From positions 310,001 to 374,000 of the forward strand of contig NZ_AP021881.1 of the NCBI RefSeq assembly GCF_009937995.1: a DNA stretch of 64,000 bases, in the 5' to 3' direction. The stretch's first letter is position 1, and each line of letters opens with the position of its first letter. Below are positions 1 through 64,000 of this stretch, piece after piece. The translations under genes and the position numbers were made by a program. Source of the DNA: Sulfuriferula nivalis (GTDB lineage Bacteria; Pseudomonadota; Gammaproteobacteria; Burkholderiales; Sulfuriferulaceae). Under the pieces are notes generated by a model. It saw only the letters and a list, made by a program, of their open reading frames with translations. It did not search any database and had not been told where the DNA came from.

Positions 1-1
1 T

Positions 2-700
2 TATGGCGTGAATCCATTTACCGAAGCTAAAGTCATCACCGTACCGCCACCGCAAATGATTGCGAACATGCGTGTGGATAACATGGATGGCTATTGTGTA
101 GGTGAGCCGTGGAATGCACGGGCGATTCGTGACAAGGTTGGCTTTACAGCGGTAACAACCCAGGAAATCTGGCAAGACCATCCAGAAAAAATCCTCGGCA
201 CAACGGCAGAATGGGTAGCGAAACATCCTAACACTGCACGTGCATTGATTATGGCCGTGCTGGATGCATCACGTTACATAGATGACATGTCACATCGTTC
301 AGAAGTGGCCAAGATTATTTCGGATAAGTCTTACGTGAATACCGATTTTGATTCCATAGAAGACCGTATGCTGGGTCAGTATGACAACGGTAACGGCAAG
401 AAATGGCAAGATCCTAACTACATGAAATTCTTTAATGACGGCAAGGTTAACTTCCCTTACCTGTCCGACGGCATGTGGTTCCTGACTCAGCATAAGCGCT
501 GGGGCTTGCTCAAGGAAGATCCTAACTATCTGGCTGAAGCGACCAAGGTCAATCAGATCAAGCTCTACACCGAAGCGGCAACGCAACTCAAGATTGCCGT
601 GCCCAAGAGCCCGATGCGCACCTCCAAGCTGATAGACGGCACAGTGTGGGATGGTAAGGATCCGAAAAAATACGCAGCTTCATTCAAGATCCACGCGTAA
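2..700 (+). CDS. nrtA: Nitrate ABC transporter substrate-binding protein (NrtA/CmpA type), C-terminal part
   Basis: The reading frame is open from the left window edge, so about 232 C-terminal residues are present and the signal peptide and N-terminal lobe are missing. The segment with IANMRVDNMDGYCVGEPWN and the following HPNTARALIMAVLDASR is typical of the NrtA/CmpA branch of solute-binding proteins. The family binds nitrate, nitrite, cyanate or bicarbonate in the periplasm and hands it to an NrtB/NrtC membrane complex. Both partners follow immediately on the same strand. Ligand choice between nitrate and a related anion cannot be settled from this fragment; nitrate is the most likely. A stem-loop follows the stop codon. 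Confidence 0.88.
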   Translation, partial: YGVNPFTEAKVITVPPPQMIANMRVDNMDGYCVGEPWNARAIRDKVGFTAVTTQEIWQDHPEKILGTTAEWVAKHPNTARALIMAVLDASRYIDDMSHRSEVAKIISDKSYVNTDFDSIEDRMLGQYDNGNGKKWQDPNYMKFFNDGKVNFPYLSDGMWFLTQHKRWGLLKEDPNYLAEATKVNQIKLYTEAATQLKIAVPKSPMRTSKLIDGTVWDGKDPKKYAASFKIHA

Positions 701-707
701 AACCATG

Positions 708-733
708 GACGTAGCAAGTTAGCTTGCTACGTC
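708..733 (+). terminator. Intercistronic stem-loop between nrtA and nrtB
   Basis: Perfect 11-bp inverted repeat (GACGTAGCAAG / CTTGCTACGTC) with a TTAG loop, lying between the nrtA stop and the nrtB ribosome site. There is no U-tract, so it is more likely an mRNA-stabilising or partial read-through element than a full terminator. Such hairpins commonly raise the level of the binding-protein message relative to the permease message. Confidence 0.6.
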
Positions 734-754
734 ATCAGTTACACCTAGGAGAAT

Positions 755-1642
755 ATGATGAGTGCTGTTTATGAAACTGTGCAGGCGCAGCCTGATGTCA
801 AAGTGGTTGCGCCCCCAGCTCAGCCAGTACCCGTTAAGACGACCATGAATAAACCTAAATTTGAGTTAAAAGAAAAGCTGGCTGACGCGTTGCGTTGGGT
901 CATCCCGCCTGTGTTAGGTATTTTGGCATTTATTGCGCTGTGGGCATTGGTTGCACAAGAAACAGAAAATCTGCCTGGACCATTAAAAACCTGGGAATCA
1001 GCAAAATTGTTATTCGCTGATCCATTTTATAACAAAGGTCCTAACGATCAGGGTATAGGCTGGAATATTCTGTATTCGCTTTATCGCGTCGGCATAGGCT
1101 TCGGTCTGGCTGCGCTGGTGGGTATTCCGCTGGGATTCATGATAGGTCGTTTCAAGTTTCTGGCAGCGATGACCGCACCGATTATCAGCCTGTTGCGTCC
1201 GGTTTCGCCGCTGGCCTGGCTGCCTATTGGCCTGCTGGTGCTGCATAAAGCCGAGCCAGCTTCGATCTGGGTGATTTATATTTCCAGTATCTGGCCGATG
1301 ATATTGAATACCGCGGTGGGTGTGCGCCAGGTGCCGCAGGATTACCTCAACGTCGCTCGCGTGCTGAACCTGTCGGAGTGGAAAGTGTTTACCCGTATTC
1401 TGTTCCCTGCCGTATTGCCGCATGTTTTGACTGGTGTGCGTCTGGCAATAGGTATAGCCTGGCTGGTAATCGTTGCGGCTGAAATGTTGACCGGTGGTGT
1501 GGGTATCGGTTTCTGGGTTTGGGATGAGTGGAATAACCTGAATGTCGAGCACATTATCATCGCGATTTTTGTGGTGGGCATCATCGGACTATTGCTAGAG
1601 CAGGGTCTGATCTGGATCGCCAAACGTTTCAGTTACGAATAA
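755..1642 (+). CDS. nrtB: Nitrate ABC transporter permease NrtB
   Basis: Inner-membrane permease of the NrtB/SsuC type (binding-protein-dependent transport inner membrane family), 295 residues. A cytoplasmic N-terminal extension of about 45 residues precedes the first membrane segment (about residues 51-72), followed by the usual five to six helices. The cytoplasmic EAA-like loop with ARVLNLSEWKVFTRILFPAVLP marks the contact with the ATPase. The start ATG at 755 has TAGGAG upstream; a second ATG follows directly at 758. It lies between nrtA and the ATPase gene, so the three form one transport operon. Assignment to nitrate rests on the NrtA-like neighbour. Confidence 0.9.
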   Translation: MMSAVYETVQAQPDVKVVAPPAQPVPVKTTMNKPKFELKEKLADALRWVIPPVLGILAFIALWALVAQETENLPGPLKTWESAKLLFADPFYNKGPNDQGIGWNILYSLYRVGIGFGLAALVGIPLGFMIGRFKFLAAMTAPIISLLRPVSPLAWLPIGLLVLHKAEPASIWVIYISSIWPMILNTAVGVRQVPQDYLNVARVLNLSEWKVFTRILFPAVLPHVLTGVRLAIGIAWLVIVAAEMLTGGVGIGFWVWDEWNNLNVEHIIIAIFVVGIIGLLLEQGLIWIAKRFSYE

Positions 1643-1652
1643 GGGAATAATC

Positions 1653-2447
1653 ATGGAAAAGTTCGTACATTTAGATCATGTTGATGTGAAATTTAGCACC
1701 AAAAAAGGGGTTTATCATGCGCTGAGCAACATTAATCTGAGCATAGATCAGGGCCAGTTCGTTACTTTGATCGGTCACTCGGGTTGCGGTAAATCGACGT
1801 TACTTAATATTATTGCAGGCTTGCAGGATGCAACAGAAGGTGCTGCTTTGTGTGCAGGTCGTGAAATTAAAGGTCCGGGACCTGAGCGTGCGGTGGTGTT
1901 TCAAAATCATAGCTTGCTGCCATGGCTGACCTGCTATGACAATATCTATTTGGGTGTGGAACGCGTGTTTGGCGCTAAAGAAGGTAAAGCTAAACTCAAG
2001 GAGCGTACTCTGGCGGCGTTAGATTTAGTTGGCCTGAGTCATGCCGAACATAAGCGCCCGAATGAAATATCCGGTGGTATGAAGCAGCGTGTAGGTATTG
2101 CTCGTGCATTGGCCATGGAACCAAAAATCCTGCTGATGGATGAGCCTTTCGGTGCGCTCGATGCCCTCACGCGTGCTCATTTACAGGATGAGTTGATGAA
2201 AATCGTCGCTGCAACCAATAGTACTGTAGTAATGGTGACACACGATGTGGATGAGGCAGTGTTGTTGTCTGATCGTATTGTGATGCTGACTAACGGACCT
2301 GCCGCTACCATCGGTGAAATATTAACTGTGGATTTGGCGAAACCGCGTGATCGCCTCGCTTTGGCTAACGATCCGCATTATCACCATATCCGTTCCAAAG
2401 TGCTGGAGTTCTTGTATCAGCGGCAAATGCGCCCGGCTGCTGCTTGA
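1653..2447 (+). CDS. nrtC: Nitrate ABC transporter ATP-binding protein (NrtC/NrtD type)
   Basis: Cytoplasmic ATPase of the transporter, 264 residues. Walker A is GHSGCGKST (about residues 41-49), the signature is ISGGMKQR, Walker B is ILLMDEPFGALD, and the switch histidine sits in VMVTHDVDEA. The protein ends soon after the ATPase domain and lacks the NrtA-like C-terminal regulatory domain of cyanobacterial NrtC, so by architecture it is NrtD-like or short NrtC. It starts 10 bp after nrtB with AAGGGA upstream and completes the operon. The convergent small gene on the other strand ends 2 bp after its stop. Confidence 0.9.
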   Translation: MEKFVHLDHVDVKFSTKKGVYHALSNINLSIDQGQFVTLIGHSGCGKSTLLNIIAGLQDATEGAALCAGREIKGPGPERAVVFQNHSLLPWLTCYDNIYLGVERVFGAKEGKAKLKERTLAALDLVGLSHAEHKRPNEISGGMKQRVGIARALAMEPKILLMDEPFGALDALTRAHLQDELMKIVAATNSTVVMVTHDVDEAVLLSDRIVMLTNGPAATIGEILTVDLAKPRDRLALANDPHYHHIRSKVLEFLYQRQMRPAAA

Positions 2448-2448
2448 T

Positions 2449-2799
2449 TCAGAATAACTGCAACAACCGTACTTCAACACCGCTACGGTACGCAGGGGCT
2501 GGGTAGTAGGCCACGGGGGGCGGTGGTGCGTATATTACACGTGGCGGCTGATAATAAGGCTGAGCGTAATATGTGTCGTAGTCACGTCCGTGTCCGTGTT
2601 CATATCCATGCCCATGTCCGTGATCCCAGTTCCTGTCGCCGCGGTCGTCTCCACGGCCGTGATCCTGATAATAGTGTGGCGCATCATAGCCACGATAGCC
2701 ATCTCGACCGTCGTGGTCGCCGTGGCCATCAGCCAAAGCAGGTGCAGTGAAACTGGCAAATAATGCTAGTGCAAAAATTTTAGTGAGCGTCTTGTTCAT
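2449..2799 (-). CDS. Small exported His/Tyr/Gly-rich protein, function unknown
   Basis: A 116-residue protein with a clear Sec signal peptide (MNKTLTKIFALALFASF, cleavage expected after ALA near residue 23). The mature part is low-complexity: repeated HGHGH and DHGR segments followed by a Tyr/Pro-rich region (YYQPPRVIYAPPPPVAYYP). It looks like a soluble periplasmic or surface protein. The many His and Asp residues could bind metals, but that is only suggested by composition. It is followed on the same strand, in transcription order after a small gap, by nothing else; the gene upstream of it (2852-3187, minus) encodes another small exported protein and the two may be co-transcribed. No family was recognised. 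Confidence 0.65.
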   Translation of the reverse strand: MNKTLTKIFALALFASFTAPALADGHGDHDGRDGYRGYDAPHYYQDHGRGDDRGDRNWDHGHGHGYEHGHGRDYDTYYAQPYYQPPRVIYAPPPPVAYYPAPAYRSGVEVRLLQLF

Positions 2800-2851
2800 G
2801 ATATTGTCCTCGTAAGCGTTGGGCGGTGGCGAAAGCTACCGCCATTTTTCA

Positions 2852-3187
2852 TTAATACTGACCAGGTACACGGGCTCTATCATGCTTCTCTTGATAGATA
2901 TTGCCGCTGGACTGCTGCAAATCCTGATGCACATCCTGGCGTTCAGCTGGCGTGTAACGGCCGTCCGATTTATAAGCGCGTTCTTCAGTACGAATTTGTT
3001 TCTGATTCTGTACTAAGCCTTTGGCTTCTTCACGTGTCAAACTTCCTGATTGCACACCTTGTTTAATGCGTTGTGCTTCGTGGTGTTGCATTTGGTTATT
3101 GTTCTGGTGATGGTAATTGTCAGCATAAACGCTGGTTGCACCCATAAAGCCGATAACTAATAATCCTGAACCGATAAATTTATTCAT
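2852..3187 (-). CDS. Small exported Gln/His-rich protein, function unknown
   Basis: A 111-residue protein with a signal peptide (MNKFIGSGLLVIGFMGATSVYA, cleavage expected after VYA). The mature part is charged and helical: an NNQ/HH-rich start, then a segment (QRIKQGVQSGSLTREEAKGL) that resembles helix-turn-helix repeats of small periplasmic proteins of the DUF4148 kind, and a similar second copy around YTPAERQDVHQDLQQ. The start ATG has AGGAGAG upstream on the minus strand. It probably forms a two-gene unit with the His/Tyr-rich protein downstream. A periplasmic stress or metal role is possible but not shown. Confidence 0.65.
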   Translation of the reverse strand: MNKFIGSGLLVIGFMGATSVYADNYHHQNNNQMQHHEAQRIKQGVQSGSLTREEAKGLVQNQKQIRTEERAYKSDGRYTPAERQDVHQDLQQSSGNIYQEKHDRARVPGQY

Positions 3188-3506
3188 GGCATCTCTCCTT
3201 TAGGTAAATTGGTCTTCCTTGTGGAAGTGAGTCCATCATAAAGGCGAGTTGTAAGCGAATTGTTGCTCAATATGAAGCAAGTGGTAACAGGATGTTACCG
3301 TGTCGAAAATGTAAGTTATTGGGTAATCTATAGCTGTTTTATAGCGTTGAGAGCTGTGGTGTTTAATGGGCTGTGAGCAAATAACTACGGGTTATGCTTA
3401 TTTTAGTTGCGGTGATAAATAGGCGGGCATACTATGCGTAAACAGGGAGCATGTTTACATTAATTTAAGCATGATGATGCTTATATAAAGATAAAGCGAT
3501 TCGATT
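3188..3506. other. Intergenic region with an operator-like inverted repeat
   Basis: 319 bp between divergent genes with no coding signal. It contains the inverted repeat GGTAAC-AGGAT-GTTACC at 3283-3299, which could be a regulator site for either side. No clear sigma-70 promoter stands out. The AT-rich stretch at 3460-3500 leads into the GGDEF-EAL gene. Confidence 0.4.
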
Positions 3507-6077
3507 ATGGCGACTCCGTCTCTAGCTTTACGCATACAGTATCAGCTTGGGCCGTTGCTGATTATTGCTATTTTAGCCATGACCATCGCGGCTTATTTCA
3601 ATATGATTCACGATACTGAAAGCCGCACGCTTGCTTATTTGAAAGATACCCTGACAAATCGAGCACTGTTTGACAGTGTGTCATTTAAACAAGCGCAAAC
3701 TAACACCCAGCAGTTGCGCGCAGAGTACCTGAGACGATTAAAAAATGCTGGTGATCAGGATTTTTCGCCGCAATTTGATCACTGGTTTGAGCGCTACCCT
3801 GATGGTCTGGTACGCGTACGTAAGTCGCTGGATGATTATCAACATTTACCCAGTCTGTATATCCGTCCAAATGTGAAAATCACGCCAGAATTGCAAAAGC
3901 TGGTCTGGGTGGGTTTTCAACTCCTGAGAGAGTGGGGGCCAGCACTGACGCGTTATTATTATTCGGCTTATATCGACTTGCCTGGTGTTGGCCTGATTAT
4001 GTATTCGCCATCCGTTAACTGGGGTGCATTAGCTGACCCCACTACTAATAATTATGATTATCCCCCGGTCAGAAATTCAGCCCCTGATCGTAATCCGCTA
4101 CGCAAAACATCATGGAGCGAAGTTTATTATGATGATAAAGCCAGGATATGGATGGTGTCAGCCATTACCCCCGTTGATCTGGATGGGAAATGGATAGCCA
4201 GTATTTCTCAGGATGTGTCCGTCGATGCATTAATTGCGCGAACCAACGATAACGCTATTCCTCATGCTTACAATCTGATTATAGATACTCAGGGACGCTT
4301 GATTACTCATCCTTATATGATGGATAAAATCCATGCCAGTGGCGGCAATCTGCTATTGAAAAATGTGGCCGATCCTCAGTTGCAGGAAATTTCCAGATTG
4401 CTTCAGCATGCGGGTGCAAAAACAGAGCTGCAACGGAGTGGAGACGAGCAGGAGATTTATGGTTTTACCCGTATACAAGGACCTGATTGGCATTTCGTAA
4501 CGGTATATCCATATTCTGACATTCGTAAAGCCGCATTTGATAATGCACGTACGATACTGGTCATTGGTGTAATCGTATTGTTTTTTGGGTTGGTAATACT
4601 TTTTATTGTGTTGCGTTCACAAGTAGGGCGGCCATTAGGCGCATTGAGCGCTGCCATGCAGAAAATGGAAAATGGCCAATACGATGTGCATATAGATCGA
4701 TTCGGTAAAGGCGAATTACGTCAACTTGCGACTGGTTTTAATCGCATGGTTCACAAAATCGCAGAACGTGATCAGGCGCTGATACGGCAAGCACGAATTG
4801 ATTCGCTTACAGGGTTATCTAATCGTTATCACCTGACGCAAGAATTGCCTATCAGCATGGATTTGTGTGATAACTATTCGCAAAAACTGGCTATATTGTT
4901 CATAGATCTTGATCGATTTAAGACAGTCAACGACAGTTTGGGACATAACATTGGTGATGAGTTACTGCGCCAGGTTTCATCACACATTATTTCAAATTTA
5001 CGCGGTGGCGACTGGGTCGTCAGGCTGGGTGGCGATGAATTTATCGTAGTTGTTCATGATGAATTCGATACGCGGAAAGCGGCGATGGATCTGTCCCAGC
5101 GGCTGATAGCTGCGCTGGAAAAAGCAATCAGAATTGGTGACTATTCATTACATACCTCGCCATCGATAGGTATCAGTATTTTTCCTGATGATGGTCGGGA
5201 TGTGGATACGTTGATACGCAAAGCCGATATAGCCATGTATAAAGTAAAAGAAAGTGGTCGTAATGGCTATGCATTTTATGAGGAGAATTTTGAGCGTAGT
5301 AGCGATGATATACATTTGGCCAGTGCCTTACGTGCAGCGTTCGAAAACAATGAATTTGTATTGTATTACCAGCCAAAAGTGAATTTAAAAACGCGTCAGG
5401 TTGTAGGCTCTGAAGCGCTGATACGTTGGCAGCGTCCAGGACATGGATTGATGATGCCAGATGAGTTTCTGGGGCCGTTGGGAGAGCTGGGATTATTCCC
5501 TCAGCTTAACAAATGGGTGTTGAAAGTGGCTTTGCAGCAATTGGCTGTTTGGCAGGATACGGTTGGTCAGCCACTACCCGTTGCAATTAATTTGACACCA
5601 GATTTTTACAGGCAGGTCACGCTGGTGAGTGATATTCTGCAGCTCTGTAAAACTGCTGGGGTTGCGCCCGAGTTAATCGAATTAGAGGTGACAGAAGGCG
5701 CGTTGTTGGAAGGTAATCCGTTAGTCAGACAAAACATTAACAGTCTGCGTGCGGCGGGTATTAAGCTGGCGATTGATGACTTTGGTACGGGCTATTCGGC
5801 TTTGTCATACTTGCATCAGTTCTCTTTTGATTATCTGAAAATAGATCGCAGTTTTGTTATGAGCCTGGGTGAACGGAAATCAGACTCGCCTATGACGCGT
5901 GCCATTATATTGATAGGTGAAAGTATCGGTCTGGGTGTAATTGCTGAAGGTGTGGAAACGGAAGCACAAGCAGCTGTTTTACTGGAGCAGGGTTGTGGCA
6001 TGGCACAGGGCTATTTGTTTGGCCGTCCTGAAACCGCTGCTGACTTTACCCAGCACTGGTTATTACAGGAATCGTGA
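3507..6077 (+). CDS. Membrane-bound diguanylate cyclase/phosphodiesterase (dCache-HAMP-GGDEF-EAL)
   Basis: An 856-residue c-di-GMP turnover protein. A first membrane helix (about 15-37) and a second (about 350-372) enclose a periplasmic Cache-type sensor of about 310 residues. A HAMP segment follows (about 370-425), then GGDEF (about 430-600) and EAL (about 615-850). The cyclase motif is an intact GGDEF, with an RxxD inhibitory site (RGGD) five residues before it. The EAL motif (SEALIRW) and the DDFGTGYS loop are also intact, so both activities are possible; the net direction cannot be read from sequence. The ligand of the sensor domain is unknown. It is a single gene, followed 76 bp later by dbpA. 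Confidence 0.9.
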   Translation: MATPSLALRIQYQLGPLLIIAILAMTIAAYFNMIHDTESRTLAYLKDTLTNRALFDSVSFKQAQTNTQQLRAEYLRRLKNAGDQDFSPQFDHWFERYPDGLVRVRKSLDDYQHLPSLYIRPNVKITPELQKLVWVGFQLLREWGPALTRYYYSAYIDLPGVGLIMYSPSVNWGALADPTTNNYDYPPVRNSAPDRNPLRKTSWSEVYYDDKARIWMVSAITPVDLDGKWIASISQDVSVDALIARTNDNAIPHAYNLIIDTQGRLITHPYMMDKIHASGGNLLLKNVADPQLQEISRLLQHAGAKTELQRSGDEQEIYGFTRIQGPDWHFVTVYPYSDIRKAAFDNARTILVIGVIVLFFGLVILFIVLRSQVGRPLGALSAAMQKMENGQYDVHIDRFGKGELRQLATGFNRMVHKIAERDQALIRQARIDSLTGLSNRYHLTQELPISMDLCDNYSQKLAILFIDLDRFKTVNDSLGHNIGDELLRQVSSHIISNLRGGDWVVRLGGDEFIVVVHDEFDTRKAAMDLSQRLIAALEKAIRIGDYSLHTSPSIGISIFPDDGRDVDTLIRKADIAMYKVKESGRNGYAFYEENFERSSDDIHLASALRAAFENNEFVLYYQPKVNLKTRQVVGSEALIRWQRPGHGLMMPDEFLGPLGELGLFPQLNKWVLKVALQQLAVWQDTVGQPLPVAINLTPDFYRQVTLVSDILQLCKTAGVAPELIELEVTEGALLEGNPLVRQNINSLRAAGIKLAIDDFGTGYSALSYLHQFSFDYLKIDRSFVMSLGERKSDSPMTRAIILIGESIGLGVIAEGVETEAQAAVLLEQGCGMAQGYLFGRPETAADFTQHWLLQES

Positions 6078-6153
6078 GCAAGGCTGTTGATGAAGAAGCA
6101 TTACAGGCCGACTCCTGTTAGACTGCGGTACTTGTTTAATTTGCCTTAAAATC

Positions 6154-7542
6154 ATGTCTAATACCCACGCATTTGCAACACTACCCCTTTCTCCTGCTTT
6201 CCTGCGTAATCTGGAAAATATGGGCTACCAAGCCATGACTGATATTCAGGCGCAAAGTCTTCCGCCGATACTTGCTGGGCGCGATTTAATCGCGCAGGCT
6301 AAAACAGGTAGCGGCAAAACGGCGGCATTTGGCATCGGTATACTGCATAAACTCAACCCCAGTTATTTCGCAATACAAGGTCTGGTACTGTGCCCTACAC
6401 GTGAGCTGGCGGATCAGGTGGCTGACTCGATACGTAAGTTGGCGCGCTTTACCAGCAATATCAAAGTGCTGACTTTGTGTGGCGGTTCACCGATGGCGCC
6501 GCAAATCGCTTCGTTAGAACATGGTGCGCATATCGTCGTTGGCACGCCGGGACGCATGCTCGATCACGTTGGGCGTGGCAGTGTGAATCTGAGCAGTGTG
6601 CAGACGCTGGTGCTGGATGAGGCCGATCGCATGGTCGATATGGGTTTTTATGACGAAATAACTGCCGTTGTCCGTGCCTGCCCTAGCCGTCGCCAGACCC
6701 TGATGTTCTCTGCCACATATCCCGACAATATCCGCAAAGCCAGTTCGATGTTCCTGCGGGATCCTGTCGAAGTCAAAGTAGAAGCGATACATGAAGCCAG
6801 TCACATCGAGCAGCGTTTTTACGAAATAGGTTATGAAGATCGCAATGCTGCGACAGCTAAACTGTTGCAGCATTTTCAGCCAGTTTCCACGCTGGTATTT
6901 TGCAATACCAAAGCGCAATGCGACGGGCTGGCAGAGGAATTGCGTGCACAGGGTTTTTCAGCATTGTCCTTGCATGGTGATTTGCTCCAGCGCGAACGCG
7001 ATGAAGTGCTGGTGTTGTTTGCTAATCAGAGCTGTTCGGTACTGGTCGCCACCGACGTAGCTGCCCGTGGTCTGGATATTCAGACGCTGGATGCAGTCAT
7101 CAACGTCGATGTCAGCCGCGATGCGGAAGTGCATATACACCGCATCGGGCGCACCGGGCGTGGTGAGGCAACAGGGTTGGTGTTGAATCTGGCAACGCCG
7201 AATGAACTCAAATGGGTGAAATTGATAGAAGACTATCAGGGTAGTCCTGCCCTATGGTATCCGCTGGATGAACTCACTCCAGCCACGGCTAGCCCGCAAC
7301 CTGCGCCTATGGCGACATTGTTCATGATGGGTGGTAAAAAAGACAAGCTGCGTCCTGGCGATATATTGGGCGCGTTAACAGGTGAAGTTGGCCTGAAAAA
7401 AGAACAGGTCGGTAAAATTAACGTGTTCGAATTTGTGACTTATGTGGCGCTCGACAGGCGCATAGTTAATCAGGCATTTGCACGTCTGAGCACCGGCAAT
7501 ATCAAAGGGCGCAGTTTTAAGATGCGTTTGATTAACTGTTAA
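6154..7542 (+). CDS. dbpA: ATP-dependent RNA helicase DbpA
   Basis: DEAD-box helicase of 462 residues acting in assembly of the large ribosomal subunit. Motifs in order: Q motif region (YQAMTDIQAQSLP), motif I (AKTGSGKT), PTRELA, TPGRMLDH, DEAD (VLDEADRM), SAT (MFSATYP), then ARGLDI and HRIGRTGRG in the second RecA lobe. The C-terminal 75 residues match the DbpA RNA-binding domain (GDILGALTGEVGL ... VGKINVFEF), which in the family recognises hairpin 92 of 23S rRNA; that domain separates DbpA from the other DEAD-box proteins. The 3' end overlaps the convergent Lrp-type gene by 4 bp. Confidence 0.93.
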   Translation: MSNTHAFATLPLSPAFLRNLENMGYQAMTDIQAQSLPPILAGRDLIAQAKTGSGKTAAFGIGILHKLNPSYFAIQGLVLCPTRELADQVADSIRKLARFTSNIKVLTLCGGSPMAPQIASLEHGAHIVVGTPGRMLDHVGRGSVNLSSVQTLVLDEADRMVDMGFYDEITAVVRACPSRRQTLMFSATYPDNIRKASSMFLRDPVEVKVEAIHEASHIEQRFYEIGYEDRNAATAKLLQHFQPVSTLVFCNTKAQCDGLAEELRAQGFSALSLHGDLLQRERDEVLVLFANQSCSVLVATDVAARGLDIQTLDAVINVDVSRDAEVHIHRIGRTGRGEATGLVLNLATPNELKWVKLIEDYQGSPALWYPLDELTPATASPQPAPMATLFMMGGKKDKLRPGDILGALTGEVGLKKEQVGKINVFEFVTYVALDRRIVNQAFARLSTGNIKGRSFKMRLINC

Positions 7543-8036
7543 TTATCAATTTCAGTCAGCGGCAATGATAGTGTTTCTTTGACCTCCTCCATTACGATAT
7601 AGCTTCTCGATTCCTGTGCACCGGGCAAGGTGAGCAGGATGTCTCCCAGCAGTGTTCTGTAGTCCGCCATCTTGGGTATGCGTGCTTTGATCAGGTAGTC
7701 AAAATCGCCTGACACCAGGTGGCATTCGAGCACGCTTGGCAGTTTGATAATCTCCTTTTTGAATTTCTCGAAGATGCCGCCTGATTTGGCGGACAGCTTG
7801 ATTTCTACGAATACCAGTAACGACAATTCCAGCGCTTGCGGATCAAGTCGGGCGTGGTAACCCAATATGACGCGCTCTTTTTCCATACGCTTGACGCGCT
7901 CACCACAGGGGGTGACAGAAAGCCCGACTTGGTCAGCCAGATCAGTGATGGAGATGCGGGCATCTTGCTGCAAAATGGCGAGTATCTTACGGTCTATTTT
8001 GTCCAGTTCACGAATGGCGTGGGTGCGTATTCTCAT
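7539..8036 (-). CDS. Lrp/AsnC-family transcriptional regulator, probable DadR
   Basis: A 165-residue regulator. The N-terminal winged helix-turn-helix (about residues 13-60, with DARISITDLADQVGLS) is followed by the RAM/AsnC ligand domain (about 75-150) that binds amino acids in this family. GAGGA lies 9 bp before the ATG. It is divergent from dadA-alr-ridA, the arrangement seen for DadR-type regulators that activate D-alanine catabolism in response to alanine. The AT-rich 185-bp space between them is the probable target. The name DadR is inferred from context, not from a diagnostic residue. Confidence 0.88.
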   Translation of the reverse strand: MRIRTHAIRELDKIDRKILAILQQDARISITDLADQVGLSVTPCGERVKRMEKERVILGYHARLDPQALELSLLVFVEIKLSAKSGGIFEKFKKEIIKLPSVLECHLVSGDFDYLIKARIPKMADYRTLLGDILLTLPGAQESRSYIVMEEVKETLSLPLTEIDN

Positions 8037-8221
8037 ATGGATTCGTCCTCAGATAAGCTGGGTCTGCCGCTATGTCTAAATTTTAAGATAATTTATTTGT
8101 ATATATTAATAAATATGGTTATTTATACTATAAAAATCTATATTTAAAGATAATATTTTTATACCTGTAGCATAGAATTTGATTATTCGCTGTTATCAAA
8201 TTGTTGTTCTGGAGGTGTGTG
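8037..8221. promoter_or_regulatory. Divergent AT-rich promoter region between the Lrp-type gene and dadA
   Basis: Very AT-rich DNA (notably 8080-8165, with runs such as ATATATTAATAAATAT) between divergent genes. Lrp-family proteins bind AT-rich, phased, degenerate sites, so this is the likely control region for dadA and for autoregulation. No single operator can be defined by eye. Confidence 0.5.
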
Positions 8222-9526
8222 ATGCGTGTCGTCGTGCTTGGGAGTGGAGTGGTGGGCATTACCAGTGCCTATTATCTGGCGCGGGCTGGTTTTGAGGTGA
8301 CTGTAGTGGATCGCCAGCCGGGTCCGGGGATGGAAACCAGTTTTGCCAATGCGGGTCAGGTTTCACCGGGTTATTCTGCGCCTTGGGCTGCACCTGGTAT
8401 TCCATTGAAAGCCGCAAAATGGTTATTTCAGCACCATGCGCCATTGTCCATACGCCCAGATGGCACGCTGTGGCAATTGCAATGGGTGGCTAAGATGCTG
8501 CGTAATTGTACCGCTGAACGGTATAACTTAAATAAATCACGTATGGTGCGGTTGGCGGAATACAGTCGTGACTGTTTGCGTGAACTGCGTGCTGAAACCG
8601 GGATTTCTTATGAGCATAGGACTCAAGGTACATTGCAGGTATTTCGCACCCAGCAGCAACTGGATGCGGCGGGTAAGGACATTGCCGTACTGGCCGAATG
8701 TGGCGTGGCGTATGAGTTGCTGGACCGAGATGGCTGTGCGCGGGTTGAACCTGCACTAGGTCTGGTCAAGGAAAAACTGGTAGGCGGTTTGCGTTTGCCA
8801 GGGGACGAAACGGGCGATTGCCAATTGTTTACCAGCTTGCTTGCAGAAGAAGCTAAAAAACTGGGCGTAGTGTTTCATTACAATTTGCCTGTGGACAGAC
8901 TGCTCAGTGCTAATGGTCGTATTACGGGTGTTGAGGCGGGTGGTGAGCGCATCATGGGCGATCATTTTGTGGTCGCAATGGGGAGTTATTCCCGTGCCAT
9001 GTTGCAGTCGTTAGGGCTTGATGTGCCTGTGTACCCGGTCAAGGGTTATTCGTTGACGGTGCCAATTACCAATGTAGCCGCGTCCCCTGTTTCTACCATC
9101 ATGGATGAAACTTACAAAGTAGCAATTACCCGTTTTGATGACCGTATTCGGTTAGGTGGAATGGCCGAGCTGGCAGGCTTTGACCTGACGCTTAATCCGC
9201 GCCGTCGTGCCACGCTGGAAATGGTGGCGGGGGATCTGTTTCCGCAGGGTGGTGATATTCCAGCGGCTACTTTCTGGACTGGGCTACGGCCGATGACACC
9301 CGATGGTACGCCGATTATTGGTGCTACCCGTTACGAAAATCTGTGGCTGAATACCGGTCATGGCACGCTGGGTTGGACCATGTCCTGCGGCTCGGCGCAG
9401 GTATTGGCTGATTTGATGGCTGGGCGTGTGCCCGCGATTGCAGCAGATGATCTGAATTTGTCACGTTATGCTGGCAAGCGTGCAGCTCATACCAAGGTTA
9501 CTGTGAGTAGCCAGATGGCGGGTTAA
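8222..9526 (+). CDS. dadA: D-amino acid dehydrogenase DadA
   Basis: FAD-dependent enzyme (434 residues) that oxidises D-alanine and other D-amino acids to 2-oxo acids and ammonium and passes electrons to the respiratory chain at the inner membrane. The N-terminal Rossmann motif is [17 protein letters not shown] with the acidic residue of VVDRQ. The C-terminal half holds the DAO signature ([15 protein letters not shown], then [10 protein letters not shown]). The ATG at 8222 is chosen over an upstream in-frame TTG because GGAGG precedes it at the right distance and the Rossmann strand begins there. It is the first gene of a tight operon with alr and ridA. Confidence 0.93.
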
Positions 9527-9530
9527 TGTT

Positions 9531-10628
9531 ATGAGTCGTCCTGCTGTTGCGCATATACGTTTGGATGCATTCCGTCACAATTATCGTCTGGCAAAAAAAA
9601 TGCATGGCGGGCGTGCGCTTGCTGTCATTAAAGCCAATGCTTATGGGCACGGTGCTGTGCAGTGTGCGCTTGCTATTGCCGATGAAGCAGATGGTTACGC
9701 GGTGGCTGCGATCGAGGAAGCGCTGAGCCTGCGCGCGGCAGGCATTACTGCACCTATATTGTTGCTGGAAGGTTTTTTTGAAGCAGCAGAATTACCCGAG
9801 ATAGTGGCGCATAATTTGTGGGTGGTTATTCATCATCTCTGGCAGGTTGAAGCGTTGATGGCGGCCCAGTTACGCACGCCGCTTACTGTCTGGCTAAAAA
9901 TGGATAGTGACATGCACAGGGTGGGCTTAGCGACTGATGAGTATCGGCGGGTCTATGAACGGTTGCAGGGGCATCCTAATGTAGCGGATATCATACTCAT
10001 GAGTCATTTTGCGCGTGCAGATGAACTGGATTCCTGCTATACATCCCGTCAAATACATACCTTTCATACTGCAATTGCAGGCATTAATGCGTCTATCAGT
10101 TTGTCCAATTCGGCAGCCGTGTTAGGTTGGCCCGATGCTTATGCAGACTGGGCCAGACCTGGCATCATGTTGTATGGTGCAAATCCGATTGCGGGGCAGG
10201 AAGGGCAGCTGAATATGCCTTTGCGTCCGGTGATGCAGCTAACGTCAGCGGTGATTTCTGTGCGTACTGTATCTATGGGTGAGGCTGTTGGTTATGGTGG
10301 CGTCTTCGTAGCTGACCGAACTACACGGGTCGGTGTAGTGGCCTGCGGTTATGCCGATGGCTATCCGCGTGTTGCGCCGTCGGGCACCCCAGTGGCAGTG
10401 GATGGTAAGTTGACTTGCGTTATAGGGCGAGTTTCCATGGATATGCTCATGGTGGATTTGACCGACTTGCCAGAAACAGGGCTGGGAAGCCGGGTGGAAT
10501 TGTGGGGTGATCAGGTGTCAGTGAATGAAGTTGCGAGACGCGCTGGTACGATTGCTTATGAGTTATTGTGTAACGTTAAACGTGTCCGTTTTGTTTATAC
10601 GGACACACCAACTGAGGAGAAATTATGA
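9531..10628 (+). CDS. alr: Alanine racemase (catabolic type, DadX/Alr)
   Basis: PLP-dependent interconversion of L- and D-alanine, 365 residues. The PLP lysine is in AVIKANAYGHGA (about residue 33), and the C-terminal catalytic tyrosine region is EAVGYGGVF. Located 4 bp after dadA and overlapping ridA by 4 bp, it most likely serves catabolism by converting L-alanine into the DadA substrate (DadX role). Whether the genome has a second racemase for cell-wall supply is unknown, so alr and dadX are both defensible names. Confidence 0.92.
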   Translation: MSRPAVAHIRLDAFRHNYRLAKKMHGGRALAVIKANAYGHGAVQCALAIADEADGYAVAAIEEALSLRAAGITAPILLLEGFFEAAELPEIVAHNLWVVIHHLWQVEALMAAQLRTPLTVWLKMDSDMHRVGLATDEYRRVYERLQGHPNVADIILMSHFARADELDSCYTSRQIHTFHTAIAGINASISLSNSAAVLGWPDAYADWARPGIMLYGANPIAGQEGQLNMPLRPVMQLTSAVISVRTVSMGEAVGYGGVFVADRTTRVGVVACGYADGYPRVAPSGTPVAVDGKLTCVIGRVSMDMLMVDLTDLPETGLGSRVELWGDQVSVNEVARRAGTIAYELLCNVKRVRFVYTDTPTEEKL

Positions 10629-10999
10629 AACTGATACAAACACAAAATGCACCAGCAGCTATAGGTCCCTATTCACAAGCGATACAGGTCGGCTCGCTGC
10701 TATTCACTTCTGGGCAAATTCCACTGCGTGCGGATGGTAGTCTGGTCGAGGGTGGGATAGAAGTGCAGACTCAGCAGGTGTTTGATAATCTGCGTGCAGT
10801 CATCGAAGCCGCTGGTGGCTCGCTAGGTGAAGTAGTGAAAACCACGGTGTTTTTAAAAGATTTGCAGGATTTTGCAGCTATGAATGGCGTGTACGAAGCG
10901 GCATTTGGTAGCCATCGTCCCGCGCGATCAGCGGTACAGGTAGCGCGCCTGCCACGTGATGTGTTGGTGGAAATTGAAGCGATAGTTGCTCTGTCGTGA
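10625..10999 (+). CDS. ridA: RidA-family enamine/imine deaminase
   Basis: A 124-residue protein of the RidA/YjgF/UK114 family, which hydrolyses reactive enamine/imine intermediates released by PLP and FAD enzymes. Family features: GPYSQAIQ near the start, LLFTSGQIPL, and the arginine of RPARSAVQVARLP that holds the substrate carboxylate. The ATG overlaps the alr stop (ATGA type, 4 bp) with GAGGAGAA upstream, so it is translationally coupled. In this operon it would hydrolyse the iminopyruvate made by DadA. Confidence 0.92.
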   Translation: MKLIQTQNAPAAIGPYSQAIQVGSLLFTSGQIPLRADGSLVEGGIEVQTQQVFDNLRAVIEAAGGSLGEVVKTTVFLKDLQDFAAMNGVYEAAFGSHRPARSAVQVARLPRDVLVEIEAIVALS

Positions 11000-11337
11000 A
11001 CGGCTTGATACATGCTGGTTGAACTGATTGGCTGCGTTTGACAAAGTTTGTCATATCATAAGGGTCTAGCCTTGTAGCTTAAGTCCTTCCATTCAACCGT
11101 GAGGAGGTGATAGTTGCGGCACATCGAACAGGCGGTTATAGCTATTAAGCGATCGCTGATTATTTTGGCTTACATTTCACAACGGTGGGTAAGATAGTCA
11201 GACGTGTGCGATGAATGCATCTTTTCTAGACCTGACACTGAGGCTCCGCCGCGTTAACCTTCAGTGCCAGCCATCAGGGTGCAACGATGCGGTTGATGAC
11301 ATTAATTAACCGGTGCAATTTGTAACAAGGCTACATC
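11000..11337. other. Non-coding stretch upstream of a decayed antitoxin gene
   Basis: 338 bp with no convincing reading frame. It contains an imperfect inverted repeat around 11236-11273 (CACTGAGG ... CCTTCAGTG) flanking a GC-rich loop. I see no promoter or RNA gene I could defend. The region leads into three decayed fragments and is probably degenerate accessory DNA. Confidence 0.35.
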
Positions 11338-11552
11338 ATGAAAATCGTGCGCAAGACCATTACTTTGATTGATCAGCAAGACGGCTGGATTAAAGCGCAG
11401 ATTGAAGCTTGACACTATAGCAACGATAGTGAATATATCCCGACCTTATCCGTCGCGAACAAGAGCGCAGCGGCGAAATCGAGGCTACACGCGCTGCGCT
11501 GATTGAGGGCGAAGCCAGCGGAGAACCAAGTTCATTCGATGTTGTTGCCTGA
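11338..11552 (+). pseudogene. ParD/CopG-type antitoxin remnant
   Basis: Translation from ATG 11338 gives MKIVRKTITLIDQQDGWIKA, a standard start for ParD-type ribbon-helix-helix antitoxins, and then hits TGA at 11410 where the family has glycine (GGA to TGA would be one change). The frame then continues as HYSNDSEYI, loses one base near 11434 (family motif YIRDLIRRE), and resumes as RREQERSGEIEATRAALIEG to a stop at 11550. One nonsense codon plus one single-base deletion in about 70 codons show a dead gene. It was once the first gene of a ParDE-type pair. Confidence 0.75.
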
Positions 11553-11553
11553 T

Positions 11554-11586
11554 GGCAATTATGATGTGATTTTTTATCGCATTTAG
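11554..11586 (+). pseudogene. Possible C-terminal scrap of a ParE-type toxin
   Basis: Directly after the antitoxin remnant, one frame reads GNYDVIFYRI then stop, which resembles the last strand of ParE/RelE toxins (pattern G-x-y-x-V-I-F-Y-R). The rest of the toxin gene is missing. The match is only ten residues, so this is a position-supported guess. Confidence 0.35.
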
Positions 11587-11644
11587 GTGCGAGTGTTTTG
11601 TTCGTCCACTTGACTGTGGGAGGCTAATGGGTGACTCTGCACTT

Positions 11645-11689
11645 CCTTAAACTCGATGTATTATTGTCTTGACTGAGGGGGCAACTTTA
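11645..11689 (+). mobile_element. Orphan right end of an IS3-family element
   Basis: The sequence around CTTAAACTCGATGTATTATT and TTGTCTTGAC, ending in ACTTTA, matches the right end of the complete IS at 34417-35767 almost base for base (one difference over 28 bp, then small indels near the tip). No transposase or left end is present, so this is a relic of an earlier related insertion beside the dead ParD/ParE locus. Confidence 0.7.
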
Positions 11690-11820
11690 GTTGTCATGAA
11701 CGTTAATATAGCTATTATATTTAGATACAAGGAAATGGTTTTGGGTAAACTTGATTAGATTCATGCCAATGTTTATTATGTGGAAAAGCAGCAAACTAAA
11801 AACACAATTCTGGAGAAAAG

Positions 11821-12240
11821 ATGAATATCAGCAAGGCAGTTAAATTTACGTTATTGACACTATCAGCTTCTATTTTAGCCAGTTGCCAGAGCGCACAAAG
11901 CATTCCTCAAGATCAGCTAAAAAACTATGCTGTTGTTGAAACTGGAACAAATGAATATGGTGCTGATTTGGATACTTCTACAGACAAATTCCCTGCGCTT
12001 GTTAGTTATATAAATGGAACAGCTCGTTGGGTTTCGTCTCGAACCATGGACTTGTTGCCTGGTGAGTATCAAATCCAATTGGGAATGGCGTGTGGAAATA
12101 CTGCGACATGTCATCCAGGGAGGAAATATGATCTTAATGTAGAAGCTGGAAAACGTTATGTATTAAAACCATATGCTGTTCTGGTAAGTGATCGCGATGC
12201 GTCTCGTAGTGGCGAAATTCCATATAAAAATAGATATTAA
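11821..12240 (+). CDS. Putative lipoprotein, function unknown
   Basis: A 139-residue protein with a lipoprotein signal peptide: Lys-containing start, hydrophobic stretch and lipobox LASC with Cys near residue 22. The mature part is small and probably beta-rich (YQIQLGMACGNTATCHPG has two further cysteines that may pair). AGAAAAG precedes the ATG. The gene is AT-rich compared with its neighbours and sits among decayed mobile DNA, which suggests horizontal acquisition. It is followed 44 bp later by another lipoprotein gene. No family was recognised. Confidence 0.7.
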   Translation: MNISKAVKFTLLTLSASILASCQSAQSIPQDQLKNYAVVETGTNEYGADLDTSTDKFPALVSYINGTARWVSSRTMDLLPGEYQIQLGMACGNTATCHPGRKYDLNVEAGKRYVLKPYAVLVSDRDASRSGEIPYKNRY

Positions 12241-12284
12241 ATGCTTGTCTTAAAACATAATGGCCAATAAGAAAATTCAGAAAT

Positions 12285-13292
12285 ATGCATAAATATACAA
12301 TTAAATTGAGCATCATAATATTGATGCTTTCTGGGTGTACATCGGTACCTCCGAAAATAACTCCTATTACAGAACAAAATATTCAAACAAGCAAAGGTGA
12401 TTTTGAAGAGCTTTGGAACGCTTGGATTAAGCCGCAGATCAATTGGAGTGAGCCTGGTGTTGGGTCTGGTGTTGCTGTTTCTACTCAGAAAGAAGTGAAT
12501 TCGACAGAACAGTCCATCATGGATGGATTCCATCGTTTTTGCTCTAGCATGAATGGTATAACGGCATCAACTGAACAAAAATTTGGATATAAATCAATTT
12601 GTACAACAGCAACAGGGGATTATTTAGGAGCCGTTAGCACGAGTCGTTATCTTGCTTATAATTCGCACTCTAGATTTGCTGGAATTGTAATTTCATTTGA
12701 TTCAAAGTCCATAGCAGAAAAGAGACAGGAGGAAAAGTCAGCTCTTGCCGCGATAGAAGATGAAAAACAATATCGCCTTTTATCTGCGCCTATACTCCCG
12801 ACAGCCATGTTGTCTCAGTTAATTGAGAAATTTAAAAACAATGATCCTGATAATTTAATTCCTAAAGCAAAAGAGAGGTTGGCAGCTTTAATTTCGGAAC
12901 AAAAGAAACAAATGGCTGAACAAGAAGCGCAACAAACACGTCAAGCTGCAGCTGCTGCATCACTAAAATTATGGCACCAAGAGCATAGGCATATCGGAGA
13001 CCAAATTTGTAATGTAGCTGGTGGAACATATGATGAATACACGGGTATTGTTTCATATGGCAAGGGAGAATACAGAAAAATTGAAGGTATTAATCGAATA
13101 GTTGGATTTGTAGAAAATATCTCTGGAAAACGTATCCAAATCCGAATTTCTGGAATTAATTTTACTGGCTTAGCTTTATATGGACGAAAAGTTGATGTCA
13201 ACATTGACGAGTTACATAACTTTAACGGCGGATCATCTCTGAAAATCAACAATATTATCTGGGATGATATTTATAACTGGAATGATTGTTGA
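12285..13292 (+). CDS. Putative lipoprotein with coiled-coil segment, function unknown
   Basis: A 335-residue protein with signal peptide and lipobox LSGC (Cys near residue 18). Residues about 135-220 are rich in Lys, Glu, Gln and Ala (KSIAEKRQEEKSALAAIEDE; SEQKKQMAEQEAQQTRQAAA) and should form helices or a coiled coil. The C-terminal 110 residues look like a compact beta domain. The upstream signals are weak. Low G+C and position next to another unknown lipoprotein mark the pair as accessory genes; a joint envelope role is possible. No homologous family was recognised. Confidence 0.7.
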   Translation: MHKYTIKLSIIILMLSGCTSVPPKITPITEQNIQTSKGDFEELWNAWIKPQINWSEPGVGSGVAVSTQKEVNSTEQSIMDGFHRFCSSMNGITASTEQKFGYKSICTTATGDYLGAVSTSRYLAYNSHSRFAGIVISFDSKSIAEKRQEEKSALAAIEDEKQYRLLSAPILPTAMLSQLIEKFKNNDPDNLIPKAKERLAALISEQKKQMAEQEAQQTRQAAAAASLKLWHQEHRHIGDQICNVAGGTYDEYTGIVSYGKGEYRKIEGINRIVGFVENISGKRIQIRISGINFTGLALYGRKVDVNIDELHNFNGGSSLKINNIIWDDIYNWNDC

Positions 13293-13348
13293 CGAAATTC
13301 AGGTAGTGGGGTTGCTCATGAGCCTCCCGGAGTCAAGCACCTTTTGTC

Positions 13349-13476
13349 ATGTCCAGACCAATCAGAATTGATACGCAGGTGCGTTATATCATGTGAAGAC
13401 GAGTGGGCGTCGCAAAAATATTTATGTTGACGATCAGGACAGGCAACTGTTTTTGTCTATTCATGAGGATGGTTGA
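13349..13476 (+). pseudogene. REP-associated tyrosine transposase (RAYT, Y1_Tnp) remnant
   Basis: ATG 13349 begins MSRPIRI, and after a one-base deletion near 13372 the frame reads YAGALYHVKTSGRRKNIYV and DDQDRQLFLSI to a stop at 13474. This is the conserved N-terminus of the TnpA-REP/IS200-like transposases, in which YHV is followed by the first part of the HUH domain. The rest of the gene is gone. The REP-like palindrome right behind it fits the known association of these transposases with REP elements. Confidence 0.75.
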
Positions 13477-13501
13477 TGGGTTTCGCTATGCGTTACCCAT
13501 C
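13475..13501. repeat. REP-like palindrome
   Basis: Inverted repeat GATGGGT / ACCCATC with an inner CGC-TAT-GCG stem, so the single strand folds into a hairpin with a symmetric internal loop. It adjoins the RAYT remnant and resembles the GGATGGGT-type repetitive palindromes scattered in betaproteobacterial genomes. Confidence 0.6.
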
Positions 13502-13539
13502 CTACTGGTCTGCTAACAGGTTGCTCAAAATCGTTGTTT

Positions 13540-13815
13540 TCAATAAATGGCATCGTGGTCACCTACATTGATAGGGATGATTTGCTTGTCCTGAATCAAG
13601 AGTTCCAGTGTGATGCGGTATGACAAGTTGATGGAAATAGAATGTATGCCTTGCAGTCTGCCGTTTAATGGGTGTAAGCGCAGCGATGGGTGGAATGGGT
13701 TGGCTTCCAGTAATTGCAGGGTTTTAAGATATTGTTGACGTAAATCAGGATGTTTTTTAAGCCAGCGCAATGCACGGCGGTTATATGTTTCGGTAAAAGC
13801 AAGCATGTAGTTCAT
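13540..13815 (-). CDS. RelE/ParE-superfamily toxin
   Basis: A 91-residue protein of the type II toxin fold: two N-terminal helices (ETYNRRALRWLKKHPDLRQQ), then the beta sheet with NPFHPSLRLHPLNGRLQGI and LSYRITLELLI. These are hallmarks of RelE/YafQ-like mRNA interferases, with a C-terminal HDAIY similar to the YafQ/HigB active-site end. Its start overlaps the antitoxin stop by 4 bp, the usual antitoxin-toxin order. Expected activity is ribosome-dependent or free mRNA cleavage, neutralised by the upstream antitoxin. Target specificity is unknown. Confidence 0.82.
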   Translation of the reverse strand: MNYMLAFTETYNRRALRWLKKHPDLRQQYLKTLQLLEANPFHPSLRLHPLNGRLQGIHSISINLSYRITLELLIQDKQIIPINVGDHDAIY

Positions 13816-14069
13816 GCAGTGTTATCCAGTCTTGCCAAGTGCGCTTCTGGTGACTCCTGCACATAATTGCCGGATGCTAAATCTGCGCGCGTTTCGACCA
13901 GTGCGGCTTCAAGTTCACATTCTCGCAAAAAATTGTATTGCGCTATTTCCATGACTACAAATCGATTTTTCCCGCGGACAGACACAATCGCTTCAGAATG
14001 TTCGGCAAGGATAGTTTCTATCGCTGCAATCCCTTTTGTTTTTAGTTCGTTAGCGCTGATGTTTTGCAA
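13812..14069 (-). CDS. Phd/YefM-like antitoxin, TTG start
   Basis: About 85 residues from a TTG start chosen because AAGGAG lies six bases before it; the frame stays open to 14159 but the extension is low-complexity Asn/Ile/Thr and not family-like. The N-terminal part (ISANELKTKGIAAIETILAE then VVMEIAQYNFL) is the DNA-binding Phd/YefM fold, and the C-terminal part is the toxin-wrapping tail. It is first in a two-gene operon and overlaps the toxin ATG by 4 bp. By family rule it represses its own promoter and blocks the toxin. Confidence 0.78.
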   Translation of the reverse strand: MQNISANELKTKGIAAIETILAEHSEAIVSVRGKNRFVVMEIAQYNFLRECELEAALVETRADLASGNYVQESPEAHLARLDNTA

Positions 14070-14626
14070 AATAATCTCCTTGGTAAACGTGTAAATAAAT
14101 TGGTTAATCGTGCTATTTATCGTATTGTAGTTGGTATTGATGAGTATGTGTACAATCATAGATATGATTTTAATTTGACCAACGCCGAATACTGCGTCCG
14201 TGTTGCAATCTGTCGGCTAAAACTTGCATAATCCTAGAAACGGCAATTGACCGCTAATTTGTTGAGTTAACATCATCATACTTAACGCTTGTTTTGGTGA
14301 TTTACCTGTCACCTATTTGGTGACTGCGCTACCCATTGAATTGCACACCCCTCACGGCACATGGCGGCGTTGCTCCGCACCTGAATGGAATGGCCATTCA
14401 GGCTTGTCGCGCCTTGCCCTGCACCCTGATGGGCGTACACTTCAACGTGTCCAACTGCCGTTTCTAGGATAACAGCAATTCTCAAACTAGTAACCGGATC
14501 ATTAAGCTAGGCCATTTCTGAAATTGGCTCTGTAATTTTTGCAAAAGCGGCTCTGGTTGTCATGCCATTTTATAGAGTAGTATTTCGCGTATGTGTCGTC
14601 GCTGTATGAATTGAACGGAGTGTAAT
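14070..14626. other. Gene-free region holding the TA promoter and a MITE-like element
   Basis: 557 bp without a credible gene. The left part must contain the minus-strand promoter of the toxin-antitoxin pair. The middle is the inverted-repeat element 14231-14470. The right 150 bp lead to the ureohydrolase gene, whose ATG has GGAGTG upstream. Confidence 0.5.
14231..14470. mobile_element. MITE-like element with 19-bp terminal inverted repeats
   Basis: ATCCTAGAAACGGCAATTG at 14231-14249 is repeated inverted at 14452-14470 with one mismatch, enclosing 202 bp. Inside lies a perfect 9-bp hairpin (CCTGAATGG / CCATTCAGG, 14380-14402) and no reading frame. The size, long matched ends and absence of coding DNA fit a non-autonomous mobile element. 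No convincing target duplication was seen, and the parent transposase is not in this window. Confidence 0.6.
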
Positions 14627-15577
14627 ATGAACCATGCTTTTGCCTATTTATCTGCGGGTGGATTTCTCGGTCTGCCAATTACCCCTGATGCCGCACCAGC
14701 TGCAACCTCGGGTAAACCATTTGCTATCGCTGGTGTGAACTGGGATTGCAGTGTGACCAATCGACCTGGTGCGCGTATGGGTCCCAGTGCCATACGCCAG
14801 ACCAGTCGTATGCTTTGCGATGCCACACATCCGCTATTTGATACCTCGCCGCTGGAATTGATGGCTGATCTGGGCGATCTGTTGCTCCCCAATACCAGCC
14901 TGGAAACCATGCGCGCAGCGCTGATGCCACAAGCCAGTACATTGATAGCGCAGCATGAGATGGTGTGGCTGGGTGGTGATCATTCGATTACGCTGCCGCT
15001 GCTGCGGGCTTATCGTGCGCATTACGGACGACCACTGGCGTGTATTCATTTTGATGCGCACTGCGATACTTGGAGCGACCATTTTGGCGAGCCTTCTGGA
15101 CATGGTACCTGGGTGTATGAAGCGATTACTGAAGGTTTGGTTGATCCTGCAAGCTTTGTGCAGATAGGCATCCGCTCCTCTGGCGTGCGTGAGGCGCGTG
15201 AATATGTGAATGATCAGGGTGGTCGTATCTACACTGCCCGCGAATTGCGGGGGCGTGATGGGGCGGCATTGCAGGATGTGATTACTGAGGTGCGGGAACG
15301 CATGGCGTTGGCAGGCAATCCGCCGCTGTACCTGACTTTTGATATTGATGCCCTAGATCCTGCTTACGCGCCAGGTACAGGTACGCCAGAACCCGGTGGG
15401 CTGACTACTGCGCAGGCGATGACGCTGCTTGAAGGCTGGCATGACCTCAACTGGGTAGGCATGGATTGTACCGAGGTGTCACCGCCATATGATCATGCAG
15501 AATTGACCAGCAATGCTGCTGCAACCTTAATCTGGACGTGGTTGTGCGGACGCATTGCCGCCAAGTCCGCTCTTTGA
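14627..15577 (+). CDS. speB: Ureohydrolase, probable agmatinase
   Basis: Mn-dependent ureohydrolase (arginase/agmatinase fold), 316 residues, cleaving a guanidino compound to urea and an amine. Metal ligands are all visible: GGDHSITLP, HFDAHCDTW and TFDIDALDPAYAPGTGTPEP. The sequence belongs to the agmatinase/guanidinobutyrase branch rather than arginase. Since the following genes import and degrade putrescine, agmatine to putrescine plus urea is the most likely reaction; 4-guanidinobutyrate to GABA would also fit the same pathway. It lies 9 bp before puuB, so the two are probably co-transcribed. Confidence 0.85.
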   Translation: MNHAFAYLSAGGFLGLPITPDAAPAATSGKPFAIAGVNWDCSVTNRPGARMGPSAIRQTSRMLCDATHPLFDTSPLELMADLGDLLLPNTSLETMRAALMPQASTLIAQHEMVWLGGDHSITLPLLRAYRAHYGRPLACIHFDAHCDTWSDHFGEPSGHGTWVYEAITEGLVDPASFVQIGIRSSGVREAREYVNDQGGRIYTARELRGRDGAALQDVITEVRERMALAGNPPLYLTFDIDALDPAYAPGTGTPEPGGLTTAQAMTLLEGWHDLNWVGMDCTEVSPPYDHAELTSNAAATLIWTWLCGRIAAKSAL

Positions 15578-15586
15578 AAGTCACCC

Positions 15587-16894
15587 ATGCTCGCCTGTGA
15601 ACAAAAACTGATACAAAATTCCTACTATACCGACAGTGTCAATGCCAAACCAGACTATCCCCGACTTGAGGGCGATTTGGAGGCCGATGTATGCGTGGTT
15701 GGTGCGGGTCTGGCAGGTCTGTCGGCAGCGATAGAGTTGGCCGATCGTGGTTATTCAGTGATCGTACTGGAGGCCGAAACCGTAGGTTGGGGCGCGAGCG
15801 GTCGGAATGGCGGTCAGATCATTGCGGGTCTGGCCTGTGATCAGTCAGTGATCGAGAAAGCCTTGGGATTTGAAGCCGCGCGTCAGGCATGGGACATTAC
15901 TATCTCGGCACTTAATCTGGTGCGAGAACGCATTAAGCGCTTTGATATTAAGTGTGATCTGGTCGATGGTTTCCTCGGCGTGGCCGTGGGTGCGCGTAAA
16001 GGTGCTGCGCTGCGTGAGTGGTATGACAGCATGGCGCAGCGTTATCACTATGACACGGATGCCGAATGGATAGATGCTCAGGACTTGCATAAATGGATAG
16101 ACAGTCCGCGCTTTCATAGCGGCTATTATGATCGCCGTTCTGGGCACTTGCATCCGCTTAACTACACGCTGGGTCTGGCACGTGGTGCAGTAAGTCTGGG
16201 CGTGAAAATATGCGAACATTCACCAGTGCGTGCCATGACCAAAGGTGAGCCCGCCATGCTGTGGACTGACCATGGTAGCATCAAGGCGCGTTTTGTCGTG
16301 CTCGCAGGTAATATGTATTTGCCCGAGGTGGCTCCTGATCTGGCGCCTGAACTGGCGAGGCGTATCATGCCAGTGGGTACTTACATTGTCGGGACTGAAC
16401 CACTGGATCCTGCGTTAACAGCCAGCCTGGTTCCGACCAAAGCAGCTATTTGTGATACCAATTTTGTGCTCGATTATTTCCGTTTTTCAGCCGATAACCG
16501 CATGCTGTTTGGTGGGCGGGTTAGCTATAGCACGATGACGCCGCCTAATCTCAAAGATGATATGCATAAGCGTATGCAGCTGGTGTTTCCGCAATTGGCT
16601 AGTGCTAAAGTGGAATATGCGTGGGGTGGCTTTGTCGATATCACCATGAATCGCGCGCCTGATTTTGGTCGCGTTGCGCCTAATGTCTATTATCTGCAGG
16701 GCTTTTCAGGGCATGGCGTTGCGCTTACTGGCATGGCAGGTAAGCTGGTTGCTGAGGCGATTAGCGGTCAGGCAGAACGACTGGATTTGATGGCGCGTAT
16801 TCCGCATCATGATTTCCCCGGTGGCAAAATACTGCGTACCCCAGCACTGGTGCTGGGCATGGCCTGGTATCGACTGCGTGACGCGTTGGGCTGA
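15587..16894 (+). CDS. puuB: Gamma-glutamylputrescine oxidoreductase PuuB-like
   Basis: FAD-dependent amine oxidase of the DAO family, 435 residues. The dinucleotide motif is VCVVGAGLAGLSAAIELA, followed by GWGASGRNGGQI, the glycine-rich stretch conserved in PuuB/OrdL proteins. The C-terminus has YAWGGFVDITMNRAPDFG and GFSGHGVALTG. The family oxidises gamma-glutamylputrescine to the aminoaldehyde with release of ammonia and peroxide. PuuA, PuuD and an aldehyde dehydrogenase of the same route are encoded nearby, which supports the assignment over sarcosine-type oxidases. Confidence 0.87.
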   Translation: MLACEQKLIQNSYYTDSVNAKPDYPRLEGDLEADVCVVGAGLAGLSAAIELADRGYSVIVLEAETVGWGASGRNGGQIIAGLACDQSVIEKALGFEAARQAWDITISALNLVRERIKRFDIKCDLVDGFLGVAVGARKGAALREWYDSMAQRYHYDTDAEWIDAQDLHKWIDSPRFHSGYYDRRSGHLHPLNYTLGLARGAVSLGVKICEHSPVRAMTKGEPAMLWTDHGSIKARFVVLAGNMYLPEVAPDLAPELARRIMPVGTYIVGTEPLDPALTASLVPTKAAICDTNFVLDYFRFSADNRMLFGGRVSYSTMTPPNLKDDMHKRMQLVFPQLASAKVEYAWGGFVDITMNRAPDFGRVAPNVYYLQGFSGHGVALTGMAGKLVAEAISGQAERLDLMARIPHHDFPGGKILRTPALVLGMAWYRLRDALG

Positions 16895-16897
16895 GCG

Positions 16898-18388
16898 TTA
16901 GTGACTTAGCGCTGCCCGTATTACGTCTGCAAGGATGCGTCCATTCGGTGCGATGCGTTCGGTGGCGGCGTAAGCATAACCAACTATCAGTCCTTTTTCT
17001 CTATGTTCCCCTATGCCATAGCCAGATAGCGGGTAGACGTGCAGCCCCTGTTCTGCCGCCAGTTCTGCAACACGTACATCATCGCAGTCGGGTGGCAGTT
17101 CTATCACCAGATGCAGGCCAGAACCCGCAGGCGGGAGACGCGCGCCGACGCTGGTAACGGGCGCCAATGCTTTCTGTAACAGCCGTCGCCGCTCCCCGTA
17201 AATTTGGCGCAGGCGGCGGATGTGGCTGGCAAAATGGCCTTCTTCAATGAACTCCGCAAGCGCCGCCTGGATAACGACTTGCCCGGGGCGCTGCAGTTCG
17301 TATAAGCCGCGTTTAAAGCTTTCCGCCAGATTGGGTGGTACCACCAGGTAGCCTAATTTGATGCCGGGGTACATGACCTTGGAAAAGGTACCCAGATACA
17401 GCACGCGACCACTTTGATCCATACCCTGCAGCGAAGACAGTGGCCGCCCCTCGAAACGGAACTCGCTGTCATAATCATCTTCCAGTATCCACGCGCCCTG
17501 ACTGGCAGCATAGTCTAGCAGCAGGCGGCGGCGTCCATAACTCATGACCACCCCTTTGGGATACTGGTGTGATGGTGTGGTGTAGATGAGGCGCGGTGGT
17601 CGCCGAAAATCGGCATTACCTGGTGCCATTCCTTCATCGTCTACGGGCACGGGATGCAGTTGCAGACCATTGACCTCCAATACGCGGCGTGCGCCCCAGT
17701 AACAGGGATTCTCTATCCAGACGCGGTCGCCGTGATCGGTCAGCAGCCGTGCGCACAGATCTATGGATTGCTGGGTGCCAGAAGTGATCAGTATTTGTTC
17801 CACCGTCAGGTTAACTGCCCGCGACATGCGCAGGTAATTGGCGATGGCGCGGCGCAAAGGTAAATAGCCGCCAGCATGTCCGTAATCGAGGTGGGCAGGC
17901 TGCGGATTGCGCCACTGGCGGTTAAGCAGGCGGCGCCAGAGTTGAGTGGGAAATGCTGAGAAATCGTCTTCGCCTGGTGCGAAGGGTTGTACTTCATAGC
18001 TGGGCTGGTCAACCAGACCAGCTGCCACTGTGCCTCGTACCGACAGTCCATTGGCAGTAATCGTGGTATTAGTCGCTGTGGGTAATGTATTTTTTTCAGC
18101 GTAATCCTCAGGTAGCATTTTGGCGACACGAGTGCCGCTGCCGGTCTGGGATACCACGTAACCCTCATCATGTAACTGTTCAAATGCTGCCAACAAGGTA
18201 TTTCTGGAAAACCCTAATGCATCTGCCAGGCTGCGTGTGGAGGGCAGGCGAGTGCCGGGCGTCAGATGGTGGCTGGCAATGGCACGACGTATGGTTTCGT
18301 AGACTCTGCGATGCGCAGGCATGCGTGGCGGGAATCGGCCTAGCTTGAGTTCGGTAAGTAACCAGTCCGAGATGGTCAATGATTCCAC
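16898..18388 (-). CDS. MocR/GabR-type transcriptional regulator of the putrescine locus
   Basis: A 496-residue fusion of a GntR-type winged helix (about residues 15-85, with TRSLADALGFSRNTLLAAFE) and a class I aminotransferase domain. The PLP lysine is in GTFSKVMYPGIKLGY. The start is taken as GTG at 18388 because AGGAG lies seven bases before it; an upstream ATG in frame has no such site. It is convergent with puuB and divergent from puuD. Members such as GabR sense GABA through PLP and bind repeated sites in the divergent promoter, so control of the puu genes by GABA or a related amine is likely. Confidence 0.87.
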   Translation of the reverse strand: MESLTISDWLLTELKLGRFPPRMPAHRRVYETIRRAIASHHLTPGTRLPSTRSLADALGFSRNTLLAAFEQLHDEGYVVSQTGSGTRVAKMLPEDYAEKNTLPTATNTTITANGLSVRGTVAAGLVDQPSYEVQPFAPGEDDFSAFPTQLWRRLLNRQWRNPQPAHLDYGHAGGYLPLRRAIANYLRMSRAVNLTVEQILITSGTQQSIDLCARLLTDHGDRVWIENPCYWGARRVLEVNGLQLHPVPVDDEGMAPGNADFRRPPRLIYTTPSHQYPKGVVMSYGRRRLLLDYAASQGAWILEDDYDSEFRFEGRPLSSLQGMDQSGRVLYLGTFSKVMYPGIKLGYLVVPPNLAESFKRGLYELQRPGQVVIQAALAEFIEEGHFASHIRRLRQIYGERRRLLQKALAPVTSVGARLPPAGSGLHLVIELPPDCDDVRVAELAAEQGLHVYPLSGYGIGEHREKGLIVGYAYAATERIAPNGRILADVIRAALSH

Positions 18389-18617
18389 GATGCTGCTCCT
18401 GATAGTATAAAGTGGTACCAATAAAATAATCAAAATGGCTCTTGTAAGATTGCCAATTTAAGCGAAGAATACACCTATAGCTTGGATTTGTGCAATATGT
18501 ATTTCATATAAAACAACATGTTATTTGTTTTATAGGTCGTTTCGCATTTGTATCGAATTAGGTACCAATTAGCAAATAGTGAAGCAAAGTGGTGATTATG
18601 AAGATGAGGTTGTATAA
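18389..18617. promoter_or_regulatory. Divergent control region between the MocR gene and puuD
   Basis: Contains the direct repeat GGTACCAAT at 18414-18422 and again at 18561-18569 (147 bp apart), and a perfect inverted repeat ATAAAACAA / TTGTTTTAT with an 8-base spacer at 18508-18533. MocR regulators often bind two direct repeats in their divergent promoter, so the GGTACCAAT pair is a good candidate for this regulator. The inverted repeat may be the site of another factor. Confidence 0.55.
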
Positions 18618-19379
18618 ATGATGCAGAACCGTACGCCGGTAGTTTTGCTGCCAGCAGACAGCAGGCAGCTTGGAGATCATCCATTTCATGTGGCTGGCCA
18701 TAAATATGTCAAAGCTGTTGTGCAGGCTGCGCATGCTTTGCCGTTGATAGTGCCTGCATTGGGTAGTGAAAGTGATATCGCAGCGTTATTGGAAGTGGCT
18801 GACGGTATTTTATTGCCAGGTGCAGTGTCCAATGTTCATCCCTCGCATTTTGATCAGGATGTACGTGATCCCTCATTGCCGCTGGATCCGGCACGTGATG
18901 GTCTGACCTTGCGACTGATACGTGCAGCAGTAGATGCCAGGGTTCCTGTGCTGGGTATTTGCCGTGGCTTTCAGGAAATTAATGTGGCGTTTGGTGGTAG
19001 TCTGCATCAGGCAGTGCATGAGACCGCAGGTATGGCTGATCACCGTGAACCCGACACGCCGGAACTGGAACAGCAGTATGCCCAAGTGCACACCGTACGT
19101 ACGGTCGCGGGTGGTCAGCTGGCTGCCATGACGGGTAGCAGTGAATTTATGGTCAATTCTCTGCATGGTCAGGGCATAGACCGACTAGGTGCCGGACTGG
19201 TTGCCGAAGCTTATGCACCAGACGGTTTGATTGAAGCGGTTAGTGTCGCAGGTGCGAAAACTTTTGCACTGGCGGTGCAGTGGCATCCCGAATGGGATGT
19301 ATTGAATACGCCAGCCTATCTGGCGATATTTCGTGCGTTTGGCGCAGCTTGTCAGGCACGAGTTGTAAAGCGGAACTGA
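18618..19379 (+). CDS. puuD: Gamma-glutamyl-GABA hydrolase PuuD
   Basis: Class I glutamine-amidotransferase-like hydrolase, 253 residues, releasing GABA and glutamate from gamma-glutamyl-GABA. The nucleophile cysteine is in GICRGFQEINV (about residue 114), and the His/Glu pair is in VQWHPEWD. The motif DGILLPGAVSNVHPSHF near residue 80 is typical of the peptidase C26/PuuD branch. It opens a same-strand run puuD-puuA-aminotransferase with gaps of about 28 bp. It faces the MocR gene across a 229-bp control region. Confidence 0.9.
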   Translation: MMQNRTPVVLLPADSRQLGDHPFHVAGHKYVKAVVQAAHALPLIVPALGSESDIAALLEVADGILLPGAVSNVHPSHFDQDVRDPSLPLDPARDGLTLRLIRAAVDARVPVLGICRGFQEINVAFGGSLHQAVHETAGMADHREPDTPELEQQYAQVHTVRTVAGGQLAAMTGSSEFMVNSLHGQGIDRLGAGLVAEAYAPDGLIEAVSVAGAKTFALAVQWHPEWDVLNTPAYLAIFRAFGAACQARVVKRN

Positions 19380-19407
19380 TAATAAGATAGCTACCTAGGA
19401 GAAAGAA

Positions 19408-20778
19408 ATGAGTGATCGTAAAGACTTTTCCCATACTGACATGGAACAGTGGTTAGCAGAAAATCGGGTGACTGAAATTGAATGTCTGGTGCCCGATCTG
19501 ACAGGTGTGGCGCGTGGCAAGATACTGCCGCGCGAAAAATTCACGGCTGAGCGCGCCATGCGTTTGCCCGAAGCAGTGCTGGGAGTGACTGTAACTGGCG
19601 AGTCACCTGAAAACCATGACGGTTATGACAATGTGTTTGGTTTTACTGATAAAGATATGGTGTTAATGCCAGACCCAAGCACGGTGCGACTGGTGCCATG
19701 GGCAGTGGATCCAACTGCGCAGGTCATTATGGATTGTTTTTTCCATGATGGTACGCCAGTGGATTTTGCGCCGCGCAATGTGTTACGGCGGGTGACGGAT
19801 TTGTATAAAGGCATGGGCTGGACACCTATCGTTGCACCTGAGCTGGAGTTTTATTTGCTGGCGCGTAACACTGATCCTAATCAGCCACTGGTGCCGCCTA
19901 TCGGGCGCAGCGGGCGTGCTGAAACCAGTCGGCAGTTATATAGCATCGATGCAGTGAACGAGTTCGATCCGCTGTTCGAGGATATTTACGATTACTGCGA
20001 CATCATGGGGCTGGAACTGGATACACTGATCCACGAATTTGGCGCAGGGCAGATGGAAATCAACTTCCTGCATGACGAGCCGATGGTGCTGGCCGACAAG
20101 GTATTCTTCTTTAAACGCACTTTGCGTGAAGCAGCTTTGCGCCACAACATGTATGCGACTTTCATGGCTAAACCCATGACTAATGAGCCTGGGTCGGCCA
20201 TGCACATCCATCAGAGCGTGATTGACACTAAAACGGGGCTGAATATTTTCAGTAATGCTGATGGCAGTGAGTCTCCGCTGTTCCAGCATTACATCGCCGG
20301 TTTGCAAAAATACCTGCCGTCCGCCATGGCGTTATTGGCACCCTATGTTAATTCCTATCGTCGTATTGTTCGTCATGGCGCAGCGCCTATCAATATTGAA
20401 TGGGGCTACGACAATCGTACCGTAGGGATACGCGTGCCTATTTCTGAACCAGAAGCGCGCCGTGTGGAAAATCGGGTGGTGGGCGCGGATGCTAATCCTT
20501 ATTTGGCGATGGCGGTTACGCTGGCTTGCGGGTATTTGGGCATCATGGAGAAGCTGACCCCAAGTGCAGTAACGACGGGCAGTGCTTATGATTCAACTTA
20601 TCAGTTGCCACGTGAATTATCCGAAGCCCTGCGTATGCTGGATGCCTGCAAACCTTTGCATGATGTGCTGGGTAAACGCTTTTTGGATGTCTACGTGGCA
20701 GTGAAAGAAACCGAACACGACGAATTCATGCGCGTAATCAGCCCTTGGGAACGTGAGCATCTGTTGATGCACGTTTGA
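19408..20778 (+). CDS. puuA: Gamma-glutamylputrescine synthetase PuuA
   Basis: Glutamine-synthetase-fold ligase of 456 residues that joins glutamate to putrescine using ATP. Visible are the N-terminal domain with CLVPDLTGVARGKILPR, the metal/ATP segment VAPELEFYL, the glutamate-binding segment GAGQMEINFLH, and GSAMHIHQS near the catalytic centre. Divergence from GlnA, absence of a normal adenylylation-loop context and the puu neighbourhood support PuuA. AGGAG precedes the ATG. It is followed 29 bp later by the putrescine aminotransferase, giving two alternative first steps in one operon. Confidence 0.9.
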   Translation: MSDRKDFSHTDMEQWLAENRVTEIECLVPDLTGVARGKILPREKFTAERAMRLPEAVLGVTVTGESPENHDGYDNVFGFTDKDMVLMPDPSTVRLVPWAVDPTAQVIMDCFFHDGTPVDFAPRNVLRRVTDLYKGMGWTPIVAPELEFYLLARNTDPNQPLVPPIGRSGRAETSRQLYSIDAVNEFDPLFEDIYDYCDIMGLELDTLIHEFGAGQMEINFLHDEPMVLADKVFFFKRTLREAALRHNMYATFMAKPMTNEPGSAMHIHQSVIDTKTGLNIFSNADGSESPLFQHYIAGLQKYLPSAMALLAPYVNSYRRIVRHGAAPINIEWGYDNRTVGIRVPISEPEARRVENRVVGADANPYLAMAVTLACGYLGIMEKLTPSAVTTGSAYDSTYQLPRELSEALRMLDACKPLHDVLGKRFLDVYVAVKETEHDEFMRVISPWEREHLLMHV

Positions 20779-20807
20779 TTCGTATACCGAAAAGTAAGGA
20801 GAACATT

Positions 20808-22184
20808 ATGCCACTCACCACGAGCGAAATACAGGCGCTGGATTCAGCCCACTACATGCACCCATTCACCGATCATAAGGCGTTGGCAGAAAAAGGCGCG
20901 CGCGTCATCACCCGGGGTGAAGGCGTATATATCTGGGATTCGGAAGGTAACAAGATATTGGATGGGATGTCGGGACTGTGGTGTGTCAACGTAGGCTATG
21001 GTCGCAAAGAGCTGGTTGAGGCTGCCGTAAAGCAGATGGAAGTGCTGCCGTATTACAACAGCTTTTTTCAGACCACCAACGTGCCCGCTGTGCAACTGGC
21101 CGACCGTATTATCAAATTGGCGGGTGAGCGCTACTCTCATGTGCTGTTTGGTTCGTCAGGTTCGGAATCCAATGACACCATAGTGCGTATGGTGCGGCAT
21201 TACTGGACGACCCTGGGTCAGCCTGAGCGCAGTGTGATTATTAGTCGTAAGAATGCCTATCATGGCTCGACCATGTGCGGCGCTTCGCTGGGTGGCATGT
21301 CTGGCATGCATGCGCAGGGTGGATTGCCGATACCGGGTATTGTGCATATAGAGCAGCCTTATCACTTTGGGCTGGCACCCGATCAGGACAAAGATGCATT
21401 CGGTATTGAAGCCGCTGGCTGGCTGGAACAGAAAATACTGGAGGTTGGTGCAGACAAGGTTGCTGCATTCATCGGTGAACCAGTGCAGGGTGCTGGTGGC
21501 GTGATTATCCCGCCGAAAACATACTGGCCAGAGATACAGCGTATTTGCGATAAGTACGGCATTTTGCTGATATGCGATGAAGTCATCTGTGGCTTTGGGC
21601 GTCTGGGTGCATGGTTCGGTTCGGAATTAATGGGCGCCAAACCGGATTTAATGACTTTTGCCAAGGGTGTGACTTCCGGGTATATCCCGCTGGGCGGCGT
21701 GGTGGTTGGCAAACGTGTGGCCGAAGTGTTGATAGAAAAGGGTGGGGAGTTTAATCACGGTTATACCTATTCTGGCCATCCTGTCGCCTGTGCTGTCGCG
21801 CTGGCGAACCTCGATCTTATTGAAAAAGAGGGCTTGGTTGAGCGCGTGCGTGATGAAACGGGTCCGCACTTGGCGCACTGTTTTGCAGCATTGGCTGAAC
21901 ATCCGCTAGTTGCTGGGGCAGAAACCTTTGGCATGGTCGCCGGCTTGGTGTTGATGAAAGATAAACATCAACATCTGGCATTCGATGAAGACCTGGAAGT
22001 GGGCATGATTTGCCGCAAGCATTGTTTTGCCCATGGTTTGATCATGCGTGCAGTGGGTGATCGTATGATAGTTGCGCCGCCGCTGGCAATGACTAAAGAG
22101 CAGATTGATGAAATGGTCAGACTGATACGGCTATGTCTGGATGCGACATTGCAGGAGTTGAAAGAGCGCGGATATATGGATTGA
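20808..22184 (+). CDS. spuC: Putrescine-pyruvate aminotransferase (SpuC-like)
   Basis: Class III PLP-dependent aminotransferase, 458 residues. The start ATG at 20808 has AAGGAG before it; an upstream in-frame ATG overlaps puuA and lacks a site. The N-terminal HPFTDHKALAEKGARVI is typical of the SpuC/putrescine branch. Also seen are GSSGSESNDT for phosphate binding, CDEVICGFGRLG with the PLP aspartate, and LMTFAKGVTSGYIPLG with the Schiff-base lysine. The expected reaction is putrescine plus pyruvate to 4-aminobutanal plus alanine, in parallel with PuuA/PuuB. Other polyamines such as cadaverine may also be substrates. Confidence 0.87.
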   Translation: MPLTTSEIQALDSAHYMHPFTDHKALAEKGARVITRGEGVYIWDSEGNKILDGMSGLWCVNVGYGRKELVEAAVKQMEVLPYYNSFFQTTNVPAVQLADRIIKLAGERYSHVLFGSSGSESNDTIVRMVRHYWTTLGQPERSVIISRKNAYHGSTMCGASLGGMSGMHAQGGLPIPGIVHIEQPYHFGLAPDQDKDAFGIEAAGWLEQKILEVGADKVAAFIGEPVQGAGGVIIPPKTYWPEIQRICDKYGILLICDEVICGFGRLGAWFGSELMGAKPDLMTFAKGVTSGYIPLGGVVVGKRVAEVLIEKGGEFNHGYTYSGHPVACAVALANLDLIEKEGLVERVRDETGPHLAHCFAALAEHPLVAGAETFGMVAGLVLMKDKHQHLAFDEDLEVGMICRKHCFAHGLIMRAVGDRMIVAPPLAMTKEQIDEMVRLIRLCLDATLQELKERGYMD

Positions 22185-22303
22185 ACATGATAAGATTATT
22201 TGACCGCACTGCTTGTACGGTCTCGCATAATTTTTGCATGAGTAGTGAAGTTGGTGGGTCTTTATTTAATCTTGGCTAAAAGTGACTTTAAAGGAGAGTT
22301 TGA

Positions 22304-23425
22304 ATGAAATCGTTATACAGTAAACGTTTGCTCGCAGTGTTGACATGTGTAGTGGTGGCGGCAGGATTGGTTACCACGGCTAATGCCAAAGAAGAAGAGA
22401 AAGTGCTGAATATCTACAACTGGTCTGATTATATTGCACCAGATACAATCAAAAACTTTGAAAAAGAAACTGGCATCAAAGTCCGTTATGACGTGTTTGA
22501 CAGCAATGAAATTCTGCACGCTAAACTCATCGCTAAAAAAACAGGCTACGATATTGTTGTACCTTCTTCCAACTGGGCAAAGCTGCAAATCGCAGGCGGT
22601 TTGTTCCAGAAGCTGGATAAATCCAAGCTGACCAACTACGGTAACCTCGATACCGGTCTGCTCAAACAGCTGGCGCAAGTTGATCCGGGTAACCAGTATC
22701 TGATCGACTGGATGTGGAGTTATAACACGGTAGGTATTAACGTAGATAAAGTTAAAAAAGCGCTGGGTACTACCCCAATGCCAGACAATGTCTGGGAACT
22801 CGTGTTCAATCCTAAATATGCCGACAAACTGAAAACCTGTGGTATTACTTTCCTTGATACCGCTTCCGATGTGTTTCCTGCAGCGCTGCATTATATGGGT
22901 AAGGATCCATACAGCAACAACGCCGCAGATTATAACGCAGCGTACGACATGATGAAAAAGATACGACCAGATATCAAGCGCTTCAATTCAGGTGGTCAGA
23001 TAGATGAATTGGCCAGTGGTTCTATTTGCGTCGCTTATGGTTGGGCAGGTGATTTCAATCTGGCGCGTAAGAAATCTCAAGATAATAAATCACCGCAGAA
23101 TATCGTGGCGCTGGTGCCAAAAGATGGTGGTCTGATGTTTATGGATACCATGGCAATTCCAGCAGATGCGCCTCATCCAGGTAACGCGCTTAAATTTATG
23201 AATTACGTGTTGCAGCCTAAAGTTGTGGCGGCAATTACTAATGAAGTGACTTATGCTAACCCGAATCGCGCAGCAACACCTTATGTTGATGCTGAGATAC
23301 GCAATAACAAATCCATCTTCTTGTCGGATGAGGATATTGCCAAGCTGGTTGCACCGGGTACTGTAGATAACAACACTCGTCGTGTTATGACTCGTTTGTT
23401 TACACGTTTCAAATCAGGTCTGTAA
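22304..23425 (+). CDS. potF: Putrescine ABC transporter periplasmic binding protein (PotF/SpuD)
   Basis: A 373-residue exported protein: signal peptide with cleavage near TANA (residue 28), then VLNIYNWSDYIAPDTIKNFE, the hallmark start of PotD/PotF proteins, in which the Trp/Ser/Asp residues line the polyamine site. Family members bind putrescine or spermidine in the periplasm and deliver it to PotGHI. AAAGGAGAG precedes the ATG. The stop is immediately followed by a MITE and a stem-loop, then potG. Putrescine preference is inferred from the PotF-like context and the catabolic genes around it. Confidence 0.9.
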   Translation: MKSLYSKRLLAVLTCVVVAAGLVTTANAKEEEKVLNIYNWSDYIAPDTIKNFEKETGIKVRYDVFDSNEILHAKLIAKKTGYDIVVPSSNWAKLQIAGGLFQKLDKSKLTNYGNLDTGLLKQLAQVDPGNQYLIDWMWSYNTVGINVDKVKKALGTTPMPDNVWELVFNPKYADKLKTCGITFLDTASDVFPAALHYMGKDPYSNNAADYNAAYDMMKKIRPDIKRFNSGGQIDELASGSICVAYGWAGDFNLARKKSQDNKSPQNIVALVPKDGGLMFMDTMAIPADAPHPGNALKFMNYVLQPKVVAAITNEVTYANPNRAATPYVDAEIRNNKSIFLSDEDIAKLVAPGTVDNNTRRVMTRLFTRFKSGL

Positions 23426-23428
23426 TTT

Positions 23429-23570
23429 TGAGATCATTGCACGATTACTGCGCTTGTTCATATGTCGTTGGAAATCAACTCAAAATGCTCATGTACCACT
23501 TGTACATTCCGCTTTTTCGCTGATTTCCGCCTCATCTGAACTGCGCTCGCTACATCGTGCAAAGGTCTCA
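23429..23570. mobile_element. 142-bp MITE with 17-bp inverted repeats between potF and potG
   Basis: Ends TGAGATCATTGCACGAT (23429-23445) and its inverse ATCGTGCAAAGGTCTCA (23554-23570) match with two mismatches. Nested pairs inside (GGAAATCA 23470 / TGATTTCC 23521; ATGTAC 23491 / GTACAT 23502) let the whole unit fold into one long hairpin. ATTT flanks both ends (23425-23428 and 23571-23574), a likely 4-bp target duplication. It carries no reading frame. It sits four bases after the potF stop, inside the transport operon. Confidence 0.72.
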
Positions 23571-23581
23571 ATTTGGTAAAA

Positions 23582-23610
23582 AACGCCTGCTGATATCAGC
23601 AGCGGGCGTT
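23582..23610 (+). terminator. Intercistronic stem-loop before potG
   Basis: AACGCC-TGCTGAT pairs with ATCAGCA and GGCGTT across a three-base bulge; no U-tract follows. Placed after the binding-protein gene, it may protect the potF message or lower potGHI expression, like the hairpin after nrtA. Confidence 0.45.
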
Positions 23611-23645
23611 CACTAACATTGTTGTTCACGTAATCAGGGGGATTT

Positions 23646-24761
23646 ATGGCAACAGCGCCAAAGGCCAGATTTGCACGCGAAGATTTGCTACGGGTAGAAG
23701 GGCTGACCAAAGTCTTTGACGGTACGGTCAAGGCAGTAGATAACGTTTCGCTTACGGTTGCGACGGGCGAAATATTCGCACTGTTGGGTGGCTCGGGTTG
23801 TGGTAAATCCACTTTATTACGCATGCTGGCAGGATTTGAAACCCCTACAGAAGGGAAAATATTTTTGGCGGGGCAGGACATTACGCACCTGCCTCCCTAT
23901 CAGCGGCCTATTAACATGATGTTTCAGTCTTATGCGTTATTTCCGCATTTGACAGTTTGGGACAATATAGCCTTTGGTCTGCGTCGTGACGGCATGGCTA
24001 AAGCCGACGTGGCGGAGCGTGTTGAATCTATGTTGAGCTTGGTGCAGCTGAATAAGTTTGCCAAACGCAAACCACATCAATTATCTGGCGGACAGCAACA
24101 GCGGGTGGCATTGGCGCGCAGTCTGGCAAAACGTCCAAAATTATTACTGCTGGATGAGCCATTAGGTGCACTGGATAAAAAACTGCGGGAAAAAACCCAG
24201 TTTGAGTTAGTCAATATTATCGAAGAAGTTGGTGTAACTTGCGTGCTGGTGACGCATGATCAGGAAGAAGCAATGACCATGGCTTCGCGTATCGCGGTGA
24301 TGAGCGAAGGCTATTTCCTGCAAGTAGGTTCGCCAGATGCAGTCTATGAAATACCCAATAGCCGCCAGGTGGCGGATTTTATTGGTAATGTGAATATGTT
24401 TGAAGGCATCCTCGAAGAGGATGAGCCGGATCACGTCACCGTGCGCAGTGCCGAATGTGTACATTATGTCGGGCATGGTATCAGTGGCACCACAGGCATG
24501 GCAGTGGGTGTTGCATTGCGGCCAGAAAAAATACTGCTGTCCAAGGAGCGCCCTACAGGTGAATACAACTGGTGCGAAGGTGAAGTTGTCGAGATAGCCT
24601 ATTTTGGCGCCTATACGACCTATCACCTGCAACTGGCTAGCGGCATGATCTTAAAAGCACAGGAGCTGAATAGCACGCGGGATTTAAGTTGTGGGCTGAC
24701 CTGGGGTGACCGGGCTTATGCGAGCTGGCATGATCTGGCGATGGTGGTGCTGTCACAATGA
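23646..24761 (+). CDS. potG: Putrescine ABC transporter ATP-binding protein PotG
   Basis: A 371-residue ATPase of the polyamine/CUT1 type. The ATPase domain (about 15-250) has Walker A GGSGCGKST, signature LSGGQQQR, Walker B LLLLDEPLGALD and the His switch VTHDQEEAM. The C-terminal part (about 280-370) is the TOBE domain (GVALRPEKILLSKERP), as in PotA/PotG. It overlaps potH by 4 bp (ATGA), so the ATPase and both permeases are translationally coupled. Confidence 0.92.
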   Translation: MATAPKARFAREDLLRVEGLTKVFDGTVKAVDNVSLTVATGEIFALLGGSGCGKSTLLRMLAGFETPTEGKIFLAGQDITHLPPYQRPINMMFQSYALFPHLTVWDNIAFGLRRDGMAKADVAERVESMLSLVQLNKFAKRKPHQLSGGQQQRVALARSLAKRPKLLLLDEPLGALDKKLREKTQFELVNIIEEVGVTCVLVTHDQEEAMTMASRIAVMSEGYFLQVGSPDAVYEIPNSRQVADFIGNVNMFEGILEEDEPDHVTVRSAECVHYVGHGISGTTGMAVGVALRPEKILLSKERPTGEYNWCEGEVVEIAYFGAYTTYHLQLASGMILKAQELNSTRDLSCGLTWGDRAYASWHDLAMVVLSQ

Positions 24762-25675
24762 TAACGAAACTGACTGATATGTATAGCTACCTGCGGCGTT
24801 ATATTAACGGTCGTCAGTTGGTGATAGGCGTGCCATATTTCTGGTTTGTGATGCTGGCGCTGGTGCCCTTGCTCATCATACTCAAAATCAGTCTGTCGGA
24901 AATGGAAACTACCGAGGTTTCCAGTATGTTCACGACCAGTGATGGCTGGCTCACCATTAAGCTGAATTTTTCCAATTACTTGTTTCTGGGTACTGACCCG
25001 CTTTATTTCGATACCTTTGTGTCATCGATTAAATATGCGCTGGCAACTACACTGATTTGTCTGGCGATTGCCTATCCATTTTCGTATTTCATGGCGCGTT
25101 CCCCGGCGCATTTGCAACCTATGTTGCTAATGCTCATCATGCTGCCATTCTGGACTTCGTTTTTAATCCGTATTTATGCCTGGAAAACGCTATTGGTGAA
25201 TGATGGTGTGTTCAATAATGTATTGATGGGATTAGGTATTATTCATACCCCATTCCAGATTATGAATACCTCGACTTCACTGATGATAGGCATGGTGTAT
25301 TCCTATCTGCCATTCATGATCTTGCCGCTGTATGCCAATTTATCCAAGCTGGATGTGCGTTATCTGGAGGCAGCTGCAGACTTGGGTGCCAGCCCATTTA
25401 AAACTTTCTGGCTGATTACCGTGCCGCTGTCCAAAGCTGGGATTATTGCAGGTTCGATGCTGGTGTTTATTCCAGCATTGGGCGAGTATGTGATTCCTGA
25501 GTTGTTGGGCGGTTCGGATACCTTGATGATAGGTCGCGTGTTGTGGGATGAATTCTTCAGCAACAACGACTGGGCGATGGCATCGGCCGTTGCGGTGGTG
25601 ATGATATTGCTGATTTTGCTGCCCATGGCGATCTTTAATAAATATCAGGCTGATCAAACGGAGGCTAAAGGATGA
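24758..25675 (+). CDS. potH: Putrescine ABC transporter permease PotH
   Basis: Inner-membrane permease, 305 residues, with about six hydrophobic helices. The EAA loop is YLEAAADLGASPFKTFWLITVPLS, the docking site for PotG. The N-terminal extension and the FWTSFLIRIYAW segment after the second helix are typical of the PotB/PotH branch. It overlaps potG upstream and potI downstream by 4 bp each. Confidence 0.92.
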   Translation: MITKLTDMYSYLRRYINGRQLVIGVPYFWFVMLALVPLLIILKISLSEMETTEVSSMFTTSDGWLTIKLNFSNYLFLGTDPLYFDTFVSSIKYALATTLICLAIAYPFSYFMARSPAHLQPMLLMLIMLPFWTSFLIRIYAWKTLLVNDGVFNNVLMGLGIIHTPFQIMNTSTSLMIGMVYSYLPFMILPLYANLSKLDVRYLEAAADLGASPFKTFWLITVPLSKAGIIAGSMLVFIPALGEYVIPELLGGSDTLMIGRVLWDEFFSNNDWAMASAVAVVMILLILLPMAIFNKYQADQTEAKG

Positions 25676-26511
25676 ATAGCAAGTTTGGTAGGGCCTGGCT
25701 GATAGCGGTATATGTGTTTTTATATCTGCCTATTGTTACCTTGGTGATATATTCATTTAATTCCTCCCCGCTGGTCACAGTCTGGAGTCACGCTAGCGTG
25801 AAATGGTATATCGCGCTGGCAGCTGATGATGATTTGATTAGCGCGGTGGGGTTATCTTTGAGAGTTGCTTTCTACTCGGCGCTGATTTCGGTGTTCTTTG
25901 GTACATTCACCGCATTTGTGTTGCATCACTATCATCGTTTTGCGGGCCGTACTCTGCTGTCATCCATGTCCAGTTCACCGCTGGTTATGCCGGATGTCAT
26001 TGTTGGTTTGTCACTGTTATTAATGCTGGTTTCAGTACAGAACTGGCTGGGTTTCCCTGAACGTGGCCTGTTCACTATTTTACTGGGGCATGCCTTGTTA
26101 GGTACAGCATATGCTGCGGTTGTTATTAAAGCACGCTTGCATGAAATGGACGGTACGCTGGACGAAGCTGCGATGGATCTGGGATGCAAACCATTTCAGG
26201 TATTTCGCTTAATTACCTTGCCGCTGTTGGTACCTGCTCTGGTATCCGCTTTTTTGCTGACTTTCACCCTGTCATTTGATGACGTAGTGTTGTCATCGTT
26301 CTTGTCTGGTCCGGGGTATTCAACATTGCCTATGGTAATTTTCTCAAGGGCGCGGTTAGGCTTGAATCCCTCTATCAACGCGGCGGCGACGGTGATGATA
26401 GCGACAGTCACGATAGCCGTGGTGGCATTCAGTATTTATCAGTCACGGATTTCAAAACAGCGCCAACGGGAAGTTGCATTGGCATATAGCGAAAATAATC
26501 AAACAGCTTAA
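25672..26511 (+). CDS. potI: Putrescine ABC transporter permease PotI
   Basis: Second permease, 279 residues, about six helices. The EAA loop is LDEAAMDLGCKPFQVFRLIT, and the start (YVFLYLPIVTLVIYSFNSS) is the classic PotC/PotI motif. It overlaps potH by 4 bp and completes the importer. The aldehyde dehydrogenase gene follows 19 bp later, linking uptake and catabolism in one transcription unit. Confidence 0.92.
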   Translation: MNSKFGRAWLIAVYVFLYLPIVTLVIYSFNSSPLVTVWSHASVKWYIALAADDDLISAVGLSLRVAFYSALISVFFGTFTAFVLHHYHRFAGRTLLSSMSSSPLVMPDVIVGLSLLLMLVSVQNWLGFPERGLFTILLGHALLGTAYAAVVIKARLHEMDGTLDEAAMDLGCKPFQVFRLITLPLLVPALVSAFLLTFTLSFDDVVLSSFLSGPGYSTLPMVIFSRARLGLNPSINAAATVMIATVTIAVVAFSIYQSRISKQRQREVALAYSENNQTA

Positions 26512-26530
26512 TTTACCGCAGATAAAAAAG

Positions 26531-27994
26531 ATGATGACTCTAGAATTAAACTACCCCGCATTACTCAAGCAAAATGCCGCTTTACTGGCTGGCTCATGGG
26601 TCGCTGCAGATTCAGGTGAGTATTTTGCTGTGTATAACCCAGCAACGGGCGTCATGATTGCACAAGTACCGCGCATGGGACGCGTGGAAACCGAACGCGC
26701 TATTGCTGCCGCCGCTGTGGCGCAGAAACAGTGGCGCACACTGACTGCCAAAGACAGGTCGGCGCGACTGAAAACATGGTTTGCGCTCATCATGCAGCAT
26801 CAGGAAGATCTGGCGCGCATACTGACCGCCGAACAAGGCAAACCACTGGCTGAAGCGCGTGGTGAGATAGCTTATGGCGCCAGTTTTATTGAATGGTTTG
26901 CCGAAGAGGCCAAGCGTGTATATGGCGAAGTGATACCTGCGCCACTGGGTGATCGCCGCTTGCTGGTGCTAAAACAACCGATAGGCGTGACTGCTGCCAT
27001 TACACCGTGGAATTTCCCGACTGCGATGATTACACGCAAGGCAGCACCAGCTCTGGCCGCTGGTTGTACGATGATAGTCAAGCCTGCGGAACAGACGCCG
27101 TTATCTGCACTGGCACTGGCGGTGCTGGCCGAAGAAGCGGGTATCCCGGCTGGCGTATTTCAGGTCATTACTGGCGATGCACGTGAAATCGGTGCCGCTA
27201 TTTGTGCCAGCCCGGTAGTGACCAAGCTGTCATTTACCGGATCAACCGAAGTCGGGCGTATCCTGATGCGCCAGAGCGCAGATACCATCAAGAAACTATC
27301 ATTGGAACTAGGTGGCAATGCACCATTTATCGTGTTCGACGATGCCGATCTGGATGCCGCCGTGGAAGGCGCCATTGCCAGCAAATACCGCAATGCCGGC
27401 CAGACTTGTGTGTGCGCAAATCGTCTATTTGTGCAGGATGGTGTGTTCGATACTTTTGCGCAAAAGTTGGCAGATCGTGTAGCGCAATTACAGGTAGGTG
27501 ATGGTTTCGTTGACGGTGTCACCCAAGGGCCGCTGATCGATGATGCAGCGCTGGCCAAAGTTGAAAGTCATGTCGCTGATGCCATAGCCAAAGGTGCGCG
27601 ACTGGTATCCGGCGGCAAGCGTCATTCGCTGGGTGGTACATTCTACGAGCCTACCGTGCTGGCTGATGTCAGTCCTGACTCACTGGTATTTGGTGAGGAA
27701 ACATTTGGTCCGGTAGCGCCGCTGTTCCGCTTCAAGACTGACGATGAAGTGATAGAGTTGGCCAATCGTACTGAATTTGGTCTGGCTTCGTATTTCTTTA
27801 GTCGTGACATTGGTCGCATCTGGCGTGTAGCAGAAGCGCTGGAATATGGCATGGTCGGTGTTAATACCGGCATCATTTCTAACGAAGTCGCGCCGTTCGG
27901 CGGCGTCAAGCAGTCAGGTCTGGGGCGCGAGGGATCACATCACGGCATCGATGAATATCTGGAAATCAAGTACGTTGCCATGGCTGGGTTATAA
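26531..27994 (+). CDS. gabD: Succinate-semialdehyde dehydrogenase GabD
   Basis: NAD(P)-dependent aldehyde dehydrogenase of 487 residues. ATG 26531 is preferred over an earlier in-frame ATG that lies inside potI. The cofactor motif is SFTGSTEVGR, the catalytic glutamate is in LELGGNAPFIVFDDADLDAA, and the catalytic cysteine is in NAGQTCVCANR. The second cysteine next to it and the overall match (ITPWNFPTAMITRK, GREGSHHGIDEYLEIK at the end) are those of the GabD family. It converts succinate semialdehyde, made from GABA by the transaminase downstream, to succinate. Confidence 0.9.
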   Translation: MMTLELNYPALLKQNAALLAGSWVAADSGEYFAVYNPATGVMIAQVPRMGRVETERAIAAAAVAQKQWRTLTAKDRSARLKTWFALIMQHQEDLARILTAEQGKPLAEARGEIAYGASFIEWFAEEAKRVYGEVIPAPLGDRRLLVLKQPIGVTAAITPWNFPTAMITRKAAPALAAGCTMIVKPAEQTPLSALALAVLAEEAGIPAGVFQVITGDAREIGAAICASPVVTKLSFTGSTEVGRILMRQSADTIKKLSLELGGNAPFIVFDDADLDAAVEGAIASKYRNAGQTCVCANRLFVQDGVFDTFAQKLADRVAQLQVGDGFVDGVTQGPLIDDAALAKVESHVADAIAKGARLVSGGKRHSLGGTFYEPTVLADVSPDSLVFGEETFGPVAPLFRFKTDDEVIELANRTEFGLASYFFSRDIGRIWRVAEALEYGMVGVNTGIISNEVAPFGGVKQSGLGREGSHHGIDEYLEIKYVAMAGL

Positions 27995-28015
27995 GTAAAA
28001 AACTGAGGATGTGAA

Positions 28016-29503
28016 ATGAATACTATTGACTGGCACGCCCGTGCCGCTGCATTAACTATAGATGGTCGCGCCCTGATAAACGGTCAGCGTGTCAATGCCG
28101 CAGATGGCGGCAGTTTCGAGTGCATGTCGCCGATAGACGGGCGTAAGCTGGCAGACGTTGCGCGTTGCCGTCAGGCTGATATTGATCTGGCGGTAGCTGC
28201 GGCGCGTGCCGCATTTGAGGACAGGCGTTGGGCAGGAAAGTCACCAGCCGAGCGCAAGCGCACCATGATCCGCTTTGCTGATCTGGTAATGGCTAACCGT
28301 GAGGAACTGGCACTGTTGGAAACGCTGGACATGGGTAAACCCATTACTGCCAGCATGAATACTGACGTACCGGGATCAGCCAACACCCTGCGCTGGTTCG
28401 GTGAAGCCATCGATAAAGTATATGACGAGATTGCACCGACAGACGGCAACACCCTGGCGCTGATTACGCGTGAAGCGATTGGTGTGGTCGCTGCCATCGT
28501 GCCGTGGAATTATCCTATGCTGATGGCGTCATGGAAGATCGCTCCGGCACTGGTAGCAGGTAACAGCGTGGTATTGAAACCTTCGGAAAAGTCTCCGCTG
28601 ACGGCGTTGCGCCTGGGTGATCTGGCACTAGAGGCAGGTATCCCAGCAGGTGTATTCAACGTGGTGCCAGGTTTTGGCGCAGAAGCCGGTTCACCGATGG
28701 CTTTGCATATGGATGTAGACTGCATTGCGTTTACAGGTTCGACCGGGGTAGGCAAAAAGATTCAGGTTATGGCAGGCGAGAGCAACCTTAAGCGCGCATG
28801 GTGCGAGCTCGGTGGTAAATCGCCCAATATCGTGTTTGCCGACTGTCCAGATTTGGACAAAGCGGTTGCAGCGGCTGCCGGATCGATTTTTTACAATCAG
28901 GGCGAGAGCTGCAACGCACCGTCACGTCTGCTGGTCGAGCGTTCCATCCGTGACGAGTTTGTAGAGAAATTAAAGCAGCATTCGCCTAAACACATGCCGG
29001 GCGATCCGCTTGATCCGAATACCAAGATGGGCGCGCTGGTCGATCAGGGACAGATGGATAACGTGCTCAAATATATCGCAGCAGGCAAGCAGCAGGGTGC
29101 CAAATTATGTTGCGGCGGCGAACGCGTGCGTACCGAGACTGGCGGTTATTATGTGGCACCGACCATATTCGACAATGTGACTAATGAAATGATTATTGCT
29201 AATGAGGAGATCTTCGGCCCGGTGCTGTCCATTATCACCTTCGACACGCAGGAAGAAGCGATCCGCATCGCCAACGATACCAGCTACGGTCTTGCCGCCG
29301 CAGTATGGACGCGCGATATTTCCCGCGCGCATCTGGTAGCACGAGCATTGCGCGCAGGTACAGTGCACGTCAATAGTTACGATGAAGACGATATTACCGT
29401 GCCGTTCGGCGGTTTCAAGCAGTCTGGTAACGGTCGTGATAAATCGCTGCACGCGCTGGAAAAATATACTGAACTGAAAACAACCTGGATTAGCCTCGCT
29501 TAG
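28016..29503 (+). CDS. puuC: PuuC-like aminoaldehyde dehydrogenase
   Basis: NAD(P)-dependent aldehyde dehydrogenase, 495 residues. Motifs: AAIVPWNYPMLMASWK, FTGSTGVGKKI for the cofactor, ELGGKSPNIVFADCPDLD with the catalytic glutamate, and NQGESCNAPSRL with the catalytic cysteine. The family (PuuC/AldH) oxidises gamma-glutamyl-gamma-aminobutyraldehyde, 4-aminobutanal and 3-hydroxypropanal. Here it would serve both branches, acting on the PuuB product and on the SpuC product. It lies 21 bp after gabD and 21 bp before the transaminase gene, in one operon. Confidence 0.88.
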   Translation: MNTIDWHARAAALTIDGRALINGQRVNAADGGSFECMSPIDGRKLADVARCRQADIDLAVAAARAAFEDRRWAGKSPAERKRTMIRFADLVMANREELALLETLDMGKPITASMNTDVPGSANTLRWFGEAIDKVYDEIAPTDGNTLALITREAIGVVAAIVPWNYPMLMASWKIAPALVAGNSVVLKPSEKSPLTALRLGDLALEAGIPAGVFNVVPGFGAEAGSPMALHMDVDCIAFTGSTGVGKKIQVMAGESNLKRAWCELGGKSPNIVFADCPDLDKAVAAAAGSIFYNQGESCNAPSRLLVERSIRDEFVEKLKQHSPKHMPGDPLDPNTKMGALVDQGQMDNVLKYIAAGKQQGAKLCCGGERVRTETGGYYVAPTIFDNVTNEMIIANEEIFGPVLSIITFDTQEEAIRIANDTSYGLAAAVWTRDISRAHLVARALRAGTVHVNSYDEDDITVPFGGFKQSGNGRDKSLHALEKYTELKTTWISLA

Positions 29504-29539
29504 TACTCAGTCAATAATAACTGGATGAAAGAAAATAAT

Positions 29540-30826
29540 ATGGATACGTCTATCAGTAACGCCGATCTTCATCAACGTCGTTTAGCTGCTACCCCACGTG
29601 GTATCGGCGTGATGGCAGGTTTCTATATCGACCGAGCCCTGAATGCCGAAGTATGGGACGTGGAAGGCAAACGTTATATCGATTTTGCTGGTGGCATTGC
29701 CGTACTCAATACTGGCCATCGTCATCCACGTATGGTGGCGGCCATAGCGGAGCAGCTCCAGCGCTTCACCCATACCTGTTATCAGGTGCTGCCGTACGAG
29801 AGCTATGTCACGCTGGCTGAACGTATCAACGCGCTGACTCCCGGTGATTACCCTAAGAAGAGCGCATTTTTTTCTAGTGGCGCAGAAGCTGTTGAGAATG
29901 CCATTAAAATTGCGCGCGCAAGTACCGGTCGTTCCGGCATCATCGCTTTTTCCGGCGGCTTTCACGGCCGTACCATGATGGGCTGCGCGTTGACTGGTAA
30001 GGTTGTGCCATACAAGGTTGGCTTCGGGCCGTTCCCGTCGGAAATTTACCATGTGCCATTTCCGATGGCACTGCATGGTGTCAGCGTTGATGACGCGCTG
30101 CATGCTATACAGACATTGTTTAAAGCCGATGTTGATCCGCAACGGGTTGCTGCGATTATTATTGAACCAGTGCAGGGTGAGGGCGGCTTCTATGTTGCGC
30201 CACCAGAATTGATGATTGCACTGCGCCAGATTTGCGACCAGCACGGCATCTTGCTGATTTTTGATGAAGTGCAGACTGGTTTTGGCCGTACTGGCAAGCT
30301 GTTTGCTGCTGAACATTATGCTGTGCTACCCGACATCATGACCATCGCCAAGAGCATGGCGGGCGGCATGACTTTGTCCGCAGTGTGCGGCAAGGCCGAA
30401 GTGATGGATGGCCCATTGCCGGGTGGTCTGGGCGGTACCTACGCTGGTAATCCGCTGGCAATAGCGGCCTCGCACGCAGTGATAGACATCATCGAGCAGG
30501 AGCAACTGGTAGAACGCTCCAATGTGCTCGGACAGAAACTTACCGCCTTCCTGCAGGCTGCACAGGCGACCGTGCCGGCATTAAAAGAAGTGCGCGGTCT
30601 GGGTTCGATGATTGCCGCTGAATTCATAGATCCAGCCACTGGCGAGCCTTCGCCCGATGCGGTCAAACGTGTGCAGCAGGCCGCGCTGGATGAAGGGTTG
30701 ATCCTGCTCACTTGCGGTGTTTATGGCAACGTCATGCGCTTCCTCTATCCGTTAACTACGGAAGATACAATTTTTGATGAGGCGCTGGAGATACTGGGTC
30801 GTGCTTTGGCAAAAGCGAGCGCCTGA
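29540..30826 (+). CDS. gabT: 4-aminobutyrate aminotransferase (GabT/PuuE)
   Basis: Class III aminotransferase of 428 residues turning GABA and 2-oxoglutarate into succinate semialdehyde and glutamate. AAATPRGIGVM and VWDVEGKRYIDFAGGIAVLN at the N-terminus are typical of GabT. The PLP aspartate is in FDEVQTGFGRTGKLFA and the lysine in IMTIAKSMAGGM. An in-frame ATG at 29525 is an alternative start; 29540 fits the length of relatives better, and neither has a strong ribosome site. It ends the putrescine cluster. Confidence 0.9.
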   Translation: MDTSISNADLHQRRLAATPRGIGVMAGFYIDRALNAEVWDVEGKRYIDFAGGIAVLNTGHRHPRMVAAIAEQLQRFTHTCYQVLPYESYVTLAERINALTPGDYPKKSAFFSSGAEAVENAIKIARASTGRSGIIAFSGGFHGRTMMGCALTGKVVPYKVGFGPFPSEIYHVPFPMALHGVSVDDALHAIQTLFKADVDPQRVAAIIIEPVQGEGGFYVAPPELMIALRQICDQHGILLIFDEVQTGFGRTGKLFAAEHYAVLPDIMTIAKSMAGGMTLSAVCGKAEVMDGPLPGGLGGTYAGNPLAIAASHAVIDIIEQEQLVERSNVLGQKLTAFLQAAQATVPALKEVRGLGSMIAAEFIDPATGEPSPDAVKRVQQAALDEGLILLTCGVYGNVMRFLYPLTTEDTIFDEALEILGRALAKASA

Positions 30827-30865
30827 ACGACTTGTTTTAGCGTATGCTTTAATCATCTAGTACGC

Positions 30866-31612
30866 ATGGTGAAGATGAAAATGAAACGTACATTATGGTT
30901 AATCGTGTTGCTGTTAATAAGCGATCTCACTTTCGCTGCTGATTATGCACGCGAACAGAAATGGGCGGATGAAGTTGTGCCTGGTGTAGTGGTGGGTGAT
31001 CCGGTTTATCTGGAACAGGCTGATGGGCATAAATTTTTAACGATCTACACACCTGTTAAAGATGCCAAGGCAGCACTGGTGATCGTTCATGGGCGGGGCA
31101 TTAATCCGGATTGGGGCTTGATAGGCGTGTTGCGCAGTGAACTGCCAGATCATGGATACACTACCTTGTCGGTACAAATGCCAGTATTAGCGAGTAGCGC
31201 TAATGAGAGTGCATATTTGGCGACTTTTCCGGATGCTGTGCAGCGCTTGCAAATTGCTGTGGATTTCCTCAAGGCCAAGGGCTATACCAAAATTGGACTG
31301 GTGTCGCATAGCTTGGGGTCGCGTATGAGTGCCAAGTACATGACTGGCAAACCTGATGCGGCAGTGCAAGTCTGGGTGGCTATCGGCATGCCTGACTCTG
31401 TTAACTATAGTAAGATCAGCGTGCCAGTGCTGGATTTGTATGGTGAGAATGATTTGCCTGCGGTGCTGAAAACAGCCCGTGCCCGTCTAGCATCATTGCA
31501 AGGCAAGGCGGGATCAACCCAACAGCGAGTAGCGCATGCCGATCATTTTTTCGATAATATGGATGCGCAGTTAATTGATGCAGTTGCAAAATACCTGGAT
31601 CAGCGATTTTAA
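30866..31612 (+). CDS. Exported alpha/beta-hydrolase-like protein (DUF3530-like)
   Basis: A 248-residue protein with a signal peptide (cleavage near TFAA, residue 25). The fold markers of alpha/beta hydrolases are present: AALVIVHGRGINPDWG near the oxyanion position, GLVSHSLGSRMSAKYM with the SxSxG-type nucleophile elbow, PVLDLYGENDLPAV with the acid, and AHADHFF with the histidine. It resembles the DUF3530 family of proteobacterial exported hydrolases. Substrate unknown. ATGs at 30866, 30872 and 30878 are all possible starts. It lies 24 bp before lemA, so it may belong to that unit. Confidence 0.75.
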   Translation: MVKMKMKRTLWLIVLLLISDLTFAADYAREQKWADEVVPGVVVGDPVYLEQADGHKFLTIYTPVKDAKAALVIVHGRGINPDWGLIGVLRSELPDHGYTTLSVQMPVLASSANESAYLATFPDAVQRLQIAVDFLKAKGYTKIGLVSHSLGSRMSAKYMTGKPDAAVQVWVAIGMPDSVNYSKISVPVLDLYGENDLPAVLKTARARLASLQGKAGSTQQRVAHADHFFDNMDAQLIDAVAKYLDQRF

Positions 31613-31636
31613 TAAAATAATTAAGGAGTTAAGGCT

Positions 31637-32251
31637 ATGCGTAACTGGATGATGTTCCTCATGGTGTTATTGACTTTGAGCCTGAGTGGCTGCGGCTATA
31701 ATACTTTTCAGAGCAGTGATGAGCAGGTAAAAGCCAGCTGGGCTGAAGTGCTTAATCAATATCAGCGTCGCGCTGATCTGGTGCCAAATCTGGTTAATGT
31801 AGTAAAGGGCTATGCGTCCCATGAAAAAGACGTGCTTACCGAAGTCACCGCAGCACGTGCTCGTGTCGGACAGATACAGGCTACGCCTGAACTGATCAAT
31901 GACCCTGAAGCATTTGCCAAATTTCAGGCAGCGCAGCGTGATATGAGCAGCTCGCTGGGACGCCTGATGTTGGTTACCGAAAACTATCCACAGTTAAAGG
32001 CTGATGGTGTATTCCGCGACTTGCAGGCGCAACTGGAAGGTACTGAAAACCGCATTACTGTCGCACGTAAACGCTATATCGAAGCGGTGCAGGTCTATAA
32101 CAACACCGTGCGCCAGTTCCCCAGCAACCTCACTGCGATGGCATTTGGCTATAAGGTGAAACCCAATTTTACCGTGGACAACGAAAAAGAAATCTCCACT
32201 GCGCCCAAGGTTGATTTTGGCGCGCCAACCAGTCCAGCACCAGCACAATAG
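31637..32251 (+). CDS. lemA: LemA-family lipoprotein
   Basis: A 204-residue LemA protein with lipobox LSGC (Cys near 19) and the conserved long helices: WAEVLNQYQRRADLVPNLVN, then HEKDVLTEVTAARARVGQ, ENYPQLKADGVFRDLQAQLE and ENRITVARKRYIEAVQVYN, ending with FPSNLTAMAFGYKVKPNF. The family is found beside TPM-domain proteins across bacteria; its molecular role is not settled. AAGGAG precedes the ATG. The next gene, a TPM protein, follows directly. Confidence 0.92.
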   Translation: MRNWMMFLMVLLTLSLSGCGYNTFQSSDEQVKASWAEVLNQYQRRADLVPNLVNVVKGYASHEKDVLTEVTAARARVGQIQATPELINDPEAFAKFQAAQRDMSSSLGRLMLVTENYPQLKADGVFRDLQAQLEGTENRITVARKRYIEAVQVYNNTVRQFPSNLTAMAFGYKVKPNFTVDNEKEISTAPKVDFGAPTSPAPAQ

Positions 32252-32257
32252 TTGACT

Positions 32258-33091
32258 ATGAAACGCTGGCTGGTCGCGCTGCTGGCTCTGCTGGTGGTGT
32301 CGTGGCTCACCCCCGCACTGGCGGAGGTGGCTGTGCCAGTGCTCAAGGCACGTGTAACCGACCTTACCAATACCCTGACGTCGGCTCAGGTGGCCAATAT
32401 CGAGCAGCAGTTGCAAGCGCTGGAACAGCGCAAAGGTAGCCAGCTGGCCGTGCTCATCGTGCCAACCACTCAGCCGGAAGCGATAGAGCAATATAGTTTG
32501 CGGGTGGTGGAAACGTGGAAGCTGGGGCGTAAGGGTGTGGATGACGGTGTGCTGTTAATCATTGCCAAAAATGACCGAACGTTGCGGATTGAGGTAGGTT
32601 ACGGTCTGGAAGGCGTTATCCCCGATGCAATTGCCAAACGTGTTATCGCCGAGACCATTGTGCCATATTTCAAACAAAATGATTTTGCTGGAGGCATACA
32701 GGCAGGGGTTACTCAGCTCATCAAACTGGTAGATGGTGAGCCTTTGCCACCACCAAAAGCACAATCTCAGAATGACAAGCGCGATCCGATGAGCATGCTG
32801 TTTGTCGTAGTCATTGCCGCAGCTGTCATCGGTCAGGTACTAAGTGCCGTGTTTGGCCGTTTTGTCGGCTCTGGTCTGGCTGCTGCAGCTGTGGGCGGAT
32901 TGGGCTGGATAGTGCTGGGCTCTGTGTTGATGGCGGGGCTGGCAGCGATGGTGGTATTTATTGCGGTGTTTTCTGGCATTAATCTGGCTGGGTTGATCGG
33001 TGGCTTCGGTGGCGGCAGATCCGGTGGTTCAGGCGGGTTTGGCGGCGGAGGTGGCGGTTTTGGTGGCGGCGGCGCATCGGGGCGGTGGTGA
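32258..33091 (+). CDS. TPM-domain membrane protein (YgcG-like)
   Basis: A protein of 277 residues from ATG 32258 (a TTG two codons earlier is an alternative). Signal peptide, then a TPM domain (about 25-170) with VTDLTNTLTSAQVANIEQQL, GSQLAVLIVPTT and LRIEVGYGLEGVIPDAIAKR. Two membrane helices follow (about 182-250), then a tail of glycine-rich repeats (FGGGRSGGSGGFGGGG), the standard YgcG layout. TPM domains in other systems have phosphatase or photosystem repair roles; no function is assigned here. It is coupled to lemA upstream and a second TPM protein downstream. Confidence 0.88.
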   Translation: MKRWLVALLALLVVSWLTPALAEVAVPVLKARVTDLTNTLTSAQVANIEQQLQALEQRKGSQLAVLIVPTTQPEAIEQYSLRVVETWKLGRKGVDDGVLLIIAKNDRTLRIEVGYGLEGVIPDAIAKRVIAETIVPYFKQNDFAGGIQAGVTQLIKLVDGEPLPPPKAQSQNDKRDPMSMLFVVVIAAAVIGQVLSAVFGRFVGSGLAAAAVGGLGWIVLGSVLMAGLAAMVVFIAVFSGINLAGLIGGFGGGRSGGSGGFGGGGGGFGGGGASGRW

Positions 33092-33092
33092 T

Positions 33093-33596
33093 ATGAGTTA
33101 TTTACGCGTATTCAAACATCTGCTGCATTTCCCCTGGCAAGTACATCGTGCTTTTCCCGCGCGTACCATGCATGCTATCGAGTCAGCCATACTTAATACA
33201 GAACAGCAGCATGCTGGCGAACTGCGTTTTGCCGTAGAGGGGGCGCTGGATTTGCCCGAACTGTTGCGCGGAGTTACGGCTCGCGAACGCGCGCTGGAAG
33301 TGTTTGGCAATTTGCGGGTATGGGATACTGAATACAATAACGGCGTGCTGATTTACTTGTTAATGGCTGATCATGATGTGGAAATTATCGCCGACCGCGG
33401 CATGCACCAGCGTATAGCGACTGGCGAATGGGAAAATGTGTGTCGGGCGATGGAAGCATTGTTGCGGCAAGGTCAATATGAGGCGGCGGTGTTGCAGGGC
33501 GTGGCTTTGGTGGGCGCTTTATTGCAGCAGCATTACCCCGCGTTAGGGGAAAAGCGTAATGAGCTGGATAATCGGCCGGTAGTGGTGAAGCATTAG
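33093..33596 (+). CDS. Second TPM-domain protein, cytoplasmic type
   Basis: A 167-residue protein from ATG 33093, one base after the preceding gene's stop; an earlier in-frame start lies inside that gene and would add a Gly/Ala-rich shadow. The TPM core is recognisable: ESAILNTEQQHAGELRFAVE, RALEVFGNLRVWDTEYNNGV and IIADRGMHQRIATGEWENV. It lacks a signal peptide and the glycine tail. The order LemA, YgcG-like and short TPM protein is recurrent in proteobacteria. Function unknown. Confidence 0.87.
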   Translation: MSYLRVFKHLLHFPWQVHRAFPARTMHAIESAILNTEQQHAGELRFAVEGALDLPELLRGVTARERALEVFGNLRVWDTEYNNGVLIYLLMADHDVEIIADRGMHQRIATGEWENVCRAMEALLRQGQYEAAVLQGVALVGALLQQHYPALGEKRNELDNRPVVVKH

Positions 33597-33942
33597 TATT
33601 AGTCGATGTCTTGTGTCATTTCGGATCATATAGCATTGTCACAAAATATCGCAGTTCAATGCAATCATGCTAACCCCGTCATCAGTGAAGATGTGTGGAT
33701 CCGTCGTGGCCAGAAGTCTGTGCACAAAGTAATAGAAAAAATGGTCTTTATTCATAGTGGTTGTGCTTCCGTGTACTGTGCTTCTAGCTTCGCTAACTGG
33801 ACTCCTTTGCCCGTGGTTATCTGTGCAGAATGCAGGGATAAATGACGGATTGTTGTAGTGTTTGTGTCATTACTCTACAGTACGTCTATGTATCAATCGT
33901 GAAGTCACAAGCAAATTAGCACGGTCAATAAAAGGATACTTC
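33597..33942. other. Intergenic region upstream of mscS
   Basis: 346 bp without a convincing gene. A 79-codon frame at 33606-33845 has six scattered Cys/Trp-type residues, no ribosome site and no family resemblance, and is not accepted. The right end holds the mscS ribosome site (AAAGGA at 33931). Confidence 0.4.
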
Positions 33943-34416
33943 ATGGATAACTCACTACAGTCACTTAATCAGGTTAAGGCTGATCTGCTCGATATGGCTA
34001 TCAGGTTTGGTCCTAAGCTGATCGTTGCAATAGCGATACTGATTGCAGGCTATATGGTGGGGCGTTGGGCGGGTCGCTTACTTGAACGGCTGTTGGTACG
34101 GTTGAATCTTGAATCACCAGTGATCTCTCTGCTGGTGCGCATTGCGCGGGTGCTGATTCTGGGGCTGTTCACCATCATGGCACTCCAGAATCTCGGGATA
34201 GAATTATTGCCGCTCATCGCCGGCCTCGGCGTGGCAGGCGCCGGGATTGCGTTTGCGATGCAGGGAATTATCGGTAATCTTGTTTCGGGTCTTACCATTA
34301 TCTTTACCCGCCCTTTCCATGTTGGTGATTATATTTCCATCTCTAATGAAGAAGGCGAAGTGCTCGATATCAGCCTTTTCAGTACCATACTGGGACATAC
34401 GGATCGATCCAAAGTG
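33943..34416 (+). pseudogene. mscS: Small-conductance mechanosensitive channel MscS, N-terminal part (interrupted)
   Basis: 158 codons of an MscS-type channel from ATG 33943 (AAAGGA upstream). They include TM1-TM2 (LIVAIAILIAGYMVGRWAG), the pore helix TM3 (LLPLIAGLGVAGAGIAFAMQ), and the start of the beta domain (TRPFHVGDYISI then EEGEVLDISLFSTIL). The frame runs into an IS3-family element at 34417. Removing the element and one copy of the GTG duplication restores DRSKVVIPNRKIVGE in frame, giving a normal channel of about 272 residues. As it stands the protein lacks most of its cytoplasmic cage. Confidence 0.9.
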
Positions 34417-34481
34417 TAAAGTGGACCCCGATTTCTGGACAATGAATTAAGATGGTAACCTGCTGTAAAAAGGAGCGGGTT

Positions 34482-34775
34482 GTGAGTGAAACAAATCGTA
34501 AGCATTTTTCGGGTGAGTTTAAAGCCAAGGTTGCAGTGGAAGCGATTCGTGGTGTCAAGACGGTTAACGAAATAGGTCAGGAATTTGGCGTGCATCCGAC
34601 CCAGGTTGGATTGTGGAAGAAAGAGTTGCAAGAACAAGCTGCTGGCTTGTTTAATGCCAAACGCGGCCCGAAGCCAGTGGATCTCTCTGCTAGTCCAGAG
34701 CGACTGTATTCCGAGATTGGCAGACTCAAAATGGAATTGGACTGGCTTAAAAAAAAGTCCGGGATCAACCCATAG
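34482..34775 (+). CDS. IS3-family transposase OrfA
   Basis: A 97-residue DNA-binding subunit from GTG 34482, which has AGGAGCGG upstream (an ATG ten codons earlier has none). The helix-turn-helix lies in KAKVAVEAIRGVKTVNEIGQ and the following EFGVHPTQVGLWKKE; a leucine-zipper-like helix ends the protein (LYSEIGRLKMELDWLKKK). An A8-G run at 34749-34757 inside the last codons is a slippery site of the A-AAA-AAG kind for -1 frameshifting into orfB, which makes the OrfAB transposase. Confidence 0.9.
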   Translation: MSETNRKHFSGEFKAKVAVEAIRGVKTVNEIGQEFGVHPTQVGLWKKELQEQAAGLFNAKRGPKPVDLSASPERLYSEIGRLKMELDWLKKKSGINP

Positions 34776-35728
34776 CACTGCGCAAGCAGTGGATTAGCCA
34801 ATGCACATCTTTAGCACTCAGTCAGCAGTGTGCATTGGCGGGTGTGGCGCGATCCAGCGTTTATGCGCCCAGATTGATCAAAGCCACTGACGAACAAGAA
34901 TTGGCATTGCTGACGTTGATAGACACAGAATACACACGGCATCCATTTTATGGCAGCCGCAAGATTAGGCATTACCTGAGTAGCATAGGACACCACATCA
35001 ATCGCAAACGAGTGCAACGATTAATGCGCACACTGGGGTTAGCTGGCATGGCGCCAGGACCGAACACCAGTCGTGCGCACCCGCAGCATAAGATTTATCC
35101 TTACCTGCTCAGAGGTGTCGCAGTGACCCGTCCCAATCAGGTGTGGAGTACGGATATCACTTACCTGCGCCTGCCACGAGGATTCGTGTATTTGGTGGCA
35201 GTGATAGATTGGTACTCGCGCAAAGTGCTGGCATGGCGATTATCGAATACGATGGACAGTGGCTTCTGTGTGGACTGTCTGGAACAGGCACTACAGTCGC
35301 ACGGCATACCTGAGTTATTTAACACTGATCAGGGCAGTCAGTTCACCAGTGACGCGTTTACGGGTGCACTCAAGGAAAACGGCATTACGATTAGCATGGA
35401 TGGTCGCGGACGGGCATTGGATAACATCTTTGTGGAACGGCTCTGGCGTAGCGTCAAGCACGAAGACGTATATTTGAAAGGCTATGCTACATTACCAGCA
35501 CTGCTGCTAGGATTGACGGAATACTTTGTGTTTTATAACGCTGAACGTATCCATCAGTCACTGGGTTATAAAACACCAGACGAGGTTTATCGAACAGCCA
35601 GTGGCGGTGGTGCCAGCATCGTGGACAAGTTCACTACGTCAGGAAAAGCGTTGTTAGAAAAAGATCGAAAACCAGAAACAAAACCGGGGCAGCGCCGTGC
35701 AGCTGCATATGAAAGGTTACCCTCTTAA
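34757..35728 (+). CDS. IS3-family transposase OrfB (expressed as OrfAB by -1 frameshift)
   Basis: Catalytic part of the transposase, in the -1 frame relative to orfA. Given here from the frameshift site; the first ATG-like internal start is near 34835. The HTH_21 region (HPFYGSRKIRHYLSSIGHHI) precedes the rve integrase core with the DDE triad: VWSTDITYL, FNTDQGSQFTS and FVERLWRSVKHEDVY. No stop or gap interrupts the frame, so the element is probably active or recently so. Confidence 0.9.
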   Translation, partial: VRDQPIALRKQWISQCTSLALSQQCALAGVARSSVYAPRLIKATDEQELALLTLIDTEYTRHPFYGSRKIRHYLSSIGHHINRKRVQRLMRTLGLAGMAPGPNTSRAHPQHKIYPYLLRGVAVTRPNQVWSTDITYLRLPRGFVYLVAVIDWYSRKVLAWRLSNTMDSGFCVDCLEQALQSHGIPELFNTDQGSQFTSDAFTGALKENGITISMDGRGRALDNIFVERLWRSVKHEDVYLKGYATLPALLLGLTEYFVFYNAERIHQSLGYKTPDEVYRTASGGGASIVDKFTTSGKALLEKDRKPETKPGQRRAAAYERLPS

Positions 35729-35767
35729 ACTCGACGTATTATTGTCTTGACGGAGGGGTCCACTTTA

Positions 35768-36115
35768 GTGGTTATTCCTAACCGCAAAATTGTCGGTGAG
35801 ATACTGCATAATTATGGGCCGATACGACAGCTCAATATCGTGGTGGAAGTGGCCTACGGAACTGACATCAATGTGACCTTGGGTCTGATAGCGGAAATTC
35901 TGCATGCCAGTTCTCGCGTGTTGCAGAATCCAGCGCCAGTATGTGGGGTCTCGCGACTTGCCGAATCTGGCATTGCGATCAGTATTACGCCGTGGGTGAA
36001 TGTGCCAGATTATGTTGCGGCAGTAAACGAGGTTAATAAAACGATACTGGAGAGATTCTCCGCGCACGGAATAGTCATCCCCGTACCGCAACGTGAAGTC
36101 AAAATGCTGGGATAA
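35768..36115 (+). pseudogene. mscS: MscS, C-terminal part (downstream of the IS)
   Basis: Continuation of the interrupted channel gene, beginning with the second GTG copy: VVIPNRKIVGEILHNYG, followed by about 100 residues of the alpha/beta cage (VEVAYGTDINVTLGLIAEIL and RLAESGIAISITPWVNVPDY). It has no start codon of its own with a ribosome site, so it is unlikely to be translated as a useful product. It ends 7 bp before the next gene. Confidence 0.88.
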
Positions 36116-36122
36116 TGCGGGC

Positions 36123-36854
36123 ATGATACCTTCCTCCCCTAAACGTACCTGGATTTTTTTGTTACTCAGTTCTCTGGCTTTTTATGTCCCCAGCCTGTTG
36201 GCGCCAGCTTCCTGGGACAAAAACGCAACCTATGTAATGTTCTCCAGTCTGTATCAGGGAGGTTTGGTGCTGGCAGGATTCTGGTATGGCCCCGCTATTT
36301 GCCGCGCGCTCATCATCACCGAGGTGGTAGACGGACCATTATGGGTAGCGATGGACGCAACGTTGGCAGCATTGCATAACAACCCTGAGCGTACTCAGTT
36401 AGCTAATATCCCAGTGGTGCTGGTCGAATATGCTGCACCATTTATTGTTACCGCAGGGTTATTGCCTCAGCACAGCCAGATATTTACTTCTTCTTATATG
36501 GTGGAGCGTTTAGGGGCTGATGGGCTACGTTTTGCGCTGGCGCGTGCTCTGGTGCATAGCAACTGGCTGCATCGTCTGACTGCCATATTGCCAGTGCTGA
36601 TATTGACGGTGATGCTTCCTGATACACCTTCGGATATGCGTGACTGGTTAAGTTTAGGCGGGTTTCTTTTAGGTTGGCTGGTATTGCATTGGTCGTTTGA
36701 ATTGTGGGTTGATCATCAAGCGGCGCAAGCAATGGGTGCGGCTGAGGCGGTTCGGGGTTTGCGGGAATTGTTAGCTGGCACGACAAAATCGGCTGGCTGG
36801 CTTATGCTGCATCCTCCTGTCCGCTGGCGTTTGTATATGGTGGCAGGCAAGTGA
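36123..36854 (+). CDS. Membrane protein resembling an M48 metalloprotease without the HExxH motif
   Basis: 243 residues from ATG 36123. Hydrophobic segments near residues 9-27, 44-62, about 160-177 and 186-205. The stretch IPVVLVEYAAPFIVTAGLLP, then SSYMVERLGADGLRFALARA and LVHSNWLHR, follows the M48 pattern (a residue run equivalent to NAFATG, then L-x-x-DEL-x-AVLAHELGH), and a later WVDHQAAQAMGAAEAVRGL resembles the ExxAD region. The zinc motif is degraded: HELGH is replaced by RALVH. I infer a catalytically dead M48/HtpX relative. No exact family name is claimed; function unknown. Confidence 0.6.
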   Translation: MIPSSPKRTWIFLLLSSLAFYVPSLLAPASWDKNATYVMFSSLYQGGLVLAGFWYGPAICRALIITEVVDGPLWVAMDATLAALHNNPERTQLANIPVVLVEYAAPFIVTAGLLPQHSQIFTSSYMVERLGADGLRFALARALVHSNWLHRLTAILPVLILTVMLPDTPSDMRDWLSLGGFLLGWLVLHWSFELWVDHQAAQAMGAAEAVRGLRELLAGTTKSAGWLMLHPPVRWRLYMVAGK

Positions 36855-36908
36855 ATCTTCATATTACTGTAATGTTGTTTAAGTAACTCATGATCTGGTA
36901 CACCTGAC

Positions 36909-37367
36909 TCAGGTTCCAATATATTTACTGTACGCATAAAAGATGTCATCCCTGACCCAGCCTAGTTTTTCGTATGCGGCTTGCGCAGGTTTGTTGGTTT
37001 TTGCTGTTGTCAGATCCATGCGCGATTTACCGTTGTCGACGGCTAACTGCTCGGCACGTTGTAATAGTAGTTTACCTGCGCCAGAGCGTCTGGCTGCTGG
37101 CGCTACAAACAAGTCATAAAGCGTGTAAATTGGTTTTGCCTCTACCGAACAGAAGGTGGGGTAAAGCTGGCAGAAGCCAATAGCCTGCTGGTGTTCATCG
37201 AGCGCAAGAATAATAACAGACTCGTCGTTCTGTATACGGTTACGAATGAAGTCCGTGGCTAATGGCAGGTCTGGTGCTTGTTCGTAAAACTGGCGATAGG
37301 CGTCAAATAGTGTGGCCGTGGCTGCAAGGTCATCTATTGTTGCGATTCGGGTATTGATGGTGGTCAT
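36909..37367 (-). CDS. GNAT-family N-acetyltransferase
   Basis: A 152-residue single-domain acetyltransferase. The acetyl-CoA loop is ARRSGAGKLLLQRAEQLA (motif A, R-x-x-G-x-G), preceded by the strand YTLYDLFVAPAA and followed by MDLTTAKTNKPAQAAYEKLGW (motif B). The family acetylates amines of small molecules or protein N-termini; the substrate is not predictable. It is a lone gene, convergent with the M48-like gene. Confidence 0.88.
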   Translation of the reverse strand: MTTINTRIATIDDLAATATLFDAYRQFYEQAPDLPLATDFIRNRIQNDESVIILALDEHQQAIGFCQLYPTFCSVEAKPIYTLYDLFVAPAARRSGAGKLLLQRAEQLAVDNGKSRMDLTTAKTNKPAQAAYEKLGWVRDDIFYAYSKYIGT

Positions 37368-37555
37368 AAAGTTTTATATAAGTTATCCGGTTACAAATCA
37401 AAAAATCAAAGATGGAGCATCCGATGTCGGGGAATTCCAGCCAGAACAGGTAGATAGCTAACCATGAAGCATCTGCTATTTTTTCGCATCCTACCATGAA
37501 ATCTGGTGCGTAAATTGATGTATGTATCGACCTGATATCCAGACCCTGTGGCGGT

Positions 37556-37572
37556 TTTAAGTAACAGTTAAG
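37556..37572. promoter_or_regulatory. QseB/PmrA-type tandem box before the first COG4705-like gene
   Basis: TTTAAG-TAACA-GTTAAG: two six-base half-sites separated by five, the 11-bp spacing of OmpR-family sites and close to the known PmrA/QseB pattern (C/T)TTAA-rich half-sites. It lies 46 bp before the ATG. A near-identical box (42038-42054) precedes the PepSY gene; the response regulator between them is the likely ligand. Confidence 0.65.
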
Positions 37573-37618
37573 TATTCCTGTTTTATCCTCCAACCAATTA
37601 ATACTTTGAGGCGATATC

Positions 37619-38383
37619 ATGAATAAATTATTTAACCGTGTGCCTGAAATCACGCTGTTTTTCTGGGTAATAAAAATCATGGCCACGACAGTCGGTGAAA
37701 CGGCCGCGGATTTTCTGGCGTTTACCATGAAGCTGGGGCTGATCAATACATCCTGGGTGATGAGTGGCTTGCTGGTGTTTGCGCTGTTGATTCAGTTCAA
37801 ATTAAAACGCTATGTACCTGTCAGTTATTGGCTGGTGGTAGTCATGGTCAGTGTGGTGGGTACTCTGATTACCGATAACCTGGTGGACAATCTGGGCGTG
37901 AGTCTGGTCACCATTACTGTGGTGTTCAGCATCGCTTTAGCCGTCGTATTTGCGTTGTGGTATGCGAGTGAGAAAACCTTGTCTATACACAGCATTTACA
38001 CAGCCAGACGCGAATTGTTTTACTGGGCAGCCATCCTGTTTACCTTTGCGCTGGGTACAGCGGCGGGTGATCTGGTGGCCGAGCATATGGCTTTGGGCTA
38101 TGCAATATCAGCATTGATGTTTGGCTCGGTTATAGCGGTAATCGCACTGGCCTATTATCGATTTAAACTGAACGCGGTATTGGCATTCTGGCTGGCTTAC
38201 ATACTGACTCGCCCATTTGGCGCTTCTATGGGTGATCTGCTGTCGCAGCCTGTCAATGTTGGCGGTTTGGGTTTTGGAACTATCGGTATCAGCGGTGTAT
38301 TTCTTGGCGCTATAGTGATTTTGATTGCATACTTATCTATGCAGCAAAAACAGCAACTACTTACAGCCAGCTCGGCTGAGTAA
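37619..38383 (+). CDS. COG4705-like integral membrane protein, copy 1
   Basis: A 254-residue polytopic membrane protein with about seven helices. It has an internal repeat flavour: IMATTVGETAADFLAFTMKLG, then VVGTLITDNLVDNLG, FALGTAAGDLVAEHMALGYA and ILTRPFGASMGDLLSQP, each pairing G-x-x-x-G/A-D near a helix end. The acidic residues in these repeats could line a cation path. It resembles the uncharacterised COG4705 membrane-anchored proteins. A paralog with the same four motifs is at 42487-43245. It lies 21 bp before a response regulator gene, and a tandem regulator box sits upstream. Confidence 0.8.
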   Translation: MNKLFNRVPEITLFFWVIKIMATTVGETAADFLAFTMKLGLINTSWVMSGLLVFALLIQFKLKRYVPVSYWLVVVMVSVVGTLITDNLVDNLGVSLVTITVVFSIALAVVFALWYASEKTLSIHSIYTARRELFYWAAILFTFALGTAAGDLVAEHMALGYAISALMFGSVIAVIALAYYRFKLNAVLAFWLAYILTRPFGASMGDLLSQPVNVGGLGFGTIGISGVFLGAIVILIAYLSMQQKQQLLTASSAE

Positions 38384-38404
38384 TAATCAGGATTAAGGTC
38401 AGCC

Positions 38405-39064
38405 ATGCGTTTACTGTTGGTAGAAGATGATGCAATGATAGGCGAGAGCCTGCATGAGGCGCTGGTGGGCGAGAACTATGCGGTAGACTGGGTACGTGAC
38501 GGGCGCAGTGCCGAGCTGGCGCTGGGTAACGATGTGTATGATTTGTTGCTGCTCGATTTGGGATTGCCGAAGAAACAGGGCTTGCAGGTGTTAAGCGAGT
38601 ATCGGCAGCGTGGTGGCATGTTGCCGGTACTGATTATTACCGCGCGTGATGCAACGGCGGACAGAGTGAGTGGTCTGGATGCGGGAGCAGACGACTATCT
38701 GGTCAAGCCATTTGATCTGGATGAATTGTTTGCACGCGTGCGTGCGCTGTTACGCCGTCAGGCAGGGCGTGCCCAGCCGATAATTGCATATGGCGGGGTG
38801 ACACTCAACCCGGCAAGTCGGGAGGTGTTTCTGAATGGTAGCGTGCTGAATTTGTCTGCGCGTGAGTTTGCCCTGTTGCAAGCCTTGCTCGATCCGCCCG
38901 AGCGGGTGCTGTCACTGGCTGAGCTGGAAGAAAAGCTCTACGGCTGGGATCAGGAAATTGGTAGCAATGCTGTGGAAGTCTATATACATCATTTGCGTAA
39001 AAAGCTTGGTACCAACTTTATACGCAATGTGCGCGGAGTAGGTTATAAAGTGGCTGCAATATGA
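38405..39064 (+). CDS. OmpR-family response regulator (QseB/PmrA-like)
   Basis: A 219-residue two-domain regulator. Receiver: acidic pocket VEDDAMIGESL, phospho-acceptor Asp in LLLLDLGLPKK (about residue 51), conserved Thr in LIITARD and Lys in DYLVKPFDLDE. The C-terminal winged helix (about 125-217) has LSAREFALLQALLD and VEVYIHHLRKKLG. The class is that of QseB/PmrA/TctD. It overlaps the kinase gene by 4 bp. It probably binds the TTTAAG/GTTAAG boxes at 37556 and 42038. Confidence 0.92.
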   Translation: MRLLLVEDDAMIGESLHEALVGENYAVDWVRDGRSAELALGNDVYDLLLLDLGLPKKQGLQVLSEYRQRGGMLPVLIITARDATADRVSGLDAGADDYLVKPFDLDELFARVRALLRRQAGRAQPIIAYGGVTLNPASREVFLNGSVLNLSAREFALLQALLDPPERVLSLAELEEKLYGWDQEIGSNAVEVYIHHLRKKLGTNFIRNVRGVGYKVAAI

Positions 39065-40359
39065 ATTCTATCCGGCAACGTCTGTTGCTCTGGCTTATCG
39101 TCGGCATGCTGATCAGCACTGGTATCGCGGGCTTGAGCATGTACTTGCTGGCACAGGACGAGGCGAATGAGCTATTCGATTACCAGATCAAGCAAATCGC
39201 GTTGTCATTGCCCGGCTCTAGCCAATTACCAGTGGTAACTGCGGATGATGAAGATCCCGAAGAAGATAATGTTATTCAGGTGTGGGATGCGCAGGGTAAG
39301 CCATTGTTCGTATCGTATCCGTCACGTGCTTTACCCCGTTATGTCGCTACGGGTTTGCATACAGTGAATTACCGGCAGCAACCTTGGCGGTTGTACAACA
39401 CCCAGCGGCGCGGGCAATTTATTCAGGTTGCGCAGCCGATGACGGTGCGTGAGGAATTGGCGGCGGCGCTGGCATTGCGTATGTTGATGCCGTTTTTTGT
39501 GCTTATCCCATTGCTGGCGGGGTTGATCTGGTGGTCAGTGGGGCGTAGTTTGCGCCCCATGCAAGATGTAACCACCGCTTTAGCAACGCGTCATGCCGAT
39601 GCCATGCAGCCGCTGGATGAAACGGATTTACCACAAGAAATTAAACCCATGGTTATAGCACTCAATCAATTACTCATGCGTCTGGATCAGGCAATGCAGT
39701 CGCAGCGGGCATTTGTTGCGGATGCGGCACATGAATTACGTAGCCCGTTGACGGCGTTGAAGTTGCAATTGCAACTGACTGAACGTACTTCAGGTGACGA
39801 GCAGCGGACGATTGCTTTTACCAAACTTAACCAGCGTGTGGATCGCAGTATTCATCTGGTGCAACAGTTGCTGACACTGGCGCGTAGCGAGCCACGTTTG
39901 GAGCAGGCACAGTTTACGGACGTCGATTTAAGCGCATTAGCGTATGAAGTTGCTCAGGATTTTATGCCCTTAGCTGAAGCACACCAGACCGAATTACGGC
40001 TTGAGTTGCAGCCTGATGTTCGGGTGTCGGGACAGCAGGTTGATTTGCGTACTTTGATCAGCAATCTGGTTGATAACGCAATCCGCTATTCGTCCGATGG
40101 AAGTCAGGTGCGACTTTGTGTTGCGCGCGAAACGGGTCACGCAGTGTTGCAGGTGATTGATAATGGCAGCGGGATTCCAGCTGATGAGCGTGAACGTGTG
40201 TTTGATCGCTTCTATCGGCGCGAAGGTACGGAAGTGATTGGCAGCGGACTGGGGCTGGCCATCGTGCGTAATATTGCAGCAGTGCATCATGCTGATCTGG
40301 AGCTATCAGATAATTCGTCGGGCTCGGGTTTGGTAGTGACTGTTATTTTTCCCCTATAG
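39061..40359 (+). CDS. Sensor histidine kinase (QseC/PmrB-like)
   Basis: A 432-residue kinase with two helices (about 8-30 and 150-172) around a periplasmic domain of 120 residues. That domain carries an unusually acidic patch, TADDEDPEEDN (about 60-70), before the conserved IQVWDAQGKPLF; similar acidic patches bind cations in PhoQ/PmrB-type sensors. A HAMP segment follows, then the H-box ADAAHELRSPLTAL, N-box NLVDNAIRYS, and G-boxes DNGSGIP and GSGLGLAIV. The signal is unknown; a cation is an inference from the acidic patch. Confidence 0.92.
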   Translation: MNSIRQRLLLWLIVGMLISTGIAGLSMYLLAQDEANELFDYQIKQIALSLPGSSQLPVVTADDEDPEEDNVIQVWDAQGKPLFVSYPSRALPRYVATGLHTVNYRQQPWRLYNTQRRGQFIQVAQPMTVREELAAALALRMLMPFFVLIPLLAGLIWWSVGRSLRPMQDVTTALATRHADAMQPLDETDLPQEIKPMVIALNQLLMRLDQAMQSQRAFVADAAHELRSPLTALKLQLQLTERTSGDEQRTIAFTKLNQRVDRSIHLVQQLLTLARSEPRLEQAQFTDVDLSALAYEVAQDFMPLAEAHQTELRLELQPDVRVSGQQVDLRTLISNLVDNAIRYSSDGSQVRLCVARETGHAVLQVIDNGSGIPADERERVFDRFYRREGTEVIGSGLGLAIVRNIAAVHHADLELSDNSSGSGLVVTVIFPL

Positions 40360-40427
40360 TGGAAGCTTGCTGTGGCGTGCCCATGATGAAATGATGTGTA
40401 TGACGTATTAATATGAAAGTTGAATAA

Positions 40428-41477
40428 ATGAACTGGATCGCCGGATTGCGACAACTGGGTGTACCTGCGGCATTAGGAGCTGCATTGCTATTTGGTGCAG
40501 GCACACCACTGGCTAAGTTGTTGCTCGGTGGTATTGATCCGTGGCTCCTGGCAGGATTGCTGTATTTTGGTTCGGGAATTGGCCTGACGCTTTATCGTTA
40601 TCTGATCCATGCACCCGCCGTTCACCTGCCGCGCAACGAGCTGCCCTGGTTTGCAGGCGCGGTAGTGATGGGTGGGATGGTTGCGCCTGTGTTGTTGATG
40701 ACGGGGCTGACGAATATGGCAGCTTCTGGCGTTTCACTGTTGCTGAATGCCGAGAGTGTGTTTACCGCGTTGTTGGCGTGGTTTGTGTTCAGGGAAAATT
40801 TTGACCGGCGTATTGCGCTGGGTATGCTGTTTATCGTCGCTGGTGCGCTGGTACTAAGCTGGCCGTCGCAAGCTGGTGCAGTGCAACTATGGCCGATGCT
40901 GGCGGTGCTGGGGGCATGCCTGGCATGGGGTATCGACAATAATCTGACGCGCAAGGCGTCACTTAGCGATGCGACCTGGATCGCTTCCGTGAAGGGTCTA
41001 GTATCGGGTAGCGTGAATTTGCTGCTGGCTTTATGGCTGGGTGCTGCATTTCCCTCTGTGCCGCATGTGGTTGGCGCAATGGTGGTGGGGCTGTTCGCCT
41101 ATGGGGTGAGCCTGACGTTGTTCGTGGTGGCAATGCGTCATTTGGGCACAGCGCGTACAGGTGCGTATTTTGCTGTAGCGCCGTTCTTTGGCGCGCTGCT
41201 TGCATTACTGATGGGCGAACCACTTACACTGCCACTGATCATAGCTGGATTGCTAATGGCACTGGGCGTGTGGCTGCATTTGACGGAGCATCATGTGCAC
41301 AGGCATACCCATGAAGTCATGGAACATGAGCACGAGCATTCCCACGATGAGCATCATCAGCACCATCATGATAATCAGCCGCCACTTGGCAGCATGCATA
41401 GCCACCCGCATCGGCATGAACCCTTGTCACACGAACATGCACATTTTCCGGATGCCCATCATCGACATCATCATTGA
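40428..41477 (+). CDS. EamA/DMT transporter with a histidine-rich C-terminal tail
   Basis: A 349-residue protein: two EamA domains (about 12-140 and 155-280, ten helices), then a cytoplasmic or periplasmic tail of about 62 residues with about 26 histidines (HDEHHQHHHD, HRHEPLSHEHAHF). Normal family length is 280-300, so the tail is the odd part. His-rich tails and loops on membrane carriers usually bind Zn, Ni, Co or Cu. The DMT family exports metabolites, so a metal role is a guess from the tail and from the neighbouring two-component system. Confidence 0.85.
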   Translation: MNWIAGLRQLGVPAALGAALLFGAGTPLAKLLLGGIDPWLLAGLLYFGSGIGLTLYRYLIHAPAVHLPRNELPWFAGAVVMGGMVAPVLLMTGLTNMAASGVSLLLNAESVFTALLAWFVFRENFDRRIALGMLFIVAGALVLSWPSQAGAVQLWPMLAVLGACLAWGIDNNLTRKASLSDATWIASVKGLVSGSVNLLLALWLGAAFPSVPHVVGAMVVGLFAYGVSLTLFVVAMRHLGTARTGAYFAVAPFFGALLALLMGEPLTLPLIIAGLLMALGVWLHLTEHHVHRHTHEVMEHEHEHSHDEHHQHHHDNQPPLGSMHSHPHRHEPLSHEHAHFPDAHHRHHH

Positions 41478-41511
41478 CGATGCAGGAGGTTGGCAGCATG
41501 AGAGGGGTAAG

Positions 41512-41940
41512 TCAGAACGCAATAATAATGACGGAGCCAGCTGCGATAAGCATGCCGCCCAGTGCGACAGTCCAGCTCAGTTTTTCCCCGAGAAATATGA
41601 TACCTAGTGCGATGGCAAGCACGACACTGAGTTTGTCTATCGGTGCGACTTTCGATACCGGCCCCAGTTGCAGGGCACGGTAGTAGCATAGCCACGAAAG
41701 CCCGGTAGCTACACCTGACAGCACCAGAAACAGCCAGCTGCGTGCTGAGATCAGATCGAGTTTCTGCCATTCGCTACGCAACGAAACGATGCTGGCAATG
41801 ATAGCGAGGATGACGATGGTTCTGATCAGTGTGGCCAGGTTGGAGTTCAGCCCGGTAACACCGATTTTGCCAAAAACTGCGGTGAGTGCGGCAAAGAATG
41901 CCGATCCTAGCGCGTAGATTACCCAGCTTTCCCTAAACAT
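41512..41940 (-). CDS. Half-size EamA transporter
   Basis: A 142-residue protein with one EamA domain of five predicted helices (SAFFAALTAVFGKIGV at the start, SGVATGLSWLCYYRALQLGP in the middle, SWTVALGGMLIAAGSVIII at the end). This is half the usual ten-helix DMT length and matches the known single-domain EamA proteins (COG2510 type), which must dimerise. Substrate unknown. It is convergent with the His-tailed EamA gene, with only 34 bp between the stops. Confidence 0.85.
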   Translation of the reverse strand: MFRESWVIYALGSAFFAALTAVFGKIGVTGLNSNLATLIRTIVILAIIASIVSLRSEWQKLDLISARSWLFLVLSGVATGLSWLCYYRALQLGPVSKVAPIDKLSVVLAIALGIIFLGEKLSWTVALGGMLIAAGSVIIIAF

Positions 41941-42037
41941 TGTGCGCCTTTCATGGTGGTCTGCCGATATTTTAACGGTGTTCGGCGATAATTCATGAAT
42001 GAATTTGGAAAGGTGCTAAATAAAAAATAACGTAATT

Positions 42038-42054
42038 TTTAAGTATTAGTTAAG
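42038..42054. promoter_or_regulatory. QseB/PmrA-type tandem box before the PepSY gene
   Basis: TTTAAG-TATTA-GTTAAG, with half-sites identical to those of the box at 37556-37572 and the same five-base spacer length. It lies 68 bp before the PepSY ATG. Two such matches in front of units that share a paralogous gene make a common regulator likely. Confidence 0.65.
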
Positions 42055-42122
42055 TGTTGACCCCTTACTCTGTGAATATGGCAAAACATTTCGTTGCGCT
42101 GTTTTAATAAAGGAGTTCCATC

Positions 42123-42428
42123 ATGGTTCAGAATAAAAGCGTAATAGCAGTGGCATTGGTGTTGTTGTTGGGTGCGGTGAGTGCGCAGGCTTATACAGGT
42201 GTAGCATTGGCAAAACATGCTAAGGTGACAATGACTGAAGCGCGTGCAATCGCATTGAAAGCTCACCCAGGCAAAATTACCGATGAAGAGCTGGAAAAAG
42301 AGACTGGTGGTAGCGGGCTGCGCTATTCGTTCGACATTCAGAACGGCAAGGTCACTCAGGAAGTAGGCGTTGATGCACAGACAGGTGCGTTATTGGAAAA
42401 CAAAGCTGAGGGTGCCAATCCGGATTAA
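42123..42428 (+). CDS. Exported PepSY-domain protein
   Basis: A 101-residue periplasmic protein: signal peptide with cleavage near AQA (residue 21), then one PepSY domain (VTMTEARAIALKAHPGKI, then YSFDIQNGKVTQEVGVDAQT). PepSY modules act as small periplasmic inhibitors or regulators, and single-domain ones are often targets of QseB- or PmrA-like systems. AAAGGAG precedes the ATG. It is followed 58 bp later by the second COG4705-like gene. Confidence 0.88.
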   Translation: MVQNKSVIAVALVLLLGAVSAQAYTGVALAKHAKVTMTEARAIALKAHPGKITDEELEKETGGSGLRYSFDIQNGKVTQEVGVDAQTGALLENKAEGANPD

Positions 42429-42486
42429 TGGTTGGCTACATCTTGATGCCACGGCAACTTGACAATGACTAAAACGGAATAGAACA

Positions 42487-43245
42487 ATGAATACAAAACA
42501 GCAAGCGATATTCAGTAAGGTGCCAGAGGTAACGCTGGTGTTCTGGATAATCAAAATTTTTGCCACTACGTTAGGTGAGACTGGCGGTGATGCAGTATCC
42601 ATGTCCATGCGTCTCGGTTATCTGCTCAGTACCGGGATATTTGCGGCCATATTTATGGTTGCGGTCATTGTGCAGATTGCTGCCAAGAAGTTTCATCCTG
42701 TCATTTACTGGACAACCATTATTGCCACAACCACAGTTGGCACGACGCTGGCAGATTTTGCAGATCGTTCGCTGGGTATCGGTTATGCGGGTGGTACAGC
42801 AATTCTGTTTACTTTACTGATGGCATCTCTGTTTATCTGGTATCGCGCACTGGGTACGATAGCGGTGGATAGTGTGAGCTCACCTAAATCAGAGATGTAC
42901 TACTGGATCACCATCATGTTTTCACAAACGCTGGGTACGGCGCTTGGTGATTGGACGGCGGATACGGCAGGTCTCGGATATGGCGGTGGTGCTATTGTGT
43001 TTGGTGCGATGTTGGCGATTATTGCTGTGGCGTATTACCGAACCAGAATTTCACACACCGTGCTTTTTTGGGCAGCATTCATACTTACCCGGCCGCTTGG
43101 TGCGGTGGTTGGTGACTTTCTGGATAAACCTATCAGTAAGGGTGGGCTGGCGTTAAGCCGTTATTCGGCTTCGGCGACATTAGTTGCGTTGATTGTGATT
43201 GCTATCTTCATGTTTTCGCATAAACCAGCAAAACAAGGGCATTGA
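42487..43245 (+). CDS. COG4705-like integral membrane protein, copy 2
   Basis: A 252-residue paralog of 37619-38383, with the same motifs: KIFATTLGETGGDAVSMSMR, TTVGTTLADFADRSLGIGY, QTLGTALGDWTADTAGLGYG and ILTRPLGAVVGDFLDKP. About seven helices with recurring Gly-Asp pairs. It is cotranscribed with the PepSY gene behind the second tandem box. Function unknown; the four repeats of a T-x-G-x-x-x-x-D motif suggest an internally repeated transporter or sensor. Confidence 0.8.
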   Translation: MNTKQQAIFSKVPEVTLVFWIIKIFATTLGETGGDAVSMSMRLGYLLSTGIFAAIFMVAVIVQIAAKKFHPVIYWTTIIATTTVGTTLADFADRSLGIGYAGGTAILFTLLMASLFIWYRALGTIAVDSVSSPKSEMYYWITIMFSQTLGTALGDWTADTAGLGYGGGAIVFGAMLAIIAVAYYRTRISHTVLFWAAFILTRPLGAVVGDFLDKPISKGGLALSRYSASATLVALIVIAIFMFSHKPAKQGH

Positions 43246-43268
43246 ACATCCTTATTTCATTGCCCTTG
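43234..43268. terminator. Hairpin between convergent genes
   Basis: CAAGGGCA-TTGAA pairs with TTTCAT-TGCCCTTG across a short loop, covering the stop codons of the COG4705-like gene and of the facing GGDEF-EAL gene. It could end transcription from both sides, though neither side has a clean U-run. Confidence 0.45.
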
Positions 43269-44796
43269 CGTAGTCCTCAAACTGAGCCGCTGTCAGAGGT
43301 TTGCTAAAGTAGTAGCCTTGAGCCTCATTGCAGCCTTGTGAACGCAGGAAGTCCAGTTGCTCAGCCGTTTCTACCCCTTCTGCTATAGTCTGCAAACCAA
43401 GATTGCTGGCCAAATTAATGATGGCGGTTACGATAGCTCTGTCTTCAAGATCGACAATGATGTCTCTTACAAAGGACTGGTCTATTTTAAGCTTATATAC
43501 ATTGAATTTTTTTAGATAACTCAGGCTGGAATAGCCGGTGCCAAAGTCATCAATGGCCATGCGGATACCTTGATCATGTAACTTGTCCATGACGACTATG
43601 GCAGTCAGTGGGTTATCCATTGCCACTGCTTCAGTTAATTCAAGCTCAAAATATTGATGCGGTAACTCGACTTCATCCAGGATGCTGGTGATGAGTTCTG
43701 GTAAATTACTCTGGCGGAATTGTACGGCGGATAAATTAACTGCCATCACCATAGGCTTAAAGCCACTGACTATCCAGTATTTCAATTGCTGTGCTGCAGT
43801 ACGCAAAACCCATTCTCCAATTGCGATAATAAGTCCGTTACTTTCGGCTATAGGAATGAACTCGGCTGGTGACACCATTCCCAGCTCAGGGTGATACCAG
43901 CGCAGCAAGGCTTCCACGCCGATGATATGCCCTGTATTAATCGACAATTGCGGTTGGTAATGCAGCTGCAATTCGTTGCGTTCCAATGCGTGACGTAGTG
44001 CATTGGCCAGAGTCAACTTACGTGCATATTGTGTTTGCATTTCAGGCGTGTAAAAACTGAATTGGTTGCGCCCCTCATTCTTGGCTCGATACATTGCAAT
44101 GTCGGCATTTTTGGATAGTAATTCGAGAGTGGTGCCGTCATTGGGGTAGATGGCGATGCCAACAGATGCTGTAACGGATAATTCATGCTGTTCGATAAGG
44201 CATGGTAGTGCAATTATTTCGATTAGCTTGGAAGCTACCAGTGCTGCACCATCAGCATCGGTGTTAGGCAGGATCAGAATAAACTCATCTCCACCCTGGC
44301 GTGACAGAATATCTTGTTCGCGCAGTACAGACTTAAGTCGATTTGCTATTTCCATCAGAACTTTGTCGCCTATGCTGTGACCTAGTGTGTCATTGATATC
44401 TTTAAAATGATCAAGATCGAGGAATAGTACCGCTATGGGTTCATTGTTACGCTGGGCCAGGTTGATCGCATATTTGAAACGGTCATTTAATAATAAACGA
44501 TTGGGCAAGCCTGTCAGCTGATCAAAATGAGCCAGTTCTTCGATTGCCAACTCAGTCTGCCTGCGTTCGGTAATATCTTGCAGGGTACCGACTATAGCGA
44601 GAGGTATGTTATGTGCATTCAGTACGACCATTCCCTTATTGCGTACCCAGCGTTTAGATCCATCACTTTGGCGAGTTATCCAGTATTCCTGTTCTATTTT
44701 CAGATTGTGTTCAAGCGCTTTATTCAGATATGCCTGTACTTCCTGACGCAAATCCGGGGTGACCAGTTGTTGCCAATGTTGAACGAAGCCGCTATC
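43252..44796 (-). pseudogene. dCache-PAS-GGDEF-EAL protein, C-terminal part (interrupted by IS91-like element)
   Basis: About 514 codons with the end of a PAS domain (DSGFVQHWQQLVTPDLRQE), a PAC segment (KIEQEYWITRQSDGSKRWV), GGDEF and EAL. GGDEF is intact in LSRQGGDEFILIL with an RxxD site (REQD) before it; EAL is intact (VEALLRWYHP) and DDFGTGYSSL is present. The PAS reading frame is cut by a 2.4-kb element. Joined to 47231-48340 across it, the frame is continuous (PDYPHD-SGFVQHW) and gives a protein of about 883 residues. This half could still be translated from an internal ATG (44751), leaving a soluble PAC-GGDEF-EAL protein. Confidence 0.9.
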
Positions 44797-44889
44797 GCGG
44801 AGAAATATTCCCGAACCATCAAATTACGCAGCATAATTTCGTCTCCCCCAGCAATGGAATTTTGATTACTGTACCACGAGGAGACGACA

Positions 44890-45803
44890 TTGACAGCCCC
44901 CACACCCATCCCCGCGCACTTCGAGCACAATCACCAGCGACTGCTGAATTGCCTCAAGCTCAGAGGCATGCAGCCTAAAACCATCGCCTTGTATTCACAC
45001 GGCGTACGGCGCGCAGCGGTGTATTTTAATGACCAGATAGACGCGCTCACCAAGCCACAATTAACCGACTATTTTGTTCGCATCCTGGATACCCATTCAT
45101 GGAGTACGCTCAAACATGATCTGTATGGACTGAAGTTCTATTATGCCCATGTACTCAGCCAACCCTGGCCAGGTGCGGATCTGGTTAAACCACCCAAGTC
45201 ATATAGCCTGCCCGACATCATTACCGTCGCCCAGGCACAACAAATCTTCATGGCCACCCGCGTATTGAGCTACCGCGTATTCTTCTTCACCCTCTACAGC
45301 CTGGGCTTACGATTAGGCGAAGGCTTACGCTTGCAGGTAGGGGATATCGATGCGGATCGGATGCGGGTGCAAGTACGCAACGCCAAAGGCAACCGTGATC
45401 GATTGGTGCCGTTATCAGAGAACACCTTGCAGGTATTGCGCCGTTTCTGGCTCACCCATCGCAACCCAAGCTTGCTCTTTCCTAATCGACACGGCGGTCT
45501 TGCCAAATCGCACTTGGCACGCACCCCGCTGGATCGTGGTGGTATCCAGACCACCTTGGGTCAAGTGACCCGTGACTGTGGCTTAAAAAAAGAATTACAC
45601 CACACAGCCTGCGCCACAGCTATGCCACCCACCTGATAGAAGCTGGCATCGATTTACTCGAAATTCAGCAGATACTCGGACACCAGTCCATCCTCACCAC
45701 CATCCGCTACACCCACCTCACCGAACAACGCCATCAGAGCGCACACACTCGCCTTAATCAATTAATGGAGAAATTCCACATTCATTGGGGCAAAGTCAAA
45801 TGA
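44890..45803 (+). CDS. Tyrosine recombinase of the IS91-like element, with -1 frameshift at A7
   Basis: TTG start at 44890 with GAGGAGA upstream. The SAM-like N-terminal domain (about 1-95) and catalytic domain follow, with the first arginine in [18 protein letters not shown]. In frame the product stops at 45636, but after the seven-A run at 45585-45591 the -1 frame continues [20 protein letters not shown] and [16 protein letters not shown], containing the H-x-x-R, His and Tyr catalytic residues. This frame ends at TGA 45801, overlapping the transposase ATG. Either the A7 run is a programmed slip (A-AAA-AAA) or a base was lost. Confidence 0.8.
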
Positions 45804-46915
45804 TCAGACTGGCGCACATCGTAGCAACCTACGCAGCTAAACTGCTTGCACAACACGGTCATCACCTATTGCCCAGCCAGCAAGCTGCCTTAACCGCCTT
45901 TCAAACCTGCCGTAGCCAGATGAGCCCGAGGATGCAACTTGCCTGTGATGATTGTCAAACACCCAGCTACCTGCCACATTCCTGCGGTCATCGGCATTGC
46001 CCGCATTGCCAGGCGCACGAATCACAGCGCTGGATAGACCAGCAATTACACAAATCCATCCCCGCCAACTACTTCATGCTCACCTTCACCGTGCCCGCCC
46101 AGTTGCGCACACTGGCCTGGCAACATCAGCGCGTCATGTATGACTTGATCACACGCTGCGCGTGGGAAACAGTCAACACCTTCAGCCAAAACGACAACAA
46201 GCTGCGCGGCAGCGCAGGGGCGGTGACTGTACTGCATACCCATAACCGCCGACTGGACTATCACCCCCATGTGCATCTCGTCATGCCCGCTGTCGCCTTT
46301 AACCCCAAACAGCGACGCATGCGTCATAAACACGGCAACTACCTGTTTAACCACAAAGCCCTGGCCAAAGTATTTCGTGCCAAATTACTGGCAGGCATCA
46401 GACAAGCAGGACTCACCCTGCCAAACGATTACCCGACCGATTGGGTGGTGGATTGCAAAGCCGTCGGCACTGGACAGCACGCTCTGATCTACCTTGGGCG
46501 CTATCTGTATCGGGGGGTGATACAGGAGAAAGACATCCTCTCCGACCGGCATGGTCAGGTCACCTTCCGTTACCGGAACAGCCAAACCAAACAAATGGAA
46601 ACCCGTACCTTGAGTGGTGTAGCCTTCCTGCGACTGATACTGCAACACATTCTGCCCAAAGGCTACCGCCGCGCCCGCAACTTTGGCTACCTGCATCCCA
46701 ATAGCAAACTACTCACCCAGCTACAGCTGACCCACCTATGGCGACGGAACAATCCGCCGCCAGCGCAACCCAGACCAGCGATACGTTGCCAATGTTGCGG
46801 TGGGGTGATGAAGATAGTGCGCACACGTATCAAAGCGATACCGCTAGCCACATCAGCCCCATCTATAAAACGGGAACACAGAGCAGATGACACAGGGTGG
46901 GAGACCATGCGCTAA
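45800..46915 (+). CDS. IS91-family HUH (Y2) transposase
   Basis: 371 residues from ATG 45800, which overlaps the recombinase stop (ATGA). An N-terminal zinc finger ([20 protein letters not shown] then CPHCQ) precedes the HUH centre with HVHLVMPA (after LDYHP). The catalytic tyrosine region is [15 protein letters not shown], with two tyrosines on one helix as in Y2 enzymes. A further CQCCGG sits near the C-terminus. These enzymes nick single-stranded DNA and move the element by rolling-circle replication. The frame is uninterrupted. Confidence 0.9.
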
Positions 46916-47230
46916 ACCAGCCCACACCGCCCACCTGCCAGACTAGGCAGGTATGGCCGTGCTCGCCCTGAAGAAGGCTGAAATTGGGTTAACATGCCCG
47001 AAAAGCCGACTAAAAACGGTGAGTTGAATAGAATAAGTTGCTGCAATGGCAACGTGAAGGTCGTGAAATGGCGGGTGGGATGCGTAACGCGTCCAGTTAT
47101 GCCAGCATAGTCAAAAAGATATTTCCATAAGCGCTCAAGCAACACCCGCCCCAGCCATGCCGGGCTTGTCCAACAAACGGTTCAGATTGTGGCTCGCTTC
47201 GCGATCACAATCTAACCTTATTCGTTGTGC
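46916..47230. other. Right-hand non-coding end of the IS91-like element
   Basis: 315 bp between the transposase stop and the host joint. It should contain the element's replication origin or termination end. Near 47188-47213 the inverted pair AGATTGTGG/TCACAATCT (around GCTCGCTTCGCGA) forms a hairpin, the kind of structure found at the origin end of IS91-family elements. No gene seen. Confidence 0.5.
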
Positions 47231-48340
47231 ATCGTGAGGATAGTCTGGGGTAATGCCTAAAATTCGATCAAGTGTAGTCGAGCTGGTCCAGTGGCCGGTT
47301 TTTAAGTCGATAGTATAGTTGCCGAGATTCGCTATTTCTTGTGCTTCAGTAAGTGTCACCATGCTTTTTTCCTGGTTATGCCAGGCGCTGGTGATGAGTC
47401 GTGCAAATGCTAATGTTGCTAAAATAAACGCAGCCACCAGTCCAGCAAGTGTCCATGCCTGTTTGTGCCATACTTCCAATGCGGCTTCTCTTGATATCCC
47501 GACATTAACGTAATAGCCATATTTTGCGCTACGTCGATAGGATTGCGTGCGGCTGATAGCATCAATACTTGTTCCCCCGCTAATGTAGGTGCCTAGCTGT
47601 GGATTTGCCCTAAGCGCATCAGCAAAAGGCTGGGCAATTTTTTTATTACCGGGAATAACAGGTTTGTTTAGGTTAAACACATGGCGTGCAATAACCCCGA
47701 GTTGTGCATCGCGCAGCGTCGCGACATCGCCCGTATTTAATGTGGTCTTAGTCAGCATTTCATCCAGTTTGTCGACATAAATACTGGCAGTTACGGTTCC
47801 GTCAAATGAACCATCTGGCTTGTTGATACGTCTGGCAAATAACCATACCCATTTATTGTTTGTTCTTAAAAACAATGGGCTGCTGATATATAAGCCCGCA
47901 TTAGCGTTGTTCTTTAACGTTTTAAAATGCTCACGGTCAGAAACATTGACGTGGGGGTTAAGAATGTCCTGCCCATATACGATATTGCCATGCTCATCGG
48001 TCACGCGTATGAAAGCGATACTGGGTAGGCGCGACTTTTGGCGTACCAGATATTGTTCAATTGATTGTGAACTCATATCTCCGCTATGTATTTGCCCGCT
48101 TAGTTCATCGGCTGTAGTAAGTAGCGCAATGTCTATGGTATCAATCAGGCCGTCGTAGGTTTGTTCCATAGACTTAGCCATATTTTCTGTGGTGATGGCA
48201 GTCCGCTCATCGGTCATTTGACGCATTTTTATTAACGCAAACAGCACGATAAATACCATAATAATGATGGCCAGCGTCATGCCGCTGTAGAGCAGCATGC
48301 GATTGCGTTGAAATGATGAAGAAGATGATCTATTTTTCAT
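47231..48340 (-). pseudogene. dCache-PAS-GGDEF-EAL protein, N-terminal part (interrupted)
   Basis: 370 codons: first membrane helix (MLLYSGMTLAIIIMVFIVLF), a periplasmic dCache_1-like sensor (about 45-285, with FIRVTDEHGNIVYG and ASIYVDKLDEMLTKT), second helix (WTLAGLVAAFILATLAF) and the first half of a PAS domain (EAQEIANLGNYTIDLKTGHW). The frame reads into the IS91-like element and stops at 47135 after a foreign tail. Its missing part is 43252-44796. The interrupted gene would have produced a membrane receptor for an unknown small ligand controlling c-di-GMP. Confidence 0.88.
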
Positions 48341-48521
48341 TTTTTATTAGATTCCATCATTCAAAAATATGGACGATATTAGTATTTTTTGTTCAGTGCG
48401 TTGTGTTGAAGATATTACATTGAAATTGTGAAGCTGTTGCAGAAACCTTTATTCAAACAGTGTTTATCGTAGAAGGCAAAAATTTGATCAACTGGAATTA
48501 TGCGATGAAGCGTATCGTAAG

Positions 48522-48557
48522 CCGTTGCCAGTTTCAGTTATGCTGAACTGGCAACGG
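48522..48557. terminator. Strong hairpin after mmsA
   Basis: CCGTTGCCAGTTTCAG pairs with CTGAACTGGCAACGG with a one-base bulge and a five-base loop, located 13 bp beyond the mmsA stop on its transcript. No U-tract follows, so termination strength is uncertain; 3'-end protection is possible. Confidence 0.5.
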
Positions 48558-48569
48558 ACTCGTGCTTGC

Positions 48570-50084
48570 CTATTTCATGGTAGGCATGACGAATTCTGCG
48601 GCTAACCGGGTGCCGGCTGGCCAACGTGTGGTCAAGGTTTTGAGACGGGTGTAGAAGCGCACGCCTTCCGGACCGTAGACGTGATGGTCGCCGAACAGTG
48701 AGCGTTTCCAGCCGCCAAAGCTGTGGAATGCAATCGGCACTGGTAGTGGGATGTTGATGCCGACCATGCCGACCTGTACCCGACGTCCAAATTCGCGTGC
48801 AGTATCGCCGTCACGCGTGAAGATGGCAACGCCATTGCCGAATTCATGGTCGTTGATTAGCTTCAGTGCAGTTTCGAAATCATTGACGTGCATAACTGAT
48901 AACACCGGTCCGAATATCTCTTCCTGATAAATTTTCATATCGGTGGTGACATTGTCGAACAGGCAAGGACCCATGAAGAACCCGTCTTCGTGCCCTGCCA
49001 GCTTGAAGTCGCGGCCATCGATGACCAGTGTGGCGCCTTCGGCGACGCCGGAATCGACGTAATCTCTGACCTTGGCAAAGTGCTGTGGGGTGACCAGCGG
49101 GCCCATATCGGCTTCTTCGTCCAAGCCCTGGTTAATACGTATGCTGCGGGTTTTTTCTGCCAGTTTTGCCACCAGTGCCGGGCCGACGCCGCCTACCGCA
49201 ACGGCGACGGTGATTGCCATGCAGCGTTCGCCTGCCGAACCAAAGCCAGCGCCTATGAGTGCATCAGCAACCTGATCAAGGTCGGCATCAGGCATGACTA
49301 CCAGATGGTTTTTGGCACCACCCAGCGCCTGTACGCGTTTGCCACGTGCAGTGCCGGTGGTGTAGATGTATTCGGCAATTGGCGTTGAGCCGACGAAGCT
49401 CACGGCTTGTACGCGCTTGTCTTCCAGTAGTGTATCGACGGCAAGCTTGTCGCCTTGTACTACATTGAATACCCCTGCTGGCAGACCAGCCTGCGCCAGC
49501 AGTTCGGCCAGCATCAGGCTGGCGCTGGGGTCACGCTCTGATGGTTTGAGTACGAAAGTATTGCCTGTGGCGAGCGCCATCGGGATCATCCACAGCGGTA
49601 CCATGATCGGAAAGTTGAACGGGGTGATGCCTGCAACCACGCCCAGTGGCTGGCGCATGCTGTGCGTGTCGATGCCGGTACCGACCTGATCGCTGAACTC
49701 GCCCTTGAGCAAATGTGGAATACCACAGGCGAATTCAACGACTTCGATGCCACGAATGATTTCACCACGGGCATCATTGATGGTCTTGCCGTGTTCCAGT
49801 GTAATCGCGCGTGCCAGCTCATCACTGTTTTGTTCCAGCAATTCTTTGAATTTGAACATGACGCGAGCGCGCTTCAGTGGCGGTGTAGCCGACCATGCAG
49901 GGAAAGCTTCTTCTGCCGCGGTGATGGCGAGACGGACTTCGTCTGCGGTGGCAAAGCTCACCTGCGCTTGTATCTTGCCGGTTGCCGGGTTGTAAATGTC
50001 GCCCATGCGCTCGCCGCTACCTGCGACGTTGCGACCATCTATATAGTGGCCGACGATCTGCTGTGTTGCTTGTTGCGTGGTCAT
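48570..50084 (-). CDS. mmsA: CoA-acylating methylmalonate/malonate-semialdehyde dehydrogenase MmsA
   Basis: 504 residues from ATG 50084 (overlapping the upstream stop, ATGA); a longer frame to 50141 lies inside the aminotransferase gene. Aldehyde dehydrogenase of the MmsA type: [49 protein letters not shown] and the catalytic cysteine in [14 protein letters not shown]. The family oxidatively decarboxylates malonate or methylmalonate semialdehyde to acetyl-CoA or propionyl-CoA. The partner aminotransferase makes the semialdehyde from beta-alanine or a similar omega-amino acid. Confidence 0.92.
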
Positions 50085-51514
50085 GCTGTTTGCTCCAGAG
50101 TGGCTTGCTGTTGATGAATTTCCTGTTGGTGTGCGGCCCATAGCTGCTCGTTTTTGAGGTAGCGGGTTGGATCCATCCCTTGCTCGCCTTCGGCGGCAAG
50201 TTCGGTAAGGGCTTCAGCGATGCAGCTGAAAATACGGTCGATTTCGTGTTTCTCGATGGTGAGCGGCGGCGAAATAGCGATGACGTCACCGGTATAACGC
50301 ACCAGGACTCCCATTTCATAGCACTTGAGATAAGTGGCAAATGCGCGCGCACCTGGTCTGCCCGGGGTTGGCTCCAGTTCGATACCAGCCACCAGACCCA
50401 TGTTGCGTATGTCTTTGACGTAGGGGATGCCCTTCAGGCTGTGCGCGGCTAGTTCAAAGTGTCCGCTGAGGCCGGCGGAGCGTTCCACTAGTTTGTCATT
50501 GGTGAATATGTCGAGTGTGGCAATAGCTGCGGCACAGGCGACGGGGTGCCCGCTGTAGGTATAGCCGTGCGGCAACTCTATGGCATTAGCCGGGCTGTTG
50601 CTCATGAACGCGTCGTGGATTTCGCGCTTAACCGCGACAGCACCCATGGGCACGGCACCGTTGGTCAGTGCTTTGGCGCAGGTGATGATGTCCGGTACGA
50701 CGCCAAAGTAATCCGAGGCGAATGTGGTGCCGAGACGACCAAATCCGGTAATGACTTCGTCGAAAATTAGCAGGATGCCATATTTGTCGCAGATCTCGCG
50801 CAGGCGCTTGAGGTAGCCTACTGGCGGTAATACTACGCCTGCCGAACCTTGCATGGGCTCAACAATCAGCGCGGCGATAGTGGCCGGGTCGTGCAGGGTG
50901 GTGATGCGCTGTTCGAATTCGTTGGCGAGGGCGATGCCGCCATCCTGCGGCAAGCCGCGGGTAAAGGCGTTGCGTGCGATATCCAGCGGGTGACGAATAT
51001 GGTCGACGCCTGCCAGACCATTACCGAATGATTTGCTGTTACCGGCGATACCGCCAACTGAAAGCCCACCGAAGTTGACGCCGTGATAGCCGCGCTCGCG
51101 TCCGATCAGCTTGTTGCGCAACGGATTGCCGGTGACGCGGTGATACGCCAGTGCGATTTTCAGCGCGGTATCGGCAGACTCGGAGCCTGAGCCGGTAAAG
51201 AAGATACGGTCGAGACCTTGCGGCATGAATTGCGCCAGGCGTTCCGCAGCTTCGAACGCCAGCGGGTGGCTGTTCTGAAAAGCAGGAGCGTAATCCAGTG
51301 TGCGCAACTGCTGCGCTACGGCACTGGCAATTTCCTCGCGGCCATGGCCGGCGGCAACGCACCACAGGCCGGCGGTGCCGTCGAGCAGCGTGCGGTCGTC
51401 TATGGTGGTGTAGTAGTTGCCCTTTGCTGCCTTGAACAGACGAGGCATGCTTTTGAACTGGCGGTTGGCAGTAAACGGCAGCCAGTAGTGATCGAGATTC
51501 GGCAGGTGTGACAC
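50081..51514 (-). CDS. Omega-amino acid-pyruvate aminotransferase (BauA-like)
   Basis: Class III aminotransferase, 477 residues from GTG 51514, chosen because AGGAG lies five bases before it; an in-frame TTG at 51571 has no site. The N-terminal [20 protein letters not shown] is typical of beta-alanine/omega-amino acid transaminases. Other motifs: [34 protein letters not shown], and the PLP lysine in [15 protein letters not shown]. The C-terminal tail after the usual end ([16 protein letters not shown]) is about 30 residues longer than normal. With MmsA it would route beta-alanine (for example from spermidine or pyrimidine breakdown) to acetyl-CoA. Confidence 0.88.
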
Positions 51515-51660
51515 GGTAGCTCCTAGATGAACAATGTAGCCAGTGTCGGGGTGTTCAATACTTACTGTCAAGACTGTATCTGAGTTAATTTAAGTGACTG
51601 ATTTAATTGGGTTGTGCTATCTTAGTGTTATTGTATGTTTAACAGTTTTAACACTTGGGG
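51515..51660. promoter_or_regulatory. Divergent control region with a TGAACA/TGTTCA inverted pair
   Basis: TGAACA at 51528-51533 and its inverse TGTTCA at 51552-51557 flank the start of the aminotransferase transcript. The reported E. coli PuuR site contains the same ATGAACA core, so these are candidate sites for the PuuR-like protein encoded next door. A partly repeated TTTAACA near 51638-51653 is a second possibility. Confidence 0.4.
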
Positions 51661-52221
51661 GTGAATGTGGATCAGGAAGTGGGTTTTCGTTTGCGCATGG
51701 TCAGATTGCGTCGTCAGTTATCACAGCGTGCTTTAGCCAAACAGGCGGGGGTCGCTCATGCGACTATTTCACTGATAGAGTCGGGGCGTACTTCACCCTC
51801 GGTGAGTGCGCTCAAACGCATACTGGCAGGCATACCGATGACGCTGGCGGAATTCTTCTCAGACGAATTGCCGCCTGTGGAAAGCAATGTGTTTTATCGT
51901 GCCAGCGAGCTGACCGAGATTAGCGGGGGCGACGGTATTTCTTACCGTCAAATCGGTTCAGCACGGGCGGGGCATGTGTTACAGATACTGTATGAGCGTT
52001 ATGAAGCGGGTGCAGATACGGGGTTGGTGATGCTGCGACATGAAGGTGAAGAGGGTGGCATTATTTTGTCGGGTCAGCTGGAAGTCACAGTGGGTGAATC
52101 AACCCGCGTATTGAGTGTGGGTGATGCCTATTATTTCAACAGCCGCCAGCCCCATCGTTTTCGTAATGTGGGTGCGGAGGTTTGTACATTGGTGAGTTCA
52201 GGTAGTCCTCCATCATTCTAG
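51661..52221 (+). CDS. PuuR/PauR-like regulator (XRE HTH plus cupin)
   Basis: About 186 residues: N-terminal XRE helix-turn-helix (LRMVRLRRQLSQRALAKQAG, then TISLIESGRTSPSVSALKR) and a C-terminal cupin (GGIILSGQLEVTVGESTRVL then GDAYYFNSRQPHRF), the layout of the putrescine repressor PuuR. The start is uncertain: TTG 51655, GTG 51661 and GTG 51667 are all in frame, with a G-rich site just before. It is divergent from bauA-mmsA rather than next to the puu genes. The likely inducer is a polyamine or omega-amino acid. Confidence 0.87.
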   Translation: MNVDQEVGFRLRMVRLRRQLSQRALAKQAGVAHATISLIESGRTSPSVSALKRILAGIPMTLAEFFSDELPPVESNVFYRASELTEISGGDGISYRQIGSARAGHVLQILYERYEAGADTGLVMLRHEGEEGGIILSGQLEVTVGESTRVLSVGDAYYFNSRQPHRFRNVGAEVCTLVSSGSPPSF

Positions 52222-52229
52222 GAATGTTT

Positions 52230-52247
52230 ATGTCTTATATAAGACAT
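52230..52247. promoter_or_regulatory. 18-bp perfect palindrome, probable GntR operator
   Basis: ATGTCTTATATAAGACAT is a perfect 18-bp palindrome. GntR regulators of the FadR/HutC kinds bind short palindromes of this style, and it lies 42 bp before the GntR gene, directly before a promoter-like TAGACT (52250-52255) and TATACT (52274-52279). Autoregulation and control of sdh by this protein are likely. Confidence 0.65.
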
Positions 52248-52288
52248 CATAGACTTCTGTTAAAAATGTACGCTATACTTCGTCCACG

Positions 52289-53035
52289 ATGATGAATGAA
52301 CAATTAACTCCTAACTTCATGCCGCTGTATGAGCAGATCAAGCGGCTGATCACACGCAGCCTGTCCGATGGAGAGTGGCAGCCGGGTGCAATGATCCCTA
52401 GCGAAATGGCGTTGGCGCGCCGGTATCAGGTGAGTCAGGGCACGGTGCGCAAAGCCATTAATGAGCTGGTTGCGGAAAATATGCTGATGCGGCGTCAGGG
52501 TAAAGGCACTTTTGTGGCTACCCATGCCGATGATGGCACGACCTACCGCTTTTTGCATTTGCGTAATCTGGCGGGAGAGCAGGAATATCCGCAGAGTCGT
52601 TTTGTTAATTTTGGTCGTGGTAAGGCTGATGCGCAGATTGCCAGACGTCTGGATATTCGTAGCGGCAGCGCGCTGGTGCAGATGCAGCGGGTGCTGACCT
52701 TGTCTGGCGAGGCAGTGGTATATGACGATATTCGTTTGCCAGCGACCCTGCTCAAGGGTATTTCCAGCGTGATGGTCGAAGAGCACGTCAATGCCTACAA
52801 GGGTACGCTGTATTCGTTGTATGAAACCCAATATCAGATACGGATTATCTCGGCACAGGAACGTATACGCGCGGCACTGGCTGATGCGCAGGTTGCAGCG
52901 CTACTGGGTGTTGATGTGGGTGCGCCGCTGTTATGCATAGAACGGGTGGCGTTTACCTACAAGAATCAGCCGGTGGAATGGCGTATGAGTTATGTGAATA
53001 CTGAACATCATTATTATTTTGATGAGCTCAATTAG
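52289..53035 (+). CDS. GntR-family (HutC-type) regulator of the sdh operon
   Basis: A 248-residue regulator: GntR winged helix (about 12-75, with EMALARRYQVSQGTVRKAIN) and a UTRA-type ligand domain (about 95-245). The C-terminus WRMSYVNTEHHYYFDELN is typical of this group. Placed 7 bp before sdhC and on the same strand, it is the expected local regulator of succinate dehydrogenase, as in other betaproteobacteria. No ribosome site precedes the ATG pair at 52289/52292, and the -10-like TATACT ends only nine bases upstream, so the message may be almost leaderless. Confidence 0.85.
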   Translation: MMNEQLTPNFMPLYEQIKRLITRSLSDGEWQPGAMIPSEMALARRYQVSQGTVRKAINELVAENMLMRRQGKGTFVATHADDGTTYRFLHLRNLAGEQEYPQSRFVNFGRGKADAQIARRLDIRSGSALVQMQRVLTLSGEAVVYDDIRLPATLLKGISSVMVEEHVNAYKGTLYSLYETQYQIRIISAQERIRAALADAQVAALLGVDVGAPLLCIERVAFTYKNQPVEWRMSYVNTEHHYYFDELN

Positions 53036-53042
53036 GAAAACT

Positions 53043-53417
53043 ATGGCTACCCGTCGTCCTGTTTATTTAAATCTGCTGAAAATCAGGCTGCCGTTGCCGG
53101 GCATAGTCTCCATCATGCACCGTGCCAGCGGCGCGCTGCTGTTCCTGCTGTTGCCGCTGTTGTTATATGTATTGCAGCAGTCGCTGAGTTCGGCGCAAGG
53201 TTTTGCCGAGGTGCAGTCCTGGTTTCAATCGCCGCTGGCAAAACTGGCACTGATAATAGTGATCTGGGCTTATTTACATCATTTTTGCATGGGTCTGCGT
53301 TATCTGGCGCTGGATCTGGATATCGGCGTCAAGCTGCCGCAGGCGCGTTTCAGTGCCAAACTGGTGCTGGTAGTTAGCATCGCGCTTACCCTGCTGATCG
53401 GAGTAAAAATATGGTAG
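53043..53417 (+). CDS. sdhC: Succinate dehydrogenase cytochrome b556 subunit SdhC
   Basis: A 124-residue membrane anchor with three helices. ATG 53043 has AGGAAA upstream; an earlier in-frame ATG lies in the regulator gene. The N-terminal RPVYLNLLKIRLPLPGIVSI with HRASGALLFLLLPLL is the SdhC signature, with the Ser/Arg near the quinone and the heme histidine in the third region (HHFCMGLRYLALD). It overlaps sdhD by 7 bp. Confidence 0.92.
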   Translation: MATRRPVYLNLLKIRLPLPGIVSIMHRASGALLFLLLPLLLYVLQQSLSSAQGFAEVQSWFQSPLAKLALIIVIWAYLHHFCMGLRYLALDLDIGVKLPQARFSAKLVLVVSIALTLLIGVKIW

Positions 53418-53761
53418 ACCGGATAGTCAGTGGTGCGCATTACGGCCTGAAAGACTGGCTGGCGCAACGCGTCACCGCAGTAGTGATGGCGCTGTATAGC
53501 TTGTTCATGGTGGGTTATTTGCTGTTGCAGCCGGTGCTTGATTACGCTGCGTGGCACACGCTGTTCCATAGTCAGCCGGTGCGACTGGTTAGCCTGCTGT
53601 TCGTGTTAAGTCTGTTGCTACATGCCTGGGTGGGGATGCGCGATATTTTTATGGATTATGTCCATCCCACGCTGATTCGTCTGGCGTTGCACGTGGCGGT
53701 GATACTGGCGCTGGTGGTTTACGCCGCCTGGGCGGTGCAAATTTTGTGGAGCGGATTATGA
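53411..53761 (+). CDS. sdhD: Succinate dehydrogenase membrane anchor SdhD
   Basis: 116 residues, three helices. The heme/quinone motif [17 protein letters not shown] matches the conserved SdhD segment, with the heme b histidine in HAW and the quinone-site Asp/Tyr in DY. The start overlaps sdhC and the stop overlaps sdhA (ATGA), as expected for the anchor subunits of the complex. Confidence 0.92.
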
Positions 53762-55521
53762 CGATTGCCAAGCGTACATTTGATGCAGTGATTATCGGCG
53801 GTGGCGGTGCCGGATTGCGCGCCGCTTTGCAGCTGGCCGAGGCCGATATCAAAGTGGCAGTGGTGTCCAAGGTGTTTCCCACCCGTTCGCATACCGTGTC
53901 GGCACAGGGCGGTATCGCCGCCAGCCTCGGCAATGTGAGTGCGGATAACTGGCACTGGCACATGTACGACACGGTTAAGGGTTCGGATTATCTTGGCGAT
54001 CAGGATGCGATTGAATTTATGTGCCGCCATGCCAATGAAGCGGTGATCGAGTTGGAGCACTACGGCATGCCATTTGATCGGCTGGATAACGGCAAAATCT
54101 ATCAGCGTCCGTTCGGCGGCATGACTCAGGAATACGGCGGTGCACCTGCGGTGCGAACCTGTGCGGTGGCTGACCGTACTGGTCACGCCATGCTGCATAC
54201 CTTGTATCAGCGCAATATCGCGGCACGCACGCATTTCTTTGAGGAATATTTTGCCGTCGATCTGGTGATGGACGAGCAGGGCTATGCGCAGGGTGTAGTA
54301 GCGATAGGTATAGAGTCTGGTGAGCCGATTTTCATCGAAGCGCGTGCGACCATACTGGCGACGGGTGGCGCGGGGAGGATTTTCTCGGCGACCACCAATG
54401 CGCTCATCAATACTGGTGATGGGCTGGGTATGGCGCTGCGCGCGGGCATCCCACTGGAAGATATGGAGTTCTGGCAATTTCATCCCACAGGCATTCATGG
54501 CGCGGGCGTGCTGGTGACCGAAGGTGTGCGCGGTGAAGGTGGTTATCTGGTTAACAAAAATGGCGAGCGTTTCATGGAACGTTATGCGCCCAATGCCAAG
54601 GATCTGGCCAGTCGTGACGTGGTGTCGCGGGCGATGGCGGTAGAGATATTCGAGGGGCGTGGTTGTGGTGAAAATGGTGATCATGTGCTGCTCAAACTCG
54701 ATCATCTCGGTGCTGATGTAATACAGCAGCGTTTGCCAGGGATTAGCGATCTGGCGAAGAAATTTGCGCATGTTGACCCTGCCAAGGATCCGATTCCGGT
54801 AGTGCCGACTGTGCATTACATGATGGGGGGCATTCCGACTAATTTGCAGGGGCAAGTAGTGATACCGATAGGCACGGGGCCAGAGGAAGTGGTGCCTGGG
54901 CTATACGCGATAGGTGAGTGTGCCTGTGTCTCGGTGCATGGCGCTAATCGTCTGGGCAGTAATTCACTGCTCGATCTGATCGTATTTGGTCGCGCTGCTG
55001 GTAATGATGTGATTGAGTATTGTCGTGAGAATCCTATCGCGCGGCCTGTTGCGGATGAGGCACTGGATAAAATCATGGCACGACTGACGCGCTGGGATCA
55101 AAAAAGTGACGGTATCACCGTGGCGCAATTGCGCGAGGAAATGTGCAAGACCATGCAGTTACACTGTGGTGTGTTCCGCAATGAAGAGGTGTTGCAGGAC
55201 GGGGTGAAGAAAATGCAGGCGATAGCGGCCAAACTCTCAGAAGTGGTGTTACGCGATCACAGTAAGGTCTTCAACACTGGGCGCATAGAAGCATTGGAGC
55301 TGGAAAATCTGATGGCAGTCGCGCTGGCAACCATGGTGTCTGCTGCTGCACGCAAGGAAAGTCGCGGTGCCCATGCTCGTGATGATTACCCAGAGCGTGA
55401 CGACAGCGGCTGGATGAAGCACACACTTTATCTTGCAGAAGGTCATCGCCTTGATTACAAACCAGTCCGGCAGAAACCGCTGACTGTTGCCGCATTTCAG
55501 CCCAAGCCTCGCGTTTATTAG
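53758..55521 (+). CDS. sdhA: Succinate dehydrogenase flavoprotein SdhA
   Basis: 587 residues from ATG 53758. The FAD motif is [18 protein letters not shown], the histidine carrying covalent FAD is in [15 protein letters not shown], and the active-site arginine region is [31 protein letters not shown] and the C-terminal MKHTLYL segment complete the family match. It oxidises succinate to fumarate at the inner membrane and links the GABA route above to respiration. Overlaps sdhD; sdhB follows 8 bp later. Confidence 0.95.
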
Positions 55522-55529
55522 GAACTATC

Positions 55530-56225
55530 ATGCGCTTTTCTATCTATCGCTATAACCCTGAAACCGACAGCAAGCCTTATATGCAGGACTTTGAGCTGGA
55601 CATCGCGCCAGAAGGCAAAATGCTGCTGGATGCTATTTTGATGATCAAGGAACAGGACGAAACTCTAAGCGTGCGTCGTTCCTGCCGTGAAGGTGTGTGC
55701 GGTTCGGATGGTATGAATATCAATGGCCGTAATGGCCTCGCCTGTGTGACACCACTAAGTAGCTTGAAACAGCCTATAGAATTGCGGCCGCTGACCGGAT
55801 TGCCAGTGATACGCGATCTGATAGTGGATATGAGTCAGTTCATGGATCACTACAAGTCGGTTAAGCCCTACCTGATCAATACCGACCCTGAGCCGGAAAT
55901 TGAACGTCTGCAATCACCTGAAGACAGGGCTAAACTGGATGGTTTGTATGAGTGTATCCTGTGCGGCTGTTGCACTACGTCTTGCCCTTCATTCTGGTGG
56001 AATCCAAATAAATTTGTCGGTCCGGCAGGACTGTTACAGGCTTATCGCTTTATTGCAGACAGCCGTGATAAGGCGGTGAACGAACGTCTGGATGATCTGG
56101 AAGACCCTTACCGTTTGTTCCGCTGTCACAGCATTATGAACTGCGTCGATGTCTGTCCTAAGGAACTCAACCCGACTCAGGCGATAGGCAAGATCAAGAC
56201 TATGCTGGTGAAACGGACGGTGTAG
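55530..56225 (+). CDS. sdhB: Succinate dehydrogenase iron-sulfur protein SdhB
   Basis: 231 residues with all three cluster sites: [2Fe-2S] in SCREGVCGSDGMNINGRNGL with the final Cys at AC, [4Fe-4S] in CILCGCCTTSCP, and [3Fe-4S] in CHSIMNCVDVCPKELNP. It passes electrons from SdhA to quinone. The sdhE start follows at once. Confidence 0.95.
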   Translation: MRFSIYRYNPETDSKPYMQDFELDIAPEGKMLLDAILMIKEQDETLSVRRSCREGVCGSDGMNINGRNGLACVTPLSSLKQPIELRPLTGLPVIRDLIVDMSQFMDHYKSVKPYLINTDPEPEIERLQSPEDRAKLDGLYECILCGCCTTSCPSFWWNPNKFVGPAGLLQAYRFIADSRDKAVNERLDDLEDPYRLFRCHSIMNCVDVCPKELNPTQAIGKIKTMLVKRTV

Positions 56226-56227
56226 TG

Positions 56228-56470
56228 ATGAACGACGTCGACATTACGGGTCGACTGCGCTGGCGTTGCCGACGTGGCATGCTGGAGCTGGATCTGGTGC
56301 TCGCGCATTTTCTGCAGCAACATTGTGCCAGACTGACGGCGCAACAACTGGCCGAGTTTGATGCGCTGCTCGATCTGCCTGATCAGGATTTGTGGTCGTT
56401 GGTGCGAGAAAAACATGTTACTGGCTCCGAAGTGGTGGCGTTGTTGCGCGCCAGTCAAGGTGGATTTTGA
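56228..56470 (+). CDS. sdhE: Succinate dehydrogenase assembly factor SdhE
   Basis: An 80-residue protein of the SdhE/YgfY (DUF339) family, which promotes covalent attachment of FAD to SdhA. The RGMLELDLVLAHFLQQH segment holds the conserved RGxxE motif that contacts the flavoprotein, followed by LLDLPDQDLW. ATG 56228 lies two bases after the sdhB stop; a GTG one codon earlier is possible. It overlaps zapE by 1 bp. Confidence 0.92.
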   Translation: MNDVDITGRLRWRCRRGMLELDLVLAHFLQQHCARLTAQQLAEFDALLDLPDQDLWSLVREKHVTGSEVVALLRASQGGF

Positions 56471-57558
56471 TGGTGCATGAGGTTATGGTCTGCATACAAC
56501 AGCAGGCATCTGCGCGTGGACTAGTGCTGGATGCGTCACAACAGATAGCCGTAGCCGAGTTGCAACGTTTGCATGATGATCTGCTGCAATCTACTCCATT
56601 GCGACATTTGTTGCGCAGTATGTTTAAACCTCATCCTATGCGTGGTGTTTATTTATGGGGTGGAGTAGGCCGCGGTAAAAGTTTTATCATGGATGCGTTC
56701 TTTGCCTGCGTGCCGCTAAAGCAAAAACAACGCATGCATTTCCACCATTTTATGCATGATATACATAATCGCCTTGCTGCCATGAAAGGTCAGCCTGACC
56801 CGCTGGCTCGCTTGTCACGTGAATTCTCCCAAAGTATGCGCCTGTTGTGTCTGGACGAATTTCATATCAGTGACATAGCTGATGCCATGCTGATGCGGGG
56901 GCTGCTGCAGGGATTGCTTGATCACGGTGTAGCCGTGGTAGTCACCAGCAATACCGAGCCAGATGCCTTGTATCGCAATGGTCTGCAGCGCAGTCAGTTC
57001 GTGCCGTGCATAGATTTGATCAAGGCGCAGATGGCGGTGCTGCAGCTTGATGGCGGGGCAGATTATCGGCGCAATGCGCTGGAACAGGCGGGTGTCTATC
57101 ACACACCATTGAACGCAACAGCAGAACAGGCGCTGGACGCTATTTTTCATGCGCAGGCAGGCAATATGGGTCAACGTGACATCAGTTTGCAAGTTGATGG
57201 ACGTACCATAGTGGCGAGCTATCAGGGTGATGGTGTGGCAGGATTTACGTTTGCTGAATTGTGTGGTGGACCACGCAGTAAGGCGGACTATATCGAGCTT
57301 GCAGCGCGTTTCCATACCTTGCTGCTGTCGGGCGTGCCGCAGTTTGGTGAACATACCCAGGCAGAAGCGCGACGTTTTTTATGGCTGGTTGATGAGCTGT
57401 ATGATCGCCGAGTTAAGCTGATACTTTCCGCTGCTGTCCCGCTGGCACAGCTTGCGCCTAGCGGTTTGTTTGATGGCGAATTTGAGCGTGCCTTAAGCCG
57501 CTTGGCAGAAATGCAGTCGCATGAGTATCTGATGCAGTCCCATCGAGCTAATTTCTAA
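56470..57558 (+). CDS. zapE: AFG1/ZapE-family ATPase
   Basis: 362 residues from ATG 56470, overlapping the sdhE stop; the longer frame upstream is a shadow within sdhE. P-loop: LWGGVGRGKSFIMDAF; Walker B: LLCLDEFHISDIADAML; sensor region: VVVTSNTEPDALYRNGLQR. This is the ZapE/AFG1 (Lace1) family, involved in FtsZ-ring control under low oxygen and in respiratory-complex proteostasis in mitochondria. Its position after sdhCDAB-E fits a link to respiratory complexes. Confidence 0.92.
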   Translation: MVHEVMVCIQQQASARGLVLDASQQIAVAELQRLHDDLLQSTPLRHLLRSMFKPHPMRGVYLWGGVGRGKSFIMDAFFACVPLKQKQRMHFHHFMHDIHNRLAAMKGQPDPLARLSREFSQSMRLLCLDEFHISDIADAMLMRGLLQGLLDHGVAVVVTSNTEPDALYRNGLQRSQFVPCIDLIKAQMAVLQLDGGADYRRNALEQAGVYHTPLNATAEQALDAIFHAQAGNMGQRDISLQVDGRTIVASYQGDGVAGFTFAELCGGPRSKADYIELAARFHTLLLSGVPQFGEHTQAEARRFLWLVDELYDRRVKLILSAAVPLAQLAPSGLFDGEFERALSRLAEMQSHEYLMQSHRANF

Positions 57559-57591
57559 GAGCCAGTAAGTGCTGATGAAGATGCTTAGGGA

Positions 57592-58524
57592 TTAAGGCGC
57601 TATCTTGATTTCGTTGCGGCTGTTGAGGCTGACTGATACTACGCCAGCTAATACGAGTAACGATCCAGCAATTTGTATCAGAGAGACGTTTTCATTAAGG
57701 AAAACGTGAGCCAGGTAAATGGTAAAAACAGGTCCGATCGAGCCTATCAGCGATGCTTCTCCTGAGCCGATGCGGCTGATGCCTGCAGTCAACAGGAATA
57801 CGGGTAACACGGTGGAAAATATGGCCATCATGATGGTTAGCTGATAGACCGGCAGCGGCTGGATAAGTGCGGCAAGTGGGTGGGTGATAGTAAACTGGCT
57901 CAAACTGATGATGCTGGCAATGATCATGGTATAGGCAGTGAAGCGTATCGTGCCCATGCGCGCAATGGTATGCCCAGCACCTACCAGATAAATGGCGTAG
58001 AACAGTGTACTGGCAAAAACCAAAGATGTGCCTAATGCAATGCCGCTCTGGCTGATACTGACATCATGCACAAACACCATGGCAATGCCAACATAACTCA
58101 GCATCATCGCGGCTATTACAGGAGGCTTAATGGCGCGTCTGTGGAGTAGTGCGGCAAGTATTACCGTCATTGTGGGATATAGGAACTGGATCAGGCGTTC
58201 CAGTCCCGCAGAAATGGAATGCAGGCCGAGAAAATCCAGATAATTAAATAAATAATATCCCAGTCCCAGCGCCACTAAGATCAACCACTCGCGTTTAGCA
58301 AGCGCATCCTTGTGCTTAGTCCAGGCCCATACTGCGATGCCTAAGAAAAATGGCAGTGAAAATGCCATGCGCAACGTCAGTAGTGTTAATGCATCTATAT
58401 GGTATGCATAGGCCAGTTTGACCAGTATGGATTTTACCGAAAAACCGATGGCGGCTAGCAGTGAGTAAGTAATACCGAGGGCAATGTTCTGTTTGTGCGC
58501 GGGGGAGTGGGTAATGGATAACAT
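57592..58524 (-). CDS. EamA/DMT-family transporter
   Basis: A 310-residue membrane protein with ten helices in two EamA repeats (about 20-150 and 165-300; PTMTVILAALLHRRAIKPPV joins the first repeat to the next). The C-terminal FLNENVSLIQIAGSLLVLAG is the typical end of the second repeat. Family members export amino acids, purines and other metabolites; the substrate is not predictable. It is a single gene, convergent with zapE. Confidence 0.9.
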   Translation of the reverse strand: MLSITHSPAHKQNIALGITYSLLAAIGFSVKSILVKLAYAYHIDALTLLTLRMAFSLPFFLGIAVWAWTKHKDALAKREWLILVALGLGYYLFNYLDFLGLHSISAGLERLIQFLYPTMTVILAALLHRRAIKPPVIAAMMLSYVGIAMVFVHDVSISQSGIALGTSLVFASTLFYAIYLVGAGHTIARMGTIRFTAYTMIIASIISLSQFTITHPLAALIQPLPVYQLTIMMAIFSTVLPVFLLTAGISRIGSGEASLIGSIGPVFTIYLAHVFLNENVSLIQIAGSLLVLAGVVSVSLNSRNEIKIAP

Positions 58525-58603
58525 ATCTGGAATTCAATTTACCATATTTTAGCCCCGCCAGGACTAAAATATGGGTGGCGCAATATGGCTGATTATGTCG
58601 AGC

Positions 58604-59062
58604 CTACTTCGCCTCACGCAGTTCGTTCAGTATGCTCAATATATCCGCTTCCCAGTGATCAAATATAGGTTTCAGTTTTGGGTCTGGAAAGAATTGCTCC
58701 AGCATTTTAGGATGGCTGGCAACTAAGATGGCCTGATCGCCTTCTGCAAATATGGTGATATTGAGTGGCAGAAAAGGTATGAGTTCTGGGTGGCTGGCTG
58801 TGACTGCCTTCACTTCGTCGAGTTTGCCAAAGTATACGACTCTGTACATGTCGCTTTTGAAATCGCGTTTAGCCAGATTTTCATTGACCTCTTGCAGTCG
58901 GGTTATTTTATAACCCCTTGCGGCAATTGCGCTTTGCAGCAATGTCATTGCTTCTGGAAACTGGTTGTCGGTACGTGCCATCAGCAAGCCTTCAGCCATG
59001 GCCGGCAAACTCAAGCTCAATAACAGCGTAGCTAATCCCAGATGTCGCATTAATTTTTTCAT
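58604..59062 (-). CDS. Exported DUF302-domain protein
   Basis: A 152-residue protein with a signal peptide (cleavage near AMAEG, residue 24) and one DUF302 domain (FPEAMTLLQSAIAARGYKIT, YRVVYFGKLDEVKA, FLPLNITIFAEGDQAILVAS). DUF302 proteins are often fused to or encoded beside c-type cytochromes in sulfur-oxidising bacteria, and their function is unknown. The ATG overlaps the stop of the upstream cytochrome gene by 4 bp (ATGA), so the two are translationally coupled and likely partners. Confidence 0.87.
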   Translation of the reverse strand: MKKLMRHLGLATLLLSLSLPAMAEGLLMARTDNQFPEAMTLLQSAIAARGYKITRLQEVNENLAKRDFKSDMYRVVYFGKLDEVKAVTASHPELIPFLPLNITIFAEGDQAILVASHPKMLEQFFPDPKLKPIFDHWEADILSILNELREAK

Positions 59063-60105
59063 AATGTGGCCTCCTCAATAATAGCGGTATAACTTTGCGT
59101 CATCTGGTCGCACAGCGGATTTAGTTCGGCATTGTTAAACAAACCACTGAGTACTTTTGGATTGACTGACATGACTTTGACTTTGCCATCTTGCTCGAAA
59201 ATAGTGATGCGGCAGGGAAGGAACATACCTACTCGTGGATCTATGGCCAAGACCTGATTCAGCAAGCTGATATTGCAGAAATAGACGATAACTTGTTTAG
59301 GATTTTCATTCTCAGGCGAGGTAAAACCATACTCCAGCGTTTGCACTCTGCCGTAGAAGAAATTGTTATTGCTGACCGCCTGTTTGACGTTTTCTACTGT
59401 CGTTTTTAAATCATAAGGCGAATCGCGCACGATGACTGGGCTTTCTACCGTCAGTACTTTTGCGCTGTCAGGTAATGGCTGCTTTTGTAAACTGCGAACG
59501 TAGCTGACCAGGTCATTTATGTCCTTTTCTTTCAGCCCGCGCTTCAAGAAAGACACCATCGGTGTGCCATCTCTGCCATTCATCAATGTAGCCTTGATCA
59601 TCGCATCGCTGGCCGACGCGAGGAAGCCGGGGTTATGCAGTGCGGGTGCCATGATAGGCAATTCCCGAGGTCGTGAGAATGTGACGCCTGTTCCCTTGCC
59701 GCCTTCCGCGTTCACACCATGACAGGCTACACAATAGTTTTCAAATAGCTGGCTGCCATGAACAGGGTCGCCCTTAATTGTGGCGGACGAATAAATGATG
59801 GGCGGTTGCTTGTTCCATGCGCGGACATAATGAACAATCGCTTCAATTTCGTCTGGACGTAACTGGGTAAATGCGGGCATGACCCGACCAGGTCGTCCGA
59901 GACGTATGGTTTGACGAACATAATCATCACTGATGCTGGCCTGAAATGAGGGTAGTGCTAATGGAATGCCTATCCCGCCAGTCCCTGTTTCACCATGACA
60001 GACTGCACAATTTTGCTGATAGAGTTGCGCGCCAGTTGCACCAGCCAGTGCTTGCCCTAGCCCCAGCCACATTAATCCAATCACACTCAAGTAACGCAAT
60101 AGCAT
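59059..60105 (-). CDS. Dihaem cytochrome c fused to a DUF302 domain
   Basis: 348 residues from ATG 60105, which has GGAG nine bases upstream; ATGs further up lack a site. Signal peptide, then two class I cytochrome c domains with haem motifs CAVCHG (about 32-37) and CVACHG (about 125-130), each with a distal Met region (VMPAFTQLRP and TPMVSFLKRG). The last 120 residues form a DUF302 domain (YGRVQTLEYGFTSPENENPK and FLPCRITIFEQDGKVKVMS). The combination suggests a periplasmic electron carrier whose partner is the coupled DUF302 protein. It is divergent from nifB; any link to nitrogen fixation is only positional. Confidence 0.88.
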   Translation of the reverse strand: MLLRYLSVIGLMWLGLGQALAGATGAQLYQQNCAVCHGETGTGGIGIPLALPSFQASISDDYVRQTIRLGRPGRVMPAFTQLRPDEIEAIVHYVRAWNKQPPIIYSSATIKGDPVHGSQLFENYCVACHGVNAEGGKGTGVTFSRPRELPIMAPALHNPGFLASASDAMIKATLMNGRDGTPMVSFLKRGLKEKDINDLVSYVRSLQKQPLPDSAKVLTVESPVIVRDSPYDLKTTVENVKQAVSNNNFFYGRVQTLEYGFTSPENENPKQVIVYFCNISLLNQVLAIDPRVGMFLPCRITIFEQDGKVKVMSVNPKVLSGLFNNAELNPLCDQMTQSYTAIIEEATL

Positions 60106-60307
60106 CTTGGTCATCTCCAAATAAGTTAATGCAGACTGCCATATAGCGACAATGATATACCGCAAGTTTAATTAATACCACAGTATCTTTTTATCTTTGT
60201 TTTTGACCGGATGATGGGTGAGTAACGTGGATAATATTGGGTTGTCCATGAATGTAATGTCTAGATGAATGGTTGGAAAAATCCATATGGTTTATGTCAG
60301 TTTTGTT

Positions 60308-60323
60308 TGTCAGATTTGCGACA
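60308..60323. promoter_or_regulatory. NifA upstream activator site 1 (TGT-N10-ACA)
   Basis: TGT at 60308-60310 and ACA at 60321-60323 separated by exactly ten bases, the consensus NifA binding site. It lies 98 bp before the sigma-54 promoter. Confidence 0.75.
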
Positions 60324-60347
60324 ATATTACCCAAGTTATTCACTTCA

Positions 60348-60363
60348 TGTCGTACTTACTACA
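60348..60363. promoter_or_regulatory. NifA upstream activator site 2 (TGT-N10-ACA)
   Basis: TGT at 60348-60350 and ACA at 60361-60363 separated by exactly ten bases. It is 40 bp from site 1, near four helical turns, so both would lie on the same face of the DNA. Confidence 0.75.
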
Positions 60364-60420
60364 ACGTGTATAGCCCCTGATTTTATATTTAATTATATGA
60401 TTTAAATAGATAATATTTGT

Positions 60421-60436
60421 TGGCATGTTTTTGGCT
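60421..60436 (+). promoter_or_regulatory. Sigma-54 promoter of nifB
   Basis: TGGCATG-N4-TGGCT matches the -24/-12 consensus (TGGCAYR-N4-TTGCW) except one base; the invariant GG and GC are in place with the correct spacing. Transcription would start near 60447, about 43 bp before the ATG. Two NifA sites upstream support it. Confidence 0.8.
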
Positions 60437-60489
60437 TAGAGGTTGATCGTAAAGATGTTCTTTCGGCAACTTTAGATCAGGGGCGATTC

Positions 60490-62052
60490 ATGCAAGCAAA
60501 TACGGAACATATCGGGATTGATACGGGCAAGCCACTAGAACAGTTGCTTGAGAAGATTGCCGACCACAAAGGATGTGGTACTTCCAGCGATGGCGGCAAG
60601 GCGAGTTGCGGTTCGTCGGACGGTCCGGCGGACATGGCACCTGAAGTGTGGGAAAAGGTAAAAAACCATCCCTGCTACAGCGAAGAAGCGCATCACCATT
60701 ACGCGCGTATGCACGTAGCGGTCGCGCCGGCCTGCAACATCCATTGTAACTATTGCAACCGCAAATACGACTGCGCCAACGAGTCACGTCCCGGTGTGGT
60801 CAGCGAGAAGCTGACGCCGGAACAGGCATCGAAAAAAGTGCTGGCCGTGGCTTCTGCGATACCACAAATGACAGTGCTCGGCATCGCCGGCCCTGGTGAT
60901 CCCTTAGCTAACCCAGCCAAGACGTTCAAGACTTTCGAGCTGATTGCCAAGACTGCACCGGACATCAAGCTATGCCTGTCCACCAACGGATTGACGCTGC
61001 CTGATCACGTCGACACCATTAAAGCTTTCAATGTAGATCACGTGACCATCACCATCAATATGGTTGATCCTGAAGTCGGTCAGCATATTTATCCGTGGAT
61101 TTTCTACAAGAACAAGCGCTACACCGGTATTGAAGCCGCACGCATACTGACCGAACGTCAGTTGTTAGGTCTGGAAATGCTGACTGCTGCAGGCGTATTG
61201 GCGAAGATCAATTCGGTGATGATCCCTGGCATCAATGACAAGCATCTTGTTGAGGTGAATCGGGCAGTTAAATCACGTGGTGCTTTCCTGCACAACATCA
61301 TGCCGCTGATTTCAGCGCCTGAGCACGGTACCGTATTCGGTCTGAACGGTCAGCGTGGCCCCAGCGCACAGGAACTGAAAGCGTTGCAGGATGCCTGCGA
61401 AGGCGAGATGAACATGATGCGCCATTGCCGTCAGTGTCGTGCTGATGCGGTCGGTCTGCTGGGCGAAGATCGTAGTGCTGAATTCACCACCGAAAAAATC
61501 GACGAGATGAGTGAAGTGGTTTACGACGCAGAAACGCGCAAGGCTTATCAGGAACTGGTGGAATCCGAGCGTCTGGAAAAGGTTGCCGCCAAGGAAGCTG
61601 CGCTGGCAGAAATGTCCGACGACGAAGTGTCCGATATCAAGATATTGATCGCTGTCGCCACCAAGGGACAAGGTCGGGTCAACGAGCACTTCGGTCACGC
61701 TACCGAGTTCCAGATTTATGAAATGAGCTCGGCCGGTTCCAAGTTTGTCGGTCACCGTCGTGTGGATTTGTATTGCCAGGGTGGTTTTGGCGAAGAAGAA
61801 ACATTGCCCTCCGTGGTTCGCGCCATCAACGATTGTCATGCGGTGTTTGTCGCCAAAATTGGCGGCTGCCCACGCGATGAGTTGAAAGCGGCAGGTATCG
61901 ATCCGGTCGATCGTTTTGCGCACGAGTTCATCGAAGAGTCTGCGATTACCTACTTCAAGGAATACTTGGCCAAAGTACGCAGTCACGAGGTTGTGCATGA
62001 AATGCGTGGCGATGCAGACATCCGTCAGGGTGCCTACATCTCTGCAGCATAG
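60490..62052 (+). CDS. nifB: Nitrogenase cofactor biosynthesis protein NifB
   Basis: A 520-residue radical SAM enzyme that builds NifB-co, the Fe-S-carbide core of the FeMo cofactor. SAM cluster motif CNIHCNYCN (CxxxCxxC, about residues 81-88). Further conserved pieces: [20 protein letters not shown], and [18 protein letters not shown] with cysteines for extra clusters. The C-terminal 120 residues form a NifX/NafY-like domain ([20 protein letters not shown]). It is first in the operon behind a sigma-54/NifA promoter. AGGGG precedes the ATG. Full length, so the host is very probably a diazotroph. Confidence 0.96.
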
Positions 62053-62079
62053 TTGTTGAATTTAATTTAAGGAAAAATC

Positions 62080-62304
62080 ATGGCTTACAAAATTATCGCT
62101 TCCCAATGCACCGGTTGCTCCGCGTGCGAACCAGAGTGCCCTAACGTCGCTATCCGCGAAAAGAACGGCGTGTTCATTATCGATCCGAAAAAATGTACCG
62201 AATGCCTCGGTCATTTCGATGAACCGCAGTGCGTCGCAGTGTGCCCGGTTGATCTGACTTGCGTGATCGACAACGCTTTTCCACGTTATGTCGCACCTGT
62301 TTAA
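62080..62304 (+). CDS. fdxN: 2[4Fe-4S] ferredoxin, FdxN type
   Basis: A 74-residue ferredoxin. First cluster: [16 protein letters not shown]; second: [20 protein letters not shown], where a longer gap between the second and third cysteines marks the nif-linked type (as in FdxN and the ferredoxin next to nifB elsewhere). It probably donates electrons to NifB or to cofactor assembly. AAGGA precedes the ATG. Second gene of the nif operon, 27 bp after nifB. Confidence 0.93.
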
Positions 62305-62329
62305 TTCAATTTAATGAGGAGTAGCCACA

Positions 62330-62704
62330 ATGAATATCACTATCACACCTAAGGCCGAAAAATTTATGCGTCGTATCGTACGCTTTGGCGGCGGTCCCGC
62401 AGATTCAGGGTTTCGGCTGACAGTTACTGCTGGTGGTTGTTCTGGTCTGGCTTCAGAGTTTTCGGCTGAAGCGATGCCTAAAGATGGCGATGCAACATTT
62501 GATTGGAACGGTCTTAAGGTGTTTTTGCCGGCAGAAAGCCGCTTATTGCTGGATGGTGTGACCATCGATTTTATTGATACTGCATTGGAATCGGGTTTAA
62601 GTTTTATTAATCCAAATGCAGCATCGTGCGGTTGCAGCTCGGCAGAATCATCGAGTAAGCCAACCCAGACCACCATCAGTATTGCTGATATCAAGCGTGC
62701 CTGA
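62330..62704 (+). CDS. HesB/IscA-type iron-sulfur carrier, nif-associated
   Basis: A 124-residue A-type carrier with the three conserved cysteines: TAGGCSGLASEF and, near the end, SCGCSSAESS. The first half (KAEKFMRRIVRFGGGPADSG) is the usual fold of the family. Compared with housekeeping IscA, the C-terminal SAESSSKPTQTTISIAD is extended, as in nif-linked members. It may supply clusters to NifB or nitrogenase. Gap to the ferredoxin gene 25 bp. Confidence 0.9.
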   Translation: MNITITPKAEKFMRRIVRFGGGPADSGFRLTVTAGGCSGLASEFSAEAMPKDGDATFDWNGLKVFLPAESRLLLDGVTIDFIDTALESGLSFINPNAASCGCSSAESSSKPTQTTISIADIKRA

Positions 62705-62713
62705 GTAAGCATC

Positions 62714-63301
62714 ATGTCACCTCCCGCATTTAGTCAGCATCCCGATACACCGCCACTGCCGATGAGTGGTGATGATGTTGCGCTGGGGGGATTTGATGAA
62801 TGGCTTGATAGTGCCTGCCTTGGTGGCGATCTGCCACCAGCAGTGGCAGCTGATTTGCAAAGTGCGGCAGACAATTATCGTTTTGATGAGGTGGCGGAAA
62901 GTTATCTTGTGCAGGCTTATGCTCGTGCACCTGATCATCCCGCCGTACATATTGCACTTTATCGTTTTTACTTTTACAAAAATCGTCTGAGTGAGGCACT
63001 GGTTGTAGCACAACGTTGCCTGACCAAGACGGCAGTTGATCTTGGCTTGCCAACTGACTGGCAAAAAGTGGCACCAGATCACGTGGTATTTGCGGGGCAT
63101 GCAGAAAGTTATGCACCTGCACCACGCTTTTATCTGTTCACGCTAAAAGGTTGTGCTTATCTGAACATGCGTTTGGGAAATCTGGATCAGGGCAGAGCAC
63201 TAGTCGCCAAATTGCAAACCCTGGATCCGACCAATAAATTGGGCGGGGCCGTCTTGCAAGGCATACTTGACAGAGTGGGGAAGAATGATGATGACGATTG
63301 A
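62714..63301 (+). CDS. TPR-like protein of the nif operon, function unknown
   Basis: A 195-residue soluble protein, all helical by appearance. Central helix pairs (ADNYRFDEVAESYLVQAYAR, HPAVHIALYRFYFYKNRLSE, YLFTLKGCAYLNMRLGNLDQ) have the spacing of tetratricopeptide repeats. The N-terminus is Pro-rich and the C-terminus acidic (KNDDDD). No family name is recognised. Its place between the HesB-like and LRV genes, with a 9-bp gap before it and a 17-bp overlap after it, points to an accessory role in nitrogenase maturation. Confidence 0.75.
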   Translation: MSPPAFSQHPDTPPLPMSGDDVALGGFDEWLDSACLGGDLPPAVAADLQSAADNYRFDEVAESYLVQAYARAPDHPAVHIALYRFYFYKNRLSEALVVAQRCLTKTAVDLGLPTDWQKVAPDHVVFAGHAESYAPAPRFYLFTLKGCAYLNMRLGNLDQGRALVAKLQTLDPTNKLGGAVLQGILDRVGKNDDDD

Positions 63302-64000
63302 CGCTGTTGAAGCTTTTGAAGCGCTCGACTGGCAGGCACAGCCTATAGATTGCGCGACGTGTGCTCATCAAACACTACTTGCATCAGGGCAGTGTGAATC
63401 ACAACATGCTTGCGTGTTTGATCGCTATGCGCTGCGCATAGATAGATTTTTCCGCTGGAATCCGGCCTTGGCCAAAGATTATCTCAAACATCCGTATTTT
63501 GAGGTGCGCGCCATTGCCGCGAAATATGTCGAAGTGTTTTATTTACCGCAGTTGGTGGCCGACGAGGACGAAACCGTGCGCTGGAGTGCGGCACAGAGAC
63601 TGACATTGTCACAGTTGCGGCTGTTACGGACTGATCCTGATCGCGAAGTGCGGATACGTGTAGCGACTCGTTTGCCTGAAACTGAATTGAAATCGATGTT
63701 GCACGACGCCGATTATTACGTGCGCACTATCGTGGCGAGACGCTTACCCATTGGTTTGCTGCCTTTGATGATACATGACGCTGATCGTGAAGTGCGTTCG
63801 GAAGTGGCTAAACGTATCGCCCTGAGCAGCTTGCGCCTGATGGCGGATGACCCGGAAGTTCAGGTGCGACTTGTGGTTGCAAGACGGTTGCCCGCAGCGC
63901 AACTGAGTTTATATATTCACGATGCAGATTGGCGTGTGCGTTACGAAGTAGCGCAGCGTATCGATGAGAAACAGCTTTACGGATTGCAGGCAGATGACGA
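63285..64000 (+). CDS. LRV iron-sulfur repeat protein, nif-associated (runs off the window)
   Basis: First 238 codons of an open frame that continues past the window. ATGs at 63285, 63288 and 63291 are all in frame; GGGGA lies before them. The N-terminal cysteine cluster (DCATCAH, then GQC and HAC) fits a [4Fe-4S] site as in the Azotobacter vinelandii LRV protein. After it come repeats of about 23-24 residues (LLRTDPDREVRIRVATRLP, LMIHDADREVRSEVAKRI, LMADDPEVQVRLVVARRLP), the leucine-rich variant repeat. The A. vinelandii protein is also encoded in a nif region. Role unknown. Confidence 0.88.
   Translation, partial: MMMTIDAVEAFEALDWQAQPIDCATCAHQTLLASGQCESQHACVFDRYALRIDRFFRWNPALAKDYLKHPYFEVRAIAAKYVEVFYLPQLVADEDETVRWSAAQRLTLSQLRLLRTDPDREVRIRVATRLPETELKSMLHDADYYVRTIVARRLPIGLLPLMIHDADREVRSEVAKRIALSSLRLMADDPEVQVRLVVARRLPAAQLSLYIHDADWRVRYEVAQRIDEKQLYGLQADD

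Follow-up and report, generated by a model that had tools for sequence, protein, structure and literature searches.

SoxCD consists of a molybdenum subunit, SoxC, and a dihaem cytochrome, SoxD, and draws electrons from the sulfur bound to SoxYZ. According to the portion of PMC7608252 used here, the release of sulfane sulfur from SoxYZ without SoxCD proceeds 'in an obscure way', and the portion of PMC12285272 used here gives elemental sulfur or polysulfides as the presumed products of partial Sox systems and reports that soxCD was missing from three of its four Sulfuriferula strains. Two papers (PMC5037610 and PMC11034169, in extracts) already link DUF302 proteins to sox clusters, and the former reports such a protein for organisms without soxCD. 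An earlier, sequence-only reading of the present DNA stated that no activity is known for DUF302, which is consistent with the open-licence PMC literature; the link of the family to sox genes is, however, covered by these two papers. A published description of a cytochrome-DUF302 fusion or of a DUF302 pair was not found among open-licence PMC papers, and the extracts of PMC10512742 and PMC11267869 contain nothing further on such a pair.

The locus described here is from Sulfuriferula nivalis (GCF_009937995.1) and lies in a window of 64,000 nt, the whole stretch of DNA analysed, which corresponds to positions 310,001-374,000 of the forward strand of NZ_AP021881.1. It comprises two coupled genes, the products of which are referred to as D and P. 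The sox-cluster DUF302 gene of Acidithiobacillia and Sulfitobacter resembles the pair in encoding a DUF302 protein associated with sox genes, but in the extracts available it is a single gene located between soxA and soxB or after soxF, whereas D-P is a coupled pair away from sox. SoxCD is comparable, as a candidate for function, in combining two periplasmic subunits, one of them a dihaem cytochrome; D-P is nevertheless not a member, as it has a putative thiol site instead of a SoxC-like molybdenum subunit, and no Pfam or NCBIfam match of the molybdenum SoxC kind was obtained for D or P. Like CcoP of the cbb3 oxidase and QcrC, D has tandem CxxCH domains with a distal Met, and it matched chain C of 3mk7 and QcrC chains; unlike these, D is apparently soluble and exported, ends in a C-terminal DUF302 domain and scores far below the curated cut-offs, being neither CcoP (69.3 bits, TIGR00782 cut-off 179.95) nor SoxX (25.4 bits, TIGR04485 cut-off 61). 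Regarding the DUF302 family itself (1q9u, 1j3m), the fold is that of both D and P, and cysteines 1 and 2 (in the CN and LPC motifs) are common, whereas D-P is encoded as an asymmetric pair by two genes, adds a third thiol, includes a partner without the three thiols and has one of its halves fused to two haems.

Two-gene locus and properties of the subunits

The coordinates of the features are listed in Table 1. The dihaem cytochrome c-DUF302 fusion proposed in the sequence-only reading was borne out by the open reading frame and its strand, by two CxxCH motifs and by a match to PF03625 (DUF302) of 45.9 bits over residues 268-316, against a gathering cut-off of 23. Further Pfam matches of D were Cytochrome_CBB3 (83.9 bits) and Cytochrom_C (80.1 bits). 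With a CxxCH motif and a distal Met in each of the two domains, D is classified as a class I c-type cytochrome, the Met residues being putative ligands. The cytochrome part contains zero cysteines outside the CxxCH motifs. The model of the whole fusion was of modest confidence (pLDDT 75.1, pTM 0.54). A relative of the cytochrome part alone was seen at a Neobacillus locus (L016), where it adjoins genes that read as cytochrome-assembly-like, a setting that gave no clue to the pair.

Table 1. Features of the D-P locus and of the adjoining nifB upstream region (positions within the window).
Feature	Position	Strand	Basis
D subunit: dihaem cytochrome c and cysteine-bearing DUF302 domain, 348 aa	59059..60105	-	ORF, Pfam matches
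Sec signal peptide of D (probable), residues 1-21, cut after ALA	60043..60105	-	read from sequence
Haem c motif 1, CAVCH (C33-H37)	59995..60009	-	sequence, orthologue alignment
Met76 in GRPGRVMP, candidate distal ligand of haem 1	59878..59880	-	conserved in ≥95% of 59 fusions
Haem c motif 2, CVACH (C125-H129)	59719..59733	-	present in 61/62 fusions of first set
Met183 in GTPM, candidate distal ligand of haem 2	59557..59559	-	conserved in ≥95% of 59 fusions
DUF302 domain of D, residues 224-348	59062..59436	-	PF03625 match and fold match to 1q9u
Cys277 of D (thiol 1)	59275..59277	-	Cys in 69/70 pairs of first set
Cys298 of D (thiol 2, LPCR motif)	59212..59214	-	Cys in 67/70 pairs of first set
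Cys332 of D (thiol 3)	59110..59112	-	Cys in 64/70 pairs of first set; partner cysteine instead in 7/107 distinct pairs
ATGA start/stop overlap coupling D to P	59059..59062	-	sequence; overlap conserved among pairs (see text)
P subunit: partner of DUF302 fold lacking the three cysteines, 152 aa	58604..59062	-	ORF, homology, model fold
Val59 of P (Cys in the clade whose D is without thiol 3)	58886..58888	-	pair alignment
NifA-binding-site-like TGT-N10-ACA upstream of nifB, outside the pair's own control	60308..60323	+	pattern search
Sigma-54 -24/-12-like site facing nifB, 1 mismatch to pattern	60421..60436	+	pattern search

The ATGA junction between the two genes, also noted earlier, was read in the sequence: on the minus strand the start codon ATG of P occupies 59062-59060 and the stop codon TGA of D 59061-59059, P thus beginning inside the stop codon of D. 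An overlap of 4 nt was kept, despite differing gene neighbourhoods, in 100 of the 108 pairs described below, a count biased towards overlap since the script picks the start codon nearest that place; because of this conservation the overlap is considered more than chance. Judged from their N-termini, both D and P carry putative Sec signal peptides and are probably exported.

The product of the second gene had been called a separate DUF302 protein, which is upheld by its fold (best match 1q9u) but not by the Pfam threshold, as P scores 18.5 bits against PF03625, below the cut-off of 23. Aligned to the DUF302 domain of D, P was identical at 25 of 106 positions (E 3e-11). The model of P (pLDDT 86.8) matched 1q9u with E 1.1e-8 and Z 17.1 over 126 residues (rmsd 2.6), followed by the further DUF302-fold entries 1j3m (Z 15.7) and 7tj1 (Z 15.2); the first row below those entries had Z 8.7, and rows ranking below the DUF302 entries were left unused. 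According to this model, P is a divergent DUF302 relative by fold that lies outside Pfam's own threshold. (Note that 7tj1, from Brucella, is titled putative fluoride ion transporter CrcB, a title that seems to be wrong or to belong to another gene.) The source genome holds four other DUF302 genes elsewhere (L146, L147, L148 and L149), of which one is probably a cytoplasmic canonical member, one lacks the two cysteines and two are apparently exported; no second DUF302 gene was coupled to any of the four.

Occurrence, ancestry and cysteines of the pair

A search of genome contigs yielded near-full-length D at 10 loci, with P directly behind it in 10/10. In profile searches with P, 29 of the 300 genomes of the order and 69 of the 369 genomes of the class were positive, 61 of the latter strongly (E < 1e-20; the weak class matches G390, G418, G469, G488 and G536 lay outside the inspected set), whereas in the phylum sample the source genome was the only positive among 62. 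DNA was inspected at all 29 order and all 61 strong class positives, and D was next to P in every one, the D counterpart being fused to a cytochrome in 26/29 and 61/61, respectively; D without P is incompletely covered by these searches because the P profile detects D weakly. The 111 loci inspected gave 108 pairs after exclusion of three single DUF302 genes (L125, L190, L191), and 107 of these were distinct, L128 being identical to L006 and counted once in the tree, in the partial Mantel test and in the tally of cysteine swaps.

D carried the cytochrome in 96 of the 108 pairs and was haem-free in 12 (L119-L124, L142, L144, L185-L187 and L189). The haem-free pairs showed the 4-nt overlap in 11/12 and all three D cysteines in 12/12. 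A fused and an unfused pair occurred together in eight genomes (G300, G342, G344, G347, G482, G484, G567, G622). At L098 (G360), D has lost its second CxxCH and its P groups (99/92) with the P of the haem-free L123 (G622), which suggests that haems were lost stepwise in that line.

In a tree of D and P (143 rows, 135 columns, many forks open), all 69 P rows clustered together (95/81) and separately from every D row, whether fused or unfused, from which it follows that one old duplication produced both halves. Regarding co-evolution, the partial Mantel correlation over 59 pairs was 0.63 (p 0.001) between the DUF302 domain of D and P given the cytochrome, a value to which similar rates in the two DUF302 domains could contribute, and 0.09 (p 0.099) between the cytochrome and P given D; L098, with its lost CxxCH, and L112, with an odd junction, were excluded.

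All three D cysteines were present in 97 of the 108 pairs, and P had Cys at the aligned thiol positions in 0/70 pairs of the first set. 1q9u lacks thiol 3, and the alignment to 1j3m stops short of it. Four pairs of the first set (70 pairs) had lost thiol 3 alone, with Cys59 in P in 4/4. As a held-out test, 40 further loci were fetched, which gave 38 new pairs; here three pairs had lost thiol 3 alone, and P Cys59 was found in these three and in no others, two of them sharing a family with one of the first four and the third not. The 107 distinct pairs thus comprise 96 with three D thiols and no P Cys59, 7 swapped pairs and 4 degenerate ones (L112, L113, L138, L166; P Cys59 in none). P Cys59 accordingly accompanied D with thiols 1 and 2 but without thiol 3 in 7/7, and occurred in 0/100 of the other distinct pairs. 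The seven swapped pairs form one clade (support 1.0, one change) in a tree built without those columns, and the swap therefore occurred once and counts as one observation, kept by seven descendants. Within this clade P Cys59 was retained, and the residue at the emptied position of D changed to Ala, Trp, Ser or Phe. In the models, P59 is located at the end of strand 2 of P and C332 in the C-terminal helix of D; since these are different structural elements, the swap did not carry one and the same site over to P. Read most simply, the pair alignments point to one three-thiol site at the D-P contact, where it would be expected to lie because either subunit can supply the third thiol. The swap singles out four residues (C277, C298, C332 and P59) and the contact between the subunits.

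That fusion plus coupling point to one complex, as the sequence-only reading held, is well supported by the conserved coupling, the D-P co-evolution and the cysteine that changes subunit. In view of the duplication, the co-evolution and the division of the cysteines, D and P very probably form one complex.

The same data bear on two rival readings of the pair. The first, considered rather unlikely, regards the pair as an electron carrier only, with the dihaem cytochrome as a shuttle of lithotrophs, the DUF302 pair as a docking or dimerisation module and the cysteines as structural (disulfide). The His/Met dihaem class I domains do resemble CcoP and QcrC, and thiols 1 and 2 are old family features found in the haem-less solved DUF302 proteins 1q9u and 1j3m, so that these two thiols alone need not mean electron transfer. 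However, the haem-free pairs keep the three cysteines and, in all but one case, the overlap, which argues that the haems were added to a core formed by the thiol pair, and a structural disulfide needs no third, subunit-changing thiol. The second reading, a three-thiolate metal or metalloid site, e.g., for Cu(I) or As(III), serving handling or delivery and tied to the dihaem cytochrome, suits the three conserved thiols from two subunits, which could form a trigonal thiolate site; it is the main chemical rival of the sulfane model set out below. In the neighbourhoods examined, genes for metal resistance or oxidase assembly did not recur beside the pair, and its distribution tracks soxB, for which reasons a metal site is judged unlikely.

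Distribution relative to sulfur oxidation and proposed role

A distribution unrelated to sulfur oxidation, which the sequence-only reading had named as evidence against itself, was not what was found. In the order, soxB exceeded the cut-off in 29/29 pair-positive genomes as compared with 111/271 others (Fisher p 4.5e-11, kinship uncorrected), and in the class soxB was matched at E 1e-60 in 56/61 positives as compared with 95/308 others (Fisher p 1.2e-19, kinship likewise uncorrected). At the family level, with families listed by hand, 10/10 families with the pair were among the 32/51 families with soxB (p 0.005). Most sox-bearing genomes are without the pair (111/140 in the order, 95/151 in the class). 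Five class positives gave no soxB match at this threshold: in G510 and G610 D has lost all three thiols, G510 being also without a dsrA or soxC match; in G614 D has lost thiol 2; G354, which has dsrA and soxC, and G633, which is 75% complete, keep all three thiols. None of the neighbourhoods examined, as judged by eye, placed the pair in a sox or dsr cluster. The sox locus of the source genome reads as a soxXYZAB cluster without soxCD and with no DUF302 gene in it; no soxC match was obtained in this genome, and for dsrA a weak match only, none over the cut-off. The link to soxB makes a role of the D-P pair in sulfur oxidation probable, although it could also mirror lithotrophy generally, in line with a mere electron carrier.

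Regarding soxC, matches were found in the order in 1/29 pair-positive genomes vs 16/40 soxB-positive pair-negatives (p 0.0005), the 40 negatives being a hand-picked, non-random selection that includes, among others, same-genus and dsrA-positive genomes, and in the class in 5/45 pair-positives vs 7/35 soxB-positive pair-negatives (p 0.35). Six genomes have both soxC and the pair, and D has lost thiols 2 and 3 in one of them (G132) and keeps all three in the others (G344, G354, G356, G492, G542). As a strict rule, replacement of SoxCD by the pair was not upheld, the rarity of soxC in the order being unrepeated in the class. For dsrA, matches over the cut-off were present in the order in 22/29 positives vs 38/271 others and in the class in 35/45 pair-positives vs 22/35 soxB-positive negatives (p 0.21). 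A role as partner of rDsr was rejected as a rule, given the class result and the lack of dsrA over the cut-off in the source genome.

The preferred proposal, put forward tentatively, is that D and P form an obligate periplasmic complex which acts in sulfur oxidation as an electron-withdrawing site for thiol or sulfane sulfur. Such a complex would be built like an asymmetric DUF302 dimer, in which D would supply two His/Met c-type haems and thiols 1-3, while P, without those thiols, would close the site. A cysteine of the complex would take up, or be oxidised by, a sulfur intermediate, e.g., sulfane sulfur that remains bound to SoxYZ, and the two haems of D would pass the electrons on to a c-type cytochrome oxidase; two His/Met haems beside a thiol site would suit the removal of electrons from sulfur. 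In the haem-free pairs (12/108), the thiol site would represent the core to which the haems were added as an electron sink, or else a separate carrier would be used. The thiol/sulfane chemistry as such is a guess, possible but doubtful.

A more specific version, in which D-P is a new periplasmic sulfane oxidase whose three-thiol site across two DUF302 subunits takes the SoxYZ sulfane in truncated Sox systems, converts it to polysulfide and passes the electrons on through the haems, is speculative and on balance unlikely; the substrate stays a candidate because the association with absence of soxC was unrepeated in the class set. If true, this version would give the widespread DUF302 family its first activity, and it would supply the step called obscure in the portion of PMC7608252 cited above and change the model of truncated Sox. 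If the pair is a metal site or a carrier, many Gammaproteobacterial sulfur oxidisers would still share it as a conserved component that is uncharacterised, and it would be useful as a marker in annotation.

The DUF302 gene that accompanies certain sox clusters has been the subject of printed speculation as encoding an enzyme that converts thiosulfate, trithionate or tetrathionate, the relevant part of PMC5037610 proposing a polythionate role for the DUF302 protein whose gene lies between soxA and soxB. This is in line with a weak fold match of D to TsdA (E 0.019). In TsdA-type catalysis the active-site haem is His/Cys-ligated; in the cytochrome part of D no cysteine is available for such ligation outside the CxxCH motifs, even if a cysteine of the DUF302 domain might serve as ligand. 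Moreover, the printed gene sits in a different genomic setting and was likened to the pair by description only, and a polythionate enzyme is accordingly regarded as improbable.

nifB and the genomic surroundings

The sequence-only reading had placed a nif operon across the divergent region and hinted at a connection. The neighbour is indeed nifB (683.3 bits, cut-off 343.65), and an accessory role of the pair in nitrogen fixation (electron supply or oxygen protection) would account for this divergent arrangement in the source genome. Yet nifB was present in 14/29 pair-positive vs 22/39 pair-negative genomes (p 0.62; G170, dsrA-positive and pair-negative, was left out of this comparison), and the contexts of the pair differ even within the genus, where it lies beside an apparent division/cell-wall cluster at L126-L128 and elsewhere at L129, only the window having it beside nifB. 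The NifA-like and sigma-54-like signals of nifB are oriented towards nifB and away from the pair; both patterns are no commoner than chance across the window, their placement alone being suggestive. The hinted connection did not hold, the adjacency of nifB is a coincidence with nif as a bystander, and the accessory role is hardly credible.

When the neighbours within 7 kb were clustered, lineage-specific blocks were obtained, which by eye consist of housekeeping genes (prfB, cyaA, lysA, carboxylesterase, rsmI, pyrC, dcw cluster), and these clustered neighbours gave no functional hint. Two further observations concern nif genes. Beside those of the window, a protein encoded at 63267-63998 has a cluster of cysteines at its N-terminus, with short repeats behind it, and is presumably similar to the LRV repeat protein associated with nif in Azotobacter. 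In another genome of the same genus (G196, C1:21933-23245), nifB matches occur in two adjoining pieces of 583.0 and 84.5 bits, an arrangement resembling a frameshift.
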